DNA from: Desulfobacterales bacterium
Lineage (GTDB): Bacteria > Desulfobacterota > Desulfobacteria > Desulfobacterales > Desulfosalsimonadaceae
Reading direction: 5' to 3'
Assembly (NCBI GenBank): GCA_034520365.1
Contig: JAXHNP010000006.1
Location: 1,109,001 to 1,173,000, forward strand
Length of the DNA stretch: 64,000 nucleotides
Position 1 is the first letter of the stretch, and every line of letters begins with the position of its first letter. This document shows, in pieces, positions 1 through 64,000 of this stretch. Below the pieces are notes generated by a model. The model had not been told where the DNA came from. It did not search any database and saw only the letters and a list, made by a program, of their open reading frames with translations. The position numbers and the translations under genes are program-made.

Positions 1-1480
1 TCAGCCGGTAATGATGGTTAACCCACCGGACCATCAGACGAATGAATCGATCCACCAGGGTTTTGTGTTGTTTGATCGCGGTGTACTTTCTTTTCATGTA
101 GCGGGGCCGCTGGTGCGGCATGACCGCAAGGCTGGCCGGAATCAGGGCGCTTGCCGAAAATACGGCGAACATGGCGCCGATACCTGAAAATATGCCCCAT
201 TCACGGACAGCCGAAAGCTGGCTGGTGCTCAGCGTGGCAAACGCGATGAACGTAGTGATGCCGGTCAGCAGAACCGTCAGGGAAATATGGGTCATGGCGA
301 TGAAAAGCCCTTTTTGTTTCCCTTTCTGGCTGATGAAATCAAAATCGTTGTAATACTGATTCAGGATATGAATGGCATAGGAGCTGCCCACGGCAATCAT
401 CAGCGTCGGCAGCGACGAGGCCATAACCGTTATTTTAAACCCCAGATATCCCATCAGGCCGAGCACCCAGATCTCCGCCATGGCAAGAGAGAGCATGGGC
501 AGGCAGACCCCGCGGATCGAGCGGAAGTTAAAATAAAAAACGGCCATGACCACCAGCATGACCATTGGCACCAGGGTGGCAAAATCCATGCGGATGAAAT
601 TATACGCCCAGACATGGATCACCGGCATGCCGGTGTAAGTGAGCGACAGATCCGAATAGCTATCAAAAATCGATATAAGCTCCCGGGTAGCCGCATCCCG
701 GTGAGGATCCCGGTTTTTAAATTTTATGAGAACCCCGTAATCCGATATCTCGCCGGTCGCCGAATCCCGCGCATACAACATTTCTGCAAATGGCGGGTTC
801 CGCATCAGGCGCTGTTTGAACCGGCGTATCTCCGCCGGCGTTTCCGGGATGATACGTCTGCCCGCCCGGTCGGTTTCAATGAGATTATATACCTCCAGGA
901 CATCCATCTCGCCCCGGATGTCCTGGGCGGTCAGCGGAGACATGATCTCATCAACCAGCTCCTGCCGCTTGATTTCATATACCTTTCGGAGTTCTTTTTT
1001 TAGGCGGTTTAAATTTCTTTTAGAGAGGGTCTCTTTTGAGCCGAATAAATCGTTTACCTTACGGCGAAGTGTGCGTTGGAATGCCGGATCATCGGCAAAT
1101 TGGGAAAAAAGGTCACTGGTGCGGATGGATTCCCGGTCAAGCATGCCCATGAACCTGACTAAGCGCGCTTTTTCTTTATTCGGGTGAAAATCCTGAAACG
1201 CCTCGATGTCCGTGATCAGGCAATCGAAGCTTTCCAGTGTGGCATGGCTGAAAAGATCATCGGCTGAGACGGCCATGACGATAAACTGACCGTTATCCCC
1301 GTATATGTCTTTAATATGGTTGTAGTATTTATATTTGGGGTCATTTTGCGGCATGATCGTTTCGATTGAATTATCGATCTCCAGTCGAAGCAGGCCGGGG
1401 GCAAGCAGGAGGGTGAGGGCGGCAAGGATAGAGAAAACGGTAAAGGGCCGTCTGATGCAGAAACCGATGAAGTGATTCAT
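1..1480 (-). CDS. RND/MMPL-type exporter, partial (C-terminus outside window)
   Basis: Partial minus-strand gene; reading from the ATG at 1480 gives about 493 codons that stay open to the window edge. The N-terminus has one membrane segment (about residues 10-32), then a soluble loop of about 200 residues starting with LEIDNSIETIMP, then a run of membrane helices containing SSLPTLMIAVGSSYAIHI. This is the layout of the hydrophobe/amphiphile RND superfamily (COG1033-type predicted exporters related to MMPL and sterol-sensing-domain proteins). Such proteins are inner-membrane, proton-driven exporters of lipids or hydrophobic compounds; the substrate here is not visible. An AAGGAT ribosome-site-like sequence precedes the start. 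A dispersed repeat lies just upstream at 1518-1668. The family call is firm, the role inferred. Confidence 0.8.
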   Translation of the reverse strand, partial: MNHFIGFCIRRPFTVFSILAALTLLLAPGLLRLEIDNSIETIMPQNDPKYKYYNHIKDIYGDNGQFIVMAVSADDLFSHATLESFDCLITDIEAFQDFHPNKEKARLVRFMGMLDRESIRTSDLFSQFADDPAFQRTLRRKVNDLFGSKETLSKRNLNRLKKELRKVYEIKRQELVDEIMSPLTAQDIRGEMDVLEVYNLIETDRAGRRIIPETPAEIRRFKQRLMRNPPFAEMLYARDSATGEISDYGVLIKFKNRDPHRDAATRELISIFDSYSDLSLTYTGMPVIHVWAYNFIRMDFATLVPMVMLVVMAVFYFNFRSIRGVCLPMLSLAMAEIWVLGLMGYLGFKITVMASSLPTLMIAVGSSYAIHILNQYYNDFDFISQKGKQKGLFIAMTHISLTVLLTGITTFIAFATLSTSQLSAVREWGIFSGIGAMFAVFSASALIPASLAVMPHQRPRYMKRKYTAIKQHKTLVDRFIRLMVRWVNHHYRL

Positions 1481-1517
1481 TGGGCCAATGATCCTTGCCG
1501 GAATGCTTAATTTATTT

Positions 1518-1668
1518 GACGGCTTTGCAACAAGTCCAATATTTTTGTTGCGCTGCATCCCCCGGAATTTCACGTACGATTAAGTACGCTGCATTCCTCG
1601 GGATTTGCGCGCCGCGATCTTGAACTTTTTTCTTTGCCGTCCCAGAATCGACTTTTTACGAGTCTATC
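1518..1668. repeat. Dispersed ~150-bp palindromic repeat, GGCTTCGCAAAAAGTC family, copy 1
   Basis: Copy 1 of an approximately 150-bp element with imperfect terminal inverted repeats (left GACGGCTTTGCAACAAGTC, right GACTTTTTACGAGTCTATC). Other copies are at 13090-13240 and 21659-21808. The interior also contains an inverted pair around a GTACG centre. It is non-coding and lies between two minus-strand genes. Confidence 0.8.
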
Positions 1669-1730
1669 ACTTTTGGTCGGACCGACTATGCCAAATTAGG
1701 AGAAATATATCAAAACTTTTTAAAATAGGG

Positions 1731-3041
1731 CTAACTTCCCCGCAATATATTACGGGAAACCCCTGCCCGGGGAAGAAGCATGTAGACAAGGACCGCCTGT
1801 ATGGATAGGCCCACAAGCACCATGAAAAGCCCTGAGAGGTAGGCGGAGCGGTAGGCTGTGACCTGGTCCACGCCCAAATAGAGCATCAGGTCCACGATGG
1901 GCCCGGCCACACAGGTGCCGGCCACACCCCAGGAGAGAAACAGCGTGGCATTGAAAAAACCGAAAAGCCGGCCGCGCCGCTCGGGCGGGATCAAAATCGA
2001 GGCCATGGCATAGGAGGCGGCCAGGATGATCACATCCGCAGCGCCCCGGAAAAAGCTTGCCAGAAAAATCAGGGAAAGCCGGTTGGCCAGGGCAAACAGC
2101 ACGAGGTATATAATCGCCGCCGCCGCACCGAGCAAGATGGCGCGGCCGTTTCCCACCCAGCGGCCGATGCGGCCGGCAAACAGCCCGAAAATAATCAGGG
2201 CGACGGTTTCAGTATTAAAAATGTAGGAGAGCATTTTGCTTGAAACCGCAAATCCGGTATCCAGAAAAAGGTATTGGGACTGGATGATCATTACCCCGTT
2301 TCTGCCGAAATTGATAAACACCATGGCGATCAGAAAGATCCAGAAAAGCCGGATTGATGCGGCCTGACATTGGGCATCGCAATCCCCTGCCGCGGCCTCC
2401 GGCTTCCGAATGCCCCCCTCCGGCAGCGAAAATACCGGAATCATAGAGATCAGCATCACCCCGGCGGCAATAAAAAAGAGGGTCCCCGAATGAAATCCCC
2501 AGCCGTCATACATTTTTTCAAGTCCGTCATAGAGCATGCCGCCAATCCAGATGCCGACCAGCCGCCCCAGTCCGCCGATACTGGTCAGATGGCCCAGTAC
2601 CTGGTTTCGTTTCCGCTCCGGAAATAAATCCGAAATCAGGGCGCTCCAGCCGATGTTGCTCATGGACCAGAAGATTTCAACCACTGTGAGGCCGAGGATA
2701 ATCACCAAACCGGAGAGCCGGGGTCCGGGGGTAAGAATATGGGCCACCCATACCAGAACCGTGCCCAGGGCGCCGGTGGCCTCTCCCCAGAGGATCAGTG
2801 TCCGCCGCAGCTGCCTCGCATCTGAGAACCGGCCCCAGATAAAGGTCTGCGAGAGGATGTTAAATATCATGGGAAGCGTGGCAAACAGGGTGGTGCCGGT
2901 GACCGAAAGCCCAAGAAAATAGCGCAGGTAGATGGACAAATAGGCGTAAAACAGGCCGCGCCGAAACATGGCCAGCGCCTGGAATGACCCAATCCCCCAG
3001 AGGACCCGGGTGGATGGCAGGGGCGTATGAATTTGGTTCAT
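1731..3041 (-). CDS. MFS transporter
   Basis: A 436-residue, very hydrophobic protein with about 12 predicted membrane segments, matching the major facilitator superfamily in length and layout. The first-half loop carries a WGRFSDARQLRR stretch, like the MFS A-motif between helices 2 and 3. The middle loop (about residues 205-225) is polar and includes a short Cys-containing stretch. Start is the ATG at 3041. It would sit in the inner membrane and move a small solute, but nothing in the sequence or neighbours identifies the substrate. It is monocistronic on the minus strand, bounded by the repeat at 1518-1668 and a 263-bp intergenic region. Confidence 0.8.
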   Translation of the reverse strand: MNQIHTPLPSTRVLWGIGSFQALAMFRRGLFYAYLSIYLRYFLGLSVTGTTLFATLPMIFNILSQTFIWGRFSDARQLRRTLILWGEATGALGTVLVWVAHILTPGPRLSGLVIILGLTVVEIFWSMSNIGWSALISDLFPERKRNQVLGHLTSIGGLGRLVGIWIGGMLYDGLEKMYDGWGFHSGTLFFIAAGVMLISMIPVFSLPEGGIRKPEAAAGDCDAQCQAASIRLFWIFLIAMVFINFGRNGVMIIQSQYLFLDTGFAVSSKMLSYIFNTETVALIIFGLFAGRIGRWVGNGRAILLGAAAAIIYLVLFALANRLSLIFLASFFRGAADVIILAASYAMASILIPPERRGRLFGFFNATLFLSWGVAGTCVAGPIVDLMLYLGVDQVTAYRSAYLSGLFMVLVGLSIQAVLVYMLLPRAGVSRNILRGS

Positions 3042-3304
3042 ATCAGTATATCAATTCCTTTATTTTTTGAATCTGGCAGTTAAATTATTACCTGAATTGA
3101 GGTATTATAAAAAATAACCGCATTAATGGATTTATCAATTTTTATCGGGCTTGGGCATCTCTATCGTGCGCTGTGCGATTTGCGCTTATTAAAGCGTACT
3201 TAAAAATGTTCTTGAGCTCAAAAGGATTGTTATTTAGACTGCCGCCTCAATTTAGGTTTAGGTAGCAATATTTATTATCGGGTATCAACAGAGGATGTGA
3301 TTGC

Positions 3305-4138
3305 ATGATGCGGGTTAAAAAAATTATTTCAGGGGCGCAGACCGGCGCGGACCGGGCCGCCCTGGATTTTGCCATTGCATATGAAATCCCCTATGGGGGA
3401 TGGGTGCCGGCCGGCCGGAAGGCAGAGGACGGGATACTGTCAGATCAGTATGCGGTCTGGGAAATGGCGGACGGCGGTTATCAGGAACGCACCGAGAAAA
3501 ATGTCATGGATTCGGATGGCACACTGATATTTTCTCACGGGCAATTAAACGGCGGCTCCCGGTTGACGCGGGATTATGCGGAAAAGCATCAAAAACCATT
3601 CCTTCATATCGATTTCAGCCATATGCTGGCCTTTGATGCGGCCATCGATATCAATGACTGGATTGCCGAGCATGATATCCAGATTCTGAATGTCGCCGGG
3701 TCACGGGCGAGCAAGGACCCGGAGATTTATCAGTCGGTTTTTAAAATCCTTGAAACGGTTTTTTATGTAAGCGTTATCTCGGATGCCATGCCGGATTTTG
3801 CCAATCGCCCCCATGAGCTGGGCAGCGGGGAAGATAGGGGCCAGATTTTTCCCATCACCGTGAAAGAGGCGCTGGATGCCCTGATAGAACAGCTGTCGCC
3901 CAAAATTAAGGCGAAGATTGCCAGCATGCCGGATGACCAGCTATCCGAGGCAGGGATTTCTCTGGGTGGGGGCATACGGCAGCAGTTCGGGCTGAGCGCC
4001 GGCAATCAGAAGCTGATCGATGCCTGCCGAACCTATGCCGGTAAACCGAACCTGGATGCGGATGGCGCGGCCATGCTGATTGTGCGGGAATTGTGGCGGC
4101 GACTAAGAAAAATGGGGCATTTGCGGGTCATTAAATAG
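3305..4138 (+). CDS. Putative molybdenum-carrier-like protein with C-terminal DUF6794-like domain
   Basis: 277 residues. Residues 1-160 match the putative molybdenum carrier family: the N-terminus has the nucleotide-binding-like ISGAQTGADRAALDFA, then GGWVPAGRKAEDG, a TLIFSHG strand and an N-G-G-S-R-L-T-R-D turn, a Rossmann-like fold related to YpsA/LOG proteins. Residues 185-277 are a separate helical domain (VKEALDALIEQL, GGGIRQQFGL, LWRRLRKMG) resembling DUF6794. The metal or ligand role is inferred from family naming only. Start is ATG 3305, with an ATG codon directly after; a GAGG lies about 10 bases upstream. A perfect 10-bp hairpin follows the stop. Confidence 0.65.
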   Translation: MMRVKKIISGAQTGADRAALDFAIAYEIPYGGWVPAGRKAEDGILSDQYAVWEMADGGYQERTEKNVMDSDGTLIFSHGQLNGGSRLTRDYAEKHQKPFLHIDFSHMLAFDAAIDINDWIAEHDIQILNVAGSRASKDPEIYQSVFKILETVFYVSVISDAMPDFANRPHELGSGEDRGQIFPITVKEALDALIEQLSPKIKAKIASMPDDQLSEAGISLGGGIRQQFGLSAGNQKLIDACRTYAGKPNLDADGAAMLIVRELWRRLRKMGHLRVIK

Positions 4139-4140
4139 CC

Positions 4141-4165
4141 GCCGGCAGATAACAAATCTGCCGGC
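4141..4165. terminator. Hairpin after the Mo-carrier-like gene
   Basis: A perfect 10-bp stem (GCCGGCAGAT / ATCTGCCGGC) with a 5-base loop begins 3 bases after the stop codon. There is no T-tract on the plus strand, so it may be a transcript-end stabiliser or a REP-like hairpin rather than a classical intrinsic terminator. Confidence 0.45.
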
Positions 4166-4233
4166 AGGGCGCGATACCCGGCCGGCAGAAAAATAATGCG
4201 TGTGTTCAAACAATTCGGGCGATAGAAGGGCGG

Positions 4234-4590
4234 CTATTTAATCCATTCCCAGTCGGTGATTTGATTATAAACCGATTTTTCCATGTCAACCCGGTCGATC
4301 AGTAACTTTTTTTCGCCCTTTTCAATATAGCCGCTCAGCTTGAAGGTTTTTAACTGAAATCCCTCTTCATCCACTGCCGCCACATCGATGAGCACGTTGC
4401 CGTCTTCACCCTTATTGGTGACAATGGCCCGAACGGTAATTGTATAATTGGTGCTCCCTTTTTCCACATAAACCGGTGTAATCTCTTCAACCGCGACGTC
4501 CGCCGCCGCAGGGGCGACCTGCAGGATGCCCAAGGCGGCAATAATCGCAAATAAAAAAATGGCCCGGCATAGCTTTCGGCTGTTTCTCAT
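4234..4590 (-). CDS. Small secreted protein of unknown function
   Basis: 118 residues with a clear Sec signal peptide: basic N-terminus (MRNSRKLCR), hydrophobic core, and a likely cleavage after AAA around residue 30. The mature part is about 88 residues, rich in beta-strand-like alternation (YTITVRAIVTNKGEDGNV, LLIDRVDM), as in small Ig-like/FxLYD-like periplasmic domains that carry conserved N-x-G turns. It ends DWEWIK. No enzyme motif is visible. It is transcribed alone on the minus strand. The family is not recognised; periplasmic location is inferred from the signal peptide. Confidence 0.6.
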   Translation of the reverse strand: MRNSRKLCRAIFLFAIIAALGILQVAPAAADVAVEEITPVYVEKGSTNYTITVRAIVTNKGEDGNVLIDVAAVDEEGFQLKTFKLSGYIEKGEKKLLIDRVDMEKSVYNQITDWEWIK

Positions 4591-4978
4591 GATTCCCCCT
4601 TATCCGGCTGCAATCGATTGGCTAATCTATGGCAGCAATGTGAATATTTATGATTGGTTTAATCCATTTCTCTAACCAGATAAGAGGCATTTGTGTCAAT
4701 AAAAATATGAGTCTCGAATTCGCCTTTTTCCTTAATATTATTAGTGATCCCGGCCAAATTCCGCTTTTCGCTTAAGGCCGGGTCCGGGGCCGGATTGATA
4801 AAAAAATGATTCTTTTATGGAAAAAAGGCGGTGGGATAGGCTACTATGAATCTGGCGGCCGTTTTTGGGCCAAAACATTGTTAAGCAGATAGCAGCAGGC
4901 AGGCAAACAATTGATTCAAACCAGGTGGAGAAGAGCGGATGGAAGAATTAGGCCCGCCTGAAAAAATAGCCGAGACCA
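4591..4978. other. Intergenic region without recognisable genes
   Basis: An AT-rich spacer of 388 bases between two minus-strand genes. I see no ORF with coding character, no tRNA and no strong hairpin. It presumably carries the promoter of the small secreted protein. Confidence 0.5.
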
Positions 4979-5878
4979 TCATCGACTATTCTTTGTTTTT
5001 CGGTAGGTGAGATAAATATTGCTGATAAAGATGAGCAGCGCGCCGATCCATCCCGCGGCGGTCAGCGGCGGATCCGCGGCCACCCAGGGGCCCAGTACGG
5101 CTGCCATGAGAATTCGCGAAGAAGAGATAATACCGCCTTCAAGGGCGGTGACATAGCGCAATCCCAGTGTAAGCAGATACTGCCCGCCCACGCCGAAAAG
5201 CGCGCAGATAAAAAGATACCGGGCCTGTTCGGCGTTTGGCACAAAAATACTGTCGTGAAAAAGCAGATACATGAACAGGGTGCCCAGGCCGAACATATAG
5301 AACAGCACGGTTTCCGAGTCATGGTGTTGGCGGCTCATGTTCAGGTAGATGATGGCCGCTGCCGCACAAATGCCCGAGGCCAGCCCCCAGAGGTTGTTGA
5401 TGTCCGGGTTCAGCCGGGCCGGGGAGAGTATCAGCCAGACGCCGGCAAAGGCCAGCACCACCATAAATATTTCCGTGACATCGCGCTGAAACTTTAAAAA
5501 CAGCCAGGACAGCACTGCCAGAAATATCGGGTAGGTCATGTTCAAAATGTTGCCTTCCGCCAGGGAGGTCAGGGCCACCGCCTGGTAGAAGCAGAAGACG
5601 GCCAGGCAGTTAAACAGGGTCCGGCCGATTAAAAGATCGTATCGCCGGGGTTTAAGCTTCTGCCTCCGGATAAGGAGCAGGCCGCAGATGATGAAAAATC
5701 CGAGCAAAAAGCGGGCAAACGCGAAAAATGACGGATCGATCACCACCGCATCCCGGGCCCATCGGATCACGGCCGTGGCCATATAGAAAAAAAATGCGGA
5801 GGCGAAAACGCACAGGCAGCCGATGATCTGCCAGGCGCGGCCGGCCTCGGTTTTTGACGGACTGGATTTGGATGTCAC
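4979..5878 (-). CDS. DMT-superfamily permease (EamA)
   Basis: 299 residues with about 10 hydrophobic segments and the internal duplication typical of EamA/DMT transporters (two five-helix repeats, about residues 15-150 and 160-295). GNILNMTYPIFLAVLSWLFLKF and AYVTALEGGIISSSRILMAAVLGPWVA-like segments (shown here in parts: LEGGIISSSRILMAAVLGP) are the characteristic helix 4/5 and 9/10 regions. It is an inner-membrane exporter of metabolites; substrate not determinable. The gene is divergent from the MuiA-like gene; its 5' end lies within 50 bases of that gene's start, so the promoters must be very close or overlap. Confidence 0.8.
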   Translation of the reverse strand: MTSKSSPSKTEAGRAWQIIGCLCVFASAFFFYMATAVIRWARDAVVIDPSFFAFARFLLGFFIICGLLLIRRQKLKPRRYDLLIGRTLFNCLAVFCFYQAVALTSLAEGNILNMTYPIFLAVLSWLFLKFQRDVTEIFMVVLAFAGVWLILSPARLNPDINNLWGLASGICAAAAIIYLNMSRQHHDSETVLFYMFGLGTLFMYLLFHDSIFVPNAEQARYLFICALFGVGGQYLLTLGLRYVTALEGGIISSSRILMAAVLGPWVAADPPLTAAGWIGALLIFISNIYLTYRKTKNSR

Positions 5879-5925
5879 TGGATATCCAATGTGTTTCTAA
5901 TCAAGTTATCTATCGGAGGTGCCCC

Positions 5926-7572
5926 ATGAAACGAATACTTAAGCTTCTTGTGCCAATGCTTTTTTTATCATCCATTCCGGTTCAGGCAAACACTTTAGTT
6001 CAGTCGCAAATTTCCGCAGTAACGCTTTACCCGGATCAGGCCCTGGTTCAGCGTGAGGCGAAAATTGGTGTTGAATCCGGCGTCAATACCCTTGCGCTGC
6101 CCATTGAAGCCTTCTCCATTGACGCCCCATCTGCCACGGCCAAGGTGTTCGGTAAGGGAAAGATCATCTCCGTCCAGATTCAAACCGTTCCATTGCCTGA
6201 GCCGCCCCAGGAAAAAATCCGCGAACTCGAAAACAAAATTGAAAGCTTAAGCAAGGACAAGCAGGCGGTGCTGAATCGCAAAAATGCGGCCGCCCGCCAG
6301 GAAACCTTTCTTGATGCGGTGGCTGAATTCTCCCAGACCCAGGTGCCCCGGGAGCTGGAAACCCGGATGCTCGATCCGGAAGCCCTCATTGCGACATTTG
6401 AGTTGTTGGGGGATCGGTACCATGAGGTGTATCGGCGCATGTCCGAATTCGATCGGGAAATTGAAGGGATTGATAAGGATATCCGCCTGGTGCGGCGAAA
6501 GTTGAATGATCTGAGAAAGCCCGGGGAGGATAAGCAAAAAGTGATTGAAGTGGTTTTTGACTCGGCGGAAAAACAGCAGGTCCGGATTCTGGCCGATTAT
6601 GTGGCCCATAATGCTTACTGGTCCCCGGTTTACCGGGTTTCCGTGCCCCAGGAGAAAGGCGATATTGACCTGACCATGAATGCCCGGATTGTTCAAAAGA
6701 CCGGCGGGGACTGGTCAAATGTGGCCCTTTCCATCTCCAATGCGGTCCCGCTGAAAGGGGTGAGCCTGCCATCCCTGTCCACCTGGTGGATTGATCTGCC
6801 GCGGGCCAGGCAAGAGGCCCCCCGGGCAAGCGGCCGGCAAACGGTTGGCAAGCTGATGCGGGCGCAGCCCCAGGCTGAAATGGCCGAAAAGGCGGCACCA
6901 TCAGCAGATGCCGCCGAATATGCCGCCGCCCGGAAAAAGGAGGCCGGCATTGCCTTTGAATATGAGCTCTCACGGCCGGTTTCTGTCCCTTCCCGGCAGA
7001 AGGAGACCCTGCTGCCGCTTTATACCAAGGCGCTTTCCGGAAAGTTTTATTACTATTGCGTACCCCGCATCAACGACCGGGCCTATCTGGTCTGCGAGGC
7101 CAAGCCGGATCAGGAAATGCTGGCCGGCCCCATGCATGTTTATTTTGGCGGTCATTATATGGGAAAGACCCGGTTCAATCCGGAGTCCCGGGAAAGCCGG
7201 TTCATGCTTGCCCTTGGGGCGGACCGGGCGGTTCAGGTGCGCCGGGAAAAAGTGGGCGACCATTTGGATGAGACTTTTCTCGGCAAATTTGAGCGCAGCA
7301 TGGTGGTGCGCGAACTAAACTACCGGATCACCGTTGAAAATCGAAAGGACGAACCCATCCGGATGCATCTGCTGGATCAGGTGCCGGTGGCCAAGACAGA
7401 TAAAATTAAAGTGGAAGACATGGCCTTTGATCCAGAGCCCGATAAAAAAGACTACCAGGATCAGTCCGGCGTCATGATGTGGCAGGTGACGGTTAAGCCC
7501 CGGGCTTCAGAAACCATTGATATGGGCTTTACCGTGGCCTATCCCAAGGATCAGCCGCCCATGGGGCTTTAA
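5926..7572 (+). CDS. MuiA-family protein (DUF4140/DUF4139)
   Basis: 548 residues from the ATG at 5926, chosen because GGAGG sits 6-8 bases upstream and a signal peptide (MKRILKLLVPMLFLSS...VQA) begins there. The N-terminal domain after the signal (SQISAVTLYPDQALVQREAK) is the DUF4140 start, followed by a coiled coil at about residues 85-190 and the DUF4139 beta-rich region (VSYP-like YWSPVYRVSVPQEKG; MNARIVQKTGGDW). This is the mucoidy inhibitor MuiA/DUF4139 family, secreted proteins whose biochemical role is unknown; the name comes from an effect on capsule. It ends normally in the DUF4139 tail with the conserved Gly-Phe stretch (IDMGFTVAYPKDQ). Confidence 0.8.
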   Translation: MKRILKLLVPMLFLSSIPVQANTLVQSQISAVTLYPDQALVQREAKIGVESGVNTLALPIEAFSIDAPSATAKVFGKGKIISVQIQTVPLPEPPQEKIRELENKIESLSKDKQAVLNRKNAAARQETFLDAVAEFSQTQVPRELETRMLDPEALIATFELLGDRYHEVYRRMSEFDREIEGIDKDIRLVRRKLNDLRKPGEDKQKVIEVVFDSAEKQQVRILADYVAHNAYWSPVYRVSVPQEKGDIDLTMNARIVQKTGGDWSNVALSISNAVPLKGVSLPSLSTWWIDLPRARQEAPRASGRQTVGKLMRAQPQAEMAEKAAPSADAAEYAAARKKEAGIAFEYELSRPVSVPSRQKETLLPLYTKALSGKFYYYCVPRINDRAYLVCEAKPDQEMLAGPMHVYFGGHYMGKTRFNPESRESRFMLALGADRAVQVRREKVGDHLDETFLGKFERSMVVRELNYRITVENRKDEPIRMHLLDQVPVAKTDKIKVEDMAFDPEPDKKDYQDQSGVMMWQVTVKPRASETIDMGFTVAYPKDQPPMGL

Positions 7573-7618
7573 TTAAACGGTTTTTTTCGGGAAATATTCG
7601 CTGAATACTGACTTACAG

Positions 7619-7771
7619 GTCAATGCCATTAACTTAAGAGCGAAAATCGGCTCGGTTGTCATTTCGAGCGGCAGCGAGAAATCTTGTCATTGCATGATTT
7701 TTTATAAGATTTCTCGTCACTGCCGTTCCTCGAAATGACAGGGGCGGAATGTTAAGGTTAATGAAATTGAC
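7619..7771. repeat. Dispersed MITE-like element, CAATGCCATTAAC ends, copy 1
   Basis: About 150 bp with ends CAATGCCATTAAC / GTTAATGAAATTG and an internal palindrome built from GTCATTTCGAGCGGCAGCG and its complement around AGAAATCTT. A second copy is at 19882-20028. The flanks ACTTACAGGT and ACTTACAAAT look like a degraded 10-bp target duplication. The right end abuts the stop codon of the photolyase gene. Confidence 0.8.
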
Positions 7772-9310
7772 TTACAAATCGTTCAGGTGCGTGAGATAAT
7801 GTTCCGCCTGATCGAGAATCCGGTTTTTCCCGGTTTTGGTCATTTTATCAAGCAGCCGGTAGGCCATGCCGATTCTGGGGTTTTGGCCGAGTTTGTCCCG
7901 GTGGCGCTCATAGAAATGCCAATAGAGCGAATTAAACGGGCAGGCGCGCTCCCCGGTTTTTTCCTTGGCCGCATAATCGCAGTTTTTGCAGTAATTACTC
8001 ATTTTATTGATATAGTTGGCGGAGCCGGCATAGGGCTTGGTCCCGACGATACCGCCGTCTGCAAACTGGCTCATGCCGCGCGTATTGGTAATTTCCACCC
8101 ATTCGACGGCATCGATGTAGATGCCCAGATACCACTCATCCACCGCATCCGGGTGAACGCCGGCCAAAAGGGCGAAACTCCCGGTGACCATGAGCCGTTG
8201 AATATGATGGGCATAGGCGTTTGTTAAGGAATTGGTGATCGCATCCCGCATGCAGGCCATGCCGGTCTCACCGGTCCAGTAAAAATCCGGCAACGGCCGG
8301 TCGTGGCCGAAATAGTTCAGGGTTTTATAAGCCGGCATTCGGGCCCAGTAAACGCCGCGCATGTATTCGCGCCAGCCGATAATCTGGCGGATAAACCCTT
8401 CGATTTGGGGCAGGGTGATCGCCGCCGGGTGGTGCGCCCAGTAGGCGAGGCTTTGATTGACCACCTCTAACGGTGAGAGCATTTTGGTGTTTAACGCAAA
8501 GGACAGCCGGGAATGAAAAAGATAGGGATGCCGGGTATCCATGGCGTCCTGAAAGGTGCCGAAATAAGGCAGCCCGTTTTCAAGAAAATCATCCAGCATC
8601 TTAAGACTCTCGTCCCGGGTGGCCGGCCAGGGGAAATGCTTGGCATCCACCGCTCCGATGCTCGGGATGGCCTGGGATGTTAAAAGCTGATAAAGGCTGC
8701 TCACATCGCGGTCAAAGGTTTTGGCGGCAGGAACCGGCGTTTTCCCGTCATATTTCTTCCGGTTTTCCACGTCAAAGTTCCAGCGGCCGCCCACCGGCTT
8801 TTTATCGGTCTCCATGAGGATACCCAGCTTTTTTCGCATCTCCCGGTAAAGCGATTCCATCCGGTAGGTTTTTCTGCCGGCAAAAAAGTTCCCCACAAAC
8901 AGGCGCGGGGTGAGGAAGTGCTCGGTATCAGCAATTGCCGCGGGTACGGACAGTTTCCGGCAAAGTGCGCGCAGGGCCTCGTCCAGCCGGTATTCATCCG
9001 GCTGCATATATTCGAAGCGCTCGAATTGTTGGGCAGCAATTAGGTGCTCGATATTTTGGCAGATATTCTGCCGATTCTCCGGGTCATCAAGGGGGTAATA
9101 GATGACCCGATGCCCCTTGTTTTCCAGTTCGTCCCGAAAGGCCCGCATGGCGCTGAAGAAGGCAAGGATTTTCTGTACATGATGCGTGGCATAGGTGGCT
9201 TCTTCGCGAACCTCCATCAGGCAGAAGGTGATGGCGGGATCCGGATGCCGGAACCAGGAGTGCTGATAGTTTAGCTGATCGCCCAGGATCAGCCGCAGGA
9301 TTTTGGACAT
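7772..9310 (-). CDS. FeS-type cryptochrome/(6-4) photolyase-related protein
   Basis: 512 residues, matching the deoxyribodipyrimidine photolyase-related family (COG3046; bacterial FeS photolyases such as PhrB/CryB). The N-terminus has LRLILGDQLNYQHSWF, the antenna-domain start of this family. The FAD-binding helical domain follows (IGWREYMRGVYW; GMSQFADGG). Four Cys suited to the 4Fe-4S cluster are seen: one in GMACMRDAI and three in NYCKNCDYAA...ACPFNSLYWHF. The family repairs UV (6-4) lesions with blue light, or acts as a photoreceptor; which applies here cannot be told. It lies 16 bases downstream of ldh on the same strand, so the two are probably co-transcribed. Confidence 0.9.
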   Translation of the reverse strand: MSKILRLILGDQLNYQHSWFRHPDPAITFCLMEVREEATYATHHVQKILAFFSAMRAFRDELENKGHRVIYYPLDDPENRQNICQNIEHLIAAQQFERFEYMQPDEYRLDEALRALCRKLSVPAAIADTEHFLTPRLFVGNFFAGRKTYRMESLYREMRKKLGILMETDKKPVGGRWNFDVENRKKYDGKTPVPAAKTFDRDVSSLYQLLTSQAIPSIGAVDAKHFPWPATRDESLKMLDDFLENGLPYFGTFQDAMDTRHPYLFHSRLSFALNTKMLSPLEVVNQSLAYWAHHPAAITLPQIEGFIRQIIGWREYMRGVYWARMPAYKTLNYFGHDRPLPDFYWTGETGMACMRDAITNSLTNAYAHHIQRLMVTGSFALLAGVHPDAVDEWYLGIYIDAVEWVEITNTRGMSQFADGGIVGTKPYAGSANYINKMSNYCKNCDYAAKEKTGERACPFNSLYWHFYERHRDKLGQNPRIGMAYRLLDKMTKTGKNRILDQAEHYLTHLNDL

Positions 9311-9326
9311 GTCGCTTAGTTTTTCA

Positions 9327-10298
9327 TCACTCCCGGCTTTTTCCCAGGTCTGCTATGGATTGTTTAATGATGGCGGCCGAGTTGTGGAGCGCCTCTTTTT
9401 CGCTATCCGGCAGTTTGCTGTCAATAATGCGCTCGACCCCGTTCTGGGCGACGATCGCGGGCACGCTCAGGCAGACGTCGTGGAGGCCATATTCGCCCTC
9501 CAGATAGGTGGAAACCGTATGCACGCTTTTCTGGTTCCGCATGATAGACTCTACAATTCTGACCAATGCCAGGCCCACGGCAAAGTAGGTGGCGCCTTTA
9601 TAGTCGATAATATGATAGGCGGAATCCCGGACGGTTTGTTCGATATGGGTGCGCCCGCCCATCCAGTCCTGGCATTTTCGGCAGATCGGGCAGTACTCGT
9701 CTATCTGGATGCCGCCGATATGGGTCATGGACCACGCGGCGAATTCGCTGTCCCCGTGTTCGCCCAGCATATAGGCATGCACGTTATGGGTGCTGATGTC
9801 GCAGTGCCGGCTTAACAGATAACGCAGCCGGGAGCTGTCAAGCACCGTACCGGAACCGATCACCCGGCCGCGGGCCAGGCCGGAGCGCTTTAAAGCGATC
9901 TGGGTCAGCACATCCACCGGGTTGCTGACCATTATCAGAACGGCATGTGAATGGCGGCTGGTAATATCGTCAACAATGGACTCAATAATGCCCGCATTCT
10001 TCTGGACCAGGCTCAGCCGGTTTTCGCCGGGCTCCTGCTTGGCCCCGGCGGTAATGACGATCACCCGGGCATCGGCATAGTCCTCTTCTGTACCTCTCCG
10101 GATATTAACGATGGGAAAATAGGGCTGCCCATGGGCCAGATCCAGGGCCTGGCCGTCCGCCAGATCCTGATTCTGATCGACCAGCACAATTTCGCCGGCA
10201 ATGCCGTTTTGGGCCAGTGCATAGGCGAAGGTCGCCCCCACGGCCCCGGCGCCGACAATAACAACTTTACGTTCAATCTGTTTCGCCTGATGGCTCAT
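9327..10298 (-). CDS. ldh: L-lactate dehydrogenase
   Basis: 323 residues, full-length NAD-dependent LDH/MDH family. The N-terminus carries the Rossmann glycine motif GAGAVGATFAYAL. The substrate-specificity loop reads GAKQEPGENRLSL, with Gln at the position that favours pyruvate/lactate over malate. The catalytic region is MLGEHGDSEFAAW and NPVDVLTQIAL supplies the conserved NP. It reduces pyruvate to L-lactate or the reverse in the cytoplasm. After the catalytic His there is a Cys-rich stretch (YCPICRKCQDW) that could bind a metal or be redox-active; that is speculative. It precedes the photolyase gene closely. GAGG lies near the start codon. Confidence 0.92.
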   Translation of the reverse strand: MSHQAKQIERKVVIVGAGAVGATFAYALAQNGIAGEIVLVDQNQDLADGQALDLAHGQPYFPIVNIRRGTEEDYADARVIVITAGAKQEPGENRLSLVQKNAGIIESIVDDITSRHSHAVLIMVSNPVDVLTQIALKRSGLARGRVIGSGTVLDSSRLRYLLSRHCDISTHNVHAYMLGEHGDSEFAAWSMTHIGGIQIDEYCPICRKCQDWMGGRTHIEQTVRDSAYHIIDYKGATYFAVGLALVRIVESIMRNQKSVHTVSTYLEGEYGLHDVCLSVPAIVAQNGVERIIDSKLPDSEKEALHNSAAIIKQSIADLGKSRE

Positions 10299-10324
10299 GA
10301 CCGCCTCCTCACCAATATGACAGA

Positions 10325-10352
10325 CCTAAATTGAGCGTTCCAAATTTTTAAA
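10325..10352. repeat. Short dispersed repeat CCTAAATTGAGCG
   Basis: A 28-bp AT-rich sequence starting CCTAAATTGAGCGTTCCAAA. Related copies are at 15494-15522 (reverse orientation) and in the palindrome at 46860-46970. Confidence 0.6.
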
Positions 10353-10459
10353 TTAAAAATAGCCGGGCTGCCTATATCTGTCAAATTTTCGGGTGCCGGA
10401 GAAAGCCCGGCTAAGCCGCAGGCAGCCGCCCGCAGCCAATATTTCGCCCAAATGCGGGG

Positions 10460-10626
10460 GTGCTGTCTGCACGGCTAATTTGTTCTAACCGCAAAACCCA
10501 TAACCACGGTCCTGTTAACGGACAATTAGTCGGCACGGTGGCCGACTCTACGACGCATGTGGCCGTAGGGCAGGCCACCGTGCCTGCCTAAGAAAAGACA
10601 GAACAAATTTGCCCGGGTGCTGTTTG
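10460..10626. mobile_element. MITE with CACGGCTAATTTGTTCT ends (copy A)
   Basis: The element is 10470-10616. The left end CACGGCTAATTTGTTCT is mirrored by AGAACAAATTTGCCCGG on the right, and the interior carries a GTCGGCACGGTGGCCGAC-type hairpin opposite CAGGCCACCGTGCCTG. Flanking 10-bp sequences GTGCTGTCTG and GTGCTGTTTG match at 9 of 10 positions, consistent with a target duplication. The first 51 bases match the reverse complement of the right end of the gene-carrying element at 16540-16590 with about four differences. Confidence 0.8.
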
Positions 10627-10716
10627 GCGCCTGTTTGACTTTTCCTGTAGGTTCAATATAATCTATAAAAAAGTTATTGGGCTTAAATGGCTTATTCCAG
10701 AGATGAGGCATTTTCC

Positions 10717-11739
10717 ATGAACTCCCATTCATATCCTTACCTATTGGCTCGCCGACCGTTTTTTCTGGCGGCCGCGGCCCTGGTTCTCTTGACAATCATT
10801 GGCGGGTGCGCCCATCACCGCGACTTTAATGCCGATTATGCCGGGCCGACGCCGCTTCCGGAATCGATTCGGAAAACCTATGCATATACCCCGTATGCCG
10901 GGCCCTATGAGACGCAATCCATTAAAGCCAATCCCCGCTATGAAATCCAAAAGATTTCGTTTGAAACCGCGCAGGGCCCGTTCAATCAGCCGCACCGGAT
11001 CACAATGGAGTACTATAAGCCCAATCACGGCGAAAAAACGCCGGTGATTGTGGTGCTTCCTATTTTGGGGGGCAGATACAGCATTACCCGGACGTTTGCC
11101 GTCCATTTTGCGGAAGCAGGCTATGGCACCCTGCTGGTGTACCGGCAGAAATCGTATAAAAAAAATCTGGGTATTAAAAATGTGGACCAGACGCTAAAGC
11201 AGATCGTGATTGATCATAAGCTGGTGCTTGATTGGGTGGAGAAACAGCCTGAACTGGATGCGGAGCGCATCGGGCTCTTTGGCGTCAGCATGGGCTCGAT
11301 CAAGGCGTCGCTATTAACCGCCTTAGATGAGCGGGTGGGTGCGGCTGTGCTTGGCCTGGTGGCCGGGGATATCCCCTATATTCTCACCTATTCCAGCGAG
11401 CCGGGCGTTAAGCGGAAGCGAAACGCCTACATGAAAGAACACCAAATCACCCGGGAGGAACTCTACCAGGAGCTGAAGGCCCGGGTGGAATGCGACCCCA
11501 TGATTTACGCGGAGTTCATGGATGCGGCAAATATTATGATGATCCTCGGCCGGTTTGATACGGCCATGCCCTACCAAAAGGGCCGTCTGTTATGGCAAAA
11601 GATCGGGAAGCCGGAGCTCATTACCATCCTGTCCGGCCATATCACCGCCTACCCCATGATCCCCTATATCAAGGAGATGGCCACCGCATTTTATGAAAAG
11701 CGGTTTGGCGGAATCAATCAAGGGCGCTGCCGAAATTAA
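10717..11739 (+). CDS. Alpha/beta-hydrolase-fold lipoprotein
   Basis: 340 residues from the ATG at 10717, preferred over an in-frame ATG 30 bases upstream because GAGG lies about 8 bases before it and the signal peptide then starts at the proper place. The lipobox is TIIGGC, so the protein should be lipid-anchored in the envelope. The fold shows VIVVLPILGGRYS (oxyanion strand), a GLFGVSMGSIKAS nucleophile elbow (Ser in GVSMG), a GRFDTAMP acid-strand candidate and a final SGHITAYP His. Substrate is unknown; family members are esterase/peptidase-like. The 3' end overlaps the convergent acyltransferase gene by 26 bases. Confidence 0.8.
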   Translation: MNSHSYPYLLARRPFFLAAAALVLLTIIGGCAHHRDFNADYAGPTPLPESIRKTYAYTPYAGPYETQSIKANPRYEIQKISFETAQGPFNQPHRITMEYYKPNHGEKTPVIVVLPILGGRYSITRTFAVHFAEAGYGTLLVYRQKSYKKNLGIKNVDQTLKQIVIDHKLVLDWVEKQPELDAERIGLFGVSMGSIKASLLTALDERVGAAVLGLVAGDIPYILTYSSEPGVKRKRNAYMKEHQITREELYQELKARVECDPMIYAEFMDAANIMMILGRFDTAMPYQKGRLLWQKIGKPELITILSGHITAYPMIPYIKEMATAFYEKRFGGINQGRCRN

Positions 11740-12967
11740 AATAAAACCATTTCTGGTTGCAGGCCCGGCCTTCCTTGCCCTTTTGACTGGCGGCCGCATA
11801 AGACACCCAGGTTTCAAGGGTCTGGGGCTTAAAGATCACGTTCTGCATATTGCCCTTAAGCGCGGCCGGCTTGGCTATATCCTTTAGCCGATCGACATCG
11901 ATACGGCCGTAATGGGCGGTCAGCTGGTCATACAGGACTTCAGGCTTGGCGCCCCCATAGACCACATCATCAATGGCCGGATAGATGTCCTCTGGGTTGC
12001 GTTCGTCCACCAGGCGCATATTTTCCTTAAATATTAAAACCCGGGAGGGGTCAGTGACAAAAAGGCTCGCCTTGCCCGCACCGGTCGTGGCCTTGGCATC
12101 GCTTATCATATACACATAGGAGCAGGTGCGCCGGGCGGATTGGATCATATCCGTGGCTTCAGCCAGGGTGTCTGCCTCGCGCATCAGTTTGCGAAAAAGA
12201 AACACAAACGGGATTCCGTCCAGCCGCTCGTTTTCAGGATCACCATAGCCCATCTCGCCAAAGGCCATATGCTTTTCATTGATTCCGGAGACACAGCCGA
12301 TAAAACCGGCAAAAGAAAACGTGGCCGAGGCATTGCCCTGATCCGGCTGATGCACCAGGATAACCGGATGCTTGTGGGCACCGAGCTGCCGGATCCAGTC
12401 CAGCACGCGCATCTGGTAAAGTTCGCCGTCTGCGGTGGCCTTACCGAATGCGGCGATATTGCTGCAGAAGGTGGATTCAAACTTTTTGGACAAACGCTCC
12501 TTGGGGCCGAATTCAGATACCTCCGGAATGCAGTGCAGCCAGTGAATCACGCGCAGGGGCAGGTTTGCGCCATGGGCCAGGCCCCGCATCTCTTCCTTTT
12601 CTTCGAGCGGAATATAGGGGGATATCAAATCATAGACTTCGTCCATAATGTCTTCCTGCGCATAGTACTTCGCCAGGCCGACGATGTGTTTGACATTGGC
12701 GCGCACCCCCGCATAGTTCAAGCGGCCGTGCTGAAAGCCCATTTCATAGGGGGTGCCGGACAGGTAAAGCACTTTGATGTGATTAAGCGCCGGATCATCG
12801 CTCTCAACCATCCGGGCCTTGGAAAGAATCCGGTCGGCATCTGCCGGCGAGTCAATCACCATGGAGCGCTGGTCAAGGGGCAGGGTGTTGTCAGGCACGT
12901 GCATGCAGGCGGCTGTGAGACTTAAAGCAAGTAAAAGTACCGGCAAAAAAGACAGGGTTCGTTTCAT
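11714..12967 (-). CDS. C45-family autoproteolytic acyltransferase/hydrolase lipoprotein
   Basis: 417 residues from the ATG at 12967. The longer in-frame start would put 21 polar residues before a normal signal peptide. MKRTLSFLPVLLLALSLTAAC gives a signal with lipobox Cys. The middle shows YEMGFQHGRLNY and the Ntn-hydrolase start ESTFCSNIAAFGKAT..DGELYQMRVLDW, where the Cys is the expected new N-terminal nucleophile after self-cleavage, as in the acyl-CoA:6-aminopenicillanate acyltransferase family (C45). Such enzymes cleave or transfer acyl groups on amides; the substrate here is unknown. It faces the hydrolase lipoprotein gene tail to tail with a 26-base overlap. Confidence 0.8.
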   Translation of the reverse strand: MKRTLSFLPVLLLALSLTAACMHVPDNTLPLDQRSMVIDSPADADRILSKARMVESDDPALNHIKVLYLSGTPYEMGFQHGRLNYAGVRANVKHIVGLAKYYAQEDIMDEVYDLISPYIPLEEKEEMRGLAHGANLPLRVIHWLHCIPEVSEFGPKERLSKKFESTFCSNIAAFGKATADGELYQMRVLDWIRQLGAHKHPVILVHQPDQGNASATFSFAGFIGCVSGINEKHMAFGEMGYGDPENERLDGIPFVFLFRKLMREADTLAEATDMIQSARRTCSYVYMISDAKATTGAGKASLFVTDPSRVLIFKENMRLVDERNPEDIYPAIDDVVYGGAKPEVLYDQLTAHYGRIDVDRLKDIAKPAALKGNMQNVIFKPQTLETWVSYAAASQKGKEGRACNQKWFYFNFGSALD

Positions 12968-13089
12968 CGGCGGAGCCCTCATATTTATGTTTGCGCCATA
13001 CTGAGCTTGCGCTTTTTCTGCCATCAACAATATTTTATGGAACTGTTAAAATTTAGCACGGCGCGCGTCGCGTTTGCAAAATAAATAAA

Positions 13090-13240
13090 GACGGCTTCGC
13101 AAAAAGTCCAATATCTTTGTTGCGCTGCATCCCTCGGAATTTCACGTACGAGTCAGTACGCTGCATTCCTCGGGATTTGCGCGCCGCGATCTTGAACTTT
13201 TTTCTTTGCCGTCCCAGAATCGACTTTTTACGAGTCCATC
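13090..13240. repeat. Dispersed ~150-bp palindromic repeat, GGCTTCGCAAAAAGTC family, copy 2
   Basis: Ends GACGGCTTCGCAAAAAGTC and GACTTTTTACGAGTCCATC. An AAATAAA(G) sequence flanks both sides and may be a short target duplication. It is about 90% like copy 1. Confidence 0.8.
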
Positions 13241-13250
13241 AAATAAAGGC

Positions 13251-13859
13251 TCAAACTGCGGCATATGTTTTAAACACATGTCCTATCAATTCTGCCAGTC
13301 TTCGGGTATGCCGGCTGATGTCATCGGCATTGCGCCCGGGATAGCGGGCATAGGTGATCATGATGCCGTTTAAGGCGGAAAATAGGGCATGGGCGATCAT
13401 CCGGGAATCGGACCTGTGGTCTGCGGCCTTCACAGCGGCTTCAATGCGGTCCATCAGGGCCCGCATCTTTTGGTTTAATTTTTCGGTGCCCGTTTCGGAC
13501 AGATTACCCCCTAGCATGAAGTGTCCCATCATCTGGTAGAAGGCCATGTTCTCCTGCAAAAAATCAATATACAGGCGGCACAAGTCATTTAAAGGGTGCC
13601 CGGCGCCGGCCGCCGGCCGATCAATCCGGGCCAGCAGGTCGTCTGCGCTTTTTAAAAACACATCCAGAAACAGCTCGGTCAAATTTTCATAGTAATTGTA
13701 GATCGTACCGATGCTGATTTCGGCGGCCCGGGCGATTTCGCGCACCGTGACGCTTCTGAAGTCCTTTTCGGCAAAAAGTTCCCGGGCCGCATCCAGAATC
13801 AGGCGCCGTCTGGCATCCCGTTCCTGCTGCTTTAATGCGGCAAGTTTGTTCTCCGTCAA
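13251..13859 (-). CDS. TetR/AcrR-family regulator
   Basis: 202 residues. The N-terminal helix-turn-helix (about residues 15-62) has the classical TetR pattern RRLILDAARELFAEKDF, SVTVREIARAAEISIGTIYN, YYENLTELF. The C-terminal helical domain would bind a ligand, probably an acyl-CoA or hydrophobe given the acyl-CoA dehydrogenase that lies just upstream on the same strand (24 bases apart). Family members repress the neighbouring operon and dimerise. The dehydrogenase gene is transcribed first and this regulator follows, so autoregulation of the two-gene unit is likely but inferred. Confidence 0.9.
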   Translation of the reverse strand: MTENKLAALKQQERDARRRLILDAARELFAEKDFRSVTVREIARAAEISIGTIYNYYENLTELFLDVFLKSADDLLARIDRPAAGAGHPLNDLCRLYIDFLQENMAFYQMMGHFMLGGNLSETGTEKLNQKMRALMDRIEAAVKAADHRSDSRMIAHALFSALNGIMITYARYPGRNADDISRHTRRLAELIGHVFKTYAAV

Positions 13860-13882
13860 TACCAGATCCCTTCAAATCAGTG

Positions 13883-15157
13883 TCAGGATGAGCGATAACT
13901 CTCAAACACGGCCTGCATGTCCTCATCCGTGTAGCAGCGTTCGGATTCATCCGGCTTTCCGGCGTCCTGCTCCATCAGTCGGCGGTCATAAACATCATTT
14001 AAGATTTCATTATAGTATTCATGCTGGATCAACAGGTTCATGATCTCGCTCGTTCCGGTCCAGATCATGGCCAGGCGGATGTCTCTCAAGGCCCGTTCAA
14101 TGGGATAGACATCCGTGTAGCCGATACCGCCCATAATCTGCATGGCGGCATTGACGATATCCCAGGCGTTTTCCGTGGCGCACCGCTTGGCCTCGCTCAC
14201 AAGCCGGCGGGCGTTGGGCGCGTTTTCATCCACCGCCCGCGCAGCCATATAGGTCAAGGCCCGCGCCGCATCGAGCTGGGTGATGGAATCCGCCACTTTG
14301 AAGCTGACCCCCTGGTATTTTCGGATCTCTTTGCCAAACGCCCGGCGTTTGTTGGAATACCGGACCGCCAGATCAAGCGCCCCCCAGGCGCCTAAGGAAG
14401 CGCCAGCCGAGGTCAGGCGCTCCGGAATCATCATTTGATTAAAGCACAGGGCGCCGCCGTGGAGCTCACCCACCAGATTTTCTTTGGGCACCTTGACATC
14501 CCGGAAAACCAGCCGGCCGGTGCCGCCGCCCCGGCAGCCGAGCAGACCGTACATGTATTCGGTTTCAACGCCCGGCCCCCGTTCAACCAGAAGCAGGCTC
14601 AATCGGTGATACTTATGGGCATTGGGATCAAAATTGGTGCGGCAGTATACCAGGAAGAAGTCCGCCCCCTCGGCCCCCACCACAAAGCGCTTCATGCCGT
14701 TTAAGATGAAGTGGTCGCCTTTCAGCTCCGCCTTGGTCATGGCACCGAAAAAGTCCGATCCGCCGCGGGGTTCGGTCAGGGCTTCGGCGGATACGAGTTT
14801 TCCTTCCAGGTAGGGTTTTAAGAATTTTTCCTTTTGTTCTTCGGTGCCGAACATGTTCAACGCTTCGCCCACAATGGACGGCATGACAAACGCACAGCCC
14901 AGAGCCATGCCCAGGCAGCCGATTTCTTCCGCGGCCGCCATTTCAGCCACCCAGCTCATGCCCCGGCCGCCGTATTTTTCCGGAAACCGAATGCCGAAAA
15001 GTTTTCGGGCCGCCAGTTTTTCGACGAATTCGCGGGGGTAGGTGATTTCATCCTTATCCATTTTCCGGAGGAAATCGCTGGTGATTTCCTCCCGGACGAA
15101 CTCCCGGGTTTCCTTTTTTACCGCCTGCTGCTCAGGCGTTAACATGAAATCATACAT
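13883..15157 (-). CDS. Acyl-CoA dehydrogenase
   Basis: 424 residues, the usual length for FAD acyl-CoA dehydrogenases. Visible signatures are MYDFMLTPEQQAVKKETREF at the N-terminus, SAEALTEPRGGSDF (FAD/substrate region), the mid beta domain, and QIMGGIGYTDVYPIERALRD with RLAMIWTGTSEIMNLLI near the C-terminus. It oxidises an acyl-CoA to the 2-enoyl-CoA, passing electrons to ETF; chain-length preference is not readable. About 30 extra residues after the usual end (RRLMEQDAGKPDESERC) form a polar tail. It is followed by the TetR regulator in the same transcription unit. Confidence 0.9.
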   Translation of the reverse strand: MYDFMLTPEQQAVKKETREFVREEITSDFLRKMDKDEITYPREFVEKLAARKLFGIRFPEKYGGRGMSWVAEMAAAEEIGCLGMALGCAFVMPSIVGEALNMFGTEEQKEKFLKPYLEGKLVSAEALTEPRGGSDFFGAMTKAELKGDHFILNGMKRFVVGAEGADFFLVYCRTNFDPNAHKYHRLSLLLVERGPGVETEYMYGLLGCRGGGTGRLVFRDVKVPKENLVGELHGGALCFNQMMIPERLTSAGASLGAWGALDLAVRYSNKRRAFGKEIRKYQGVSFKVADSITQLDAARALTYMAARAVDENAPNARRLVSEAKRCATENAWDIVNAAMQIMGGIGYTDVYPIERALRDIRLAMIWTGTSEIMNLLIQHEYYNEILNDVYDRRLMEQDAGKPDESERCYTDEDMQAVFESYRSS

Positions 15158-15232
15158 AGGGCCCTCCGATTGCTTGAATTAAATTGTTTATGAGTATTGA
15201 TCATTTTATTGAACATTGATCAAGCATGCAAG

Positions 15233-15405
15233 TAAAAAAATGCACGGTAAATTTATTCTATCTATTTTTCAGGCGGGCACGGTGGCCCGCACTATCGCGA
15301 CAATGCCGACATTTTGTAGGGTCGGCCACCGTGCCGACCTTACATGCGAGAAACCCCATGGTTATGGGATTTCTCGCCAGAACAAATTCACCGTGAAAAA
15401 GAATG
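15233..15405. mobile_element. MITE with CACGGTAAATTTATTCT ends (copy B)
   Basis: The element is 15243-15395 (153 bp). Terminal repeats are CACGGTAAATTTATTCT and AGAACAAATTCACCGTG. Inside are two hairpins: GGCGGGCACGGTGGCCCGC with its distal GGTCGGCCACCGTGCCGACC, and GCGAGAAACCCCAT / ATGGGATTTCTCGC. The flanks TAAAAAAATG and AAAAAGAATG match at 8 of 10. It is closely similar to copy C at 52508-52659. Confidence 0.8.
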
Positions 15406-15493
15406 CGGGGTGGATTTATTTGTTGCTGTCTTTGAGAAAAATTGGGGAAAAGTGTGGGATTGAGAGTTTGGTATAATCCTTTACAAAATCACG

Positions 15494-15522
15494 TTTTAAA
15501 AGTTGGAAACGCTCAATTTAGG
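15494..15522. repeat. Short dispersed repeat CCTAAATTGAGCG, reverse orientation
   Basis: The complement reads ACCTAAATTGAGCGTTTCC, matching 10325-10352 and the left arm of the palindrome at 46860. Confidence 0.55.
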
Positions 15523-15555
15523 TGTCAAAGTCATGGTATTTGCCCCTGATGCCCG

Positions 15556-15870
15556 TCAGCATCCGGAGCAGCCGGCACATGCAGCCCCGTTGTCAAGGCT
15601 TGATGAAACAGTAAACCCGGGGGTTACCGGATTATCCGAGTAATCAACAAAAATAGGCTTTGCCTGCTCGTATACTGCTTTATCAATGATGAAATCAATG
15701 TTGTCATGGTCAAGCCGAACATCGGCATCTGTGGCTTTATCAAAAAACAGGTCAATGGACGTCCCCGCACAGCCGCCGGAAACCGGCATCAGGCGAATAG
15801 CACCTTCCGGCTGTCGGTCATTTAATATCTGATCTATCTTTTTTTTGGCTTTTGGGCTTATTTCGAACAT
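15556..15870 (-). CDS. IscA/HesB-like iron-sulfur protein
   Basis: 104 residues from the ATG at 15870, chosen for the GGAGG 7-11 bases upstream. The body (FEISPKAKKKIDQIL..., LMPVSGGCAGTSIDLFFD, IDFIIDKAVYEQAKPIFVDY) is the HesB/IscA fold found widely in Desulfobacterota. The tail ends NGAACAGCSGC, giving four Cys in the last nine residues plus the Cys in GGCAGT. Canonical A-type carriers use one Cys in the loop and a CGC near the end; the pattern here is shifted, so Fe-S or metal binding is likely but not proven. Monocistronic, minus strand. Confidence 0.8.
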   Translation of the reverse strand: MFEISPKAKKKIDQILNDRQPEGAIRLMPVSGGCAGTSIDLFFDKATDADVRLDHDNIDFIIDKAVYEQAKPIFVDYSDNPVTPGFTVSSSLDNGAACAGCSGC

Positions 15871-16015
15871 AGAATCACCTCCTTTAGCTGCCACAAAGTG
15901 ATAGTATAAGATAAATCACTGAGTCCCATTGTCAATAGTCTGCGTCTATCCATTACACAGCTATCTGCCCGGTTTTCATGGCGCTTTAATTGAGTTTGCC
16001 GGCGGTATCCTGAAA

Positions 16016-16600
16016 TTTTCCTGACCAGGGCTAATTTGTTCTGTATCCAAATCGAAATCGCTATCGGGATCGGGATCGAAAAAAATATGACCCTTGGACG
16101 TGAAAAACTGGACGTCTATCGCCTTTCAATAGGCTACGTTGCATGGGTTTACGAGAAGGCCGACAGCCTGAACGGAGTCCATCGACCCGCCCGGGATCAA
16201 TGGCTTCGGGCCAGCCAGTCGATACCGCTCAATATCGCCGAAGGTAATGGCAAGACCGCGGAAGCCGACCGAAGGCGTTATTTCGAAATCGCTCGTGGCT
16301 CCGCGCTTGAGTGCGCGGCGATTCAAGATGTGCTGGTTGTCGGCAAGGCGCTGGACAAGATGGAAAGCCGGAACCGCAAGGATGAACTCGACCGTATGGC
16401 CGCGATGCTCAGCCGTCTCGGCGGAAGAGGATACCAAGTTCGGGAGGATCAGGAAGTCTACAGCATCGATTTCGATCCCGATAGCGATTTCGATCCCGAT
16501 TTCGATCCCGATAGCGAAGAAAACGAATCCCAACCTTAGCGTTAACAGGACCGGGGGTATGGATTTTGCGGTTAGAACAAATTAGCCGTGTTTTCCTGAC
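16016..16600. mobile_element. 565-bp element carrying a four-helix-bundle gene, with target duplication
   Basis: The element is 16026-16590. Left end CAGGGCTAATTTGTTCT and right end AGAACAAATTAGCCGTG are 17-bp inverted repeats with one mismatch. Both sides carry TTTTCCTGAC (16016-16025 and 16591-16600), a perfect 10-bp target duplication. The only gene inside is the four-helix-bundle protein. Just inside the ends there is a second inverted repeat of CGATTTCGATCCCGATAGC-type units (about 16049-16081 against 16465-16516). The ends match those of the empty MITEs A, B and C, so this is a gene-bearing member of that family. Confidence 0.85.
16087..16539 (+). CDS. Four-helix-bundle protein (23S rRNA intervening-sequence type)
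   Basis: 150 residues from ATG 16087. Residues 1-120 match the four-helix-bundle/S23 family: LDVYRLSIGYVAWVYE, QWLRASQSIPLNIAEGNGK and RRRYFEIARGSALECAAIQDVL are its hallmark helices. Family members are encoded in 23S rRNA intervening sequences of Leptospira and others and form pentameric bundles; an Avd-like role in nucleic-acid binding is known for relatives. Here there is no rRNA: the gene lies inside a 565-bp element with target duplication. The last 25 residues are an acidic repeat (IDFDPDSDFDPDFDPDS) encoded by an 18-bp DNA repeat that is complementary to the 5' leader, so the mRNA could fold over the whole ORF. Confidence 0.85.
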   Translation: MTLGREKLDVYRLSIGYVAWVYEKADSLNGVHRPARDQWLRASQSIPLNIAEGNGKTAEADRRRYFEIARGSALECAAIQDVLVVGKALDKMESRNRKDELDRMAAMLSRLGGRGYQVREDQEVYSIDFDPDSDFDPDFDPDSEENESQP

Positions 16601-16691
16601 GGCAACCGGTTGCATCTTTTGGCTGACTGTCGTATGCAGGAAGGGAGATATCTGCTGCTTTGTTCAATCGATCAGTGTGGAGGATTTTTTT

Positions 16692-18674
16692 ATGCCCGGT
16701 GGAAAACCTCGTAAGGAGAAGCCGGCCAATCGCGCCAGAGAGCCCGAAACTGGACTGAAGCCCGGTGATAGCGATACCAGGCCGGCACCCAATGACCATC
16801 CCGCGCCTGCCTGCGCTGCGGATGCGCCGCCGGTTCATGAATTTTCGTCCGAACATATTAAATCGACCATTTTAGACGGCATCGCAGACATCGTCGCCTT
16901 CTATTCGTCGCCTGACATGACGCCGGCATGGATGAACCAGGCGCTTATCAGCGCATCCGGCTATGACAGAGCCGAACTCCTCTCAATGACCTGTCATGAA
17001 TGCTGGTTTCAAAGGCAGACCCCCTGTCCGGACTGTCCGGTTCTGAAAACCTTTGAAACCCTAACCCCCCATGAAATGCATCAGGAAGCCCCTGACGGAC
17101 GATGCTGGTACCTCCGGAGTTTTCCAATGCTCAGTGAATCCGGCGGATTGCAGGGCGTGATTGAGGTGGTCCGGGAGATCACCGACCGGAAGCTGGCGGA
17201 AAAGGCGCTTCAGGAGAGCGAAGCCAAGTATCGGGGCATTCTGGCCAATATCGAGGACGGCTATTATGAAGTGGATCTCTACGGCAACCTGACATTTTTC
17301 AATGATTCCCTGTGTGACATTCTGGGCTACCCCCGTTCCGAACTCATGGGCATGAACTACCGTACTTTTATGCTGGAAGAAGATGCGGACCGCGTGTTTA
17401 AAACCTTCAATCAGGTATTTGCCACAGGCAATGGGGCCAAAGGGTTCGAATGGCGGGTAAAACGCAAAGACGGCAAGAATATCTATCTTGATACATCCGT
17501 ATCTATAATTTGCGATGTTGAAGGCAATATTATAAACTTCGGAGGGATTACCCGGGATGTCACCGAGCGCCGATATGCCGAGGATGCCCTGCGCGAAAGC
17601 GAGGCGAAATATCGCTCCCTTTTTGAAAGTCTGCCGATCGGCCTGTTTCAGACCACCATGGACGGCCGGATTATCGATGCCAACCCGGCCTGCTTGGTAA
17701 TTTTCCGGTGTCCCAGCCGGGAAGACCTAATGGCCCAGGACGCCCGGAAGGCGTATTTAAAGCCGGCCGATGGAGAAAATTTTCGGCGCCAGCTGATGCG
17801 AAACGGCTATGTGCGGGATTACGAATCCCGGCTCTGGTGCTGGGACGGCGCGATCGTCTGGGTAAACATTACCGCCCATGTCATATATGATGATTGGGGC
17901 AATTTTTCCCATATCGAGGGGTCACTGCAGGATATTACGGAGCGTAAAAAAGCCGAGGCCGCCCTTCAGAAATCCCATGAGGAGCTGCGGAATTTTTCAA
18001 AGCATCTGGAAGCCGCCCGGGAGCAGGAGCGCACTATCATTGCAAGGGAGGTCCATGATGACCTGGGCCAGTTATTAACAGCCATCAAGTTCGATCTGGC
18101 CTGGATGAAACGCCATGCCCCGGAAGGGGATACGGACACGCTGCTGGAAAAAGTGGATATGACCATCGGGCTGGTCAATGAATCCCTTCAGTCTGTGAAA
18201 CATATTTCCGCCCGGCTGCGGCCGGATGTGCTGAATGACCTGGGCCTTGAGGCGGCAATGGATTGGTATCTTTCGGAGTTTCGCGATCGAACCGGCATTA
18301 AATGCGATTCCCGCATCCAGCAGCAGACCTTTTCCGGAGACGGCATCTGCGATGAATTGTGCACCTCCATGTTCCGGATTTTTCAGGAGGCTTTGACCAA
18401 TATCGCCCGTCACGCCAAGGCCACGGAAGTATTTGTAAAGCTTGACCAGTCAGATGGCTGGATCGATTTTCAAATTATTGATAACGGCGTCGGTGTAGAT
18501 ACGGAGGCGCTTAATGACAGTGGGTCCTATGGGCTTTTGGGGATCCGGGAGCGGGTCAATGCCTTTGGCGGCCATATGGAGCTGGCCGCAGGAGCCGAAA
18601 AAGGGACTGCCTTAAAGATTAAACTGCCGGTTGTCAAAAAAGATGAGACGGCAACGCAAGGGAATCGGGCGTGA
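16692..18674 (+). CDS. PAS-domain sensor histidine kinase (NarL/LuxR-partner type)
   Basis: 660 residues from ATG 16692, preceded by GGAGG at 8 bases; the longer ORF start reaches back into the mobile element. After a low-complexity, probably disordered start there are three PAS/PAC units (about residues 55-180, 180-305, 305-430), each ending in a DITERK/DVTERR-type PAC motif. The first contains a Cys-rich stretch (CHECWFQRQTPCPDC) that could bind metal or heme/FeS. The kinase core is HisKA_3 (AREVHDDLGQLLTAIKFDLA, His near 455) and a HATPase (DNGVGVD; YGLLGIRERVNAFGG). No membrane segment is visible, so it is a cytoplasmic sensor. Partner regulator follows at 18921. Confidence 0.88.
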   Translation: MPGGKPRKEKPANRAREPETGLKPGDSDTRPAPNDHPAPACAADAPPVHEFSSEHIKSTILDGIADIVAFYSSPDMTPAWMNQALISASGYDRAELLSMTCHECWFQRQTPCPDCPVLKTFETLTPHEMHQEAPDGRCWYLRSFPMLSESGGLQGVIEVVREITDRKLAEKALQESEAKYRGILANIEDGYYEVDLYGNLTFFNDSLCDILGYPRSELMGMNYRTFMLEEDADRVFKTFNQVFATGNGAKGFEWRVKRKDGKNIYLDTSVSIICDVEGNIINFGGITRDVTERRYAEDALRESEAKYRSLFESLPIGLFQTTMDGRIIDANPACLVIFRCPSREDLMAQDARKAYLKPADGENFRRQLMRNGYVRDYESRLWCWDGAIVWVNITAHVIYDDWGNFSHIEGSLQDITERKKAEAALQKSHEELRNFSKHLEAAREQERTIIAREVHDDLGQLLTAIKFDLAWMKRHAPEGDTDTLLEKVDMTIGLVNESLQSVKHISARLRPDVLNDLGLEAAMDWYLSEFRDRTGIKCDSRIQQQTFSGDGICDELCTSMFRIFQEALTNIARHAKATEVFVKLDQSDGWIDFQIIDNGVGVDTEALNDSGSYGLLGIRERVNAFGGHMELAAGAEKGTALKIKLPVVKKDETATQGNRA

Positions 18675-18920
18675 GTGGATACAGCGGTAAATGCGGCTCC
18701 CTGAATTAAGTTTATGGGTCGGTGTCGGTAAAAGGATGACAAGTATAAAAGAATGGGGATGACATAAATTTCAGACGCAGCAGGATAGTCTCCAGCTTGT
18801 ATATAAGGTATAGAAAATATAGTCCATGTCTGTCCGTTTTCCATGATTTCAGGGATAACCCCAAAATCCGGGGTGAACAGGCAGGCTGCTAATTGAACAT
18901 TTATACGCAGGAATGTTGTT

Positions 18921-19553
18921 ATGGTTAAAATCTTTATCGCCGATGATCATGCGGTGGTACGTCAGGGGTTAAAGCAGATTATTTCAGAAGTCTCTGATAT
19001 GCAGGTCCTCGGAGAGTCAGATAACGGATTCGAGGTGATCGACCATCTAAAGGCCGGCAATTATGATATGGTGATACTCGACATCACCATGCCGGGCCCA
19101 AATATCATTGATCTGGTGAAACAAATCCGCCAGATTAAACCCCAGATGCCCATTCTGGTGTTAAGTATTCATCCCGAAGAGCAGTATGCCGTGCGGGTGC
19201 TGCGGTGCGGGGCATCCGGTTACCTGACCAAGGAAAGCGCGCCGGAGGAGCTGGTCAACGCGATCCGAAAATTATCCAAGGGCGGCAAATATGTCAGCGC
19301 AACCCTGGCGGAAAAACTGCTTTTCACCCTGGGCACGGACCAGGAAAAACTGCCGCATGATAATTTATCAGACCGTGAGTATCAGTCCCTCTGCATGATT
19401 GCCGCCGGCAAAACGGTTAAGGATATCGCCCGGGATTTGAATCTGAGTGAAAAAACCATCAGTACCTACCGCTCCCGGGTGCTCCAGAAAATGGGCATGA
19501 AAAACAATGCCGAGATCACGCATTATGCGTTTAAATACGGGCTGGTGAATTAA
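18921..19553 (+). CDS. NarL/LuxR-type response regulator
   Basis: 210 residues. The receiver domain (1-120) has IFIADDHAVVRQGL acidic pair, phospho-acceptor Asp54 in VILDITMPG, and the conserved Lys in GYLTKESAPEEL. The LuxR-type HTH occupies about 145-205 (NLSDREYQSLCMIAAGKTVK, DLNLSEKTISTYRSRVLQKM). It is the natural partner of the PAS histidine kinase 246 bases upstream; HisKA_3 kinases normally pair with NarL-type regulators. Targets are unknown. A strong intrinsic terminator follows at 19592-19625. Confidence 0.93.
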   Translation: MVKIFIADDHAVVRQGLKQIISEVSDMQVLGESDNGFEVIDHLKAGNYDMVILDITMPGPNIIDLVKQIRQIKPQMPILVLSIHPEEQYAVRVLRCGASGYLTKESAPEELVNAIRKLSKGGKYVSATLAEKLLFTLGTDQEKLPHDNLSDREYQSLCMIAAGKTVKDIARDLNLSEKTISTYRSRVLQKMGMKNNAEITHYAFKYGLVN

Positions 19554-19591
19554 AACGCTTTCTTTCATTTTTTTTCATTTTTTTCCTCCAC

Positions 19592-19625
19592 TGGGCGATC
19601 CTTACGGGGTCGCCCAAACTTTTTT
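19592..19625 (+). terminator. Intrinsic terminator after the response regulator
   Basis: TGGGCGA pairs with TCGCCCA around a loop containing CC..GG, followed by CTTTTTTA. It lies about 40 bases after the stop of the response-regulator gene. Confidence 0.8.
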
Positions 19626-19871
19626 ATGGCGTTGCAAAAATGCGTCTGTAATGGCGCCATTCATTTCCAAAATGCCATCCTATCAACTAAACCTTTACTT
19701 TAAAAATATATATTCAAATTACCGTAATAATATAATTTTAATTATATTATGGCATGATCCGCATGATTTCAATGGCATTGCGATAAATTACGATTATGAT
19801 ATCTATTAAGAACGGAAAGCAGTCTGGATTGCAGGTTTAAAAACCGCCTTTTCCGAATATGAATGATTGTA

Positions 19872-20038
19872 TGTGCAGAGTCAATGCCATTAACGTAAGA
19901 GCAGAAATAGGCTCGGTGGTCATTTCGAGCGGCAGCGAGAAATCTTATAATTGCATGATTTTTTTAGATTTCTCGTCACTGTCGTTCCTCGAAATGACAG
20001 AGGCGGAATGCTAAAGTTAATGACATTGTGTGCAGAGT
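19872..20038. mobile_element. MITE-like element with CAATGCCATTAAC ends, copy 2, with 10-bp duplication
   Basis: The element is 19882-20028, ends CAATGCCATTAAC / GTTAATGACATTG, with the same internal GTCATTTCGAGCGGCAGCG palindrome as the copy at 7619. TGTGCAGAGT occurs directly on both sides (19872-19881 and 20029-20038), a perfect 10-bp target duplication. It sits immediately upstream of trmI, whose ribosome site begins 8 bases later, so the trmI promoter must lie in or above the element. Confidence 0.85.
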
Positions 20039-20056
20039 CTCATACGGAGGCAGATG

Positions 20057-20899
20057 ATGCAGATTGGTGAAGGCGATATGGTGGTTTGTCATTTCAAGGA
20101 TAAAGGGCCCAAGCTGATCCGGGTTAAGGAAGACGGCGAGATGAATACAAAGCACGGGAAACTCTCCTATTCCAGAATGATCGGCCGGCCTTACGGCGCC
20201 GCCATTACGACCAGTACCGGCCATCCCGTGTATCTTCTGAAGCCAACTGCAGAGGATTTGGCCATGGGGGTGCGCCGGATTTCAAATATTAACTATCCAA
20301 AGGATATTTCCCGGATCCTGTATCGAATCGGCATCAAGCCCGGGGCGCGGGTAATTGAAATCGGGGCGGGTTCCGGTGCCATGGCCATCAGCCTGGCTTA
20401 TGCGGTGGGCCCTGAGGGCTGTATCTATACTTACGATATCCGGGAGGATATGCTGAAATGCACCGGCAAGAATCTGCACCGGGTGGGACTGGCCGATCGG
20501 GTGGCGCTTAAACTGAGGGATAAAAAAGAGCCGCTGTCTGAAACAGGCGTGGATGCACTTTTAATGGATATCCCAACGCCCTGGGAGGAACTTGACGCCG
20601 CATGGGCGGCGCTTTGTTCCGGCGGGTATCTGGCCTGCACGGTGCCGACCTATGATCAGCTGGGTGAACTTGCCATATGCCTCTCTAAAAATGGCTTTCT
20701 GCCCCTGGAAGCCATGGAAATCATGTGCCGGCCGCTTCGGGCGGAAAGAGGGCGGACCCGGCCGGAGTTTAAAATGATTACCCATACCCAGATGATTCAG
20801 TTTGCCGTCAAAATTCTGCCGACAGAAGCAGGCGTATCGGCAGCGGCAGATGATGCGGATATGGGTATAAATGAAGATGAAAATGACGGATTTTATTAA
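20057..20899 (+). CDS. trmI: tRNA (adenine-N1)-methyltransferase (TrmI type)
   Basis: 280 residues from the second of two adjacent ATGs (20057), which gives a 6-base gap from GGAGG. The N-terminal beta domain ([20 protein letters not shown]) precedes a Rossmann methyltransferase: [20 protein letters not shown] is motif I, followed by YTYDIREDM and [14 protein letters not shown]. This is the bacterial/archaeal TrmI family that makes m1A58 in the tRNA T-loop as a tetramer. The C-terminal about 25 residues are acidic and unusual. It is followed 11 bases later by gpmA, so both are probably co-transcribed. Confidence 0.85.
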
Positions 20900-20910
20900 A
20901 GAGGATAACT

Positions 20911-21660
20911 ATGAACCAGCTCGTTCTTTTACGACACGGGGAAAGCGTCTGGAACAAGGAAAACCGGTTTACCGGATGGACGGATGTGGATTTGACTGAT
21001 GCCGGCATTGAAGAGGCCAGGTCTGCCGGCCGGATTTTAAGAGAAAAGGGGTTTGTTTTTGACGTTGCGTTTACCTCGGTTTTAAAGCGCGCCATCCGGA
21101 CCCTGTGGATTGTGATGGATGAAATGGATCGGATGTGGATTCCGGTGCACAACTCCTGGCGGCTCAATGAACGGATGTACGGGTTCCTTCAGGGGCTGAA
21201 CAAGGCGGAAACAGCCGAACAATACGGAGAGGAGCAGGTCCAAATCTGGCGCCGGAGCTATGATATTGCGCCCGGGGCGATTGAAAAGGGCGATCCCCGT
21301 GATCCGGCACTGGATCCCAGGTATGCGGATCTTGACGACAAACAGATCCCCCGCACCGAGAGTTTAAAGGACACCATCGAGCGGTTTCTGCCCTATTGGC
21401 ATAACAGCATTGCCCCGGCCATAAAATCGGGCCGCCGGGTAATCATTGCCGCGCACGGCAATAGCCTGAGAGGCCTGGTCATGCATCTGGACAATATCTC
21501 GGAGGAGGAAATCGTTAAGCTGAATATCCCCACCGGCATTCCGCTGGTCTATGAGCTGGATGAGTCCTTAAATGCCACGAATCATTATTACCTGGGCGAT
21601 CCGGAGGCAGTGGCCCGGGCCGAGGCCGTGGTAGCCGGTCAGGGGAAAAGTAAAGCGTGA
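20911..21660 (+). CDS. gpmA: 2,3-bisphosphoglycerate-dependent phosphoglycerate mutase
   Basis: 249 residues, full length. [20 protein letters not shown] is the active-site start (His9 phosphorylated), [19 protein letters not shown] and the final [14 protein letters not shown] carry the remaining catalytic residues. It interconverts 2- and 3-phosphoglycerate in glycolysis/gluconeogenesis. GAGG 5-8 bases upstream supports ATG 20911. The stop codon lies inside the left end of a dispersed repeat (21659-21808), so the repeat forms the immediate 3' region. Confidence 0.95.
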
Positions 21661-21808
21661 TGGCTTCGCAAAAAGCCCAATATTTTTGTTGCGCTGCAAC
21701 CCCCGGAATTTCACGTACGATTAAGTAACCTGCATTCCTCGGGATTTGCGCGCCGCGATTTTGAACATTTTGCTTTCCCATTTCAAAATTGACTTTTTGC
21801 GAGCTGTC
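21659..21808. repeat. Dispersed ~150-bp palindromic repeat, GGCTTCGCAAAAAGTC family, copy 3
   Basis: Left end GATGGCTTCGCAAAAAG overlaps the gpmA stop; right end GACTTTTTGCGAGCTGTC lies 22 bases before egtD. Interior resembles copies at 1518 and 13090 but is the most diverged of the three. Confidence 0.8.
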
Positions 21809-21830
21809 AAATTTAACAGGGAGTTTTGCC

Positions 21831-22829
21831 ATGAAAGCCACCTATCAGGTCCTCTCACCCGGCGATGTCCGCGCCTGCAGCGAAAATGACGAATTCGCAT
21901 CCGACCTGCTTTACGGATTGTCCCAGCCGGTTAAAAGCGTCCCCAGCAAATACCTCTATGATGAAACCGGCAGCCGGCTTTTCTGCCGGATTATGGAGCT
22001 GCCGGAATATTATCCCACGCGCTGCGAAACCGAAATCCTGCTGCGATACAGCCCGGCGATTATCCAGGCGGTTTCCGCCGCGCGGCTGAATCTGGTCGAG
22101 CTGGGCGCGGGCGACGGCAGTAAAACCCGCATCCTGATCAATGAGCTGCGCAGTCAAAAAATCGATTTCCGCTATGTACCGATTGATATATCCGAAAGTG
22201 CGGTCAGCGGGCTTTGTTCGAATCTCTCCCGGGAGTGTCCGGAGATTTCCGTAAACGGCCTGGTATCTGATTATTTTGTGGGCGTGGACTGGCTCTCCCA
22301 TCAGAATGCGGCCAGGAATCTCATTCTGTTTCTGGGCTCAAACATCGGTAACTTTTCGCCATCTTATCAGATCCAGTTTCTCTCAAGCCTCTGGAACGCA
22401 CTGAATCATGGTGATTATGTGCTGATCGGGATGGACCTGAAAAAGGATGCGGCCATTATTAACCAAGCGTATAATGATGCGCAAGGGGTGACCGCCGCCT
22501 TTAACCTGAACTTGTTAAGCCGGATCAATCGGGAGCTCGGTGGAGATTTTGGTGCGGATCAGTTTACCTATTACAGTGCATGGGATGCATTTGACGGAGC
22601 GGTCAAAAGCTGCCTGCTGAGCAAAAAATCCCAATCCATATACATTGATGCGTTATGCCGCAATTTTTCCTTTGACGCCTGGGAACCTTTTCATACGGAA
22701 TCCTCCTATAAATTCACCCTTCCAGATATGCAGGCAAAGGCCCGGCACGTCGGTTTTGAGGTTATTGAAAACTACTCGGATGCGCGGCACTATTTTGTGG
22801 ACTCGCTTTGGCGGGTGATCAAGCAGTAA
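21831..22829 (+). CDS. egtD: L-histidine N-alpha-methyltransferase-like (EgtD)
   Basis: 332 residues from ATG 21831 (AGGGAG 8 bases upstream). It shows the whole EgtD pattern: KYLYDETGSRLFCRIMELPE, YYPTRCETEIL, LVELGAGDGSKTRIL (SAM motif), LILFLGSNIGNFSP, GMDLKKDAAIINQAYND, VTAAFNLNLLSRINRELG, and TESSYKFTL, in which the E-x-S that contacts histidine in characterised EgtD is kept. EgtD makes hercynine, the first ergothioneine intermediate. No EgtB, EanB or other ergothioneine gene is in the window, so the end product is uncertain; other amino-acid trimethylation is possible. Confidence 0.82.
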   Translation: MKATYQVLSPGDVRACSENDEFASDLLYGLSQPVKSVPSKYLYDETGSRLFCRIMELPEYYPTRCETEILLRYSPAIIQAVSAARLNLVELGAGDGSKTRILINELRSQKIDFRYVPIDISESAVSGLCSNLSRECPEISVNGLVSDYFVGVDWLSHQNAARNLILFLGSNIGNFSPSYQIQFLSSLWNALNHGDYVLIGMDLKKDAAIINQAYNDAQGVTAAFNLNLLSRINRELGGDFGADQFTYYSAWDAFDGAVKSCLLSKKSQSIYIDALCRNFSFDAWEPFHTESSYKFTLPDMQAKARHVGFEVIENYSDARHYFVDSLWRVIKQ

Positions 22830-23109
22830 CGTCAACATTTATATTTTATGCCATTTTGGGAACTTGTCGGATTCCTGTTGGATTGCGGGCGGTTTTTTGG
22901 TATTTATTTCAATAGGCGTTTCCTGAAAGCGAATCGCCTTTTATTTAGATCTCGCCTGGATAGGAAACCCATCAAAAAAGGAACGAATTAGCCGTGTACC
23001 CCTATATCATATCGGTTTTTATATTGATTAAGCGGATTTTCAGACTTACTGACTTGACCTAACCCGCTAATTGCCAGGCAAGCCTTTTCAGGCTGGAGAG
23101 CGCACCGTT

Positions 23110-23577
23110 ATGAAACTGAGTCATTTCCTGGACCAAGACCTGGTTTTCACCGGTTTGAAGGCCGATGACAAATCCGGGCTACTGGCGTTACTTGCCGACC
23201 GAGTGGCGGAGCGCTACCCGGACGTCAACCCGAAGGAATTGCAGCGGAAATTGACGGAGCGCGAAGAGGCCGGCAGCACGGGTATCGGCTTTGGCGTGGC
23301 GGTGCCCCATGCCACTGTTGACGGCCTGCCGAATACCGTCTGCCTGCTTGCCCTCACGGCCAAAGGCATTGATTTTGAAGCCATTGATCATCGCCCGGTC
23401 CGCATGGTTTTTCTGCTGGTCAGCCCGCCCGGGGAAACCGGCCTGCATATCAAGCTGCTGGCTCGCATCGCCCGCCTGATTAAAAGCGGGGAAATTCTAA
23501 AGGCAGCCTCCCAATCCATGGGCTCCAAGGAGATTTACGACCTTATCGCGCGAGAGGATGCCCGGCATGTCGAATAG
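23110..23577 (+). CDS. PTS EIIA-type (fructose/nitrogen class) regulatory protein
   Basis: 155 residues from ATG 23110. The PTS EIIA type-2 fold is clear: TEREEAGSTGIGFGVAVPHATV holds the phospho-acceptor His (about residue 67), and DHRPVRMVFLLVSPPGET, HIKLLARIARLI follow. Stand-alone EIIA of this class (PtsN-like) usually regulates transport or kinases rather than importing sugar. It heads a tight operon with a PII-like protein and two cation/proton antiporters, so regulation of the antiporters by phosphorylation state is the natural inference. The 3' end overlaps the next gene by about 11 bases. Confidence 0.85.
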   Translation: MKLSHFLDQDLVFTGLKADDKSGLLALLADRVAERYPDVNPKELQRKLTEREEAGSTGIGFGVAVPHATVDGLPNTVCLLALTAKGIDFEAIDHRPVRMVFLLVSPPGETGLHIKLLARIARLIKSGEILKAASQSMGSKEIYDLIAREDARHVE

Positions 23578-23929
23578 CCCTGAAGAAAAAATGCAGCTGC
23601 TGGTGATCGTGGTCAAGGATCACCACCAGGTGGAGGATATCCTCACCGGTTTTCTGGAACTCGGTTTGAGAGGGGCCACTGTGGTTGACGTACGGGGCAT
23701 GGGACAGATTATATCCTCTGAAATTCCCATATTTACGGGATTTAAATCGCTTTTTCCCGGCTGGGGGGCGGATACGTATATGATCATGTCCGTGGTGGAC
23801 TCAGATTCTCGTGAAAAAGCCTTTCATCTGGCCCGCGAAGTGTGCGACAATTTTGAATCCCCGGGCTCCGGGATCATGTTTACTTTACCGGTATTTCACG
23901 TGGAAGGTTTGGCAGAGGAGATACGATAG
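23567..23929 (+). CDS. PII-like small regulatory protein
   Basis: 120 residues; ATG 23567 is preferred because GAGAGG lies 9 bases upstream. The pattern (MQLLVIVVKDHHQVEDILTG, GLRGATVVDVRGMGQIIS, AREVCDNFESPGSGIMFTLP) is the ferredoxin-like PII fold: beta1 with a final IVV, helix, a GATVVDV beta2 and a T-loop-like segment after GMG. Trimeric PII proteins bind nucleotides and control transporters by direct contact. Here it lies between EIIA and the antiporters, with overlapping ends, which suggests allosteric control of those carriers. No ligand residues can be assigned with confidence. Confidence 0.7.
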   Translation: MSNSPEEKMQLLVIVVKDHHQVEDILTGFLELGLRGATVVDVRGMGQIISSEIPIFTGFKSLFPGWGADTYMIMSVVDSDSREKAFHLAREVCDNFESPGSGIMFTLPVFHVEGLAEEIR

Positions 23930-25138
23930 GTGACCAAGACCATTATCGGTTTAGTGATTCTGGTCTCTATCGCCCTGGTGGGGTATCGCAAAACCTTTGT
24001 CCGCCTGCCGCTGCCCTCAGGCGCCAGATTCTTTTTTCTCACCGGCACGGAATTTATTTTCATCGGACTGGCCCTTGGGGACCAATTCATGGGCCTCCTG
24101 GATCATGCCACCATTGCTCGGCTGGGCCCTTTGTTCAGTTTGGGCCTGGGGTATTTCGGCCTGGTTTTTGGGCTTCAGTTTGAAAAGGAGAAGGTAAGCC
24201 GCTTTCCGCGCGCGTTTTTCTCTGCTGCCTTGATACAGGCGACAGTTACGTTTTTACTGGTATTTGTCCCGTTTATTTGGCTTCTGCATCAAATGCGTTT
24301 CGATATGCCGGCTGTTGCCCTGGCGATGGCGATAGGCGCAGTGGCCTGCTGCACCTCCCCCACCATAATTGCCCTGATCGTAAATGAAGGCGGACACCGT
24401 ACCAATTCGAATGTGGATTTGATCCGTTATATTGCCGGATTTGATCCGCTCCTCGGATTTACTTTTTTTGGTTTGGCCGCATGCGCCCTGTACGCCGCGC
24501 CCTCGCCCCTTGGTATTGATTTTTTGCCGTTTCTGCAATGGATCGGGGTATCGATTGTTTTCGGCATCAGTATGGGATTTCTCCTGCATCTGCTGATCCA
24601 GGTCCATTGCGCGGAAGATGAACTCTGGGTATTTATTATCGGCATTATTACCTTTACCGGCGGGGTGGCCATCTTTTTCAGCCTTTCCCCCCTGTTTGTA
24701 AACATGATTGCGGGCGTGACCGCGGCCAATCTGCCGGGTTCGAAAGACCGGGTGTTTATGGCCGTCGCCCGTCAGGAAAAGCCTTTTTATATCGTATTTC
24801 TCATCCTGGCGGGCGCCGTCTGGCAGCCGGCAGCAGGTATAAGCATCGCCCTGGCGGCCGCCTATCTGTTTTTCCGCACCTGCGGCAAAATACTGGGCGG
24901 ATATGCGGCGGCCCGCTTCATTGCAAAGGATGTCAAGGCCCCGCCATGGTTCGGGCTGGTTTTTTTGTCGCAAAGCGGGGTTGCTATTGCCATGGCCATG
25001 GACCTCTATCTGGCGGGCAGCAGCCCCCTTATGAATCAGGTTGTGGGCATGCTCGTCATTGCTGTGATCATCAATGAGCTGATCAGTCCGGAAATCACCC
25101 GAAAGCTGTTGACGCGAACCTGGGGGGAGGTGGGGTGA
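23930..25138 (+). CDS. Cation:proton antiporter (CPA-type membrane domain) 1
   Basis: 402 residues, GTG start directly after the PII-like stop. About 11-12 hydrophobic segments with the Na+/H+-exchanger-like organisation: AIGAVACCTSPTIIALIVNEGG (discontinuous helix region) and a late PPWFGLVFLSQSGVAIAMAMDLYL segment resembling the KefB/NapA second half. No TrkA_N or CPA C-terminal regulatory domain is attached, so regulation probably comes from the EIIA and PII-like partners. Ion specificity is unknown. It overlaps the next antiporter by 4 bases (GTGA). Confidence 0.8.
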   Translation: MTKTIIGLVILVSIALVGYRKTFVRLPLPSGARFFFLTGTEFIFIGLALGDQFMGLLDHATIARLGPLFSLGLGYFGLVFGLQFEKEKVSRFPRAFFSAALIQATVTFLLVFVPFIWLLHQMRFDMPAVALAMAIGAVACCTSPTIIALIVNEGGHRTNSNVDLIRYIAGFDPLLGFTFFGLAACALYAAPSPLGIDFLPFLQWIGVSIVFGISMGFLLHLLIQVHCAEDELWVFIIGIITFTGGVAIFFSLSPLFVNMIAGVTAANLPGSKDRVFMAVARQEKPFYIVFLILAGAVWQPAAGISIALAAAYLFFRTCGKILGGYAAARFIAKDVKAPPWFGLVFLSQSGVAIAMAMDLYLAGSSPLMNQVVGMLVIAVIINELISPEITRKLLTRTWGEVG

Positions 25139-26463
25139 GGCGGCTTGCCGGATTGTTGCTTATTGTTATTTTCATGGCGCTTGTCATTACCGGCGCCGGA
25201 GCCTGGGATCGGCCGGAAGGCGCGCGTCTTTCCCTTTCCTTCGGTTTTTTACTGCTTGCGGCCTATCTGCTGGGTGATATCCTGTCCCGGTTGAATCTGC
25301 CGAAAATTACCGGATATATCATTGCCGGCGTGCTTGCCGGGCCGTATGTGGCCAATTTTATTCCCTCGGATACGGTGACTGAATTAAAGCTTCTGGATAA
25401 TCTGGCCCTGGCGGTGATCGCCCTTTCAGCCGGTGGAGAGCTGGATCTGGCTGAATTGAAAAAGCGGCGCCGCAGCATCTGTTTGGGTGTGCTGTTTCAG
25501 GTGGCCGGCGTTTTTGCCGGGATTTTCGGCTTGATTCTTTTGGGCCGAAAACTGATTCCGTTTCTCACCGACGCCCCCCTGCCGGTTCTTTTCTCAGCGG
25601 CTGCCGTGATCAGTGTCCTGTCAATCGCCCGCTCGCCATCTTCGGCAATGGCCATTATCAGTGAATGCAGGGCAAAAGGGCCGTTCACGGAAAGCATCCT
25701 AGGCGTTACCCTGATTATTGATGTGCTGGTGATAGCGCTGTTTGCGGCAACGGTTTCTATAGCTGTGGCCGTGGTCCAGGCGGATGCCAGCCTGGATATG
25801 ATTTTTTTATTAACCGTGGGGATGGCGGTGGCAGGCTCCGTTTTGGCCGGCCTGGTGATGGGCTGGATGATTGATTTTTTTATGCGGCGGGTGGGTGCTG
25901 AAATTCCGGTATTTATTCTGGCTGTCGCATTCCTGGTGACTTTTTTTTCTGATCAATTTGTCCAGCTGCTGGATCGGTTCTATAAGATCCATTTCCACCT
26001 GGAACCCATGCTGATTTGCATGACCGCGGGATTTTTTATTCGCAATTTTACCCAGAACGGCTTTTTTTTTATCCAACGGCTCGATCGGCTCTCCCTTCCG
26101 GTCTATATTCTGTTTTTTTCCCTGATCGGTGCCGGCTTGAACCTGTCCATACTCCGACAGACCTGGATGCTGGCGGTACTCCTGGCGATGGGGCGGGGGT
26201 TTTTTATATGGACAAGCGCCTGGTTGTCCGGCCGGCTGAGCGGTGATCCGCCGGTATTTGCAAAAATGGCCGGATTGTCCTATATTGCCCAGGCTGGCGT
26301 AAGCCTTGGGCTTTGCGGTATTCTGGCCAGAAATTTTCCGGGCTGGGGGGCCGCCGCCGCGGCAACGGTTGTGGCCGCGATTTCAATCAACCAGGTCTTC
26401 GGACCGATCACTTTTAAATATGCGCTGGACCGGGTCGGGGAATCCAGGCGCCCACGGTCCTAA
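25135..26463 (+). CDS. Cation:proton antiporter (CPA-type membrane domain) 2
   Basis: 442 residues, GTG start overlapping the previous stop by 4 bases. About 12-13 membrane segments with YLLGDILSRLNLPKITGYII and AGVLAGPYVANF, the classical CPA2 N-terminal signature, and late GLSYIAQAGVSLGLCG. It is paralogous in architecture but not closely similar to the preceding gene, and likewise lacks a cytosolic tail. The two may form a heteromeric carrier or two carriers under shared control; this is inference from overlap. Last gene of the EIIA-PII-antiporter operon. Confidence 0.82.
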   Translation: MRRLAGLLLIVIFMALVITGAGAWDRPEGARLSLSFGFLLLAAYLLGDILSRLNLPKITGYIIAGVLAGPYVANFIPSDTVTELKLLDNLALAVIALSAGGELDLAELKKRRRSICLGVLFQVAGVFAGIFGLILLGRKLIPFLTDAPLPVLFSAAAVISVLSIARSPSSAMAIISECRAKGPFTESILGVTLIIDVLVIALFAATVSIAVAVVQADASLDMIFLLTVGMAVAGSVLAGLVMGWMIDFFMRRVGAEIPVFILAVAFLVTFFSDQFVQLLDRFYKIHFHLEPMLICMTAGFFIRNFTQNGFFFIQRLDRLSLPVYILFFSLIGAGLNLSILRQTWMLAVLLAMGRGFFIWTSAWLSGRLSGDPPVFAKMAGLSYIAQAGVSLGLCGILARNFPGWGAAAAATVVAAISINQVFGPITFKYALDRVGESRRPRS

Positions 26464-26504
26464 ATATTTTTGAATGAATATCAGATAATGCAGCGGGTGG
26501 ACTG

Positions 26505-28127
26505 ATGAATATTCTTTTGGGGACAGGCATGATATTTCGAAAGATTCGACGAAATCCAATAATCTTTTTGTTTCTGATGGTTTTTATAGTGAGCGGCTGC
26601 GGAGAAGCGATATCTCCCCAGCCCTATGAGGCCCCGCCGGATGCGGTTTCAGGGTCCGGCCGGCCCGTCGTATTTTTAACAGCCTCCCAGATCGCCGAGG
26701 CCATCCGCACCGGCCGCCTGACAGCCGTTGAGGTGGTGGAGGCCCATTTGAAGCATATCCATCAGTTTAATCCCGAAATTAACGCGATCGTCACCATTGA
26801 TGAGCACGCGGTCCGCCGCCGGGCCCGACAAGCGGATGCCGCCTTAAAACAGGGCGAATACTGGGGCCCGCTGCATGGCGTGCCTGTAACGGTGAAAGAC
26901 CATTTTGCCGTAAAAGATTTGCGAAACACGAACGGGATGATTTCCACAGCCGAATATCTGCCGGATTTCGATGCCACCGTGGTATCCCGATTAAAAGATG
27001 CTGGCGCCATTATCCTGGGAAAAACCAATATGCCGCCCATGGCAATGGATATGCAGACCAGTAACGATATATTCGGCCGGACGAATAATCCCTGGGATCT
27101 AAACCGGACGCCCGGGGGCAGTACCGGCGGCGGGGCGGCCGCAGTTGCCGCCGGGATGTCGCCGCTTAATATCGGCAGTGATCTCGGCGGCTCCATCCGT
27201 CAGCCCTCCCACTTCTGCGGCATCTACGGGTTTAAGCCCACGGAAAATACCGTGTCCAATCACGGAAGCTTTGTGCCGCTTATGGAGCCGGATTTTAAAA
27301 GCGTTCGACATATGGCCTCCAATGGCCCGCTGGCCCGATCCATTGCGGATTTGAAACTGGCCTATCAATTGATTGCAGGTCCGGACGGAAAGGACGGGAT
27401 GGTTGTTCAGCCGGATGAAAGCCCGGTAATCAAAGAATCGCTGGCAGACCTGCGTATCGCCTGGACCGATCAGTTTGGGGATGTGCAGGTCTCAAAGGAT
27501 ACCGCGCAGGTGCTTCAGCAATTTGTCGACAAATTGTCCGGCAAAGCGGGTGAAATCCGGCATCTCAGACTCTCCGGCATTGATTTCAACTCGGTCTGGG
27601 CGACCTGGGGCAAAATGGTCGATCTTGAAGTCGGGGTGCTTCAACCGGCCATGACAAGATTTCTGGTTTTTCTGGCCGGCGGGACGTACCGGGCCAAAAC
27701 CCCACTGCTCCAGATGGAATATCCGGCGGGTTATGATGATTATATAGAAACCCTGAGCGCAAGAGACGAGGTGGTTGCAAAGTTCGACAGGGTGCTGCTG
27801 GACTGGGACGTGCTGGTCTGCCCGGTGGCCCCGATTCCGGCATTTTCCCATCATTTGCCGGATGATCAGAAATTCGGATACAATATTTATAATAAACCGC
27901 TTCTGGTTGACGGCCGGGCCATTAATTACTGGATGGGGTGTGCCGCCTATACCGCCCCATTTAATCTGACCGGCCATCCGGTGGTGGTAATCCCCGCGGG
28001 ATTCTCCTCGGATGGCATTCCCATCGGACTGCAGCTGGTGGGTGCCCGGGGAAAGGACAGGGCACTGCTTGAAATGGCGGAAATGATCAATCAGGCGGCC
28101 GGCGCCTATCGACCGCCTGAGTTGTAG
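26505..28127 (+). CDS. Amidase-signature lipoprotein
   Basis: 540 residues from ATG 26505 (an ATG at 26529 is an alternative). The N-terminus is a signal with lipobox (VFIVSGC at about residue 33), so the enzyme is envelope-anchored, unusual for this mostly cytoplasmic family. The amidase signature is complete: catalytic Lys in GVPVTVKDHFAV, cis-Ser in TPGGSTGGGAAAVAAG, nucleophile Ser in SDLGGSIRQPSHFCGIYGFKPT. It hydrolyses an amide, with unknown substrate; peptide or acyl amides are plausible. It follows the antiporter operon by 42 bases and may be co-transcribed. Confidence 0.85.
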   Translation: MNILLGTGMIFRKIRRNPIIFLFLMVFIVSGCGEAISPQPYEAPPDAVSGSGRPVVFLTASQIAEAIRTGRLTAVEVVEAHLKHIHQFNPEINAIVTIDEHAVRRRARQADAALKQGEYWGPLHGVPVTVKDHFAVKDLRNTNGMISTAEYLPDFDATVVSRLKDAGAIILGKTNMPPMAMDMQTSNDIFGRTNNPWDLNRTPGGSTGGGAAAVAAGMSPLNIGSDLGGSIRQPSHFCGIYGFKPTENTVSNHGSFVPLMEPDFKSVRHMASNGPLARSIADLKLAYQLIAGPDGKDGMVVQPDESPVIKESLADLRIAWTDQFGDVQVSKDTAQVLQQFVDKLSGKAGEIRHLRLSGIDFNSVWATWGKMVDLEVGVLQPAMTRFLVFLAGGTYRAKTPLLQMEYPAGYDDYIETLSARDEVVAKFDRVLLDWDVLVCPVAPIPAFSHHLPDDQKFGYNIYNKPLLVDGRAINYWMGCAAYTAPFNLTGHPVVVIPAGFSSDGIPIGLQLVGARGKDRALLEMAEMINQAAGAYRPPEL

Positions 28128-28259
28128 CGAGGGGACGCCCTTTATATTTTTACATTTAATAAGCGCGGCAGGTCCAGGCTAACGGCCCCCCTTTATTGAC
28201 TTTTAAGCAAAAAGTATTTAATAATACATATCGCCATAAATAAAGACAGGAAGAGGGCC

Positions 28260-28502
28260 ATGAAGAAAGCCAATATCGTTGAATTGAAAAACAATTTCAG
28301 CAAAATACTGATGTATGTCGAAAAGGGGGAAAGGATTCAGGTTTGCAAGCGCAATATCCCCATCGCCTATATCGTTCCCTTTGAGGAGAAAAAGCACGAA
28401 AACAGGACCCAACTGGGCATCGGAAAAGGGACCGCCAAAATTATAGACGATCCCACGGAACCGATGATTCCAGAGGAAAACTGGGATATGCTGAAAGAAT
28501 GA
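28260..28502 (+). CDS. Phd/YefM-type antitoxin
   Basis: 80 residues. The N-terminal KANIVELKNNFSKILMYVEKGERIQVCKR (in pieces: VELKNNFSKIL, VEKGERIQV, NIPIAYIVPFE) is the Phd/YefM fold, a DNA-binding dimer that represses its own operon, with a C-terminal tail that would neutralise the toxin. A GGAAGAGGG ribosome-site-like sequence precedes ATG 28260. The stop overlaps (ATGA) the start of a toxin stump, so the pair was normally organised but the toxin is now truncated. The antitoxin itself appears intact. Confidence 0.85.
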   Translation: MKKANIVELKNNFSKILMYVEKGERIQVCKRNIPIAYIVPFEEKKHENRTQLGIGKGTAKIIDDPTEPMIPEENWDMLKE

Positions 28503-28627
28503 TAGAAAGTTTTCACCGAGACCCCGCCGACAGAATCATCACAGCAACTGCACGCCTCAAAAATTGCATATTGTTGACCGCCGACCGCAAAATCCTGGAT
28601 TATCCGCATGTCAACGCCCTATGGTAA
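28499..28627 (+). pseudogene. VapC/PIN-toxin stump
   Basis: 42 codons starting with an ATGA overlap on the antitoxin stop: MIESFHRDPADRIITATARL then LLTADRKILDYPHVNALW. This is the C-terminal part of PIN-domain toxins (FHRDPADR..IATA...LLTADRKI). About 80-90 N-terminal residues, including the first two catalytic acidic residues, are missing, and the ATG used is probably an internal Met of the toxin. Toxic activity is therefore not expected. The antitoxin has been left without a functional partner. Confidence 0.75.
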
Positions 28628-28737
28628 ACTAGACGCCGGAATTGCCGCGGAAAATAATGCGATTTTTGATAAAAGTCGGTAGATTGAACTGACTTTTGAC
28701 GGTTTGTTACGCCATCTAAGCCACATAAAAAGTTATG

Positions 28738-28881
28738 TTGAATCCGCAGCAGACCCTTTTGGGAAATACCTTTCATTATATCGACTTCAGCAAAGCGGAA
28801 AGAGAAATGGGCTATTCCCATAACCGGCGCGATCTTGAAAATGCGATTGATAAGACGATAGAAGGATTGATTTTTAGTTGA
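28738..28881 (+). pseudogene. Probable C-terminal remnant of an SDR/epimerase-like gene
   Basis: An open stretch of 47 codons (TTG at 28738 to TGA 28879-28881) reads NTFHYIDFSKAEREMGYS and EGLIFS. The pattern D-x-S-K-A-x-R-E-x-G-Y followed by an amphipathic helix and stop resembles the C-terminal tail of NAD-dependent epimerase/dehydratase family proteins. No start region or Rossmann part is present. I call it a relic with low confidence; the 28628-28934 spacer otherwise holds nothing recognisable. Confidence 0.35.
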
Positions 28882-28905
28882 CTTCAAAAAGCATTATATT
28901 TATTA

Positions 28906-28947
28906 TGTTATAAAACATAATGATGGAAAACATAATGTTTTATAACA
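28906..28947. promoter_or_regulatory. 13-bp perfect inverted repeat overlapping the DUF234-ATPase start
   Basis: TGTTATAAAACAT (28906-28918) and ATGTTTTATAACA (28935-28947) are perfect complements 16 bases apart; the right arm contains the proposed start codon. AAAACATAATG also repeats directly. An operator for autorepression is possible. Confidence 0.5.
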
Positions 28948-30311
28948 GAGAAAATGAACTCGCTCTGCTGGAGCGGGAGCACGCCCGCAAACGTGCCTCT
29001 TTCACGGTGATTTACGGCCGCCGCCGGGTCGGCAAGACATCGCTGTTGAATCATTTCATGCGGAATAAATCCGCCATATACTATTATGCCACGGAAACCA
29101 CAGCCAGGCAGCAAATCGAGTCTTTTTCCCGCCAAATCGGAGAATATTTCAACAAGGAATATCTTCGGCATACGAGTTTTTCCGGATTGGAAGATCTATT
29201 GGCATTTACGGCCGATCATCTGCCTGAAAAAGCCCCGAAACTTATTCTTGCCATAGATGAATACCCGGTATTGTCAACGGCAGTTCCGGGATGCTCCTCA
29301 ATATGGCAGAAAATCTGGGATCTCCACTTGAGCCGTAAAAACATCCATCTCATTCTCTGCGGCTCCTCCATGTCCATGATGCATTCGGAAATATTGGATT
29401 ACACCGCCCCCTTATATGGCCGTCGGACGGCCAATATCCATCTCCAACCCATGCGGTTTCGGGATATTTCTTATTTTTTTCCCCATATGTCGGCAATGGA
29501 GCAGATGAACGTCTATGCGGCACTCGGGACGGTGCCCAAATATCTTGAAATGTATGATGCGGAAACGGACTTCTGGAAAAATATCCGGGATAATGTACTT
29601 CACAAGGATGCCTATCTTTATCATGAAGCGCGGTTTTTGTTGAAAGATGAGCTTGCCGAGCCCGCCACATTTTTTTCGATACTTCAGGCGGTGGCCGGCG
29701 GCCATACCCGGATTGGTGATCTGGGATCGCGCCTTGGGGTTTCCCCGTCCCATCTTTCGCGGTATATGAAAAAGCTTTGTGAACTCGATATTATTGCCAG
29801 AGAGGTGCCGGTCACTGAAAAGAATCCATTGAAATCCAAACTCGGCCGGTACCGGTTTCGCGACCGGTATCTGCGATTCTGGTTCGAGTATGTTTTCAGA
29901 AACAGCTCACTGCTGGAAACCGGCCACATGGATACGGTGCTGCAGGAAATTAAGAAAAGCTTTACAGAACGCTTCGTTGCCCATGCTTTTGAGGATTATG
30001 TTTTGGAGCGGATTCAAGAGGCGCCGGAGCGGTTTCTGGGGTTTGTGCCCACAAAGATCGGCAGGTGGTGGACCAATAAACAGGAAATTGACCTGGTGGC
30101 CATTGGAGACAAGAAGGTGGCCTGTATTGAATGTAAATGGCGGGAGCAGCCGGTGGGGTATGATGTTTATGCGGATCTCAAGGCCAAATCCGCTGATGTG
30201 GGGTATGCGGCGGAACCCCTATATGTGCTTTTTTCCAAAAACGGCTTCCGGCAGAGCCTTCAAGAGGCTGATGACGCGCGCTGTTTTACTTTTGAGGAAA
30301 CTTTGCCCTGA
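28935..30311 (+). CDS. DUF234-type AAA ATPase (archaeal-ATPase-like)
   Basis: 458 residues from ATG 28935; in-frame ATGs at 28920/28923 are alternatives, but the family normally begins MF-x-N/G-R-E-x-E-L. Walker A is VIYGRRRVGKTSLLNHFM; Walker B is LILAIDEYPVL; then a winged-helix stretch (RIGDLGSRLGVSPSHLSRYM) and a C-terminal DUF234 nuclease-like domain with GRWWTNKQEIDLVAI and KVACIECKWRE, the E-x-D-x(n)-E-x-K pattern of PD-(D/E)XK folds. Proteins of this family are common in mobile and defence islands of bacteria and archaea, with function unproven. The gene lies at the left of the IS/helicase island. Confidence 0.85.
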   Translation: MFYNRENELALLEREHARKRASFTVIYGRRRVGKTSLLNHFMRNKSAIYYYATETTARQQIESFSRQIGEYFNKEYLRHTSFSGLEDLLAFTADHLPEKAPKLILAIDEYPVLSTAVPGCSSIWQKIWDLHLSRKNIHLILCGSSMSMMHSEILDYTAPLYGRRTANIHLQPMRFRDISYFFPHMSAMEQMNVYAALGTVPKYLEMYDAETDFWKNIRDNVLHKDAYLYHEARFLLKDELAEPATFFSILQAVAGGHTRIGDLGSRLGVSPSHLSRYMKKLCELDIIAREVPVTEKNPLKSKLGRYRFRDRYLRFWFEYVFRNSSLLETGHMDTVLQEIKKSFTERFVAHAFEDYVLERIQEAPERFLGFVPTKIGRWWTNKQEIDLVAIGDKKVACIECKWREQPVGYDVYADLKAKSADVGYAAEPLYVLFSKNGFRQSLQEADDARCFTFEETLP

Positions 30312-30371
30312 AAAGGGTGACGCAAAAAATACACACCTGCGGAAATATAATTATTTTTCAGGGGTAAAGTG

Positions 30372-30785
30372 ATGAAATTTAGAATCGGTGATTGGGTCAG
30401 GGTCAAGGATGGAATAGAAGATCCGGATTTCGGTAATGATATTTCGGGATGGCAGGGACAGATATTTGATATAGCGGATGATACGGTTTGTATCGAATGG
30501 GATGGAGAAACGCTTTTGCAGTGTCCGGAAGAAGTAATCGTCAAAAGTGAGCAGGAGGGACTTGACTGGACGCGGATGGATCTTGAAGCCAGTGAAGTGA
30601 TACCGGCTGCGCCGCGGAATAAAGTCCAGGATAAAAATTTGATTATACAAGAAATCACCAATAGACATCGTTGGGATTATTTGGGCGAATCAGCTGAAAT
30701 TATCAGGAATGTTTTGCAAAACGTTGATGCCGATGATGAAAATAAAGCCTTCGATGCCTGGGCAAAATATTGCCGTAAACATTTA
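30372..30785 (+). pseudogene. 5' part of a gene split by an IS (SH3-like/calcium-binding-annotated family)
   Basis: The first 138 codons of a gene whose remainder is at 32447-32680. It reads FRIGDWVRVKDGIEDPDF, VCIEWDGETLLQCPEEVI, LDWTRMDLEASEVIPA and HRWDYLGESAEIIRNVLQNV, a family often annotated as calcium-binding protein, with a beta-rich SH3/KOW-like N-terminus. After codon 138 (Leu of CRKHL) the frame enters the IS and stops at 30821. Removing the IS and one 9-bp duplication gives CRKHLSFPFEAEV and a single 215-residue protein. Function unknown; it preceded the SNF2 gene by about 20 bases before rearrangement. Confidence 0.8.
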
Positions 30786-30876
30786 GTTTCGTTCAAAAGT
30801 GTTGGCATGACTTTTCGGTAAAGGATTTATTGGGTCATTCAAGATATCAAATAAAGGATCATTGGCACAGCTAGAG

Positions 30877-30940
30877 CAGGGTGCGCCATGTGCGAGAATG
30901 GGCCCGCCAAGTAGCTCGTCGGAGCACATGGGGCACCCTG
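30877..30940. other. Large hairpin in the IS leader
   Basis: CAGGGTGCGCCATGTGC and GCACATGGGGCACCCTG form a 17-bp stem with one mismatch around a 30-base loop, about 110 bases before the transposase start. It may regulate transposase expression or act in transposition; its role is unknown. Confidence 0.55.
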
Positions 30941-31049
30941 CGGCGCCTTGACAAGCGACTTGCTTGTTTGAAAAAGCTTTAAAAAAATCACGGTCTCCTT
31001 CATATAGGTTTATATTCCCCAATAAAAACCTAATCGAAGAGAGACCGTG

Positions 31050-32429
31050 ATGAGACAACAAATTCATATTACACTTTCTTTTCAGCTTTCAACAGGAAAA
31101 GTGAATTTAAACGAAATTGTTTATCAGTTGCAGAAACTTCAAAACCCTTTAATGCTGCGTATTTTGAAACAGATTTTAACCAGCTACGATGATCTGATTT
31201 CAGATCGGTTAACTCACCATGGCGGGATATTTCCGCCAAGCAAAGCCCGCAAGGGCCTGGGACGCCATGTTCGAAAAAATGATCCCAAGGATCGTTTTTG
31301 TCACGGCCGTAAAATACGAAGGCGCGGATACCGGAATCGACCCAAAGAAATTGCCACGGTCTTTGGCAAGCTGGAGCTGCCGGTCCGGGTAGCCGAGTGC
31401 CGCACCTGCGGTGCCCGATATTCACCATTGTTAAGTGCCCTGAAGATGACACCTTATAAACGCAAAGAGGCCAATTTTGAACACGAGGTCATTGAAGCCG
31501 TGATCGATACCAACTATCGGCGATTAATAGAGGGTAGATCGATCGATATTTCCCTTGGCGGCATTCATAATCTCGTCGTCGGCAGTGATATTGATCAGAT
31601 GACTGACGTCCCTGTGGATATGGATGATCTCTCAGCCATCATGGCCGACGGTACCGGCTATAAACAGCAAAAAGGCAAAAAAGGCGAACTTCGGGCTGTC
31701 ATCGGCGTGATGACCACCGGCAAGGTCGAGCCATTGGGGACTTTTGCCAATACCCCGTGGGCTGATATCGAAGGCATTATCAAAGAACGATTCAAGGAGA
31801 CCCAATCCTCAGGAGTCCCGTTTATCTATGATGGCGAACCGGGCCTGGATGATTTCTTATCCGAGGTGGCCGAGCCGCAACGGTGTACCTGGCATGGTCC
31901 CCGCGGCCTGTATCACTCTCTATGGCAAGATGGACTTGGAAAGAAAGCCAGTCAACCCCATACTGACAATCTCAAACACCTCATCGGCATTGAACTGCCA
32001 GAAACCGATTATGAGGTGCTCGATGAGGGCGACAAGCAACAGGTTGAAGAAAAATATCAATCCAGCAAAGCCGAGATTATGGCCTTGATCGCCACCCTGA
32101 GAGAAAAAGGCTATCACCACGGAGTTTCGTATTTAGAAAATCTTTCCCATAGAATTTTTACCAACATCGAATTATGGTTGAAGACCGGCGTCATCGCGCC
32201 CAAAACCACTTCCCTGCTGGAGCGTATTTTTCGTGAAATTGGCCGTCGCATCAAACGCATCGCTTGGGGATGGTCTGATGAAACGGTTTCCAAGCTATCA
32301 AAAATGATCGTCTTGAAAAAATACTCCAAAGAAAAATGGGAACAATACTGGAAACAAAAATTAGGCATTGAGGGTAACTTCACCATCGAGATTGATCACA
32401 TTGAAAGTTGCCCGTGCCAACACTTTTGA
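31050..32429 (+). CDS. DDE-type transposase of the IS
   Basis: 459 residues from ATG 31050 (a GTG lies one codon earlier). The middle part reads LSAIMADGTGYKQQKGKKGE, VPFIYDGEPGLDDFLSEVAE, RCTWHGPRGLYHSLWQDGLG and LLERIFREIGRRIKRIAWGW, giving plausible catalytic D, D and E in an IS256/mutator-like RNase-H fold; the closest groups I recognise are ISLre2/ISH6/ISKra4-like, not resolved. The N-terminal Cys pair (CRTCGARYSP) is a small zinc-ribbon-like feature. It appears full length, and the 9-bp target duplication fits these families. Confidence 0.85.
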   Translation: MRQQIHITLSFQLSTGKVNLNEIVYQLQKLQNPLMLRILKQILTSYDDLISDRLTHHGGIFPPSKARKGLGRHVRKNDPKDRFCHGRKIRRRGYRNRPKEIATVFGKLELPVRVAECRTCGARYSPLLSALKMTPYKRKEANFEHEVIEAVIDTNYRRLIEGRSIDISLGGIHNLVVGSDIDQMTDVPVDMDDLSAIMADGTGYKQQKGKKGELRAVIGVMTTGKVEPLGTFANTPWADIEGIIKERFKETQSSGVPFIYDGEPGLDDFLSEVAEPQRCTWHGPRGLYHSLWQDGLGKKASQPHTDNLKHLIGIELPETDYEVLDEGDKQQVEEKYQSSKAEIMALIATLREKGYHHGVSYLENLSHRIFTNIELWLKTGVIAPKTTSLLERIFREIGRRIKRIAWGWSDETVSKLSKMIVLKKYSKEKWEQYWKQKLGIEGNFTIEIDHIESCPCQHF

Positions 32430-32446
32430 ACGTTACCAAACATTTA

Positions 32447-32680
32447 TCCTTCCCTTTTGAGGCTGAGGTGGAGCCCCTATCCAAAGGTCCATTCAATGCT
32501 GGCGATAGGATCCGAGTGCATGCAGTAGAGGGCGCTTACGATTTGTACGGGGTGATTGTGAAAGTCAGATTGGGTCGAAAGGTTTTCCATCTACCATTGG
32601 GTGAAGTCAGGGTGATGGATAAACAATCGGATAATTATAAAATTGTTGACAGTTATCGAGATTGGTTTGCGAATCATTGA
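32447..32680 (+). pseudogene. 3' part of the IS-split gene
   Basis: 78 codons including stop, continuing the frame of 30372-30785 when the IS is removed: SFPFEAEVEPLSKGPFNAGD, RIRVHAVEGAYDLYGVIVKV, then FHLPLGEVRVMDKQS and DYRDWFANH-like ending (SYRDWFANH). The second SH3-like domain of the family lies here. An ORF beginning at 32408 inside the IS right end reads through it and could be translated, giving the C-terminal domain alone. Confidence 0.8.
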
Positions 32681-32699
32681 TAACCGGATTGAAGGAATG

Positions 32700-32861
32700 T
32701 TAAATGCGTATCCAAACCCATCTGAAACTGCCTGAAAAAGAGTTTGACCCGGCATACCGCGCCGTGATCGATGCATATAATGCCTTCCCCCTGCTGCATC
32801 AAACCATCGTGCAGATACTTGCGATCATCTACGAAGGGGTGGTCAGAACCCATGTGGTAAA
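32700..32861 (+). repeat. Duplicated 5' end of the SNF2 gene (direct repeat, copy 1)
   Basis: A 162-bp direct repeat of 37400-37561 with about seven differences, covering the first 52 codons of the SNF2 helicase (MRIQTHLKLPEKEFDPAYRA). It is preceded by a good ribosome site (AAGGAA) and lies 20 bases after the split gene, so this is probably the original position of the helicase gene. The frame is lost at 32862, where a partial MITE begins, and terminates at 32976. Confidence 0.85.
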
Positions 32862-32909
32862 GGCAGGCCACCGTGCCTGCCTAAAAAAAGACAGAACAAA
32901 TTTACCGCG
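32862..32909. repeat. Partial MITE (right end) at the rearrangement junction
   Basis: GGCAGGCCACCGTGCCTGCC followed by AGACAGAACAAATTTACCG matches the right end of MITE A (10570-10616). Only this half is present, directly joined to the SNF2 fragment, so a MITE copy was involved in, or truncated by, the rearrangement. Confidence 0.7.
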
Positions 32910-32979
32910 CAGCAGCCCAAACGATTGTTTACTTTGCAATGGAGCGTGGTATAAATGTGCCGCGAACACTGAATAGAAG

Positions 32980-33039
32980 AAAGTCCGCTTCATCGAGCAA
33001 GACTTTCACCGGCTGATGTTTGAGGAGGTTGCATCATGA
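32980..33039 (+). pseudogene. C-terminal stump of the gene upstream of the PHP ATPase
   Basis: About 20 codons read KKVRFIEQDFHRLMFEEVAS and stop in an ATGA overlap with the next gene. The overlap is typical of operon partners, so this looks like the last residues of a deleted gene that once preceded the PHP ATPase. Its identity cannot be determined. Confidence 0.45.
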
Positions 33040-35891
33040 ACCGAAACAGCACACCCGTGAACCAGAACCACCGTTATCCCGGCGCCCGCTGGTGGTGCTT
33101 TGACTTTCATACCCATACGCCGGTTTCTTCGGACACGCCGTGGGCGAAACAAGGGCTTGACCTGACGCCCGAGCAGTGGCTGCAAAAGTTCATGGCCGCC
33201 GGGATCGACTGTGTCGCAGTCACGGACCACAATAGTGGCGCCTGGATTGATCGATTAAAAGAGGCTTACGACCGGATGCAGGCCGATCAACCGGAAGGCT
33301 TTCGTGAGCTTTACCTGTTTCCCGGGGTTGAGCTGTCTGTGAACGGCGGTTTTCACCTGCTGGCCATCTTCGATCCAAGCGCTACAACCGGCGACATCGA
33401 CACCTTTTTGGGACAAGTCGATTACCAGGGAACAAAAGGCGATAGCGATGGTGTCACCCGGAAATCTCCTGTTGAAGTAATTGAGGCAGTTAAGGCGGCG
33501 GGCGGTCTGATGATCCCCGCCCATGTGGATCATCAACAAAAGGGGCTTCTCCGTCTTGACAATAGTGCGGACAGTGGGGCTGCACGAGCTGTACTTGACG
33601 TCAATACCCTGCGGCAAATCTTCAATTGTGATCATGTGTACGCCATGGAGGTGGTTGATCCTTCGGTGCCCAGGCCGGGGATTTATAACGAGTACCGCCT
33701 GTCCTGGACGGAAGTGGTCGGATCGGATTGCCACAGTTTCCAGGGCCAGGCATTACCAGGATCGCGTTACACCTGGATTAAAATGGCGGAACCGTCGCTG
33801 GAAGGTCTTAGACTTGCGCTCATGGATGGCGAAAGATTTTCCGTCAGGCGCAGCGATGATTCCGAGCCTTTCGATCCGAACGCGCTGCCGGAAAACTATC
33901 TCGAATCTGTTGAAATCCATGAGGCCCGCTACATGGGTCAAGGTCATCCGGAAGCTCTTTACTTCAGCCCCTGGTTTAACGCTCTGGTCGGCGGCCGGGG
34001 GACAGGCAAGTCAACGGTCGTGCATGCCCTGCGCCTGGCGCTGAGACGCGAAAATGAGCTCAAGGCCCTGGAAGAAGGCAGCGAGCCGCGCCGTACCTTT
34101 GAACGATTTATCCGCGAGGCGCGCTCCCGTGATGACGACGGCGCGCTCACACAGCGTACCCATATCGCGCTGACTTTTGTGCGTGATGGCGCACGCTATC
34201 GGATTCACTGGCCACAGGAAGGTTCCGGCGCCGTTGTAGAGGAGGCGGAAAATGATGACTGGCGCGAGTCGGAAAATCAGGCGGTGATTCCGGAGCGCTT
34301 TGCCGTGCGGCTGTTTAGCCAGGGCCAGATTGCGGCGCTGGCCGGCGGCAGCCAGCAGGCCTTACTCGATTTGATTGACGAGGCAGCCGGGATCGACGAC
34401 GAAAAAAAAGCGTTTCAAGAGGCCCGGCAGACGTATTTGTCGCTTTACGCCCGGGCGCGTGAGCTGGCAGGCCGGCTGCAAGGACGCGATGCATTAAAGG
34501 TCCGCCTGGAAGATGTGCAACGCAAGCTGAAGAAATTTGAAGAAGCGCATCACGCTGATGTGCTCAAGGCATATCAGCACTGTTCCCGGCAGGAACGGGA
34601 AATCGCCCGTCAGTTTGATTCGGTTGACACGATGGTGAGTCGGATTCGCGAATTGTCAGAGGACCTGACACCGGAGGATGTCCCTGATCAGCTTTTTGAT
34701 GCGGAAACCGAAACCGATGCAGAGGCCCTGGCCGTCCTGTCCCGCCTGCACCAGGCGATTGAATCGGCCGCGCAGGCATTGAAGGGTGCTGCGGGAGACC
34801 TGGCAAATTCCGCCAACCGGGAACGCCGGGACCTGCCGAATACCGACTGGCAACAGGCAGTGCGCAAGGCACGCACCGATTACGAAAAACTGGTCCAGGA
34901 GCTGAAAGACCAGGGTGTCGGGGATCCCAGTGAATATGGTCAACTGGTTCAGGAGCGGCAACGGCTGGAAAAACAGTGGAAGGAACTTGATTCGCTGGAG
35001 GCGCAGCGCCGCCAGGTCCTGGAGCAGGCGCAAACGCAGCACCAAACCGTGCTGGAGGCCCGACGTGTGATAAGCGAAAGACGGGAAGCCTTCCTTGACG
35101 AAACGCTGGCCGGAAACGAGTACGTTCAAATCCGCCTGAACCCCTATCGCCAGGATGGCCATGCTTTGGAACAAGATATTCGGGAATTTCTGGGCGCGGA
35201 GCATCCCAAATTCGAGAACGATATCCTGGTTGAAAAAGACGGGCGGCCGACCGGGGGCGTTGTCGCTGAATTGCTCAAACCGTTGCCTGCCGATAGCGTG
35301 CAGGCCAGCCGGCAAATGGAACAAAGAGTGGCAGACATCAAACAGCGCCTGGCAGCGGGCTGTCAGGGCCAGGGTGATTTCGGCGGGCACTTTAACAATT
35401 TTCTTGAGCGGCAAACGGGGAATCATCCGGAGTTTATGGACCATTTGATGATATGGTTTCCGGACGATGGCCTGGAAGTGAAATACAGCCGGAAGGGAGA
35501 CGGACGGGATTTCAAAGCCATTGAGCAGGCTTCCGCCGGCCAGCGGGCGGCCGCCATGCTGGCTTTCCTCCTGGCCCACGGTTCGGATCCGATTGTGCTT
35601 GATCAACCCGAGGATGACCTGGACAACCATCTGATCTACAATCTTGTGGTTCGCCAGCTGCGCGAAAACAAATTGCGCCGTCAGATTATCACCGTGACCC
35701 ATAACCCCAACATTGTGGTCAATGGAGACGCTGAAATGCTTCACGCCCTGGATTTCAGCGGGGGGCAATGCCGTGTGACCGTAAAAGGTTCGCTGCAGGA
35801 CAAAGCCATGCGTGATGAAGTCTGCCATGTAATGGAAGGCGGCCGGGATGCATTTGACCGGCGCTATCGTCGGCTGGGACAGGAGGTATAA
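33036..35891 (+). CDS. PHP phosphoesterase-SMC-like ATPase fusion (TrlF-like)
   Basis: 951 residues. Residues 15-250 are a PHP phosphoesterase: HxH in FDFHTHTPVSSDTP (His25, His27), AVTDHNSGA, FPGVELSV, IPAHVDHQ and VVGSDCHS, so all metal-ligand motifs are intact. The rest is a RecF/SMC-like ATPase: Walker A NALVGGRGTGKSTVV (Lys about 325), a long coiled coil at about 450-690, a signature-like SAGQRAAAMLAFLL, Walker B PIVLDQPEDDLDNHLI and switch His in ITVTHNPNIVVNGD. It matches what NCBI calls TrlF-family ATPases. A nuclease or phosphatase gated by DNA-bound ATPase is likely. Its AlbA-domain partner starts 3 bases after the stop. Confidence 0.88.
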   Translation: MNRNSTPVNQNHRYPGARWWCFDFHTHTPVSSDTPWAKQGLDLTPEQWLQKFMAAGIDCVAVTDHNSGAWIDRLKEAYDRMQADQPEGFRELYLFPGVELSVNGGFHLLAIFDPSATTGDIDTFLGQVDYQGTKGDSDGVTRKSPVEVIEAVKAAGGLMIPAHVDHQQKGLLRLDNSADSGAARAVLDVNTLRQIFNCDHVYAMEVVDPSVPRPGIYNEYRLSWTEVVGSDCHSFQGQALPGSRYTWIKMAEPSLEGLRLALMDGERFSVRRSDDSEPFDPNALPENYLESVEIHEARYMGQGHPEALYFSPWFNALVGGRGTGKSTVVHALRLALRRENELKALEEGSEPRRTFERFIREARSRDDDGALTQRTHIALTFVRDGARYRIHWPQEGSGAVVEEAENDDWRESENQAVIPERFAVRLFSQGQIAALAGGSQQALLDLIDEAAGIDDEKKAFQEARQTYLSLYARARELAGRLQGRDALKVRLEDVQRKLKKFEEAHHADVLKAYQHCSRQEREIARQFDSVDTMVSRIRELSEDLTPEDVPDQLFDAETETDAEALAVLSRLHQAIESAAQALKGAAGDLANSANRERRDLPNTDWQQAVRKARTDYEKLVQELKDQGVGDPSEYGQLVQERQRLEKQWKELDSLEAQRRQVLEQAQTQHQTVLEARRVISERREAFLDETLAGNEYVQIRLNPYRQDGHALEQDIREFLGAEHPKFENDILVEKDGRPTGGVVAELLKPLPADSVQASRQMEQRVADIKQRLAAGCQGQGDFGGHFNNFLERQTGNHPEFMDHLMIWFPDDGLEVKYSRKGDGRDFKAIEQASAGQRAAAMLAFLLAHGSDPIVLDQPEDDLDNHLIYNLVVRQLRENKLRRQIITVTHNPNIVVNGDAEMLHALDFSGGQCRVTVKGSLQDKAMRDEVCHVMEGGRDAFDRRYRRLGQEV

Positions 35892-35894
35892 CAG

Positions 35895-37172
35895 ATGTTC
35901 GACAGCATAGCCAAACTCATGGAAAAAATTCACCTGGGCGAAGATTCCTTTCTTGAACTGAAAGAAGTCCGTATTTCAGGAAAACGGGTTGCCGCTCCGC
36001 ACCGCGATTCGCTGGCTGACGAGCTGGCGGCGTTTGCCAACGCCAAAGGCGGGGTCTGTGTGCTGGGGGTAGACGATACCAGCCGCGAGATCCTGGGTAT
36101 TGCCCTGGATAAGCTGGATCTGGTGACGGATTTTGTACGGCAGACCTGCCTGGACTCGGTAACGCCGCCGTTGAATCCCGTTATCGAAAGGCTGTCACTG
36201 CCCGCGGTAACCGGCGATGAGCTGGCTGTACTGAAGGTGGAGGTCGGTCGTAGCCTCTGGGTGCATCGCAGCCCCGGGGGCTATATGCATCGGGTGGGGG
36301 ATGAGAAGCGTGAAATGACGCCGGATTTTCTCGCACGATTGTTTCAGCAACGCAGCCAGGCAAGAATCATCCGTTTTGACGAGCAGCCTGTACCCGATGC
36401 TGCACTCGATGATTTAGAGACTTCCCTTTGGCAACGGTTTGCAACACCGCGTACCCGTGATGACCGGGACGGTCTGCTGCGAAAACTGGGGATAGCAGCC
36501 CTGGATGGCGATAACCTGCGCCCGTCAGTGGCGGGTGTGCTTATGGCCGGCAAAGACCCTCGCCGATGGCTGCCAAACGCCTATATCCAAGCGGTTGCGT
36601 ATCGCGGCACAGGGATTCGGCCTGCCGGAGACCAGCCCTATCAACTCGATGCCGCCGATATTACCGGCCCGCTGGATCAGCAGGTAATGGCCGCTTGCAG
36701 TTTTGTCAAAAGGAACATGAGAACTGCCGCACGCAAACAAGCCGGGAGGGAGGATGTTCCCCAGTTTGATTTGACGGCGGTGTTCGAAGCAATGGTCAAC
36801 GCGGTCGCCCACCGGGACTATTCCATGCAGGATGCAAAAATACGGCTTCGATTGTTCGAGGATCGGCTGGAGATATATTCGCCCGGGACTATTCCCAACA
36901 CCATGACCGTGGACAGCTTGGCCTACCGGCAGGCTGCCCGCAACGAGACGATTACAAGTCTGCTGGCAAAGTGCGGCGTCCCGGATGAAGAAGGCTTGCA
37001 GACCGGACGGTTGGCCATGATGGATAAACGCGGGGAGGGCGTTTCGATCATCCTTGAGAACAGTGAGTCCCTTTCCGGCCGTATCCCCGAGTATCGCCTG
37101 ATCGATGACAGCGAGCTGTTGCTGATTATTTATGCCGCGCCGGTTGCCGCCGATAAAGAGTCGGAGGCGTAA
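35895..37172 (+). CDS. AlbA_2-domain ATP-binding protein
   Basis: 425 residues; AGGAGG 8 bases before ATG 35895. The N-terminal domain (EDSFLELKEVRI, LADELAAFANAKGGVCVLGV, DDTSREILGIALD) is AlbA_2, also called the Schlafen AlbA-like domain. Residues 240-400 form the HATPase_c_4-like region with DLTAVFEAMVNAVAHRDYSM and RLFEDRLEIYSPGTIPNTM. Such proteins act as regulators or as nucleic-acid-binding effectors, and are frequent partners in defence loci. The 3-base spacing to the PHP ATPase says the two work together. Target unknown. Confidence 0.85.
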   Translation: MFDSIAKLMEKIHLGEDSFLELKEVRISGKRVAAPHRDSLADELAAFANAKGGVCVLGVDDTSREILGIALDKLDLVTDFVRQTCLDSVTPPLNPVIERLSLPAVTGDELAVLKVEVGRSLWVHRSPGGYMHRVGDEKREMTPDFLARLFQQRSQARIIRFDEQPVPDAALDDLETSLWQRFATPRTRDDRDGLLRKLGIAALDGDNLRPSVAGVLMAGKDPRRWLPNAYIQAVAYRGTGIRPAGDQPYQLDAADITGPLDQQVMAACSFVKRNMRTAARKQAGREDVPQFDLTAVFEAMVNAVAHRDYSMQDAKIRLRLFEDRLEIYSPGTIPNTMTVDSLAYRQAARNETITSLLAKCGVPDEEGLQTGRLAMMDKRGEGVSIILENSESLSGRIPEYRLIDDSELLLIIYAAPVAADKESEA

Positions 37173-37174
37173 CC

Positions 37175-37403
37175 ATGGCGGCAAAGAAAAAATACAAAAA
37201 GCCCCAGGAGCCGTTACATTGCTTTTCTGGACCTGAATGCGCTCTACTTTGAATTGCAGCGCTATAAGGCTGAACGCGCCTGGCATAACCTGGATCTTCA
37301 ACGTGGGAAATTCGCCGAACTGTTGGCGGATCAAAGCTGGTACCGGCTGCTGATCCCGGAGGCTGAACTGACGTTCGATTCTTTTGAAAAGGTTCACCTT
37401 TAA
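37175..37403 (+). pseudogene. Broken third gene of the PHP/AlbA operon
   Basis: ATG 37175 opens MAAKKKYKKPQEPLHCFSG and stops at 37252. In another frame, an open stretch to TAA 37401-37403 reads FLDLNALYFELQRYKAERAW, LLADQSWYRLLIPEAELTF. The junction near 37215 is thus a frameshift or internal deletion, and the 3' side is cut by the SNF2 repeat. The second fragment may belong to a large DEAD-type helicase, low confidence. Whatever it was, the gene cannot be functional now. Confidence 0.55.
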
Positions 37404-37561
37404 ATGCGTATCCAAACCCATCTGAAACTGCCTGAAAAAGAATTTGACCCGGCATACCGCGCCGTGACCGATGCATATAATGCCCTCCCCCTGCTGCATC
37501 AAACCATCGTGCAGATACTTGCAGTCATTTACGAAGGGGTGGCCAGAACCCATGTGGTAAA
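37400..37561 (+). repeat. 5' end of the SNF2 gene (direct repeat, copy 2)
   Basis: Direct repeat of 32700-32861, here the genuine start of the full-length SNF2 gene. The two copies differ at about seven positions, several silent, so the duplication is not brand-new or came from a related strain. Confidence 0.85.
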
Positions 37562-40500
37562 CGCCCTGAAGAAACTGGACATAAAAGATATCGATACCGA
37601 TGATTTTACGGTCAAAAGCGTAACCCCCATATTTGACGAACTGGTGGACGCCGGCCTGATCCGGAAAGAGTATAGCAAATATCAATGCAGTGCTTTTCTG
37701 GCGGAACCGCTGTGCCGGCAAATGGTCGATGCGAGCGGGCCAGGCGGGTTTTTTGATGAAATCGCCGGGGCGGTGCAAAAGGTTCTGTCCGTGAAAAGGC
37801 AGGGGGAACACTATGCGTTTTCGAGTCCAGGGCAAATGATCCGGGAATTCCGGATCGGTCTGTATACGGGCAGTGAGGAAAAAGTCTATGACATTCTGGC
37901 GGGTTTTCAGCAAAGCCGTTTTTCCTATTATCGATATCCGCATCCGGTCCGGGTGATTTTCAAAAACTCTTCGGACCTGGACTGGTTTTCCGGCAAACTC
38001 CCCCATGGGCTGCAAGCCGATATCGCCGGAATGCTTGTGAATGACCGATTGTATAATAAAGATTTTATCGATTCCCATCTGTTTTCATTTTTAAAAGATA
38101 GCTTGCCCTCAGTTGACGGAAAGACGGCAGCCAAAGCGGGGCAAGACGATCAAATCGATGTGGGGCGGATTCTACTGGTCGAACAACTGATCCTGCGGGG
38201 ACAGCTCCAGGAGGCAAAGAATCGGATTGATGGTATCGACACGGCGGAAGTGGTCGCCTTCCGGGGGGCTTTGGCGTTTTTGAGCGGGCGGAATGCGGCG
38301 GCGCTTTCCCATTATGAAGAAGCGTTTATGCGTTTGAAAAAAAGCACCCGGAAACGCAAGATTTATTTCGAAACGCTCTCCGGGATTTTTTATGTTCTGG
38401 CCTTGTTGAAAAGCGGCACCCCCCAGCACATGATGCAGGGACAGAACTATACCGCCATTGCCGCGGATCGATCAACCTACCGGTTTGCCCCCGCCTATCA
38501 TAAACTCAATCAGCTCATTGCGGCGCGGGATGGGAATACGGATGCCCTGGAAGCCATCAAGGAATGGGAATGGGTTCCCAAAGAAGAAGCGGTAACCCGT
38601 TTCCTTCAGGTGCTTGTGGTCTACTGGACGGATCGGAAACGGGCGGGAAAATTTAAAAAGCGGCTCCTGGAACTGCAGCGGGAGACGGAGCAGTATGGAT
38701 ACGACTGGCTTGCCGCGGAATTGGCGGTCCTTGTCTCCCATTTGACAAAAACCGATAAAAAATACCTTCAAAAACCGGAATCATTTTTCGATAGCAGCGG
38801 CATCAATTGCATCGTCAATTTGTTCCAGCCGGAAGATCCATGGAAAAGGGCGCTGAATGCATTGATGCAGCTGCAGAAAAAAGCCTCTGATGGGGTGGAA
38901 GCCGGAAAATCCTCACGCCTGGCTTGGTTTTTTAATTACAGCGAAAAGGGCAAATGGTGGACCCTTACCCCGAAAGAGCAGGTAAAGCAGGCCAAAGGGG
39001 GGTGGAGCAAAGGGCGTAAGATCGCCCTGAAGCGTTTGTATTGCGAAATCAACAGCTTTGATTTCCTGACGGCGCAGGACAAACGGATCTGCGGTCAAAT
39101 CCAGGAATCCCGGCACCTGGTTCGGGGATATCCGGAGGTCCACTATTCTATTGGAGCCGGCGCCCTGCAGGCCCTGGTCGGCCACCCCTTGGTATTTTCG
39201 GAAGACGCCCCCGACGTCCGGGTGGAATTCGTTGAGGGCAAACCGGAATTGACGGTGCGTCAACAGTCCAATGGAAAATTTTTGATCGCCTTTACCCATG
39301 ATATAAGCGGTGGTAATGACGTTCAAGTCATCCGGGAGACGCCCAACCGGTTCCAAGTGATTCCCGTCAACGAAGATATCGGCCGGATCGCAAAAATTAT
39401 CGGAAAAGGGGTGGAAGTGCCCCCTGCCGGGAAAAAGGAACTGCTCAAAGCAATTGATCATGTGGCTCCTGTTGTGACCGTGCATTCCGAGATCGAAGGC
39501 GTCGGACGGAAAGCCGAAGAAACCCCCGCGGACCCCACCCCGAACATTTATCTGCGCCCCTTTGGCCCCGGGCTTAAACTGGAGATGCGGGTGCAGCCGT
39601 TTAAAGCGGACGGCCCTTGTTTTCGGCCCGGAGAAAGCGGCGAAACAGTAATTGCGGAGATCGGAGATAAAACGCTTCGCACCAAACGGGATCTGAAGCA
39701 GGAGATCGCACTTGCCGATGACGCCATGGCCGCCTGCCCCGATCTGCCCTCTCGCGGGGAATCCGAGGATGGCCGCTGGGACTGGGTGTTAAAGCAATCC
39801 GAAGATTGCCTGGAAGTACTGCTGGCTGTAAAGACCATCGAATCTTCGGTTATCGTAAAATGGCCCGAAGGGGAACGGTTTCGCATCCGTCGGCAAGCGG
39901 ATATGAACCGGCTCTACCTGCGGGTCCGGAAACAGAAAGACTGGTTTGCCGTATCCGGGGAGCTGAAAGTCGATTCCGACCTGGTGCTTTCCATGGAAGA
40001 ACTTTTATCCCTGCTGGAAGAAACACCGGGCCGGTTCATTCCATTAAAAGACGGCCAGTTTCTGGCATTGACCGAGGCTTTCCGGAAGCGGCTGGAGGAA
40101 CTTCGCACCTATTCGAAGCCGGCCGGGAAAAACCGGTTGTTTCACCCGTTGGCCGCGCTGCCGCTGGAAGCGTGGGCGGACGATTTCGGCGGCTTTCAGA
40201 GCGATTCCCATTGGAAAGCCCAGTTGAAAAAGGTAAACGACGCCCGCTCTTTACAGCCGCAGGTCCCTTCGACATTCAAAGCCGAACTCCGGGATTATCA
40301 GATAGAAGGGTATAACTGGCTGGCCCGGCTGGCTCATTGGGGAGTGGGGGCCTGTCTGGCCGACGATATGGGGCTCGGCAAAACCATCCAGGCCCTGGCC
40401 ATTGTACTGGGCCGGGCGGCCGAAGGGCCGTCCCTGGTGGTGGCCCCTACATCGGTATGCATGAACTGGGAAACCGAATCCCGGCGGTTTGCGCCCACGC

Positions 40501-41669
40501 TTTCGATCGTCACCCTGACCAACGGGGATCGCGAAAAGATTATGGCGGACCTGAAACCGTTTGATTTTTTATTGGTCAGCTACGGTCTGCTGCAGCAGGA
40601 AAAAGTGGCGGAGATGCTGGCCAAGGTGCGGTTTGAGACCATCGTGCTCGACGAGGCCCAGGCCATCAAGAATCTGACCACCAAACGGTCCCAGGCGGCC
40701 ATGAATCTCAATGGCGGGTTCAAGCTTATCACCACCGGAACCCCCATCGAAAACCATCTGGGGGAATTGTGGAACCTCTTTCAATTCATCAATCCCGGTT
40801 TTCTGGGATCGTTTGCGGAATTCAATGAAAAATTCGCCATTCCTATCGAAAAGCATCAGGACCGGAACGTCCGAAGACGATTAAAGCGGCTGGTGCAGCC
40901 CTTTATTCTGAGGCGGACCAAGCATCAGGTGATAGAAGAGCTGCCCCAGCGCACCAACATTTTGCTGCACGTGGAATTAAGTGACGAAGAGCGCGCCTTT
41001 TATGAGGCCCTGCGGCAAAAGGCCCTGGACAATCTGGACAAGGAGGCCGGGGGCAATGCCGGCAAAAGCATGCACCTGCGGATTCTGGCCGAAATTATGA
41101 AGCTGCGGCGCGCCTGCTGCAACCCCCAACTGGTTCTGCCTGATACCGGACTGCCCAGCGCAAAGCTTTCTTTGTTCGGTGAGATTGTTTCCGAACTCCT
41201 GGAAAACGGGCATAAAGCCCTGGTATTCAGCCAGTTTACGGGGCATCTGGACCTTATCCGGCAATATGTGGCGGAAAAAGGGATTGCCTATCAGTACTTG
41301 GACGGCAGCACCCCGCAAAAAGAAAGAAAGAAGCGGGTGAATGCCTTTCAGGCCGGGGAGGGCGAGCTGTTTTTGATCAGTTTGAAAGCCGGCGGGCTGG
41401 GCTTGAACCTGACAGCGGCCGACTATGTGATTCACATGGATCCCTGGTGGAATCCGGCGGTTGAAGACCAGGCGGCCGACCGGGCGCACCGGATCGGGCA
41501 GAAACGGCCGGTCACGGTCTACAACCTGGTGGCCCGGCAGACCATTGAGGAAAAAATCGTGGCCCTGCACCGGCATAAGCGGGACCTGGCCGACAGCCTG
41601 CTCGACGGCGCGGACATGAGCGGCAAAATGTCCGCAGATGAACTGCTTCGGCTGATTCGGGATCAGTGA
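37404..41669 (+). CDS. SNF2-family DEAD/DEAH-box helicase/translocase
   Basis: 1421 residues. The N-terminal ~950 residues form a large family-specific region with helical repeats. The SNF2 core begins near 960: motif Ia region FKAELRDYQIEGYNWLARLA, Walker A LADDMGLGKTIQALAI (about residue 990), DEAQ box ETIVLDEAQAIKNLTT, then Helicase_C with GLGLNLTAADYVIHMDPWWN, DQAADRAHRIGQKRPVTVYN. It is a dsDNA translocase that remodels protein-DNA complexes; bacterial members of this size occur in defence islands. The ribosome site before this ATG (AAAGG at about 10 bases) is weaker than that of the duplicated start at 32704. Confidence 0.92.
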   Translation: MRIQTHLKLPEKEFDPAYRAVTDAYNALPLLHQTIVQILAVIYEGVARTHVVNALKKLDIKDIDTDDFTVKSVTPIFDELVDAGLIRKEYSKYQCSAFLAEPLCRQMVDASGPGGFFDEIAGAVQKVLSVKRQGEHYAFSSPGQMIREFRIGLYTGSEEKVYDILAGFQQSRFSYYRYPHPVRVIFKNSSDLDWFSGKLPHGLQADIAGMLVNDRLYNKDFIDSHLFSFLKDSLPSVDGKTAAKAGQDDQIDVGRILLVEQLILRGQLQEAKNRIDGIDTAEVVAFRGALAFLSGRNAAALSHYEEAFMRLKKSTRKRKIYFETLSGIFYVLALLKSGTPQHMMQGQNYTAIAADRSTYRFAPAYHKLNQLIAARDGNTDALEAIKEWEWVPKEEAVTRFLQVLVVYWTDRKRAGKFKKRLLELQRETEQYGYDWLAAELAVLVSHLTKTDKKYLQKPESFFDSSGINCIVNLFQPEDPWKRALNALMQLQKKASDGVEAGKSSRLAWFFNYSEKGKWWTLTPKEQVKQAKGGWSKGRKIALKRLYCEINSFDFLTAQDKRICGQIQESRHLVRGYPEVHYSIGAGALQALVGHPLVFSEDAPDVRVEFVEGKPELTVRQQSNGKFLIAFTHDISGGNDVQVIRETPNRFQVIPVNEDIGRIAKIIGKGVEVPPAGKKELLKAIDHVAPVVTVHSEIEGVGRKAEETPADPTPNIYLRPFGPGLKLEMRVQPFKADGPCFRPGESGETVIAEIGDKTLRTKRDLKQEIALADDAMAACPDLPSRGESEDGRWDWVLKQSEDCLEVLLAVKTIESSVIVKWPEGERFRIRRQADMNRLYLRVRKQKDWFAVSGELKVDSDLVLSMEELLSLLEETPGRFIPLKDGQFLALTEAFRKRLEELRTYSKPAGKNRLFHPLAALPLEAWADDFGGFQSDSHWKAQLKKVNDARSLQPQVPSTFKAELRDYQIEGYNWLARLAHWGVGACLADDMGLGKTIQALAIVLGRAAEGPSLVVAPTSVCMNWETESRRFAPTLSIVTLTNGDREKIMADLKPFDFLLVSYGLLQQEKVAEMLAKVRFETIVLDEAQAIKNLTTKRSQAAMNLNGGFKLITTGTPIENHLGELWNLFQFINPGFLGSFAEFNEKFAIPIEKHQDRNVRRRLKRLVQPFILRRTKHQVIEELPQRTNILLHVELSDEERAFYEALRQKALDNLDKEAGGNAGKSMHLRILAEIMKLRRACCNPQLVLPDTGLPSAKLSLFGEIVSELLENGHKALVFSQFTGHLDLIRQYVAEKGIAYQYLDGSTPQKERKKRVNAFQAGEGELFLISLKAGGLGLNLTAADYVIHMDPWWNPAVEDQAADRAHRIGQKRPVTVYNLVARQTIEEKIVALHRHKRDLADSLLDGADMSGKMSADELLRLIRDQ

Positions 41670-41728
41670 TAATAAAACTCTGTCCCCGACACCGCACCGT
41701 GGTCTTGGGTGAATTTGAAAATCTTTTT

Positions 41729-41776
41729 AAACCTAATACCTAATACCCAAAACCTAATACCCAAAACCTAATACCC
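41729..41776. repeat. Short tandem repeat CCTAATACCCAAAA
   Basis: About three units of a 14-bp repeat. Its first 26 bases reappear in reverse complement at 63005-63033. Confidence 0.7.
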
Positions 41777-41784
41777 GCAGTTAC

Positions 41785-43377
41785 TTAAAAAACATATTCC
41801 AGACTGACATAGAACAGCCGGTCGTCCCGGTCGATATCTTTTGGCTCGCCATAAAGCCCTGAGAGAAGGGATTCCGTATAATCTCGGCTGATAAACTGAT
41901 AACCGGTCCGCATCTGTAGGGTTTTTTCAACCAAGGGCTGATTCCAGTATACCTCATAGACGCTGCCCCGCGTATTCAGTTTTTGATAGGGGTCGGTTGC
42001 CGCGATATTTAACCCCACCCAGTTCTCCGAACCGTTGAAATATTCAAGGCCGATTTTCGGGTTACGCAGTTTTTCAAATGGCAGATGATACCGAAGGCCC
42101 AGATATAGTGCCCATCCGTCCTCGGAACCTTCATTGTCGGCAGAGCCCAGATAGGGGCCGGCATTGCCGTAGATCTCCTGCTGGATGCCGTTGAGCACCT
42201 CATTTAATTCCGGCGGCATTTTATCGGAGTTGAGCGGCAGGCCGTTGACCCGAATTTTATCTCCGTTTGGCTTTGTTTTGCTGTAGGCCGCACTGGCAAA
42301 GACATCAAGCGGCCAGTCAAACAGCCGGTCATTGGAGACTTGAAGGGTGTATTTATCCACATGGCCGAGTTCATCGGGGAATTGGACATTTGGCAATGCG
42401 TTTATTGGGGTTCCTTTAAGCATCAAAAACCGGTTCAGATTGTCCCTGAAGGCGTCATCGCCGGTGGGCCGCAGGTTGTCCACCCGGAACCACTGAAGCA
42501 CGCACAATGAATTATCCAGAAACGGCAGGCGGTTATTCAACTGGACGGTGTAGAAGTCAATATCTTCAAGTCCGTCCGGATCTCTTAAAAACGGGCTGGC
42601 ATCAATATCATCCTCGCTTCTGGCGTAGACCAGGTTCAGGGATTTGGCAACGGACTGATTAAAATAAAAAGTGAGTGCCGCCCCGTCGGACTCGGCATTA
42701 AATGTCAGGTCCGGATAACTGGTCATGCCCGGCCGGTTGTACCGGTATTTGGTTAAATACCCGCCTGAGGTGGGCAGCCGGCCGAAAGTTAAATTAATCT
42801 TTCGATTAAGCCATGACGGGCGGTAGTCAACATAGGCCCGTTTAACCTTGAGCGCGGAGTCCGCGGGCTTGTTGGAATAGTGAAAATCAGCGGCCCTGAC
42901 ATCTTCCGGGGTGTTCCAGGTGCCCCAGAGTTTGTACATGGTGAGGGTGGCGTGAAATCGCACCTCCTCACTGGGATCGGCCGAGAATTTGAGATCAAAA
43001 TAGTTGACAAACGCGTTATCGTATCCTTCCTGGTCCGCGTCGTTATCTTCGCGGTTCAAATCAAAATAGGAGGAACGCAGATAGGCTTCGTTTCCCAGTC
43101 GGTATTTTTCGATCAGGCCGGCATCTTTAATGGTCTGTTTGTAGACATGGGTCATATGCTGTTTGAGCGTTTTGATCTGCTCCTGCTGATCAGTGACCTG
43201 ATTTTCAAGATCACCGGACTCCTTTTTCTGCCGTTTCAGCTTTTGATTCAGTTCATTGACCTGTTTTTCAAGCCGGTCTATTTCTTTTTGATCGTGATCC
43301 GCCGCTGCTGCCGGTGCAGCCATCAGGATCAGGCATAAAAAACAGGCGAAAAGGGCGAAGCGTTTGGCATATTGCAT
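41785..43377 (-). CDS. DUF3373-family outer-membrane beta-barrel protein with coiled coil
   Basis: 530 residues. Signal peptide (MQYAKRFALFACFLCLILMA, cleaved after AAAA around 26), a coiled coil from about 30 to 75 (heptads in DRLEKQVNELNQKLKRQKKE), and then an amphipathic-strand region to the C-terminal aromatic residue in YVSLEYVF, as expected for an outer-membrane barrel. The DUF3373 family, found in Desulfobacterota, is a porin-like group often near c-type cytochromes. It is last in an operon after two small secreted CX3CH proteins, which suggests a membrane electron conduit or porin module. Confidence 0.82.
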   Translation of the reverse strand: MQYAKRFALFACFLCLILMAAPAAAADHDQKEIDRLEKQVNELNQKLKRQKKESGDLENQVTDQQEQIKTLKQHMTHVYKQTIKDAGLIEKYRLGNEAYLRSSYFDLNREDNDADQEGYDNAFVNYFDLKFSADPSEEVRFHATLTMYKLWGTWNTPEDVRAADFHYSNKPADSALKVKRAYVDYRPSWLNRKINLTFGRLPTSGGYLTKYRYNRPGMTSYPDLTFNAESDGAALTFYFNQSVAKSLNLVYARSEDDIDASPFLRDPDGLEDIDFYTVQLNNRLPFLDNSLCVLQWFRVDNLRPTGDDAFRDNLNRFLMLKGTPINALPNVQFPDELGHVDKYTLQVSNDRLFDWPLDVFASAAYSKTKPNGDKIRVNGLPLNSDKMPPELNEVLNGIQQEIYGNAGPYLGSADNEGSEDGWALYLGLRYHLPFEKLRNPKIGLEYFNGSENWVGLNIAATDPYQKLNTRGSVYEVYWNQPLVEKTLQMRTGYQFISRDYTESLLSGLYGEPKDIDRDDRLFYVSLEYVF

Positions 43378-43417
43378 TGCTCACCTCCGAATTAAATGTG
43401 AATATTTAAATGGGTAC

Positions 43418-43759
43418 TTACCATACCCCGATGCCTTCGGATTCCGGTTCAGCATTATCTGCATGGGTTAAAAGATATTGAAGAATTTTTTCTTTCTGCT
43501 CCGGGCTCTGCCACGGGATCTCGGCAAAAATGGCGTGTCCGTTTTTTTCAATCAGCATTCGCCATAAGTTTTTGGGCTTATCCTTTGGTGAGATGCTTTG
43601 GGGGGCATGACATTTGCGAAAGCAGATGGCGTTGTCAAAATCCTGCCGGGTGAAGCCTTCTTGGCTGTTTTTTTCCTGGGCCATGGCGACCAGTACAGCG
43701 GCAAACAGAATGCATGTGCAAAGCAGTCCGATCCGCAGCAAAGTTTCAGGAATGCGCAT
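43418..43759 (-). CDS. Small secreted CX3CH protein 1
   Basis: 113 residues from ATG 43759 (a TTG 33 bases earlier is possible). An N-terminal signal (GLLCTCILFAAVLVAMA) precedes a short mature chain with one NAICFRKCHAPQSI motif, CX3CH instead of the canonical heme-c CXXCH, followed by WRMLIEKNGHAIFAEIPW and the conserved end GIGVW. It is a paralogue of the next gene upstream (43793-44212). If heme is attached, His in NGHAIF or Met could be the second ligand; this is inference. Operon partner of the DUF3373 barrel. Confidence 0.7.
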   Translation of the reverse strand: MRIPETLLRIGLLCTCILFAAVLVAMAQEKNSQEGFTRQDFDNAICFRKCHAPQSISPKDKPKNLWRMLIEKNGHAIFAEIPWQSPEQKEKILQYLLTHADNAEPESEGIGVW

Positions 43760-43792
43760 TTTCCCCTCCAGTGGTAAACGGCTTATAATCAA

Positions 43793-44212
43793 CTAATCCC
43801 AGATACCGATGCCTTCTTTAATGCCATTTGCATCCCGGGCATGGCGCAGTAGATAGATAAGAATCTGATCCTTTTGTTCCGGGCTTTCCCAGGGGATCTT
43901 CCGGAAAATGGCATGACCGTTTTTTTCAATCAGAATAATCCACTGTTTTCGGGTTTTCTGGGACGGTGAAAAATCCTTTTCCGTATGGCATCGTTTAAAA
44001 CAGATGGCGTTTTTAAATTCATTCTGGGGCAGGGGAGGGAGGGATTTTTCTTTTTCTTCGATTTCTTCCATCAGGGAGGGGGACAATTCGATTAATGCTT
44101 CCTCATCCAGGGGGGTCAGGGCGTTTATCGGTTTTGACGTAAAAACGGCCAAACAAACCATCATTAAAACAGCGCTGATAACAAAAGCTCTAAACTGATA
44201 GGGTTTTATCAT
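43793..44212 (-). CDS. Small secreted CX3CH protein 2
   Basis: 139 residues, paralogue of 43418-43759 (shared NAICFKRCH, LIEKNGHAIF, IPWESPEQK, GIGIW). Its N-terminal signal (AFVISAVLMMVCLAVFTS) is followed by an acidic linker and one CX3CH motif. It is the first gene of the three-gene minus-strand operon; its stop touches the start region of the next gene, so translation is probably coupled. Heme-c attachment through CX3CH is known for a few cytochromes and would need the matching maturation; not proven here. Confidence 0.7.
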   Translation of the reverse strand: MIKPYQFRAFVISAVLMMVCLAVFTSKPINALTPLDEEALIELSPSLMEEIEEKEKSLPPLPQNEFKNAICFKRCHTEKDFSPSQKTRKQWIILIEKNGHAIFRKIPWESPEQKDQILIYLLRHARDANGIKEGIGIWD

Positions 44213-44484
44213 TAATTACCTTGCCTGAAGAATTGCATCAATACGTTTAACATTAAATGGCCCTGCGCCGGGTGTCAGCTCATAGTTTCGCGCGGGTCAA
44301 CAATAAATGGCGCAAAAACTTTCTTTTAGAATCTGACACATGTATCAAAAAAATTTTGGGATTTCAAAGATAAAATAAAAAAAATCATGGGTTACGAAGT
44401 TCCCCGTTGGTAATTGGATGCGGCCGGTATTAATTTATACTGAACTGGGGTATGAATGAAAAATCCATGACAGGGGGTCATTCG

Positions 44485-44961
44485 ATGAAAGGATTCAGCG
44501 CACTTGGTATATTAACGATCAGCTTTTTGGGACTTGTTTTGATCCTATCCGGCTGCGGCAGGCCGGATACCGGTTTAACCAACGGCCGGTTTTTGCCCTG
44601 CCCGGATTCACCGAACTGTGTGTCTTCCATGGCAGAAGGCGCCAGGCACGCGATTGAGCCGATTGCCTATGAGGGAAGGCGCGAGGCGGCCAAAAAGGCG
44701 ATGCGCACTGTCATTCAATCCATGAAGCGATCCCGGCTGATTGCGGATTCGGAAAATTATATTCATGCGGAGTTCCGCTCGCTCATATTCCGGTTCGTGG
44801 ATGATGTGGAGCTTTTCTTCCCTGAAGATGCCAATGTGATTCATATGAAATCCGCCTCCCGGACCGGGTATTCGGATTTGGGAGTAAACCGCAAACGCCT
44901 GGAGGAAATCCGCCGGCGGTTTAAGTCTATAACCTCAAGGAGTGAATCATATGACACTTAA
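44485..44961 (+). CDS. DUF1499-family lipoprotein
   Basis: 158 residues from ATG 44485 (GGGGG about 10 bases upstream; longer starts add only a polar lead). The lipobox is LILSGC. The body matches DUF1499: LPCPDSPNCVSSMAEG, AHIEPI-like region, then DDVELFFPEDANVIHMKSAS, RTGYSDLGVNRKRLEEIRRR. The conserved Cys pair (CPDSPNC) may form a disulfide. Function is unknown; members are envelope proteins. It overlaps the tail of the convergent hydrolase gene by 15 bases. Confidence 0.82.
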   Translation: MKGFSALGILTISFLGLVLILSGCGRPDTGLTNGRFLPCPDSPNCVSSMAEGARHAIEPIAYEGRREAAKKAMRTVIQSMKRSRLIADSENYIHAEFRSLIFRFVDDVELFFPEDANVIHMKSASRTGYSDLGVNRKRLEEIRRRFKSITSRSESYDT

Positions 44962-45882
44962 AAACGCTTGATAGTGACGCGCGGTTTCTCTCGGCTTTTC
45001 AATCATGGGCAAATGGCCGCAATTTTCAATCAGGGCTTTTTTGATGCGCGGCGCTTTTGCCGCCAGAATATTTGCGCCTTTGGGGTGCAGAATCCGGTCT
45101 TTATTGCCCCATATGACGAGAACCGGCCCCGGATAGTCCAGAATATGGTTTTCCACCGCATAGGGGTTTTTCAGGATATTATCCATGGCCTGTTCGAGAA
45201 AACCCCTGTCTGCCTGCATCTGTTTGGCCATATAGACGCGGATCGGACGCGGAATAAAGGGCACCTCAGCAAAGGCCATCTCCATTAATTCGCTGTAGTC
45301 TCCCCTATTTTCAAGTAAAAATGGGTTTTCACCGTTCTCTATCATTTGGAAAAGTTCGGAAGGAGGCGCACTGCTCACATGCCCCGGGGCCATCAGGCAA
45401 AGGCTTTTTACCTGCTCGGGATGCCGCGCGGCGTATGCGGTGGCAATGCCCCCGCCCATGGAATTTCCGGCCAGATGGAATGATTCGATCTCCAGGGCCG
45501 TGATAAAGTCGTGAAGCCTTGAAGCCTGAGCGGGCATTGAGTAATCCCACTGCGGATTTCTCGTCGATTCGCCAAAGCCCGGCAGATCCGGAATAATAAT
45601 TTTATAATGATCGGTTAAGCGGCCAGCCAGGCGGGTGAAATTATCCTTGTTGCCGCCAAAGCCGTGGAGCAGCACCATCACCGGGCCATCGCCGCCCGTA
45701 AGGTAGGCGAATCGTATATTATTCGTGGTAAGCGACCGCTTTGCAATCCCCGCCCTGAATCGTTCAAAGGCAAGGGCGGATCGGCCCATCCAGTCCGGTG
45801 ACAGATAATAGAGGGCGGCAAGCCCCAACAGCAGCAGCAGGATCAACGTCCCGATAATGGGTTTCAGGCTTTTTTGACGCAA
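44947..45882 (-). CDS. Alpha/beta hydrolase
   Basis: 311 residues with one N-terminal membrane anchor (GTLILLLLLGLAALYYL). The hydrolase fold is standard: VMVLLHGFGGNKDNF oxyanion region, HLAGNSMGGGIATAYAARHP nucleophile elbow (Ser), a VIWGNKDRILHPKGA acid strand and the terminal ENCGHLPMIEKP His. It resembles lipase/esterase and MhpC-type hydrolases; substrate unknown, active site probably in the periplasm or cytoplasm near the membrane. Single gene on the minus strand, followed 46 bases upstream by the nitroreductase-ferredoxin gene. Confidence 0.85.
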   Translation of the reverse strand: MRQKSLKPIIGTLILLLLLGLAALYYLSPDWMGRSALAFERFRAGIAKRSLTTNNIRFAYLTGGDGPVMVLLHGFGGNKDNFTRLAGRLTDHYKIIIPDLPGFGESTRNPQWDYSMPAQASRLHDFITALEIESFHLAGNSMGGGIATAYAARHPEQVKSLCLMAPGHVSSAPPSELFQMIENGENPFLLENRGDYSELMEMAFAEVPFIPRPIRVYMAKQMQADRGFLEQAMDNILKNPYAVENHILDYPGPVLVIWGNKDRILHPKGANILAAKAPRIKKALIENCGHLPMIEKPRETARHYQAFLSVI

Positions 45883-45927
45883 GGCGGTTCCTTCTGATTA
45901 TTCGTTGAAAGTTTAAGACCCTAAACT

Positions 45928-46803
45928 CTATTCTTTTGATATCCACTGAACAGCGGGTTTTTTTCTGGACACCGTGTGGCTGTAGTCGTATTTGGGGTGC
46001 CCAAGCACAAGGCTGGCATGGATTTTCCGGCCTTCGGGCAGTTCGATAGTTTGGGTTAGCTGCTTGCTGAACCGGCTGGCCAGGGTGACAAAACCGATCA
46101 TGCAGGTGCCGAGGCCCAGTGCGTGGGCGTAATTCATGATGTTTGTCGCCGCGATATTGCAGTTGGCGGCGCCGAAAAACGAGCGGGCCGGGGCGTGGAT
46201 TAAAATCAGGACGGGCGCATTGTGAAGGATCAGATCCCGTCCGGCATCCATCTGGGCGATGTAATCATCCATGGGGTCAATGTATTTTTCAAACAGCCGC
46301 GCCATTGCCGGGTAAAGCTTTAAGCCGCCAAACACCATTCTGCCGGGCGAGGTTTGGGCCCAGTCATAAATTTTTCGGCCAATGGCAAACACCTCTTCTG
46401 ACACCTTGTTTAATCGAGCCGGATCTGTAAGCACAGTATATTCCACATGCTGGCTGTTGGTGGCGGTGGGCGAATACCCGGCCAGATCGATGATATTTTG
46501 TACAGTCTTGCGCCGTACCGGTTTTTTTAGATACTGCCGCACACTCCGGCGGGTAATAACCGTTTCCCGGCAGGCATTGGGATCAATCCGGTTTTTATCA
46601 ATCGGCCGGACCTGGCTGGGGTCCAGCTTATCATGGACGATCGCTTCCGTGGGGCAGACCGCTACGCAATGGCTGCACAGGTTACACCGTTCCGGGAGAG
46701 CCGCCACCGGCTCCTCGTTTTCTATCTGCCAGACCCCGGATATGCAGTCGCTTACACACCGCATGCAAAGGTTGCATCTGTCCGCCATGCGATAAATCGC
46801 CAT
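45928..46803 (-). CDS. Nitroreductase with N-terminal 2[4Fe-4S] ferredoxin domain
   Basis: 291 residues. The N-terminal 65 residues hold CNLCMRCVSDC and CNLCSHCVAVCPTEAI, a two-cluster ferredoxin. The rest is an FMN-dependent nitroreductase (TRRSVRQYLKKPV, AGYSPTATNSQHVEYTV, ALGLGTCMIGFV). This fusion is common in strict anaerobes; electrons from ferredoxin-like donors would reduce FMN and a nitro, quinone or enone substrate. Substrate unknown. Start ATG 46803 is clear. Confidence 0.9.
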   Translation of the reverse strand: MAIYRMADRCNLCMRCVSDCISGVWQIENEEPVAALPERCNLCSHCVAVCPTEAIVHDKLDPSQVRPIDKNRIDPNACRETVITRRSVRQYLKKPVRRKTVQNIIDLAGYSPTATNSQHVEYTVLTDPARLNKVSEEVFAIGRKIYDWAQTSPGRMVFGGLKLYPAMARLFEKYIDPMDDYIAQMDAGRDLILHNAPVLILIHAPARSFFGAANCNIAATNIMNYAHALGLGTCMIGFVTLASRFSKQLTQTIELPEGRKIHASLVLGHPKYDYSHTVSRKKPAVQWISKE

Positions 46804-46859
46804 CGTTCCCGCCTTGTCTTTTGAGTTCTTTGTGGTTGGTGCAGGATATGCGACCGTAA

Positions 46860-46970
46860 CCTAAATTGAGCGTTTCAAATTTTTGAAAATTTAATTTTTA
46901 AATTAATTTTAGGATATTGAATAATTTTTCAGTTCAAAAATTTGAAACCCTCCGGGATTTTCAATTTAGG
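46860..46970. repeat. AT-rich 111-bp palindrome
   Basis: Left arm CCTAAATTGAGCGTTTCAAA TTTTTGAA and right arm TTCAAAAATTTGAAAC...TCAATTTAGG are complementary apart from a ten-base insert on the right. The left arm belongs to the CCTAAATTGAGCG repeat seen at 10325 and 15494. Confidence 0.65.
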
Positions 46971-47101
46971 CGTAATTATGTTTTCCGGTGTCGTTCTGTA
47001 TCGGGGCCACAGATCCGCTAAAATATTTAATTTACTATAGCTTCCCTGATAAATAAACCCCAAATTCCGATTGAACAATACTTCTGAATGAAGGACGAAG
47101 A

Positions 47102-47437
47102 TCATGGCTTAATAAAATCGAGTATATCGCCATCCCTGTGGCGCTCACTGGGAGTGTTGGCCAGCGCATTGGCTGTGGCCATGCCCACCGCGGTTTCAAT
47201 CTTTTTCGAAGAGATGATAAAATCGAGCACTTCTGATGCCGGCCGGCCTTCCAGAGGCAAGACACCGGTAAACAGACTGCAGCGCTCGGGCATGTCCCGG
47301 TGAAACGTAAACCCCAACCCGGTCTGGCCGTTATCCAGCATGACCGCGGTGTATCCCAGACCGATCCGCACATCGGCGATGGTTCTGTCGTTTGCGGCGG
47401 ATTGAAGCGGGCCTTTGATTTGACTGCGAATATCCAT
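47102..47437 (-). CDS. DUF4213-only protein (truncated DUF364 family)
   Basis: 111 residues: DIRSQIKGPLQSAANDRTIA, GYTAVMLDNGQTGLGFTFH, ASEVLDFIISSKKIETAVGM, ending DILDFIKP. This is the N-terminal DUF4213 domain that normally precedes a Rossmann-like DUF364 domain of about 140 residues; here a TGA follows directly after the inter-domain strand and no frame downstream restores it. Either a degenerate gene or a stand-alone domain. DUF364 proteins are annotated as heavy-metal chelation related. It follows the ModF-like ABC gene on the same strand. Confidence 0.65.
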   Translation of the reverse strand: MDIRSQIKGPLQSAANDRTIADVRIGLGYTAVMLDNGQTGLGFTFHRDMPERCSLFTGVLPLEGRPASEVLDFIISSKKIETAVGMATANALANTPSERHRDGDILDFIKP

Positions 47438-47473
47438 GGATACAGACGTCTTCCTTATTTATAATATAATCTG

Positions 47474-49267
47474 TTATTTCAACTTATTCTGATACTGCCA
47501 GTTTGCCGGTGAGGATTCGGCAAGCATCTGTTCACGTCTGCCTTTGGCGGTGATTTGCCCGTTTTCGAGTTTAAGCACATGCGTGATTGAATCCGGCAGC
47601 TCCGCCAGCCGATGGGTGACGTATAAAAGCTGGGCGGCTCCCTGACGGCACAGGCCATCCAAGAGATTAATGATACGGCCGCGATAGCAATTATCAAGGC
47701 CCAGGCAGGGCTCGTCAAGTATCAAGAGCTGCGGGCGCTTCACCAGCGCCCGGCAGATTAGCACCAGGCGCTGCTCCCCTTCAGAAACCGAGTGAAAAAG
47801 ATGGCCCGGGAGATGATCCAGGCCCATGGCATGCATCCATTCGGCTGCGGCATCAAGCTGCTCTTGATCCGGTTTCTGGTAGAGGCCTATGGAATCAAAA
47901 AAGCCTGAGCAGACCGCCTGCAAACAAGAAAATCCACGGCTGTAGGCGCGCTGGAGTTCCGGCGCCACCCAGCCCATATGCCGTTTGATTTCCCAGATAC
48001 TTTCCCCGCACCCCCGGGTTTTGCCGAATAATTTGATGTCATTGGCATAGGCCTGCGGGTTATCAGCCAATACCAGGCTGAGCAGCGTGCTTTTTCCCGC
48101 ACCGTTGGGGCCCAATATGGCCCAGTGCTCACCGGTACGCATCTGCCAGGTGATATCCTTGAGCACTGTTGTGCCCTGATACCGGATAGAGACTTTTTTC
48201 ATCACCACAAGCGGCGCCTCGTCTGCTTTCAAAGGTCTAAAAGGAGCGGGCAGGCGTCTGATCGGGTTATTGTTTCCGCACTGATTCCCGGCAAAAACCG
48301 CTTGCATACAGGACTTGCTGAGTACGCTGTCTTTTTTGCCTTTGGCCAGTATCTGCTTGTCAGAGATGCATAGCGCATGCGTAATGCCGGCCGGAAGATC
48401 CGCCGCTGCCGATGTGACCAGCATTATTTTCGTATCAAACGATGCCAGAAGCTTTTCCAGAACATGATCCATCGCCTTTCTGGAGGCGCTGTCCAGGCCG
48501 GCCAATGGATTTTCGAGGATGAGCAGTTTGGGGGACTGCATCAGGGCCCGGATAATTTTTATTTTCCGGAATTCCCCGTTGGACAGATGGATCATCCGCC
48601 GGTTGAGCAGGTACCGGGCGGACATCTGCTCAAGCAGCATATCCCGCCTTTCAAGTGAGGCGGGGGCATCGGTTTGATGGCCAATGATTTCATAGGGTGA
48701 GTGTTTTTGAATATTCGCCGGGTTCAGGTAGTCGCTGACCCTGGCCGAGGCTTCTGTTTCCGCACTGTGCCACCGGGCCTGATGGAAACTCTCCGTTTCA
48801 TGAGTTTCAATCGCCGCGCGTAGGATTTCCCCGCGCTCCAGATACCCGCGCGCGCGGGATTTGCCGGAAGCCTGACCATCAAAGTAGTATTGGATAACTC
48901 CGTCTGCCAGGGGGACTTTTCGCTGAATGGCCTTTACCAGAAGCGATTTGCCGGCGCCTGTGGGGCCGATAACAGCCCAGTGCTGATCCGCAAGGATCTC
49001 CCAGCTTAAGTTTTTAAAAAATGGTTTTTCCCCGGTTCGGACGGTGATGTTTTTTAAAACGATAAAGGGCCTGCCGGGGGATAGCGAAACGTTTTCGGAA
49101 TTTTGGCCCCGGCTGTAGATATGCTGGCGGCGGCAGACCCGGCATCGGCTGTCGCTGCACATCTGGCAGCAAAAGCAGTCCGGGCAGCTATGCTTTTTGG
49201 GCGCATCCGGGCTTTGCTCTGGTATGTAGACTTTTCCGGGAAGGCCCGGGATTTCTTTAAACGGCAA
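47474..49267 (-). CDS. Tandem ABC ATPase (ModF-like) with N-terminal Cys-rich domain
   Basis: 597 residues, two complete ABC ATPase domains: Walker A GPTGAGKSLL and GPNGAGKSTLL, signatures LSNGEFRKIK and VSEGEQRLVL, Walker B LLILENPLAGLD and LLILDEPCLGLD. This tandem layout without membrane part is that of ModF (PhrA). The first about 50 residues are unusual: SCPDCFCCQMCSDSRCRVCR has seven Cys in twenty residues and should bind metal or an FeS cluster. It lies beside fdhD, supporting a molybdenum/formate-related role, but this is inference. Confidence 0.8.
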   Translation of the reverse strand: MPFKEIPGLPGKVYIPEQSPDAPKKHSCPDCFCCQMCSDSRCRVCRRQHIYSRGQNSENVSLSPGRPFIVLKNITVRTGEKPFFKNLSWEILADQHWAVIGPTGAGKSLLVKAIQRKVPLADGVIQYYFDGQASGKSRARGYLERGEILRAAIETHETESFHQARWHSAETEASARVSDYLNPANIQKHSPYEIIGHQTDAPASLERRDMLLEQMSARYLLNRRMIHLSNGEFRKIKIIRALMQSPKLLILENPLAGLDSASRKAMDHVLEKLLASFDTKIMLVTSAAADLPAGITHALCISDKQILAKGKKDSVLSKSCMQAVFAGNQCGNNNPIRRLPAPFRPLKADEAPLVVMKKVSIRYQGTTVLKDITWQMRTGEHWAILGPNGAGKSTLLSLVLADNPQAYANDIKLFGKTRGCGESIWEIKRHMGWVAPELQRAYSRGFSCLQAVCSGFFDSIGLYQKPDQEQLDAAAEWMHAMGLDHLPGHLFHSVSEGEQRLVLICRALVKRPQLLILDEPCLGLDNCYRGRIINLLDGLCRQGAAQLLYVTHRLAELPDSITHVLKLENGQITAKGRREQMLAESSPANWQYQNKLK

Positions 49268-49281
49268 TCGAAGAGCTCCTG

Positions 49282-50112
49282 TCAGTCTGCAAAAACCCGG
49301 TCCTGACCGCAGAAAATCATGAGTTTTTGATTTTTGGTGCAGGCTAAGGTCATGCCGACGGATCGGGCCAGATCAATGGCCAGGGCGGTAGGCCGGGAGA
49401 TGCCGATCAAGACTTCCAGCCTCGCACGGGCGGCCTTCTGGACCAGCTCATAGCTGAGTCTCGAGGACATGGCCCCGAAAACGGCCTCATGGAGCCTGTC
49501 ATCGATTACCGTCCGGCCGATGGCTTTGTCCAGAGCGTTGTGCCGCCCCACATCCTCGGCAAAGGAAAGGGGGGCGAGGGCCTTATCAAATATCATGGCC
49601 GCATGGGCGCCGCGGGTTTTTTTGTAAAGCGTCTGATACTCGGGCAGCATATTGATGGCGTGAAACATCGCCGCAGTTGAAAAGCGGCAGTTATTCGGGG
49701 CAGGGGTGAGGATCTGGCGGATGTCTGCGGCCATCTCCTTTCCGCAGATGCCGCAGCTGGTCTGGCTGATAAAGCCTTTGCGGTCCAGGATATCCGCGAT
49801 TTTTTCCCGTCTCTCCGGGGTCAGCAAAACCGTGGCCACATTTACGCCGTCTTCGGTACAGAAGCTAAGCTCCCGTATATCCCGGGCATGATCGATAATG
49901 CCTTCAGAAAGGCAGAAACCCGCCACATGGGCCTTTTCATCTCCCGGGCTGCGCATGACGAGGGAGTAGGAGGACCCGTCGATACGAATGGAAAGCGGTT
50001 CTTCAATGATTATGGCTTCACTGACCGTCTGCCGGATATTGTCTTCATATACCGTAATCGGCTCTTCCCGATAATTTTGGCTGTCACTATTCACAGTATT
50101 CACAGGAATCAT
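49282..50112 (-). CDS. fdhD: Formate dehydrogenase accessory sulfurtransferase
   Basis: 276 residues from ATG 50112 (an in-frame GTG precedes it). The FdhD hallmark SQTSCGICGKEM supplies the sulfur-relay CxxC; GFCLSEGIIDHARDI, FAEDVGRHNALDKAIGR and MSSRLSYELVQKAARARLEV are conserved. FdhD moves sulfur from IscS to the molybdenum/tungsten cofactor of formate dehydrogenases. Its 5' end overlaps the HsdR_N gene by about 26 bases, and the ModF-like gene follows 14 bases later, forming a minus-strand operon with metX and metW. Confidence 0.92.
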   Translation of the reverse strand: MIPVNTVNSDSQNYREEPITVYEDNIRQTVSEAIIIEEPLSIRIDGSSYSLVMRSPGDEKAHVAGFCLSEGIIDHARDIRELSFCTEDGVNVATVLLTPERREKIADILDRKGFISQTSCGICGKEMAADIRQILTPAPNNCRFSTAAMFHAINMLPEYQTLYKKTRGAHAAMIFDKALAPLSFAEDVGRHNALDKAIGRTVIDDRLHEAVFGAMSSRLSYELVQKAARARLEVLIGISRPTALAIDLARSVGMTLACTKNQKLMIFCGQDRVFAD

Positions 50113-50641
50113 CACATTCTTTTTCAGTCAGAATATCCATGACATACAGAATCCGCCGGGCTTTTTCCCGCCGCTTTTCCGTGACCGGCTTCAGATCTGC
50201 GGTTTTTAATGCCGCAATGGCGGCGTCTCTGGATGGGATGGCGGCAAATCCCTCGCCAATCATTTTGCCGGTATCCGTATCCAGCACATGCGCATCAATT
50301 CCGTTTGTCACAATGGTGACCGGCACCGTGTAGGGCTCGATCAGGCAGGCAGCGGCAATGGCCGGCTTTTGGCGGGACACCAGCGAGCCCGGCCCGTATA
50401 TCACGATGGCATACACCGTATCGTTTATGCGGATACGGAAATCAATCCGCGCATGGCCGGTGTTGCCGTCTACAGTGACCGGCAGTTCCAGGCGCGGGGT
50501 GAGTTCGTTTTTCTGATACCCCTTTTCTTCAACCAGATAGCGGACAATTTTTTGCCTGGCCTGCTCATCATGGGTCAGCGCGATGGTTTCGCCGGTTAAA
50601 TAGTCCGTGGTTTCACCGAGTATGACGTAGCCTTTGCCCAT
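50087..50641 (-). CDS. HsdR N-terminal-domain protein
   Basis: 184 residues matching the type I restriction HsdR N-terminal nuclease-like domain found as a stand-alone protein in many Desulfobacterota: HDEQARQKIVRYLVEEKGYQ, LELPVTVDGNTGHARIDFRI, YAIVIYGPGSLVSRQKP. The D...(E/V)xK core of a PD-(D/E)XK nuclease is degenerate here (IVIYGPG in place of E-x-K), so it may be inactive. C-terminal CDDSCEYCE adds three Cys not in HsdR and could bind metal. No HsdM/S genes are near; restriction is unlikely. Confidence 0.75.
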   Translation of the reverse strand: MGKGYVILGETTDYLTGETIALTHDEQARQKIVRYLVEEKGYQKNELTPRLELPVTVDGNTGHARIDFRIRINDTVYAIVIYGPGSLVSRQKPAIAAACLIEPYTVPVTIVTNGIDAHVLDTDTGKMIGEGFAAIPSRDAAIAALKTADLKPVTEKRREKARRILYVMDILTEKECDDSCEYCE

Positions 50642-50650
50642 ATTTCTTTC

Positions 50651-51283
50651 CTATTGACTGTCTAAGCGGCTGATCAGATAAATCCCGTATGTTGCCCGCA
50701 AATTCGGCATGAACGCAACATAATTGCCGGTTTTATCCTCCCGGTCCGTATTAATGGTGGCCTCTTTCAGGATGTTAAACCCCACCTCTTTGGCGAATGT
50801 CCGAAAATCCTTAATGGAGAGCACCCGGATGTTGGGCGTTTCATACCACTGATAGGGCAGCTGCGGGGTGATCGGGGCATGGCCGGTAAACAAGAGCTGC
50901 AGGCGGACGAACCAATGCCCGAAATTCGGGAAGCTGACAATCACCTTCCGGCCGATCCGAAGCATTTCGTGCACCAGCGTCAGGGGTTCGTAGACCTGCT
51001 GCAGGGTCTGGCTTAAAACCGCGTAATCAAACGCATCATCCGCGTAATCGTGGATTTCTTCGTTGATATCGCCCTGAATGACCGTAAGCCCTTTGTTGAT
51101 ACACTCCGCCACCCGGGATTCCACAAGTTCAACCCCGGTTTCTTTAACCTGTTTCTCGTGCTTGAGATACTGCAGCAGTTCCCCCTCGCCGCAGCCCAGG
51201 CCGATCACCTTAGAGCCGGGCTTGATCCAGGAGGCGATGATTTGCAGGTCATAGCGCACCGCGGTGCTATGTAAGCTGTTCAT
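50651..51283 (-). CDS. metW: Methionine biosynthesis protein MetW
   Basis: 210 residues from ATG 51283 (a GTG lies two codons earlier). MetW is a class I methyltransferase-like protein: [75 protein letters not shown]. It is required with MetX for homoserine acylation in many Gram-negative bacteria. Its start overlaps the metX stop by 17 bases, the usual coupled arrangement. The enzymatic reaction of MetW is not settled. Confidence 0.92.
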
Positions 51284-52436
51284 AGACACTGTCGATAAAT
51301 CCGCTGATCAGATTGGAAAGCCGTTCATTTGGAAGCAGAAACGCATCATGGCCCCATTCGGCTTCAACTTCGCAGAAACTCACGTCCAGCCCGTTTTTTT
51401 TCATGGCCTTTACCATGTCCCGGGACTGGTAGGTTGGATAGAGCCAGTCCGATGTAAAGGAGATCACCAGAAAACGGGCCAGCGCCCGGGCAAAGGCATC
51501 CACGGCTGATGTCTGATGCCCCTGCCGGGTGAGATCAAAATAGTCGGCCGCTTTGGTGATGTAAAGAAACGAATTGGCATCAAAGCGTTCAACGAATTTG
51601 GCCCCCTGGTGCCGGAGATAGCTTTCCACCTGGAAATCGCCGTCAAAATTAAAAGACAGGTCCTCCCGGTTCTGAAGCCGCCGGCCGAATTTCCGCCGCA
51701 AGGCCTCATCAGAGAGATAGGTGATATGCCCGATCATGCGGGCCACGGACAGGCCCAGGTTCGGCTGCGGGCCGTCATAGTAGTTGCCGTTATGCCAGTT
51801 CGGGTCTGCGATGATGGCCTGCCTGGCCACCTCGTTGAAGGCAATGGCCAGGGCCGAATGCCGCATGGTGGTGGCCAGGGGGATGGCGGAGTTCACCATC
51901 TCAGGGTATTGTAAGCACCATTGCAATACCTGCATGCCGCCCATGGAGCCGCCGGTCATGGAGAGTATCTCTTTTATGCCCAGGTGGTCGAGCAGCGCTT
52001 TCTGGGCCCGAACCATATCAGCGATGGTGACCATGGGAAAATCCAGCCCATAGGGTTTTCCGGTTTCCGGGTTAATGGAGGCCGGACCGGTGGAGCCCAT
52101 GCACCCGCCCAGAACATTGGAGCAGATGACAAAATATTTATCCGTGTCAATTCCCTTGCCTGGCCCCACCATGTTATCCCACCAGCCGGGCTTGTCATCG
52201 TTTTCCGAATAATAGCCGGCCACATGGGAATCTCCGGTCAGCGCATGCAGCACTAAAATGACATTGCGTTTATCCGCGTTTAAATGGCCCACTGTTTCAT
52301 AGGCAATGGTAATGGGCCCGAGCCGGCGGCCGCTGTCTAACACCATCTCATGGGGCGGTTCGGCAAAGGTAAAATATTTTTTTTCAACCCGGCCGACGGA
52401 GCGACCGGACTGCGCGTGGGTGATGTATTCGCTCAT
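51267..52436 (-). CDS. metX: Homoserine O-acetyltransferase
   Basis: 389 residues from ATG 52436, 12 codons inside the longest ORF. Family signatures: [53 protein letters not shown] (nucleophile Ser), [12 protein letters not shown] and [12 protein letters not shown] (acid and His). It acetylates (or succinylates) homoserine as the first step of transsulfuration-free methionine synthesis. metW follows with overlap. Just upstream lies a strong 10-bp hairpin (52459-52482) and then MITE C, so its promoter region is crowded with repeats. Confidence 0.93.
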
Positions 52437-52458
52437 ACACCGACTTATAGAACAAATA

Positions 52459-52482
52459 AGGGGGGATATCAATCCCCCCTTT
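52459..52482. terminator. Strong bidirectional hairpin in the metX leader
   Basis: AAGGGGGGAT / ATCCCCCCTT perfect 10-bp stem with a 4-base loop and a TTTT on the plus-strand 3' side. It is 23 bases upstream of the metX ATG, so it would lie in the metX 5' leader if transcription starts further out. Confidence 0.6.
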
Positions 52483-52498
52483 TATGGTTCACGGTAAA

Positions 52499-52668
52499 TT
52501 TATGGTTCACGGTAAATTTGTTCTATCTATTTTTCAGGCGGGCACGGTGGCCCGCCCTACGCGACAATACCGACATTTTGTAGGGTCGGCCACCGTGCCG
52601 ACCAAACATGCGAACAACCCCATGGTTATTGGGTTGTTCGCCAGAACAAATTCACCGTGTTTATGGTG
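52499..52668. mobile_element. MITE with CACGGTAAATTTGTTCT ends (copy C)
   Basis: The element is 52508-52659 (152 bp) with ends CACGGTAAATTTGTTCT and AGAACAAATTCACCGTG and the same two internal hairpins as copy B. Flanks TTTATGGTT (52499-52507) and TTTATGGTG (52660-52668) are a likely target duplication. An 18-base tandem of ATGGTTCACGGTAAATTT precedes it. Confidence 0.8.
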
Positions 52669-52706
52669 TTGTTGGTCTGCGGTCTTAATTTTACAGCAGC
52701 AATCGC

Positions 52707-54689
52707 TTAGGCCATTTCGCGGCGGTCGGACATATCCACCAGCACGCGCTCCCGGGCCTTGTCAATGCCCAGCTCTTTTCGTTTTTTGTCGATATGGGCG
52801 ACCATCATGGCAGCCATTTCCTTTGGATCCGGGGAATATCCCCATTTGCCGAGGCCCTGCTGTTCCAGGCCGCTGAAGAGCAGGTCATGGAATTTGGTTT
52901 CTTCAACAATCGGGAAGGTCACGCCGAATACCGTGTATACGCCGGATGCGACAAAATAGTGCCCGATGGAGATGGCTTTTTCACTCATCCATTCCGGTGC
53001 GGCACCGGCAACCGGCAGATCCGCCATGCTTTCGCCAAGGCCGCCGGCATTCACCATTTCCGTGGCCGCAATCAGGATTCGGCTGTTATCCACGCAGGAA
53101 CCCATACCGAGCACCGGGGGCATACCGACTGCTTCGCAGACCTCCCGCAGGCCGGGACCGGCCAGGTAGGCGGCCTCAGGCGTGAGCAGCCCGGCTTTGG
53201 CCAGGGATATCTGCGAACATCCGGTCTGAAGCACCAGCACGTCGTTTTTGATGAGTTCCTTGACAAGCTCCACATGCACATAATCATGCTTTACCCGTGG
53301 GTTGGTGCAGCCGACCACGCCGGCCACGCCGCGGATGCGGCCGTTTATAATGTTGTCGTTTAACGGGGTGTAGCTGCCCCGGAAGGAGCCGCCCAGCATA
53401 TAATTGATGTACTCATGGGAAAACCCGTGAATCCCGGTATTGGTAATTTTGGGGATTTGAACCGGCATATTCCGGTTTTTAAACCGCGAAATCGATTTAA
53501 TGACGATTTCATCAGTGGTTTCTTTGGGCGTATGCTCATGGAGCTCGATGTGCTGCGCCCCCTCTATGTGGCAGCGCGGGTTGGTGGTAAACAGATACGT
53601 TCCATAGCACTCGGCCACCTTGGCCAGTCCCTGCTTGATGCACTGGACATCCACCGCCATTGAGTCCACCGCGCCGGTGACGAGTATTGCCTCTGTGGAC
53701 ATAAAGTTGCCTGCATGCGGCACCCCATGCCGGGAGAGCATTTCAGCCCCGGAACAGCACATGCCGACCAGGTTGATGCCGTCCGCACCGGCCGCCTTGG
53801 CCTCCTCGATCAGGGACGGCGCATTAACTGATTCCAGCATGGATTCAAACAGATTGGGCTCATGGCCGTGGACAATGATATTGACCATGTTCTCCTTCAA
53901 AACACCCATGTTTACATCCGCTGCCACGGGCACCGGGGTTCCGAAGAGGATATCGGAAATTTCGGTGGCCACCATGGAGCCGCCCCAGCCGTCCGAAAGG
54001 GCTGTGCGGCTGCACTGGCGCGTAATGTTTTCATAGTGCTGATCAACGCCCATGTGGGTGCGGTGCATAAGTTCCATGATTTCCCGCATGGCACCCCGGG
54101 GAACGATGCCGAGTTTCCGCCATGTTTCCAGGGTCTTTGCCGGCACCCGCTTCATGAACGGGATTTCGCCATCAACCTGCGTGTAAGTCCGCTCAAGTTC
54201 TTCATAGAGTTCCCGGGCGATTTCCTCGGGGTCTTTGCCCTCCACTTCAATCCCAACGCTGCGGGCTACAGCCTCCAGCTTAATGGTGTCCTTCACCTTG
54301 TAGTCGGTAATTTTGCCGCTTACCACCTCCCGAAAAACATCCAGCATGGACATCCCGTGGTCAGTATGGGCAGCCGCGCCGGAAGCCACCATTCGGCCGA
54401 AGTTTCTTGCCATAATGGTATCAATGGTGGCCCCGCATACACCGACTTTGCTGTATGGATCTTTGGCATTCAGCCGGCATGGGCCCATTGAGCAGTGCTT
54501 ACAGCATGCGGAATCCGCACCGATCGGGCACGCTTTCATGCTGGCGGCGCGATCGAAGGCCGTTTCCACGCCATCTTTTCTGGCTTTGTCCAGCATTTGG
54601 GCGGTCGCATCACAAATGGTGACGTCTTTTAAATCCAAAACCTTTTTTTCTTTTTTTTCTTTGCCTGCATCCCTGGATTTGTCTGGCAT
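52707..54689 (-). CDS. cooS: Anaerobic carbon monoxide dehydrogenase catalytic subunit
   Basis: 660 residues, complete Ni-Fe-S CODH. The N-terminal cluster region reads MKACPIGADSACCKHCSMGP and CRLNAKDPYSKVGVCGATID (B- and D-cluster Cys), the C-cluster region contains GINLVGMCCSGAEMLSRHGV and GCTNPRVKHDY..LVLQTGCSQIS. CooS oxidises CO to CO2 or supports CO2 reduction with ferredoxin. No CooF, CooC or acetyl-CoA synthase genes are nearby, so it is a stand-alone CODH with partners elsewhere. GGAGG-like bases precede the ATG. Confidence 0.95.
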   Translation of the reverse strand: MPDKSRDAGKEKKEKKVLDLKDVTICDATAQMLDKARKDGVETAFDRAASMKACPIGADSACCKHCSMGPCRLNAKDPYSKVGVCGATIDTIMARNFGRMVASGAAAHTDHGMSMLDVFREVVSGKITDYKVKDTIKLEAVARSVGIEVEGKDPEEIARELYEELERTYTQVDGEIPFMKRVPAKTLETWRKLGIVPRGAMREIMELMHRTHMGVDQHYENITRQCSRTALSDGWGGSMVATEISDILFGTPVPVAADVNMGVLKENMVNIIVHGHEPNLFESMLESVNAPSLIEEAKAAGADGINLVGMCCSGAEMLSRHGVPHAGNFMSTEAILVTGAVDSMAVDVQCIKQGLAKVAECYGTYLFTTNPRCHIEGAQHIELHEHTPKETTDEIVIKSISRFKNRNMPVQIPKITNTGIHGFSHEYINYMLGGSFRGSYTPLNDNIINGRIRGVAGVVGCTNPRVKHDYVHVELVKELIKNDVLVLQTGCSQISLAKAGLLTPEAAYLAGPGLREVCEAVGMPPVLGMGSCVDNSRILIAATEMVNAGGLGESMADLPVAGAAPEWMSEKAISIGHYFVASGVYTVFGVTFPIVEETKFHDLLFSGLEQQGLGKWGYSPDPKEMAAMMVAHIDKKRKELGIDKARERVLVDMSDRREMA

Positions 54690-55248
54690 ATATCCTCCTG
54701 TTATTTGCTGTTATGGTTGGCTTGAATCATCCGCACCCTAATGAAGCCCGGATGAGGTTTATTTTAATGATACATTATTCAAACTCCATGCCACAATGTA
54801 GTATAAGACTCACCACCAAAAATTCAAGCCGAAATCTTCAAAAATCGCGTCATTATGTATTTTTTAAAGAAATGGGTTGTTTGCCTGCAAGCCTCTTTGA
54901 TCATCTCGGCATAATTTGAATCATATATTTGAAACATTTATGTATCAAATATGGTTTAAATGTTTCAATAACTCATCCAAAGCTGCAAAGGGGATGCCAA
55001 AAAAGATTCATACACCGGGCAGCCGGATAAGCATAATAAACCTAATCCCATACAGCCTGTTTGGCAAACCGGCATTTTAAAATCCTGGGTCCCGGGCAAA
55101 CGGCCCGGGGGAAATACTTAGCGCATAAATACCCCGCGGTCGCGCTGAACGTTTTTACGGATTTGGCATGAGCTGTGCATTATTTGGGAATGTAGATGTT
55201 TGCGTAAACAGATATCAATATTAGTCTAAGGGGAAAGGGGAGCGACTT
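54690..55248. other. 560-bp divergent intergenic region between cooS and the DVU0772-like gene
   Basis: No coding stretch with support. It contains a 12-bp perfect inverted repeat (54929-54968, see separate entry) and otherwise looks like a long divergent promoter region. Confidence 0.5.
54929..54968. promoter_or_regulatory. 12-bp inverted repeat, possible operator
   Basis: TTGAAACATTTA and TAAATGTTTCAA are perfect complements separated by 16 bases, 240 bases upstream of cooS and 280 bases upstream of the plus-strand gene. Length and position fit a regulator site. Confidence 0.45.
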
Positions 55249-55608
55249 ATGATGACGCAAATTGATGAGCTTAAGAAGCAGAAAAACCTGATATATTCAA
55301 TAGATTGGGATATGACTCCGGAGGAGGCGGTTACTTTGTACCTGGAATGGGGCAATAACTGGGCCCACGGCTACGTCATTCGATCCAAGGATGATTTTTC
55401 CAATTATTTCGTCGTATACGCATGGGATGCAGAGCCGGTTATTTACCTGATCCGGCGAAACTCAGAAAAGGCTGAAGAGCTTGCCGAGATTGGAATGCCG
55501 GCGGATGTGAAAGAGTGGTTTCTGGACTCTATCGGCCACAACAAGGGCGTATATGCGATAGACGGCCGCGTTAAGCAATGGCTGCAGGAAGAGCTGTACG
55601 AAAATTAA
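55249..55608 (+). CDS. DVU0772-like conserved protein of unknown function
   Basis: 119 residues. SIDWDMTPEEAVTLYLEWGN, NWAHGYVIRSKDDFSNYFVV and GVYAIDGRVKQWLQEELYEN match a small cytoplasmic family conserved in sulfate reducers (DVU0772 type). No catalytic motif is visible; the many aromatic residues and acidic character suggest a protein- or small-ligand-binding role. Preceded by GGGGAG about 9 bases before the first of two adjacent ATGs. The DUF255 protein follows 37 bases later and may be in the same operon. Confidence 0.75.
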   Translation: MMTQIDELKKQKNLIYSIDWDMTPEEAVTLYLEWGNNWAHGYVIRSKDDFSNYFVVYAWDAEPVIYLIRRNSEKAEELAEIGMPADVKEWFLDSIGHNKGVYAIDGRVKQWLQEELYEN

Positions 55609-55645
55609 ATACAGCTTCGGCAAATGAGACAGCAGGGTTTAGATT

Positions 55646-57592
55646 ATGACCGAAGAGAAGAAATATACGGCATATAACCGCCTGATTAATGAAAAAAGTC
55701 CCTACCTGATCCAGCATGCGCATCAGCCGGTAAACTGGTATGCATGGGGCAAAGAGGCCTTTGAACGGGCTCATAATGAGGATAAGCCCTTGCTGGTATC
55801 CATTGGATATTCAACCTGCCACTGGTGCCATGTAATGGCTGAAGAGTCCTTTGATGACTCGGAAATTGCGGAACTGATGAACAGGTATTTCGTGTGTATC
55901 AAGGTGGATCGTGAGGAGCGTCCGGATATCGACGCCCTGTACATCACCGCGGTTTCGTCTTTGACCGGATCGGCGGGCTGGCCCCTGAATGTATTTTTAA
56001 CCCCTGAGGCAAAACCCTTTTTCGGCGGCACCTATTTTCCGCCGCAGTCCAGGCGGTATATGCCGGGCTGGCCGGATATTTTAGCTCAGGTTTATAAGGC
56101 CTGGACGGATCCGGAGCAGCGGAAAAAATTAGAGGACTCGGCGGATGCCATTGTCCGGCGCCTGAAGCAGCATTTGTCGGATCCGCCCGCTAAAGGCAGC
56201 GAAACCGATATCTCCCTGAATATGATAAAGGATGCGGCAAAGGCTTTTGCTGAAGATTATGATCCGAAAAACGGGGGATTCGGCAATGCCCCGAAATTTC
56301 CCATGCCGCCGATTTTAGAGTTTTTACTCACCTTTAATGGCTTTTTCGGAGAGAATTCCCAGGATGAAAAGCTTAATGAAAAGTCCCTTGCCATGGTCAA
56401 GTCAAGCCTGGATGCCATGGCCTATGGCGGCATCTATGATCACCTGGGCGGCGGTTTTCATCGGTATGCCACAGATGCGAACTGGCATGTGCCGCATTTC
56501 GAAAAGATGCTCTATGACAACGCCCAGCTGATATCCGTTTATATCAGCGCCTATCAGAAAACCGGTGACGCGCTTTATGCTGATGTTGCAAGGCAGAGCA
56601 TCGATTATGTGCTGCGGGACATGTCCCATCCGGACGGCGGCTTTTATTCTGCCGAGGATGCGGACAGCGTGCCGCCGGATGCAGACGGTGAACATCCGGC
56701 CAAGCGCGAGGGCGCCTTTTATGTTTGGCCCTATCAAGAGGTCCGAAAGGTTCTGGAAAACAGCATGAATAAACAGGCGGCAGATCTATTCTGCTACCTG
56801 TTTGATATTCGGGAAGACGGCAATGTGAGCCAGGATCCGTTCGGTGAATTCAAGGGCCGAAATGTCCTTCATCAAATCCGTTCCATAAAAGAGGGAGCGG
56901 ATTATACGGGGATAAGCGAGGCTGAGGCCCGGCAGTTGGTAGCTGATGCCCGGCAGCGGCTGTTTCAGGATCGCTTAAACAGGCCGCGGCCGCATCTGGA
57001 TGACAAGATACTCGCTGCCTGGAACGGGCTTATGATCTCCGCCCTGGCGCGGGCGGCAACGGTTTTTGATTCGCCGGAGGATCTGGCAGCCGCTGAAAAA
57101 TCCGTTAATTTCATCTACAATAATATGTACGTCCCGGAGTCCGGGCAGCTTTACCGCCGCTGGCGGGAAGGGGAGGCCGGGATCAAGGCGCTGGCTGATG
57201 ACTATGCATTTTTAATCAACGGGCTGATTGATCTTTATGAAGCCGGCTCCCAGCCCTGGCTTTTGGAGTGGGCAACAGCGCTCATGCATCGGTTTTTATC
57301 CGATTTCGTGGATACCGCTACCGGGCTGGTTTACTTAACCCCCCAATCCTATGATCCGCATATCGCCTTTCAGGTAAAGGATCTCATCGACAATGTGACC
57401 CCATCGGCCGCATCCGGTGCCGCGCTTGGATTGGTAAGATTGTCTAGAATGACCGGCAGCCAAATATTTGAGACAGCAGTTGAAAATATTTTCAGGCATG
57501 CCGGTGGGGAAATCAGCCGTTTCCCGAAAATGGCGCCCTGTCTGCTGGTGGCGGTTATGGTATCCATGTCCGATAATTCGTGTAATTCATGA
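55646..57592 (+). CDS. DUF255 thioredoxin-fold protein (YyaL/SSP411 family), C-terminally short
   Basis: 648 residues. N-terminal thioredoxin-like domain with [16 protein letters not shown] (CXXCH active site) and [16 protein letters not shown], then the (alpha/alpha)6 barrel ([40 protein letters not shown]). The family is usually about 670-700 residues; this copy ends [16 protein letters not shown], losing the last about 80-90 residues of the barrel, including the usual final strand. Truncation by a frameshift or deletion, or a natural shorter variant, is possible. Function unproven; a sugar epimerase-like fold and thiol chemistry are suggested. Confidence 0.82.
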
Positions 57593-57689
57593 GACATGTC
57601 TGTTGCTGCTGTTTTTACCTGAAAAATTGCTCTATGCGTTTGAAACAGCGTTTAAATACATTATTATAATTAAAAGGAGGATTTGACGC

Positions 57690-57902
57690 ATGGCAAAAAA
57701 AGATCGGTACCAAGTCCAAACGACATGTCCCCAATGCGGCTGCAGCGCGGTTTCCCATCTGAGCCGCGAAGAGATGTTGGAACGATTCGGCGATGTGCCG
57801 AATGTCGAGATGGAATGCACTGAATGCATGAAAAAATATACGGCGGAAATGAAGGATGCCTGCCCGGAGTGGGATCAGGAATGTAAAATGCAGGGATCGT
57901 GA
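57690..57902 (+). CDS. Small zinc-ribbon-like protein
   Basis: 70 residues with two CxxC pairs, TTCPQCGCSA and MECTECMKKY, plus Cys near the end (DACPEWDQECKM). AAAAGGAGG precedes ATG 57690 by about 7 bases. It probably binds one zinc; no DNA-binding signature. Seen as a conserved small ORF in related genomes by family resemblance only. It may be cotranscribed with the following coiled-coil gene. Confidence 0.7.
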   Translation: MAKKDRYQVQTTCPQCGCSAVSHLSREEMLERFGDVPNVEMECTECMKKYTAEMKDACPEWDQECKMQGS

Positions 57903-57997
57903 GAGCACATCAGAGTGGCATCTGTTTTGCGTTATGTTAAACAGATACCGACGCGTTTGTTAACCGAAACAGAAAAATGAAGAAGAAGGAGGAGATT

Positions 57998-58309
57998 ATG
58001 GACGTAAGAGATTTTTGCAATGGTATGGAAGCAGAGCTGACGGCATGGAAAGCCAAGCTGTTCGACGTGGTATCCCGGGCGGATCAGTTAGGTACGGGGG
58101 AAAAAGAAAAGGTCTGGGCCAATTTCAATGACATGAAAATGATCATTCAGGATTTGGAAGATAAAGTTGCCGAGTTAAAACATGAGTGTCCATCTGAATG
58201 GAGCCCGCAAAAGAAAGAAATCGAGGATGCGCATGTAGATATGCGGAGCAAATACAGCGATACGCTCGATTATATCGGCCAGGCAGCCCCGTATTCCGTA
58301 CCCGGTTAA
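57998..58309 (+). CDS. Small coiled-coil protein of unknown function
   Basis: 103 residues from ATG 57998, chosen for GGAGG seven bases upstream. Helical throughout: DFCNGMEAELTAWKAKLFDV, IIQDLEDKVAELKHEC, DAHVDMRSKYSDTLDYIGQA, with heptad-like spacing. No known family. A bidirectional terminator follows. The preceding gene encodes the small zinc-ribbon-like protein, with a 95-base gap. Confidence 0.65.
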   Translation: MDVRDFCNGMEAELTAWKAKLFDVVSRADQLGTGEKEKVWANFNDMKMIIQDLEDKVAELKHECPSEWSPQKKEIEDAHVDMRSKYSDTLDYIGQAAPYSVPG

Positions 58310-58346
58310 TGGGTTGGCGAATGGATTAATAGATTAAAGAGCTTTC

Positions 58347-58374
58347 AAAAAAACGGCCTTCGGGCCGTTTTTTT
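58347..58374. terminator. Bidirectional intrinsic terminator
   Basis: AAAAAAACGGCC TTCG GGCCGTTTTTTT: a perfect stem with UUCG-type tetraloop, A-tract and T-tract. It lies between convergent genes ending at 58309 and 58380 and would stop both. Confidence 0.9.
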
Positions 58375-58379
58375 GGAGT

Positions 58380-59072
58380 TCAGGTGTAATATCTTTTGAG
58401 TTTTTCCGGCGGCACCCCCAGGTAGTAGGCGCTTGACAGCACCCAGTTTCTCAGGGTGCAGGCAAGTACCCCCTCTTTTTCCCAGCGCCTGGCGGATGTA
58501 TGAACTTTTTGCCGAATAATTTTGATTTTGCTGCCGGATTCCTTAATCCGCTGCATCAGATTAATATCTTCCATGATTGAAAGAGGCCGGTATCCGCCTA
58601 ACTCCCGGAACAACGGGTGCTTGATAAAAATCGCCTGGTCCCCATAGGGTATCCGCGTCAGGCGCGAGCGCCAGGACGCCATCCGTTCAATTATCCGAAA
58701 CGCGGGGCCAGGGGCATCAATTCCCAGTTCGAACGCACCGGCGGCAATATTTCGGTCTTTGACTGCCTGGCGAATCCGCGCAAGGGCACCTTCGGGCAGT
58801 CGTGTGTCTGCATGGAGGAATAAAAGGATTTCTCCCCGCGCAATATCTGCGCCGGCATTCATCTGGCGGCCGCGGCCCTTAGGAGCGGCAAGGGTTTTTA
58901 TCGCGGGGTGTCCGCTTATTCCCCGAATGGTTGTTTTTTGCGGATCACCGTCCACCACAATGATTTCCGCCGCGGCATCATCATTTAGCTTTCTTAGCGT
59001 ATCAAGCGTCTCACAAATAGTCTTTTCTTCTTGAAACACCGGGATGATAATGGATATGTCAGGCGTTTTCAT
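58380..59072 (-). CDS. Glycosyltransferase (TIGR04283-type)
   Basis: 230 residues, GT-A fold of family 2: DISIIIPVFQEEKTICETLD, EIIVVDGDPQKT (DxD-like at the usual place is VDGDP), AAPKGRGRQMNAGADIARGE, LFLHADTRLPEGAL, PYGDQAIFIKHPLFRELGGY. It matches the TIGR04283 group often linked to arsenosugar or other modified-sugar clusters. It overlaps the next gene (ATGA) so the two work together. Acceptor unknown. Confidence 0.82.
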   Translation of the reverse strand: MKTPDISIIIPVFQEEKTICETLDTLRKLNDDAAAEIIVVDGDPQKTTIRGISGHPAIKTLAAPKGRGRQMNAGADIARGEILLFLHADTRLPEGALARIRQAVKDRNIAAGAFELGIDAPGPAFRIIERMASWRSRLTRIPYGDQAIFIKHPLFRELGGYRPLSIMEDINLMQRIKESGSKIKIIRQKVHTSARRWEKEGVLACTLRNWVLSSAYYLGVPPEKLKRYYT

Positions 59073-59770
59073 AGCGGGGCTCTGGTATTGACATGCGATA
59101 ACCCCAGTTCATTTATGAACCGGGTGGTTTCGGCTGCTACATGGCCGCTGGCATTTTTTTGCCGCTGGATAAAATCCATTAGATCCGTATACGTGTCAAT
59201 ATCCCACCACCGGGCCAAATAATGAACAGAGGTGTTATTGACTTCAAATAGTTGCGCGGTGTCGGAAAATACATGCGCAGTGCCCCACGCAATATCCGTG
59301 AACACCCCGGGGACAAATCCCTCCCGGTTGAAGCCAATCAGGTAATAGCCGCCGTCATGGCTTGGGCCGAGGACGGCTTCATTGATTAAAAGCGTATTAA
59401 ATGCCTCATGGATAAAAGAGGCCGGCAGGTCCGGAAAATCCGCGCCTATAAGCAGGACCCGGCTGAAATGATTTGAAAACCCATGCTTGAAAGCAGCCGC
59501 CATTCGTTCGCCCAAGCCCCCATCCGCCTGGGGGACAAACTCATAGGCGCTGCCCAGCCATTGTTTCATTTGAAGCTCCGCATCAGATGGCGTAAAATGC
59601 ACATGAATTGAATAATCGGTTTTGCCAAGCATTTGCAGAAGGTCGGCAACAAACGCCCGGTACAGGCCGGCTGCCGCTTTGGGACCGATATCCGCCGCCA
59701 GCCGGGTCTTGACCTGCCCTTCCACCGGGGCTTTGGCAAGGACAATGACGCATTCTTTCGAAGTTTGCAT
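59069..59770 (-). CDS. TIGR04282-type nucleotidyl/glycosyl-transferase
   Basis: 233 residues from ATG 59770 (the longer start adds a non-conserved lead). Family pattern: IVLAKAPVEGQVKTRLAADI, GLYRAFVADLLQML, LLIGADFPDLPASFIHEAFN, LGPSHDGGYYLIGF. These DUF2064 proteins resemble MobA-type nucleotidyltransferases and are named for arsenosugar biosynthesis clusters. Here ArsS/ArsM are absent, so arsenic chemistry is not supported by the window. Overlaps the TIGR04283 gene by four bases. Confidence 0.82.
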   Translation of the reverse strand: MQTSKECVIVLAKAPVEGQVKTRLAADIGPKAAAGLYRAFVADLLQMLGKTDYSIHVHFTPSDAELQMKQWLGSAYEFVPQADGGLGERMAAAFKHGFSNHFSRVLLIGADFPDLPASFIHEAFNTLLINEAVLGPSHDGGYYLIGFNREGFVPGVFTDIAWGTAHVFSDTAQLFEVNNTSVHYLARWWDIDTYTDLMDFIQRQKNASGHVAAETTRFINELGLSHVNTRAPL

Positions 59771-59912
59771 ATAGATTTGCTTTTCTGCAGATGGCCTTTT
59801 ATTATATAGTAGTAGATTAATTCTTAACATTACGACAAGTTAATTCCAATACAAGGGAGCTGGCAATAAATTTCGCTGAATTGCCGGCAACCCCGAGAAA
59901 GGAGCGTTTTGA

Positions 59913-60545
59913 ATGGAGTTTCGGGATGTTGTCTACGGTCGGCGGGCGGTGAATTTTTTTGATCCGGACAAGGATGTGCCGGCGGAGCTTTTGCGGGAAA
60001 TGGTTGAATTGGCTGCTCAGGCGCCCTCGGGCTTCAATCTGCAGCCGTGGAGCTTGATGGTGCTCCGGGATAAAGAAGAAAAGCTGCGGCTTCAGCAGCA
60101 TGCATGGAACCAGCCCAAGGTCAGCGAGGCCCCTGTGACTTTGATCGTGCTGGCTGATACCGCCGGATGGAAACCGGGGCATCCGTTTGTTGAAAAAAAT
60201 TTCAGCGAGCTGGTAAAGGCCGGCTTGATGGACGAAGGAAAGCGCGGATGGTTTGACGGGGTCTGTGAATCGATTTACGGCGCCTCAGAGGCCCGGCAGG
60301 TGGCCTATGCGTGCAAGAATACCGGGTTTTTTGCCATGGCCCTGATGTTGGCCGCCAAAAGTCTGGGGCTTGACACGCACCCCATGGATGGTTTTGATAT
60401 GGCCAAGGTTCATAAGGAATTCAATATACCGGAAAGTTATTGGATTCCGCTGCTGCTGGCGGTGGGGTATTTCCGGTCGGACAAGACCCTGATACCGCCG
60501 AAATGGCGGAAATCCTACGATGAAATTGTGGTTTCATTCGAATAA
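59913..60545 (+). CDS. Nitroreductase-family FMN oxidoreductase
   Basis: 210 residues. EFRDVVYGRRAVNFFDPDKD, ELAAQAPSGFNLQPWSLMVL, KNTGFFAMALMLAAKSLGLD and GYFRSDKTLIPPKWRKSYDE are the family blocks. Homodimeric FMN enzyme reducing nitro, quinone or related compounds with NAD(P)H; the substrate is not visible. GAAAGGAG precedes ATG 59913 by about 8 bases. The glutaredoxin gene follows at 60574, likely cotranscribed. Confidence 0.9.
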   Translation: MEFRDVVYGRRAVNFFDPDKDVPAELLREMVELAAQAPSGFNLQPWSLMVLRDKEEKLRLQQHAWNQPKVSEAPVTLIVLADTAGWKPGHPFVEKNFSELVKAGLMDEGKRGWFDGVCESIYGASEARQVAYACKNTGFFAMALMLAAKSLGLDTHPMDGFDMAKVHKEFNIPESYWIPLLLAVGYFRSDKTLIPPKWRKSYDEIVVSFE

Positions 60546-60573
60546 ACCGTTAAACGACAAGGAGAAGCGCACG

Positions 60574-60831
60574 ATGACGACACCGGATGTTTATATTTAC
60601 ACGTTAAGCACGTGCAGCCACTGCAAATCGACCAAGAAATTTCTCAATGAATGCAATGTGGAATATGACTTTGTGGATGTGGATCTGCTTGACAGCGAGG
60701 AAAGAAAGGCAATTCTTGAGGATATCAAAAAGTTAAATCCCAAGTGCTCGTTTCCGACTATCAAAATCGGCGATCAGGTTGTCGTCGGGTTCAAGGAAAA
60801 ACAAATCAAGGAGGCCCTCGGCTTATCATGA
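60574..60831 (+). CDS. Glutaredoxin-like protein
   Basis: 85 residues from ATG 60574 with GGAG at about 9 bases upstream. The glutaredoxin fold shows YIYTLSTCSHCKSTKKFLNE, a CSHC active site, VDLLDSEERKAIL and CSFPTIKIGDQVVVG with the cis-Pro. It would exchange electrons with the ferredoxin-thioredoxin-reductase-like protein encoded by the next, overlapping gene (ATGA at 60828). Confidence 0.9.
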   Translation: MTTPDVYIYTLSTCSHCKSTKKFLNECNVEYDFVDVDLLDSEERKAILEDIKKLNPKCSFPTIKIGDQVVVGFKEKQIKEALGLS

Positions 60832-61160
60832 ATGCAGAACAGCTATACGAACAGTTGAGAAAAGTCCAGGAACCCAAGGGTTATTATTTTAACAAGGACA
60901 CAGACCTTGTCATGGATCTGCTGAACTCGCTTTTGGTCAACAAGGAGAGATACGGATACATGGTCTGCCCCTGCCGGCTGGCCGCCGGGGATAAGGAAAA
61001 GGACAAGGACATCATGTGCCCCTGCGTCTACCGTGAACCGGATGTCAAGGAATACGGCTCCTGCTACTGCGGTTTGTATGTATCCAGGGAGTGGAACGCG
61101 GAGAAAATTCCGCATGAATATGTGCCGGAGCGGCGTCCGCCGGAAAAGTTCGAGTTTTAG
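60828..61160 (+). CDS. Ferredoxin:thioredoxin reductase catalytic-chain-like protein
   Basis: 110 residues; ATG 60828 overlaps the glutaredoxin stop. The FTR catalytic pattern is complete: YGYMVCPCRLAAGDKEKDKD, IMCPCVYREPDVKEYGSCYC, GLYVSREW, i.e. CPC, CPC and CYC motifs that hold the 4Fe-4S cluster and the redox disulfide. It would reduce the partner glutaredoxin with ferredoxin electrons, an arrangement typical of anaerobes lacking the plant FTR variable chain. Confidence 0.9.
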   Translation: MNAEQLYEQLRKVQEPKGYYFNKDTDLVMDLLNSLLVNKERYGYMVCPCRLAAGDKEKDKDIMCPCVYREPDVKEYGSCYCGLYVSREWNAEKIPHEYVPERRPPEKFEF

Positions 61161-61172
61161 GGGTTGGCCACC

Positions 61173-62030
61173 GTGAAAGATGTAATACCACTGCAGGCAA
61201 GCATTGATATCGGTGACAGCGAGATCGGCTATCTTTACTACCCGGGCGAGGGCGAGCCCCTGGTCATGCTGCATGCCACGGGCTTTAATCCCTGGCTCTG
61301 GCATCCCATAGCCCGGGCGTTGAGTGGTAAATATCAAATTTACTGCCCGTATTTCTGCGATCATCGGGAGACAGACCCGGAGCAGGGCGGATTCAGCTGG
61401 CTGCTGCTGGCCGAGGATCTGGCGAAATTTTTAAATGCGCTGAGCCTGGATTCCCCTTACCTTGTGGGCCATTCCATGGGCGGGGCGGTGATTACGCTGG
61501 GCTGCGGCAAATTGGGTATCAACGCCCGCCGCATCATTTTGATTGAGCCGATCTTTCTGCCCCGGGAGTTCTATAATATTGAGATCCGGGTGGATGAGCA
61601 TCCTCTGGCCGGCAAGTCCATCAAGCGCAGAAACGGATGGGAGGATACCAAAGAGGCGAGGCAATACCTGCGATCCAAGCCGCTTTTTCAGAACTGGACC
61701 GATGAAATGCTGGAGCTCTATGTCCGGTATGGCATGATAGGCTCGGATGCGGGCGGTCTTGAGCTGGCCTGCCACCCGCGACGGGAGGCGGCGCTTTTCA
61801 TGGGCGGCATGAGCTACAATCCCTGGCCGGTGATGCCGCACGTCATCTGCCCGGTGCTGGTGCTGGAGGGCGAGCATACGGAAAATAAAGGTATAATCGA
61901 TTTTCAAAAGGCGGCGGCCATGTTTGCAAACGGCACCTACCAATTGGTGGAAGACGCGGGCCATTTAATCCCTATGGAAAAACCGGAGCTTACCCTGTCG
62001 ATGATCCGGGATTTTTTTGCCAAAGGCTGA
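61173..62030 (+). CDS. Alpha/beta hydrolase
   Basis: 285 residues from GTG 61173 (TTG at 61164 is an alternative; AGGGG precedes both). PLVMLHATGFNPWLWHPIAR, PYLVGHSMGGAVITLGCGKL (Ser elbow), GEHTENKGIIDF and VEDAGHLIPMEKPELTLSMI give a full catalytic triad. The oxyanion motif HATGFN replaces the common HGxG. Substrate unknown; resembles haloalkane dehalogenase/esterase-type relatives. Spaced 12 bases from the FTR-like gene and probably in the same operon. Confidence 0.85.
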   Translation: MKDVIPLQASIDIGDSEIGYLYYPGEGEPLVMLHATGFNPWLWHPIARALSGKYQIYCPYFCDHRETDPEQGGFSWLLLAEDLAKFLNALSLDSPYLVGHSMGGAVITLGCGKLGINARRIILIEPIFLPREFYNIEIRVDEHPLAGKSIKRRNGWEDTKEARQYLRSKPLFQNWTDEMLELYVRYGMIGSDAGGLELACHPRREAALFMGGMSYNPWPVMPHVICPVLVLEGEHTENKGIIDFQKAAAMFANGTYQLVEDAGHLIPMEKPELTLSMIRDFFAKG

Positions 62031-62061
62031 AGAAAATCTGTCCGGAGGAACGCTCTCACTC

Positions 62062-62628
62062 ATGTCTGCATTTGACAACACAAAAGATCTTAAGGTGCCG
62101 TTCAGCGGCGCTTACTGGGTATTTCCCGATTCGTTTCTGGCCGGATGCCACCCCTGCTTCTATGCCGCAGAGGATTGCGCCGAGCTTCTTTCCCGAATCG
62201 TTGATCACGGCATCCGCCATTTTATAGATTTGACCGAAGCCGAAGAGTGGATTCCGGGCATGAGCGTATTGGCGGATTATTCCGCTAAGCTCACCGAAAT
62301 ATCCGAGGTATTAAATTTAGAGATTCGGTATTCCCGGAAGCCCATCATCGACCGGTCCATACCCATGCGAAACGGCATGGTCCGGATTCTTGATCTCATT
62401 GATGAGTCTATCGCAAACGGCCTCCCGGTCTATGTTCACTGTATGGGCGGCATCGGCAGAACGGGGACGGTGGTGGGCTGTTATCTGGCCCGGCACGGTT
62501 ATGCCGCCGGCCATGATTTGATTGCCCGGATTGCGGAATTAAGGAACCAGATCGATTTTATCGACCTGCCGTCTCCGGAAAGCCGGCCGCAGGTTGAGAT
62601 GGTCGTATCATGGCAAAAAGGCGAGTAA
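62062..62628 (+). CDS. Protein tyrosine/dual-specificity phosphatase-like
   Basis: 188 residues from ATG 62062 (the ORF is open for 15 codons before it). The Cys-phosphatase loop YVHCMGGIGRTGTVVGCYLA has HCX5R with Cys and Arg; a general-acid Asp could be in the preceding KPIIDRSIPM loop. The N-terminal SGAYWVFPDSFLAGCHPCFY is typical of this small bacterial family near hydrolase and CutA genes. Substrate may be phosphotyrosine or a phosphoinositide-like small molecule; not shown by sequence. Confidence 0.82.
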   Translation: MSAFDNTKDLKVPFSGAYWVFPDSFLAGCHPCFYAAEDCAELLSRIVDHGIRHFIDLTEAEEWIPGMSVLADYSAKLTEISEVLNLEIRYSRKPIIDRSIPMRNGMVRILDLIDESIANGLPVYVHCMGGIGRTGTVVGCYLARHGYAAGHDLIARIAELRNQIDFIDLPSPESRPQVEMVVSWQKGE

Positions 62629-62642
62629 AAAAGGAGGGTGTA

Positions 62643-62966
62643 ATGGAAGCGATAAACATGGTTTATATGACCGCCGGCAGCAAGGACGAAGCCTTTGCCC
62701 TGGGCAAGGAACTGGTGGCCAATAAACTGGCGGCCTGCGTAAATGTCATCGACAACATGCAGTCGATTTTTGAATGGGAGGGCGAAGTCCAGCATGATAC
62801 AGAAGTCGTGCTGATCGCCAAAACCACTGCCGCCCGCACTCCGGAACTGATTGAAATGGTTCAGAACAAGCACAGCTACGACTGCCCCTGCGTGGTCTGC
62901 CTGCCGGTCAGCAACGGCAATCCGGAATTCCTGGAGTGGATCGGCGAATCGGTAAGCCCGGCATAA
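62643..62966 (+). CDS. cutA: Divalent cation tolerance protein CutA
   Basis: 107 residues from ATG 62643, GGAGG 5-9 bases upstream. INMVYMTAGSKDEAFALGKE, LVANKLAACVNVIDNMQSIF, EWEGEVQHDTEVVLIAKTTA, YDCPCVVCLPVSNGNPEFLE are the CutA1 blocks; it is a PII-like trimer. Named for copper tolerance in E. coli; real function is unclear. Its start overlaps the end of the phosphatase gene in another frame. Confidence 0.92.
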   Translation: MEAINMVYMTAGSKDEAFALGKELVANKLAACVNVIDNMQSIFEWEGEVQHDTEVVLIAKTTAARTPELIEMVQNKHSYDCPCVVCLPVSNGNPEFLEWIGESVSPA

Positions 62967-63049
62967 AGGTGGGCGCATCCAGCCTTTTAAGTAACTTCAC
63001 GGATTTTAGGTTTTGGGTATTAGGTATTAGGTTAATGAAATCAAGAATT

Positions 63050-63133
63050 TATGGTCGGCACGGTGGCCGACCCTACGATGGATCGGGTTTTTCCCCATTC
63101 GTAGGGCGGGCCACCGTGCCCGCCTGAAAAATA
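63050..63133. repeat. MITE-core palindrome without ends
   Basis: GGTCGGCACGGTGGCCGACC and GGGCGGGCCACCGTGCCCGCC-like arms (20-base core GGGCGGGCCACCGTGCCCGC) flank CCTACGATGG..TTCGTAGGG. It matches the central hairpin of MITEs B and C, in reverse orientation, but lacks the CACGG ends. Confidence 0.75.
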
Positions 63134-63147
63134 GTACGAATCAGTAG

Positions 63148-63173
63148 GGCGGATAAGCGACAGCGCATCCGCC
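63148..63173. repeat. Short hairpin GGCGGAT...ATCCGCC
   Basis: GGCGGAT / ATCCGCC around AAGCGACAGCGC, the form of common REP-like sequences. Confidence 0.6.
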
Positions 63174-63185
63174 AAATGCCTTTGA

Positions 63186-63260
63186 GTTCACAGTTCACAG
63201 TTCACAGTTCACGGTTCACGGTTCACGGTTCACGGTTCACGGTTCACAGTTCACGGTTCA
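63186..63260. repeat. Heptamer tandem array (GTTCACR)
   Basis: Ten complete 7-bp units alternating GTTCACA and GTTCACG, then a partial unit. Related single units occur at 52486-52510 beside MITE C. Likely variable in copy number between strains. Confidence 0.85.
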
Positions 63261-63471
63261 ATGTTATACAAACCTCAGTGCCTCAGTGCCTTTTTTTACC
63301 AAAGCCACCAAAATTGATCTTGCCAAATTATGATGAAGATCCTATATTTAATGTTTTGAGCTTATGCTTATATCATTCATTTCATGTTTTTTATAAAAGA
63401 TCGACCTTTGGCGGCCCAACAGGATTTTCAGGAAGCCGTCAAGCGGTGTTTTTAAAAGGAGGAAGCAACTC

Positions 63472-64000
63472 ATGTCAATGAATACACTGATTATCGGTGC
63501 GGTTGCGGTCGGTTCCAAGGCGGCCTGCCGATTTAAGCGATTAAAACCGGATGCCAATGTCACCCTGATCGATGCGGATGAATATATTTCCTACGGGGGC
63601 TGCGGCATTCCGTATTATATTTCCGGGGATGTGAGCGATGAAAGTCAGCTGCGCTCCACCAGCTTCCACATGGTACGGGATGAAAAATTCTTTAAAGAAG
63701 ACAAAGGCGTTGATGCCATGCCCGGCACCCGGGCACTTAAAATTGACCGGGAGAACAAGACGGTCCGGATCCGCAAAAAGGACGGAACCGAATCGGACAT
63801 GCCCTACGACAAACTTGTTTTAGGCACCGGCACCCGTCCGAAGAATCTGAATCTTCCCGGCCAGGGCTTAAAGAACATATACCGGGTCGGCAATCTCCAT
63901 GACGCCATGCAGATAAAGGAGATGATCGTCTCCGGTCAGGCGGAAAAGGCGGTGGTGATCGGCGGCGGCTTTATCGGTCTGGAAATGGCGGAAGCCCTTT
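63472..64000 (+). CDS. FAD-dependent pyridine-nucleotide-disulfide oxidoreductase, partial (CoA-disulfide-reductase-like)
   Basis: First 176 codons; the gene runs off the window. AAAGGAGG lies 8 bases before ATG 63472. FAD-binding N-terminus MNTLIIGAVAVGSKAACRFK, active-site Cys in SYGGCGIPYYISG, then YDKLVLGTGTRPKNLNLPG and the start of the NADH-binding domain VVIGGGFIGLEMAEAL. The single-Cys GGCGIPY pattern is that of CoA-disulfide reductase/NADH oxidase/persulfide reductase enzymes. A C-terminal rhodanese domain may follow outside the window. Confidence 0.88.
   Translation, partial: MSMNTLIIGAVAVGSKAACRFKRLKPDANVTLIDADEYISYGGCGIPYYISGDVSDESQLRSTSFHMVRDEKFFKEDKGVDAMPGTRALKIDRENKTVRIRKKDGTESDMPYDKLVLGTGTRPKNLNLPGQGLKNIYRVGNLHDAMQIKEMIVSGQAEKAVVIGGGFIGLEMAEAL

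Follow-up and report, generated by a model that had tools for sequence, protein, structure and literature searches.

Predicted tandem CX3CH monoheme cytochromes encoded with a DUF3373 porin-type barrel in a member of the Desulfobacterales

Cyc2 joins one heme and a 16-strand porin in a single fused chain, and its pore presumably admits the soluble substrate (PMC8406198). The MtrAB, MtoAB, PioAB and Geobacter porin-cytochrome conduits encode a barrel and a cytochrome in one operon, and in the MtrAB type a multiheme wire is held in a barrel of 26 strands (PMC8406198). DUF3373 proteins make up TCDB family 1.B.62, for which 18 strands are predicted (PMC4827864). Heme attachment through a CX3CH motif, which the original prediction for the locus studied here had called rare, is indeed uncommon but already known: ImcH and CymA homologues of R. 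ferrireducens contain such a motif, predicted to bind heme (PMC6295460), and surveys of the Desulfovibrionaceae report it as well (PMC11434368). In ImcH and the CymA homologues CX3CH is one among several motifs of a multiheme membrane cytochrome, whereas the proteins described below have no other predicted heme site, and their close homologues carry either CX3CH or CX2CH. Descriptions of the attachment machinery usually give CXXCH as the motif that it recognises; the motifs CXXCK and CX15CH need dedicated lyases (PMC10663686, PMC3601427), and artificially changed Cys spacing causes System I to misfire, with extra sulfur being added (PMC3601427).

The window analysed here is a stretch of 64,000 nucleotides from a Desulfobacterales bacterium with a genome of 4.33 Mb. 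It contains three consecutive open reading frames on the minus strand in the order P0002, P0001, P0003 (Table 1). Since the gaps between them are only 33 nt (P0002/P0001) and 40 nt (P0001/P0003), the three genes likely form one operon; promoter and terminator scans at this site gave nothing above shuffled controls. As had been proposed from the sequence, P0002 and P0001 are paralogues (47% identity over 96 residues, E 5e-33) with a single motif of the CX3CH type each. P0002 carries the stretch NAICFKRCHTEK followed downstream by LIEKNGHAIF, and the P0001 reading frame (43418-43792) carries NAICFRKCHAPQ followed by the same LIEKNGHAIF. For P0001 the ATG at 43759 is a more plausible start than the TTG at 43792, because GGAGGGG lies just upstream and the predicted product has a clean signal peptide that appears, by reading, to end in AMA/Q. 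Both N-termini read as hydrophobic stretches with plausible cleavage sites. An orthologue of P0002 from the same genus is 65% identical to it.

Table 1. Predicted features of the three-gene locus (positions within the window)
Feature	Position	Strand	Details
P0002, secreted monoheme cytochrome c-like protein, CFKRCH (CX3CH)	43793..44212	minus	139 aa, operon gene 1
P0001, second secreted CX3CH cytochrome c-like protein, CFRKCH	43418..43759	minus	113 aa, ATG start
P0003, DUF3373 outer-membrane barrel, short type, N-terminal coiled coil	41785..43377	minus	530 aa
P0002 predicted heme-attachment motif CFKRCH, residues 71-76	43985..44002	minus	TGT TTT AAA CGA TGC CAT
P0001 predicted heme-attachment motif CFRKCH	43607..43624	minus	TGC TTT CGC AAA TGT CAT

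In combining predicted one-heme cytochromes with a porin-size barrel, the locus resembles Cyc2. It differs from Cyc2 in having separate genes, with no heme motif in the sequence of P0003, a barrel of another family (Omp50/DUF3373), two cytochromes and the CX3CH spacing. With the Mtr-type and Geobacter conduits it shares the joint operon, but it has no multiheme wire and, judged by the homology of the barrel, no 26-strand sheath. The explanation that we favour for the whole, at a probability of roughly 0.6, is that P0002 and P0001 are periplasmic monoheme cytochromes which work with the DUF3373 porin, are matured by CcsBA and resemble a split form of Cyc2.

A heptamer-based repeat, (ACCTAATACCCAAA)n, lies next to the operon at 41731-41776, between a helicase gene and the barrel gene, and recurs in the window at 63006-63032 and 63186-63260. 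A 24-mer of this repeat matched the genome 124 times with up to three mismatches, compared to 0 matches for the reversed control; (ACCTAATACCCAAA)n is a repeat family dispersed over the whole genome. Further 7-mer arrays are present elsewhere in the window.

Homologues of the two small proteins were found in 11 of 60 relatives, all belonging to two genera, and a search of 389 genomes of the order gave matches in 12, again confined to these genera; the relatives that carry names are Desulfobacterales or Desulfobacteraceae metagenome genomes. The homologues are often arranged as tandem pairs. An alignment of 21 sequences showed C71, F72, C75, H76, W91, L94, G99, H100, I102, W108, G134 and G136 to be invariant, which argues that the CX3CH motif is not a chance occurrence; the two Cys and the His, on whose retention the original prediction depended, are thus never lost in this set. 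The Cys-Xn-Cys-His arrangement is also kept in a wider set of 49 sequences, with a spacing of 3 or 2. Among 22 homologues, in all of which both Cys and the neighbouring His are retained, 15 have CX3CH and seven have CX2CH. The CX3CH members read CF(K/R/I)(K/R)CH, so that the extra residue falls within a mostly basic pair. How close the two forms can be is seen in the second genes of two genomes, G028 and G022, which are neighbours in the tree (support 90/26) and differ by one codon after the first Cys (TTC AGA CGA TGT CAC in G028, TTC AGA TGC CAT in G022). The tree, which was built with the motif columns left out and has few columns and several open forks, implies at least three spacing changes within the family.

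A further line of evidence is the company that these genes keep. In all nine genomes of the window's family that carry a short-type DUF3373 gene (G000, G002, G004, G013, G016, G022, G028, G032 and G034), one or more cytochrome genes lie immediately upstream of it on the same strand, and the genes flanking this unit differ between G000, G002, G013, G022 and the group G004/G016/G034. The search for co-conservation that had been suggested for the three genes therefore came out in favour of a link. Outside this family, a small cytochrome precedes the barrel gene in five of six short-type DUF3373 loci from five other families. The cytochrome homologues at five further loci (L027, L030, L033, L034 and L041) have no barrel gene on the available stretch, and most of these lie near contig ends. 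From these gene neighbourhoods we judge a functional pairing of the cytochromes with the DUF3373 barrel to be quite likely. No precedent for a DUF3373-cytochrome pairing was found in a literature search that mostly excluded subscription journals.

The same neighbourhoods bring in another possible role, in which the cytochrome would inform a chemoreceptor or kinase about the redox state of a compound entering through the porin, as in energy taxis. At six loci of related families (L035, L036, L039, L040, L081 and L084) the DUF3373 operon is followed by a gene for a methyl-accepting chemotaxis protein or a hybrid histidine kinase, hinting at redox or substrate sensing. Neither gene adjoins the operon in the window or the CX3CH-family loci that were read, and a sensing role is accordingly improbable here, even if it is the strongest competitor to the periplasmic cytochrome-porin reading.

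Other neighbours were noted as well. Two of the barrel-less CX3CH homologues (L033 and L034, in G016 and G035) adjoin an MFS transporter gene, and L033 also adjoins a ferredoxin-nitroreductase gene; in the window a ferredoxin-nitroreductase gene is found at 45928-46803, 1.7 kb from the operon. A third related group of CX2CH cytochromes occurs near DUF3373 genes of the long type, where a sulfur transporter, TusA and DsrE are also encoded. At the long-type loci L075, L078 and L079, DUF3373 is accompanied by a PAS/sigma-54 activator and a small CX2CH cytochrome. Genome-dependent additions are sulfur transport/TusA/DsrE genes plus a Mo-oxidoreductase (molybdopterin)/NrfD or an octaheme cytochrome with cytochrome b561. 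These loci look like a cluster for the respiration of sulfur compounds.

The nature of the barrel bears on what the pairing could do. As the original prediction stated, P0003 belongs to DUF3373 (PF11853, 5.2e-49, profile positions 4-382 of 409). It ends in a C-terminal Phe. Alone, it matched the 50 kDa outer membrane protein Omp50 (PDB 10aw_A) with an E-value of 2.8e-15; a profile of 16 short-type DUF3373 sequences matched the same structure at 1.4e-58 over positions 11-510 of 510. Short-type proteins score about 150-177 bits and long-type proteins, which are not linked to the window's cytochrome family, about 400 bits. By homology, then, the DUF3373 barrel is a porin-type relative of Omp50 and presumably not a 26-strand Mtr sheath, which makes an Mtr-like heme wire unlikely.

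It had been suggested that the locus is a minimal porin-cytochrome module serving as an electron conduit. The module part of this stands, as the cytochromes are co-conserved with the barrel; the conduit part, in the Mtr sense of a multiheme cytochrome inside a 26-strand barrel, is not supported, as each cytochrome has a single heme motif and the barrel is of the Omp50 type. Two cytochromes placed inside the barrel as a wire to the cell exterior would fit the shared operon and the strict co-conservation. Against such a wire, an Mtr-like chain would need more than the two hemes available in total, the barrel has the size of a porin, one member of the genus encodes just one cytochrome instead of a pair, and no surface cytochrome is encoded nearby: the only other heme-motif reading frame in the window contains a CHWCH in a 648-aa protein (55646-57589), which is probably no heme site. 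We therefore rate a trans-outer-membrane conduit as even less probable than sensing, and return to cytochromes that act in the periplasm beside a porin.

That P0002 and P0001 are cytochromes at all follows from their relatives rather than from direct matches, since neither protein by itself matched a Pfam model. With NCBIfam, P0001 hit isocitrate dehydrogenase (E 0.001), but the score was 18 bits where the cut-off is 567, and the hit was put down to chance. In other families of the Desulfobacterales, proteins of about 105 aa with CX2CH are encoded ahead of short-type DUF3373 (L035, L036, L037, L038 and L040), and four of these five reach a Pfam cytochrome c cut-off (PF13442, 29.6 against 27; PF00034, 22.9, 21.9 and 22.7 against 21.3). 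Like the window proteins, they are encoded directly upstream of the barrel and have the Trp, the distal His and a C-terminal helix; unlike them, they have canonical spacing, occur as a single copy, lack the long N-terminal extension and are usually followed by a chemoreceptor or kinase gene. An hhalign comparison of the two groups gave a probability of 96.2% and an E-value of 2.4e-9 over 71 columns, in which CFKRCH was paired with CGK-CH and QW..GH with QW..KH. When both groups were aligned jointly, both Cys, the His of the motif, the Trp and the distal His (His100) were invariant. The heme reading of the two proteins is thus well supported: it is highly likely that both are c-type cytochromes, which would bind heme covalently. 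A secreted structural protein in which zinc is held by the two Cys and two His, or in which the Cys are joined in a disulfide, would agree with a domain that has exactly two Cys and two invariant His, an atypical Cys spacing and no direct Pfam match, but is very improbable given the close orthologues with CX2CH at the same site, the homology to accepted small cytochromes c, the conservation of the Trp and of the C-terminal YL helix, and structural matches to DHC and SorB cytochromes only.

The closest solved fold to these predicted cytochromes is the first heme domain of the diheme cytochrome DHC (PF09626; 3u99, 2fwt, 2fw5), in which CxxCH, Trp, His and the C-terminal YL helix follow each other in the same order as CX3CH and its counterparts here. 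Among the nearest solved relatives found by profile, DHC (3u99, 4e-4) ranked below generic cytochrome c; the A1 profile alone gave no reliable match in the PDB. A model of the trimmed cytochrome core (49 sequences, mean pLDDT 68.5, pTM 0.59) had only DHC and SorB cytochromes as structural neighbours, at a middling Z of about 6 and a Foldseek E above 1, and the Foldseek matches of the full-length P0002 model (mean pLDDT 67, pTM 0.36) were meaningless. DHC has two hemes, whereas each window protein has one CX3CH, and even the CX2CH relatives stay below the Pfam cut-off for DHC. The window cytochromes have a DHC-like fold at most and are no DHC.

The comparison also points to the sixth heme ligand. 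DHC uses His51 as this ligand, which precedes Tyr69-Leu70 of the C-terminal helix by 17 residues (PMC2909971); in the window cytochrome, His100 precedes Tyr120-Leu121 by 19 residues. A sequence alignment with gaps sets the DHC ligand two residues away from His100. Ligation by His76 and His100 is therefore predicted. The His of LIEKNGHAIF, which had been put forward as the second ligand, is the best candidate and probably fills this role; it is invariant across the CX3CH and CX2CH groups.

Which machinery would attach such hemes was approached through PF01578 (Cytochrom_C_asm). All 12 genomes examined have two PF01578 genes, whether they carry the cytochromes or not (G002 has an extra weak fragment), and a dedicated CX3CH lyase was accordingly rejected. 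In the window's genome the only two are a CcsA encoded beside a presumably ResB-like gene (System II) and a HemX-like protein encoded between what we take, from reading the neighbouring sequences, to be met8-like and hemA-like genes. The PF01578 search of this genome found no CcmC/CcmF-type lyase and no Ccm system, so that the native Ccm system assumed at the outset gives way to CcsBA, and the dedicated lyase that was sought did not turn up. Without either, it is probably the single ordinary CcsBA that loads CX3CH with heme, unless the proteins lack heme altogether.

Put together, the two small proteins would be periplasmic monoheme cytochromes of class I or DHC-like type. CX3CH would bind the heme through its two Cys and its His, with His100 as the probable sixth ligand in bis-His ligation, and the cell's one CcsBA would probably attach it. 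A soluble redox substrate may enter through the DUF3373/Omp50-like barrel and exchange electrons on the periplasmic side with the cytochromes, which are perhaps in contact with the barrel and would pass electrons to or from a periplasmic pool; the separate genes would be the split counterpart of the fused Cyc2. By analogy with Cyc2, we offer this substrate-entry mechanism as tentative, at somewhat less than even odds. The fuller proposal, that the locus is a respiratory module of two components and an independently evolved Cyc2 counterpart on an Omp50-type barrel, in which ordinary CcsBA attaches the CX3CH hemes, the inserted residue tunes the heme and natural orthologue pairs reveal the tolerance of System II, is rather unlikely to hold in all its parts.

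CX3CH itself was already known. For its alternation with CX2CH in a small monoheme family with one CcsBA, the literature search, from which subscription journals were mostly absent, yielded no precedent. Because System I reportedly misfires on altered spacing and other unusual motifs have their own synthases, a CX3CH motif served by CcsBA would be an informative case, and orthologues that are one codon apart in Cys spacing, with a single CcsBA in the genome examined, amount to a natural test of how much spacing System II tolerates. The pairing with cytochromes also places DUF3373, a family of unknown function, in a concrete redox setting, and if the proposal is true, the natural CX2CH/CX3CH orthologue pairs would reveal the substrate tolerance of System II.
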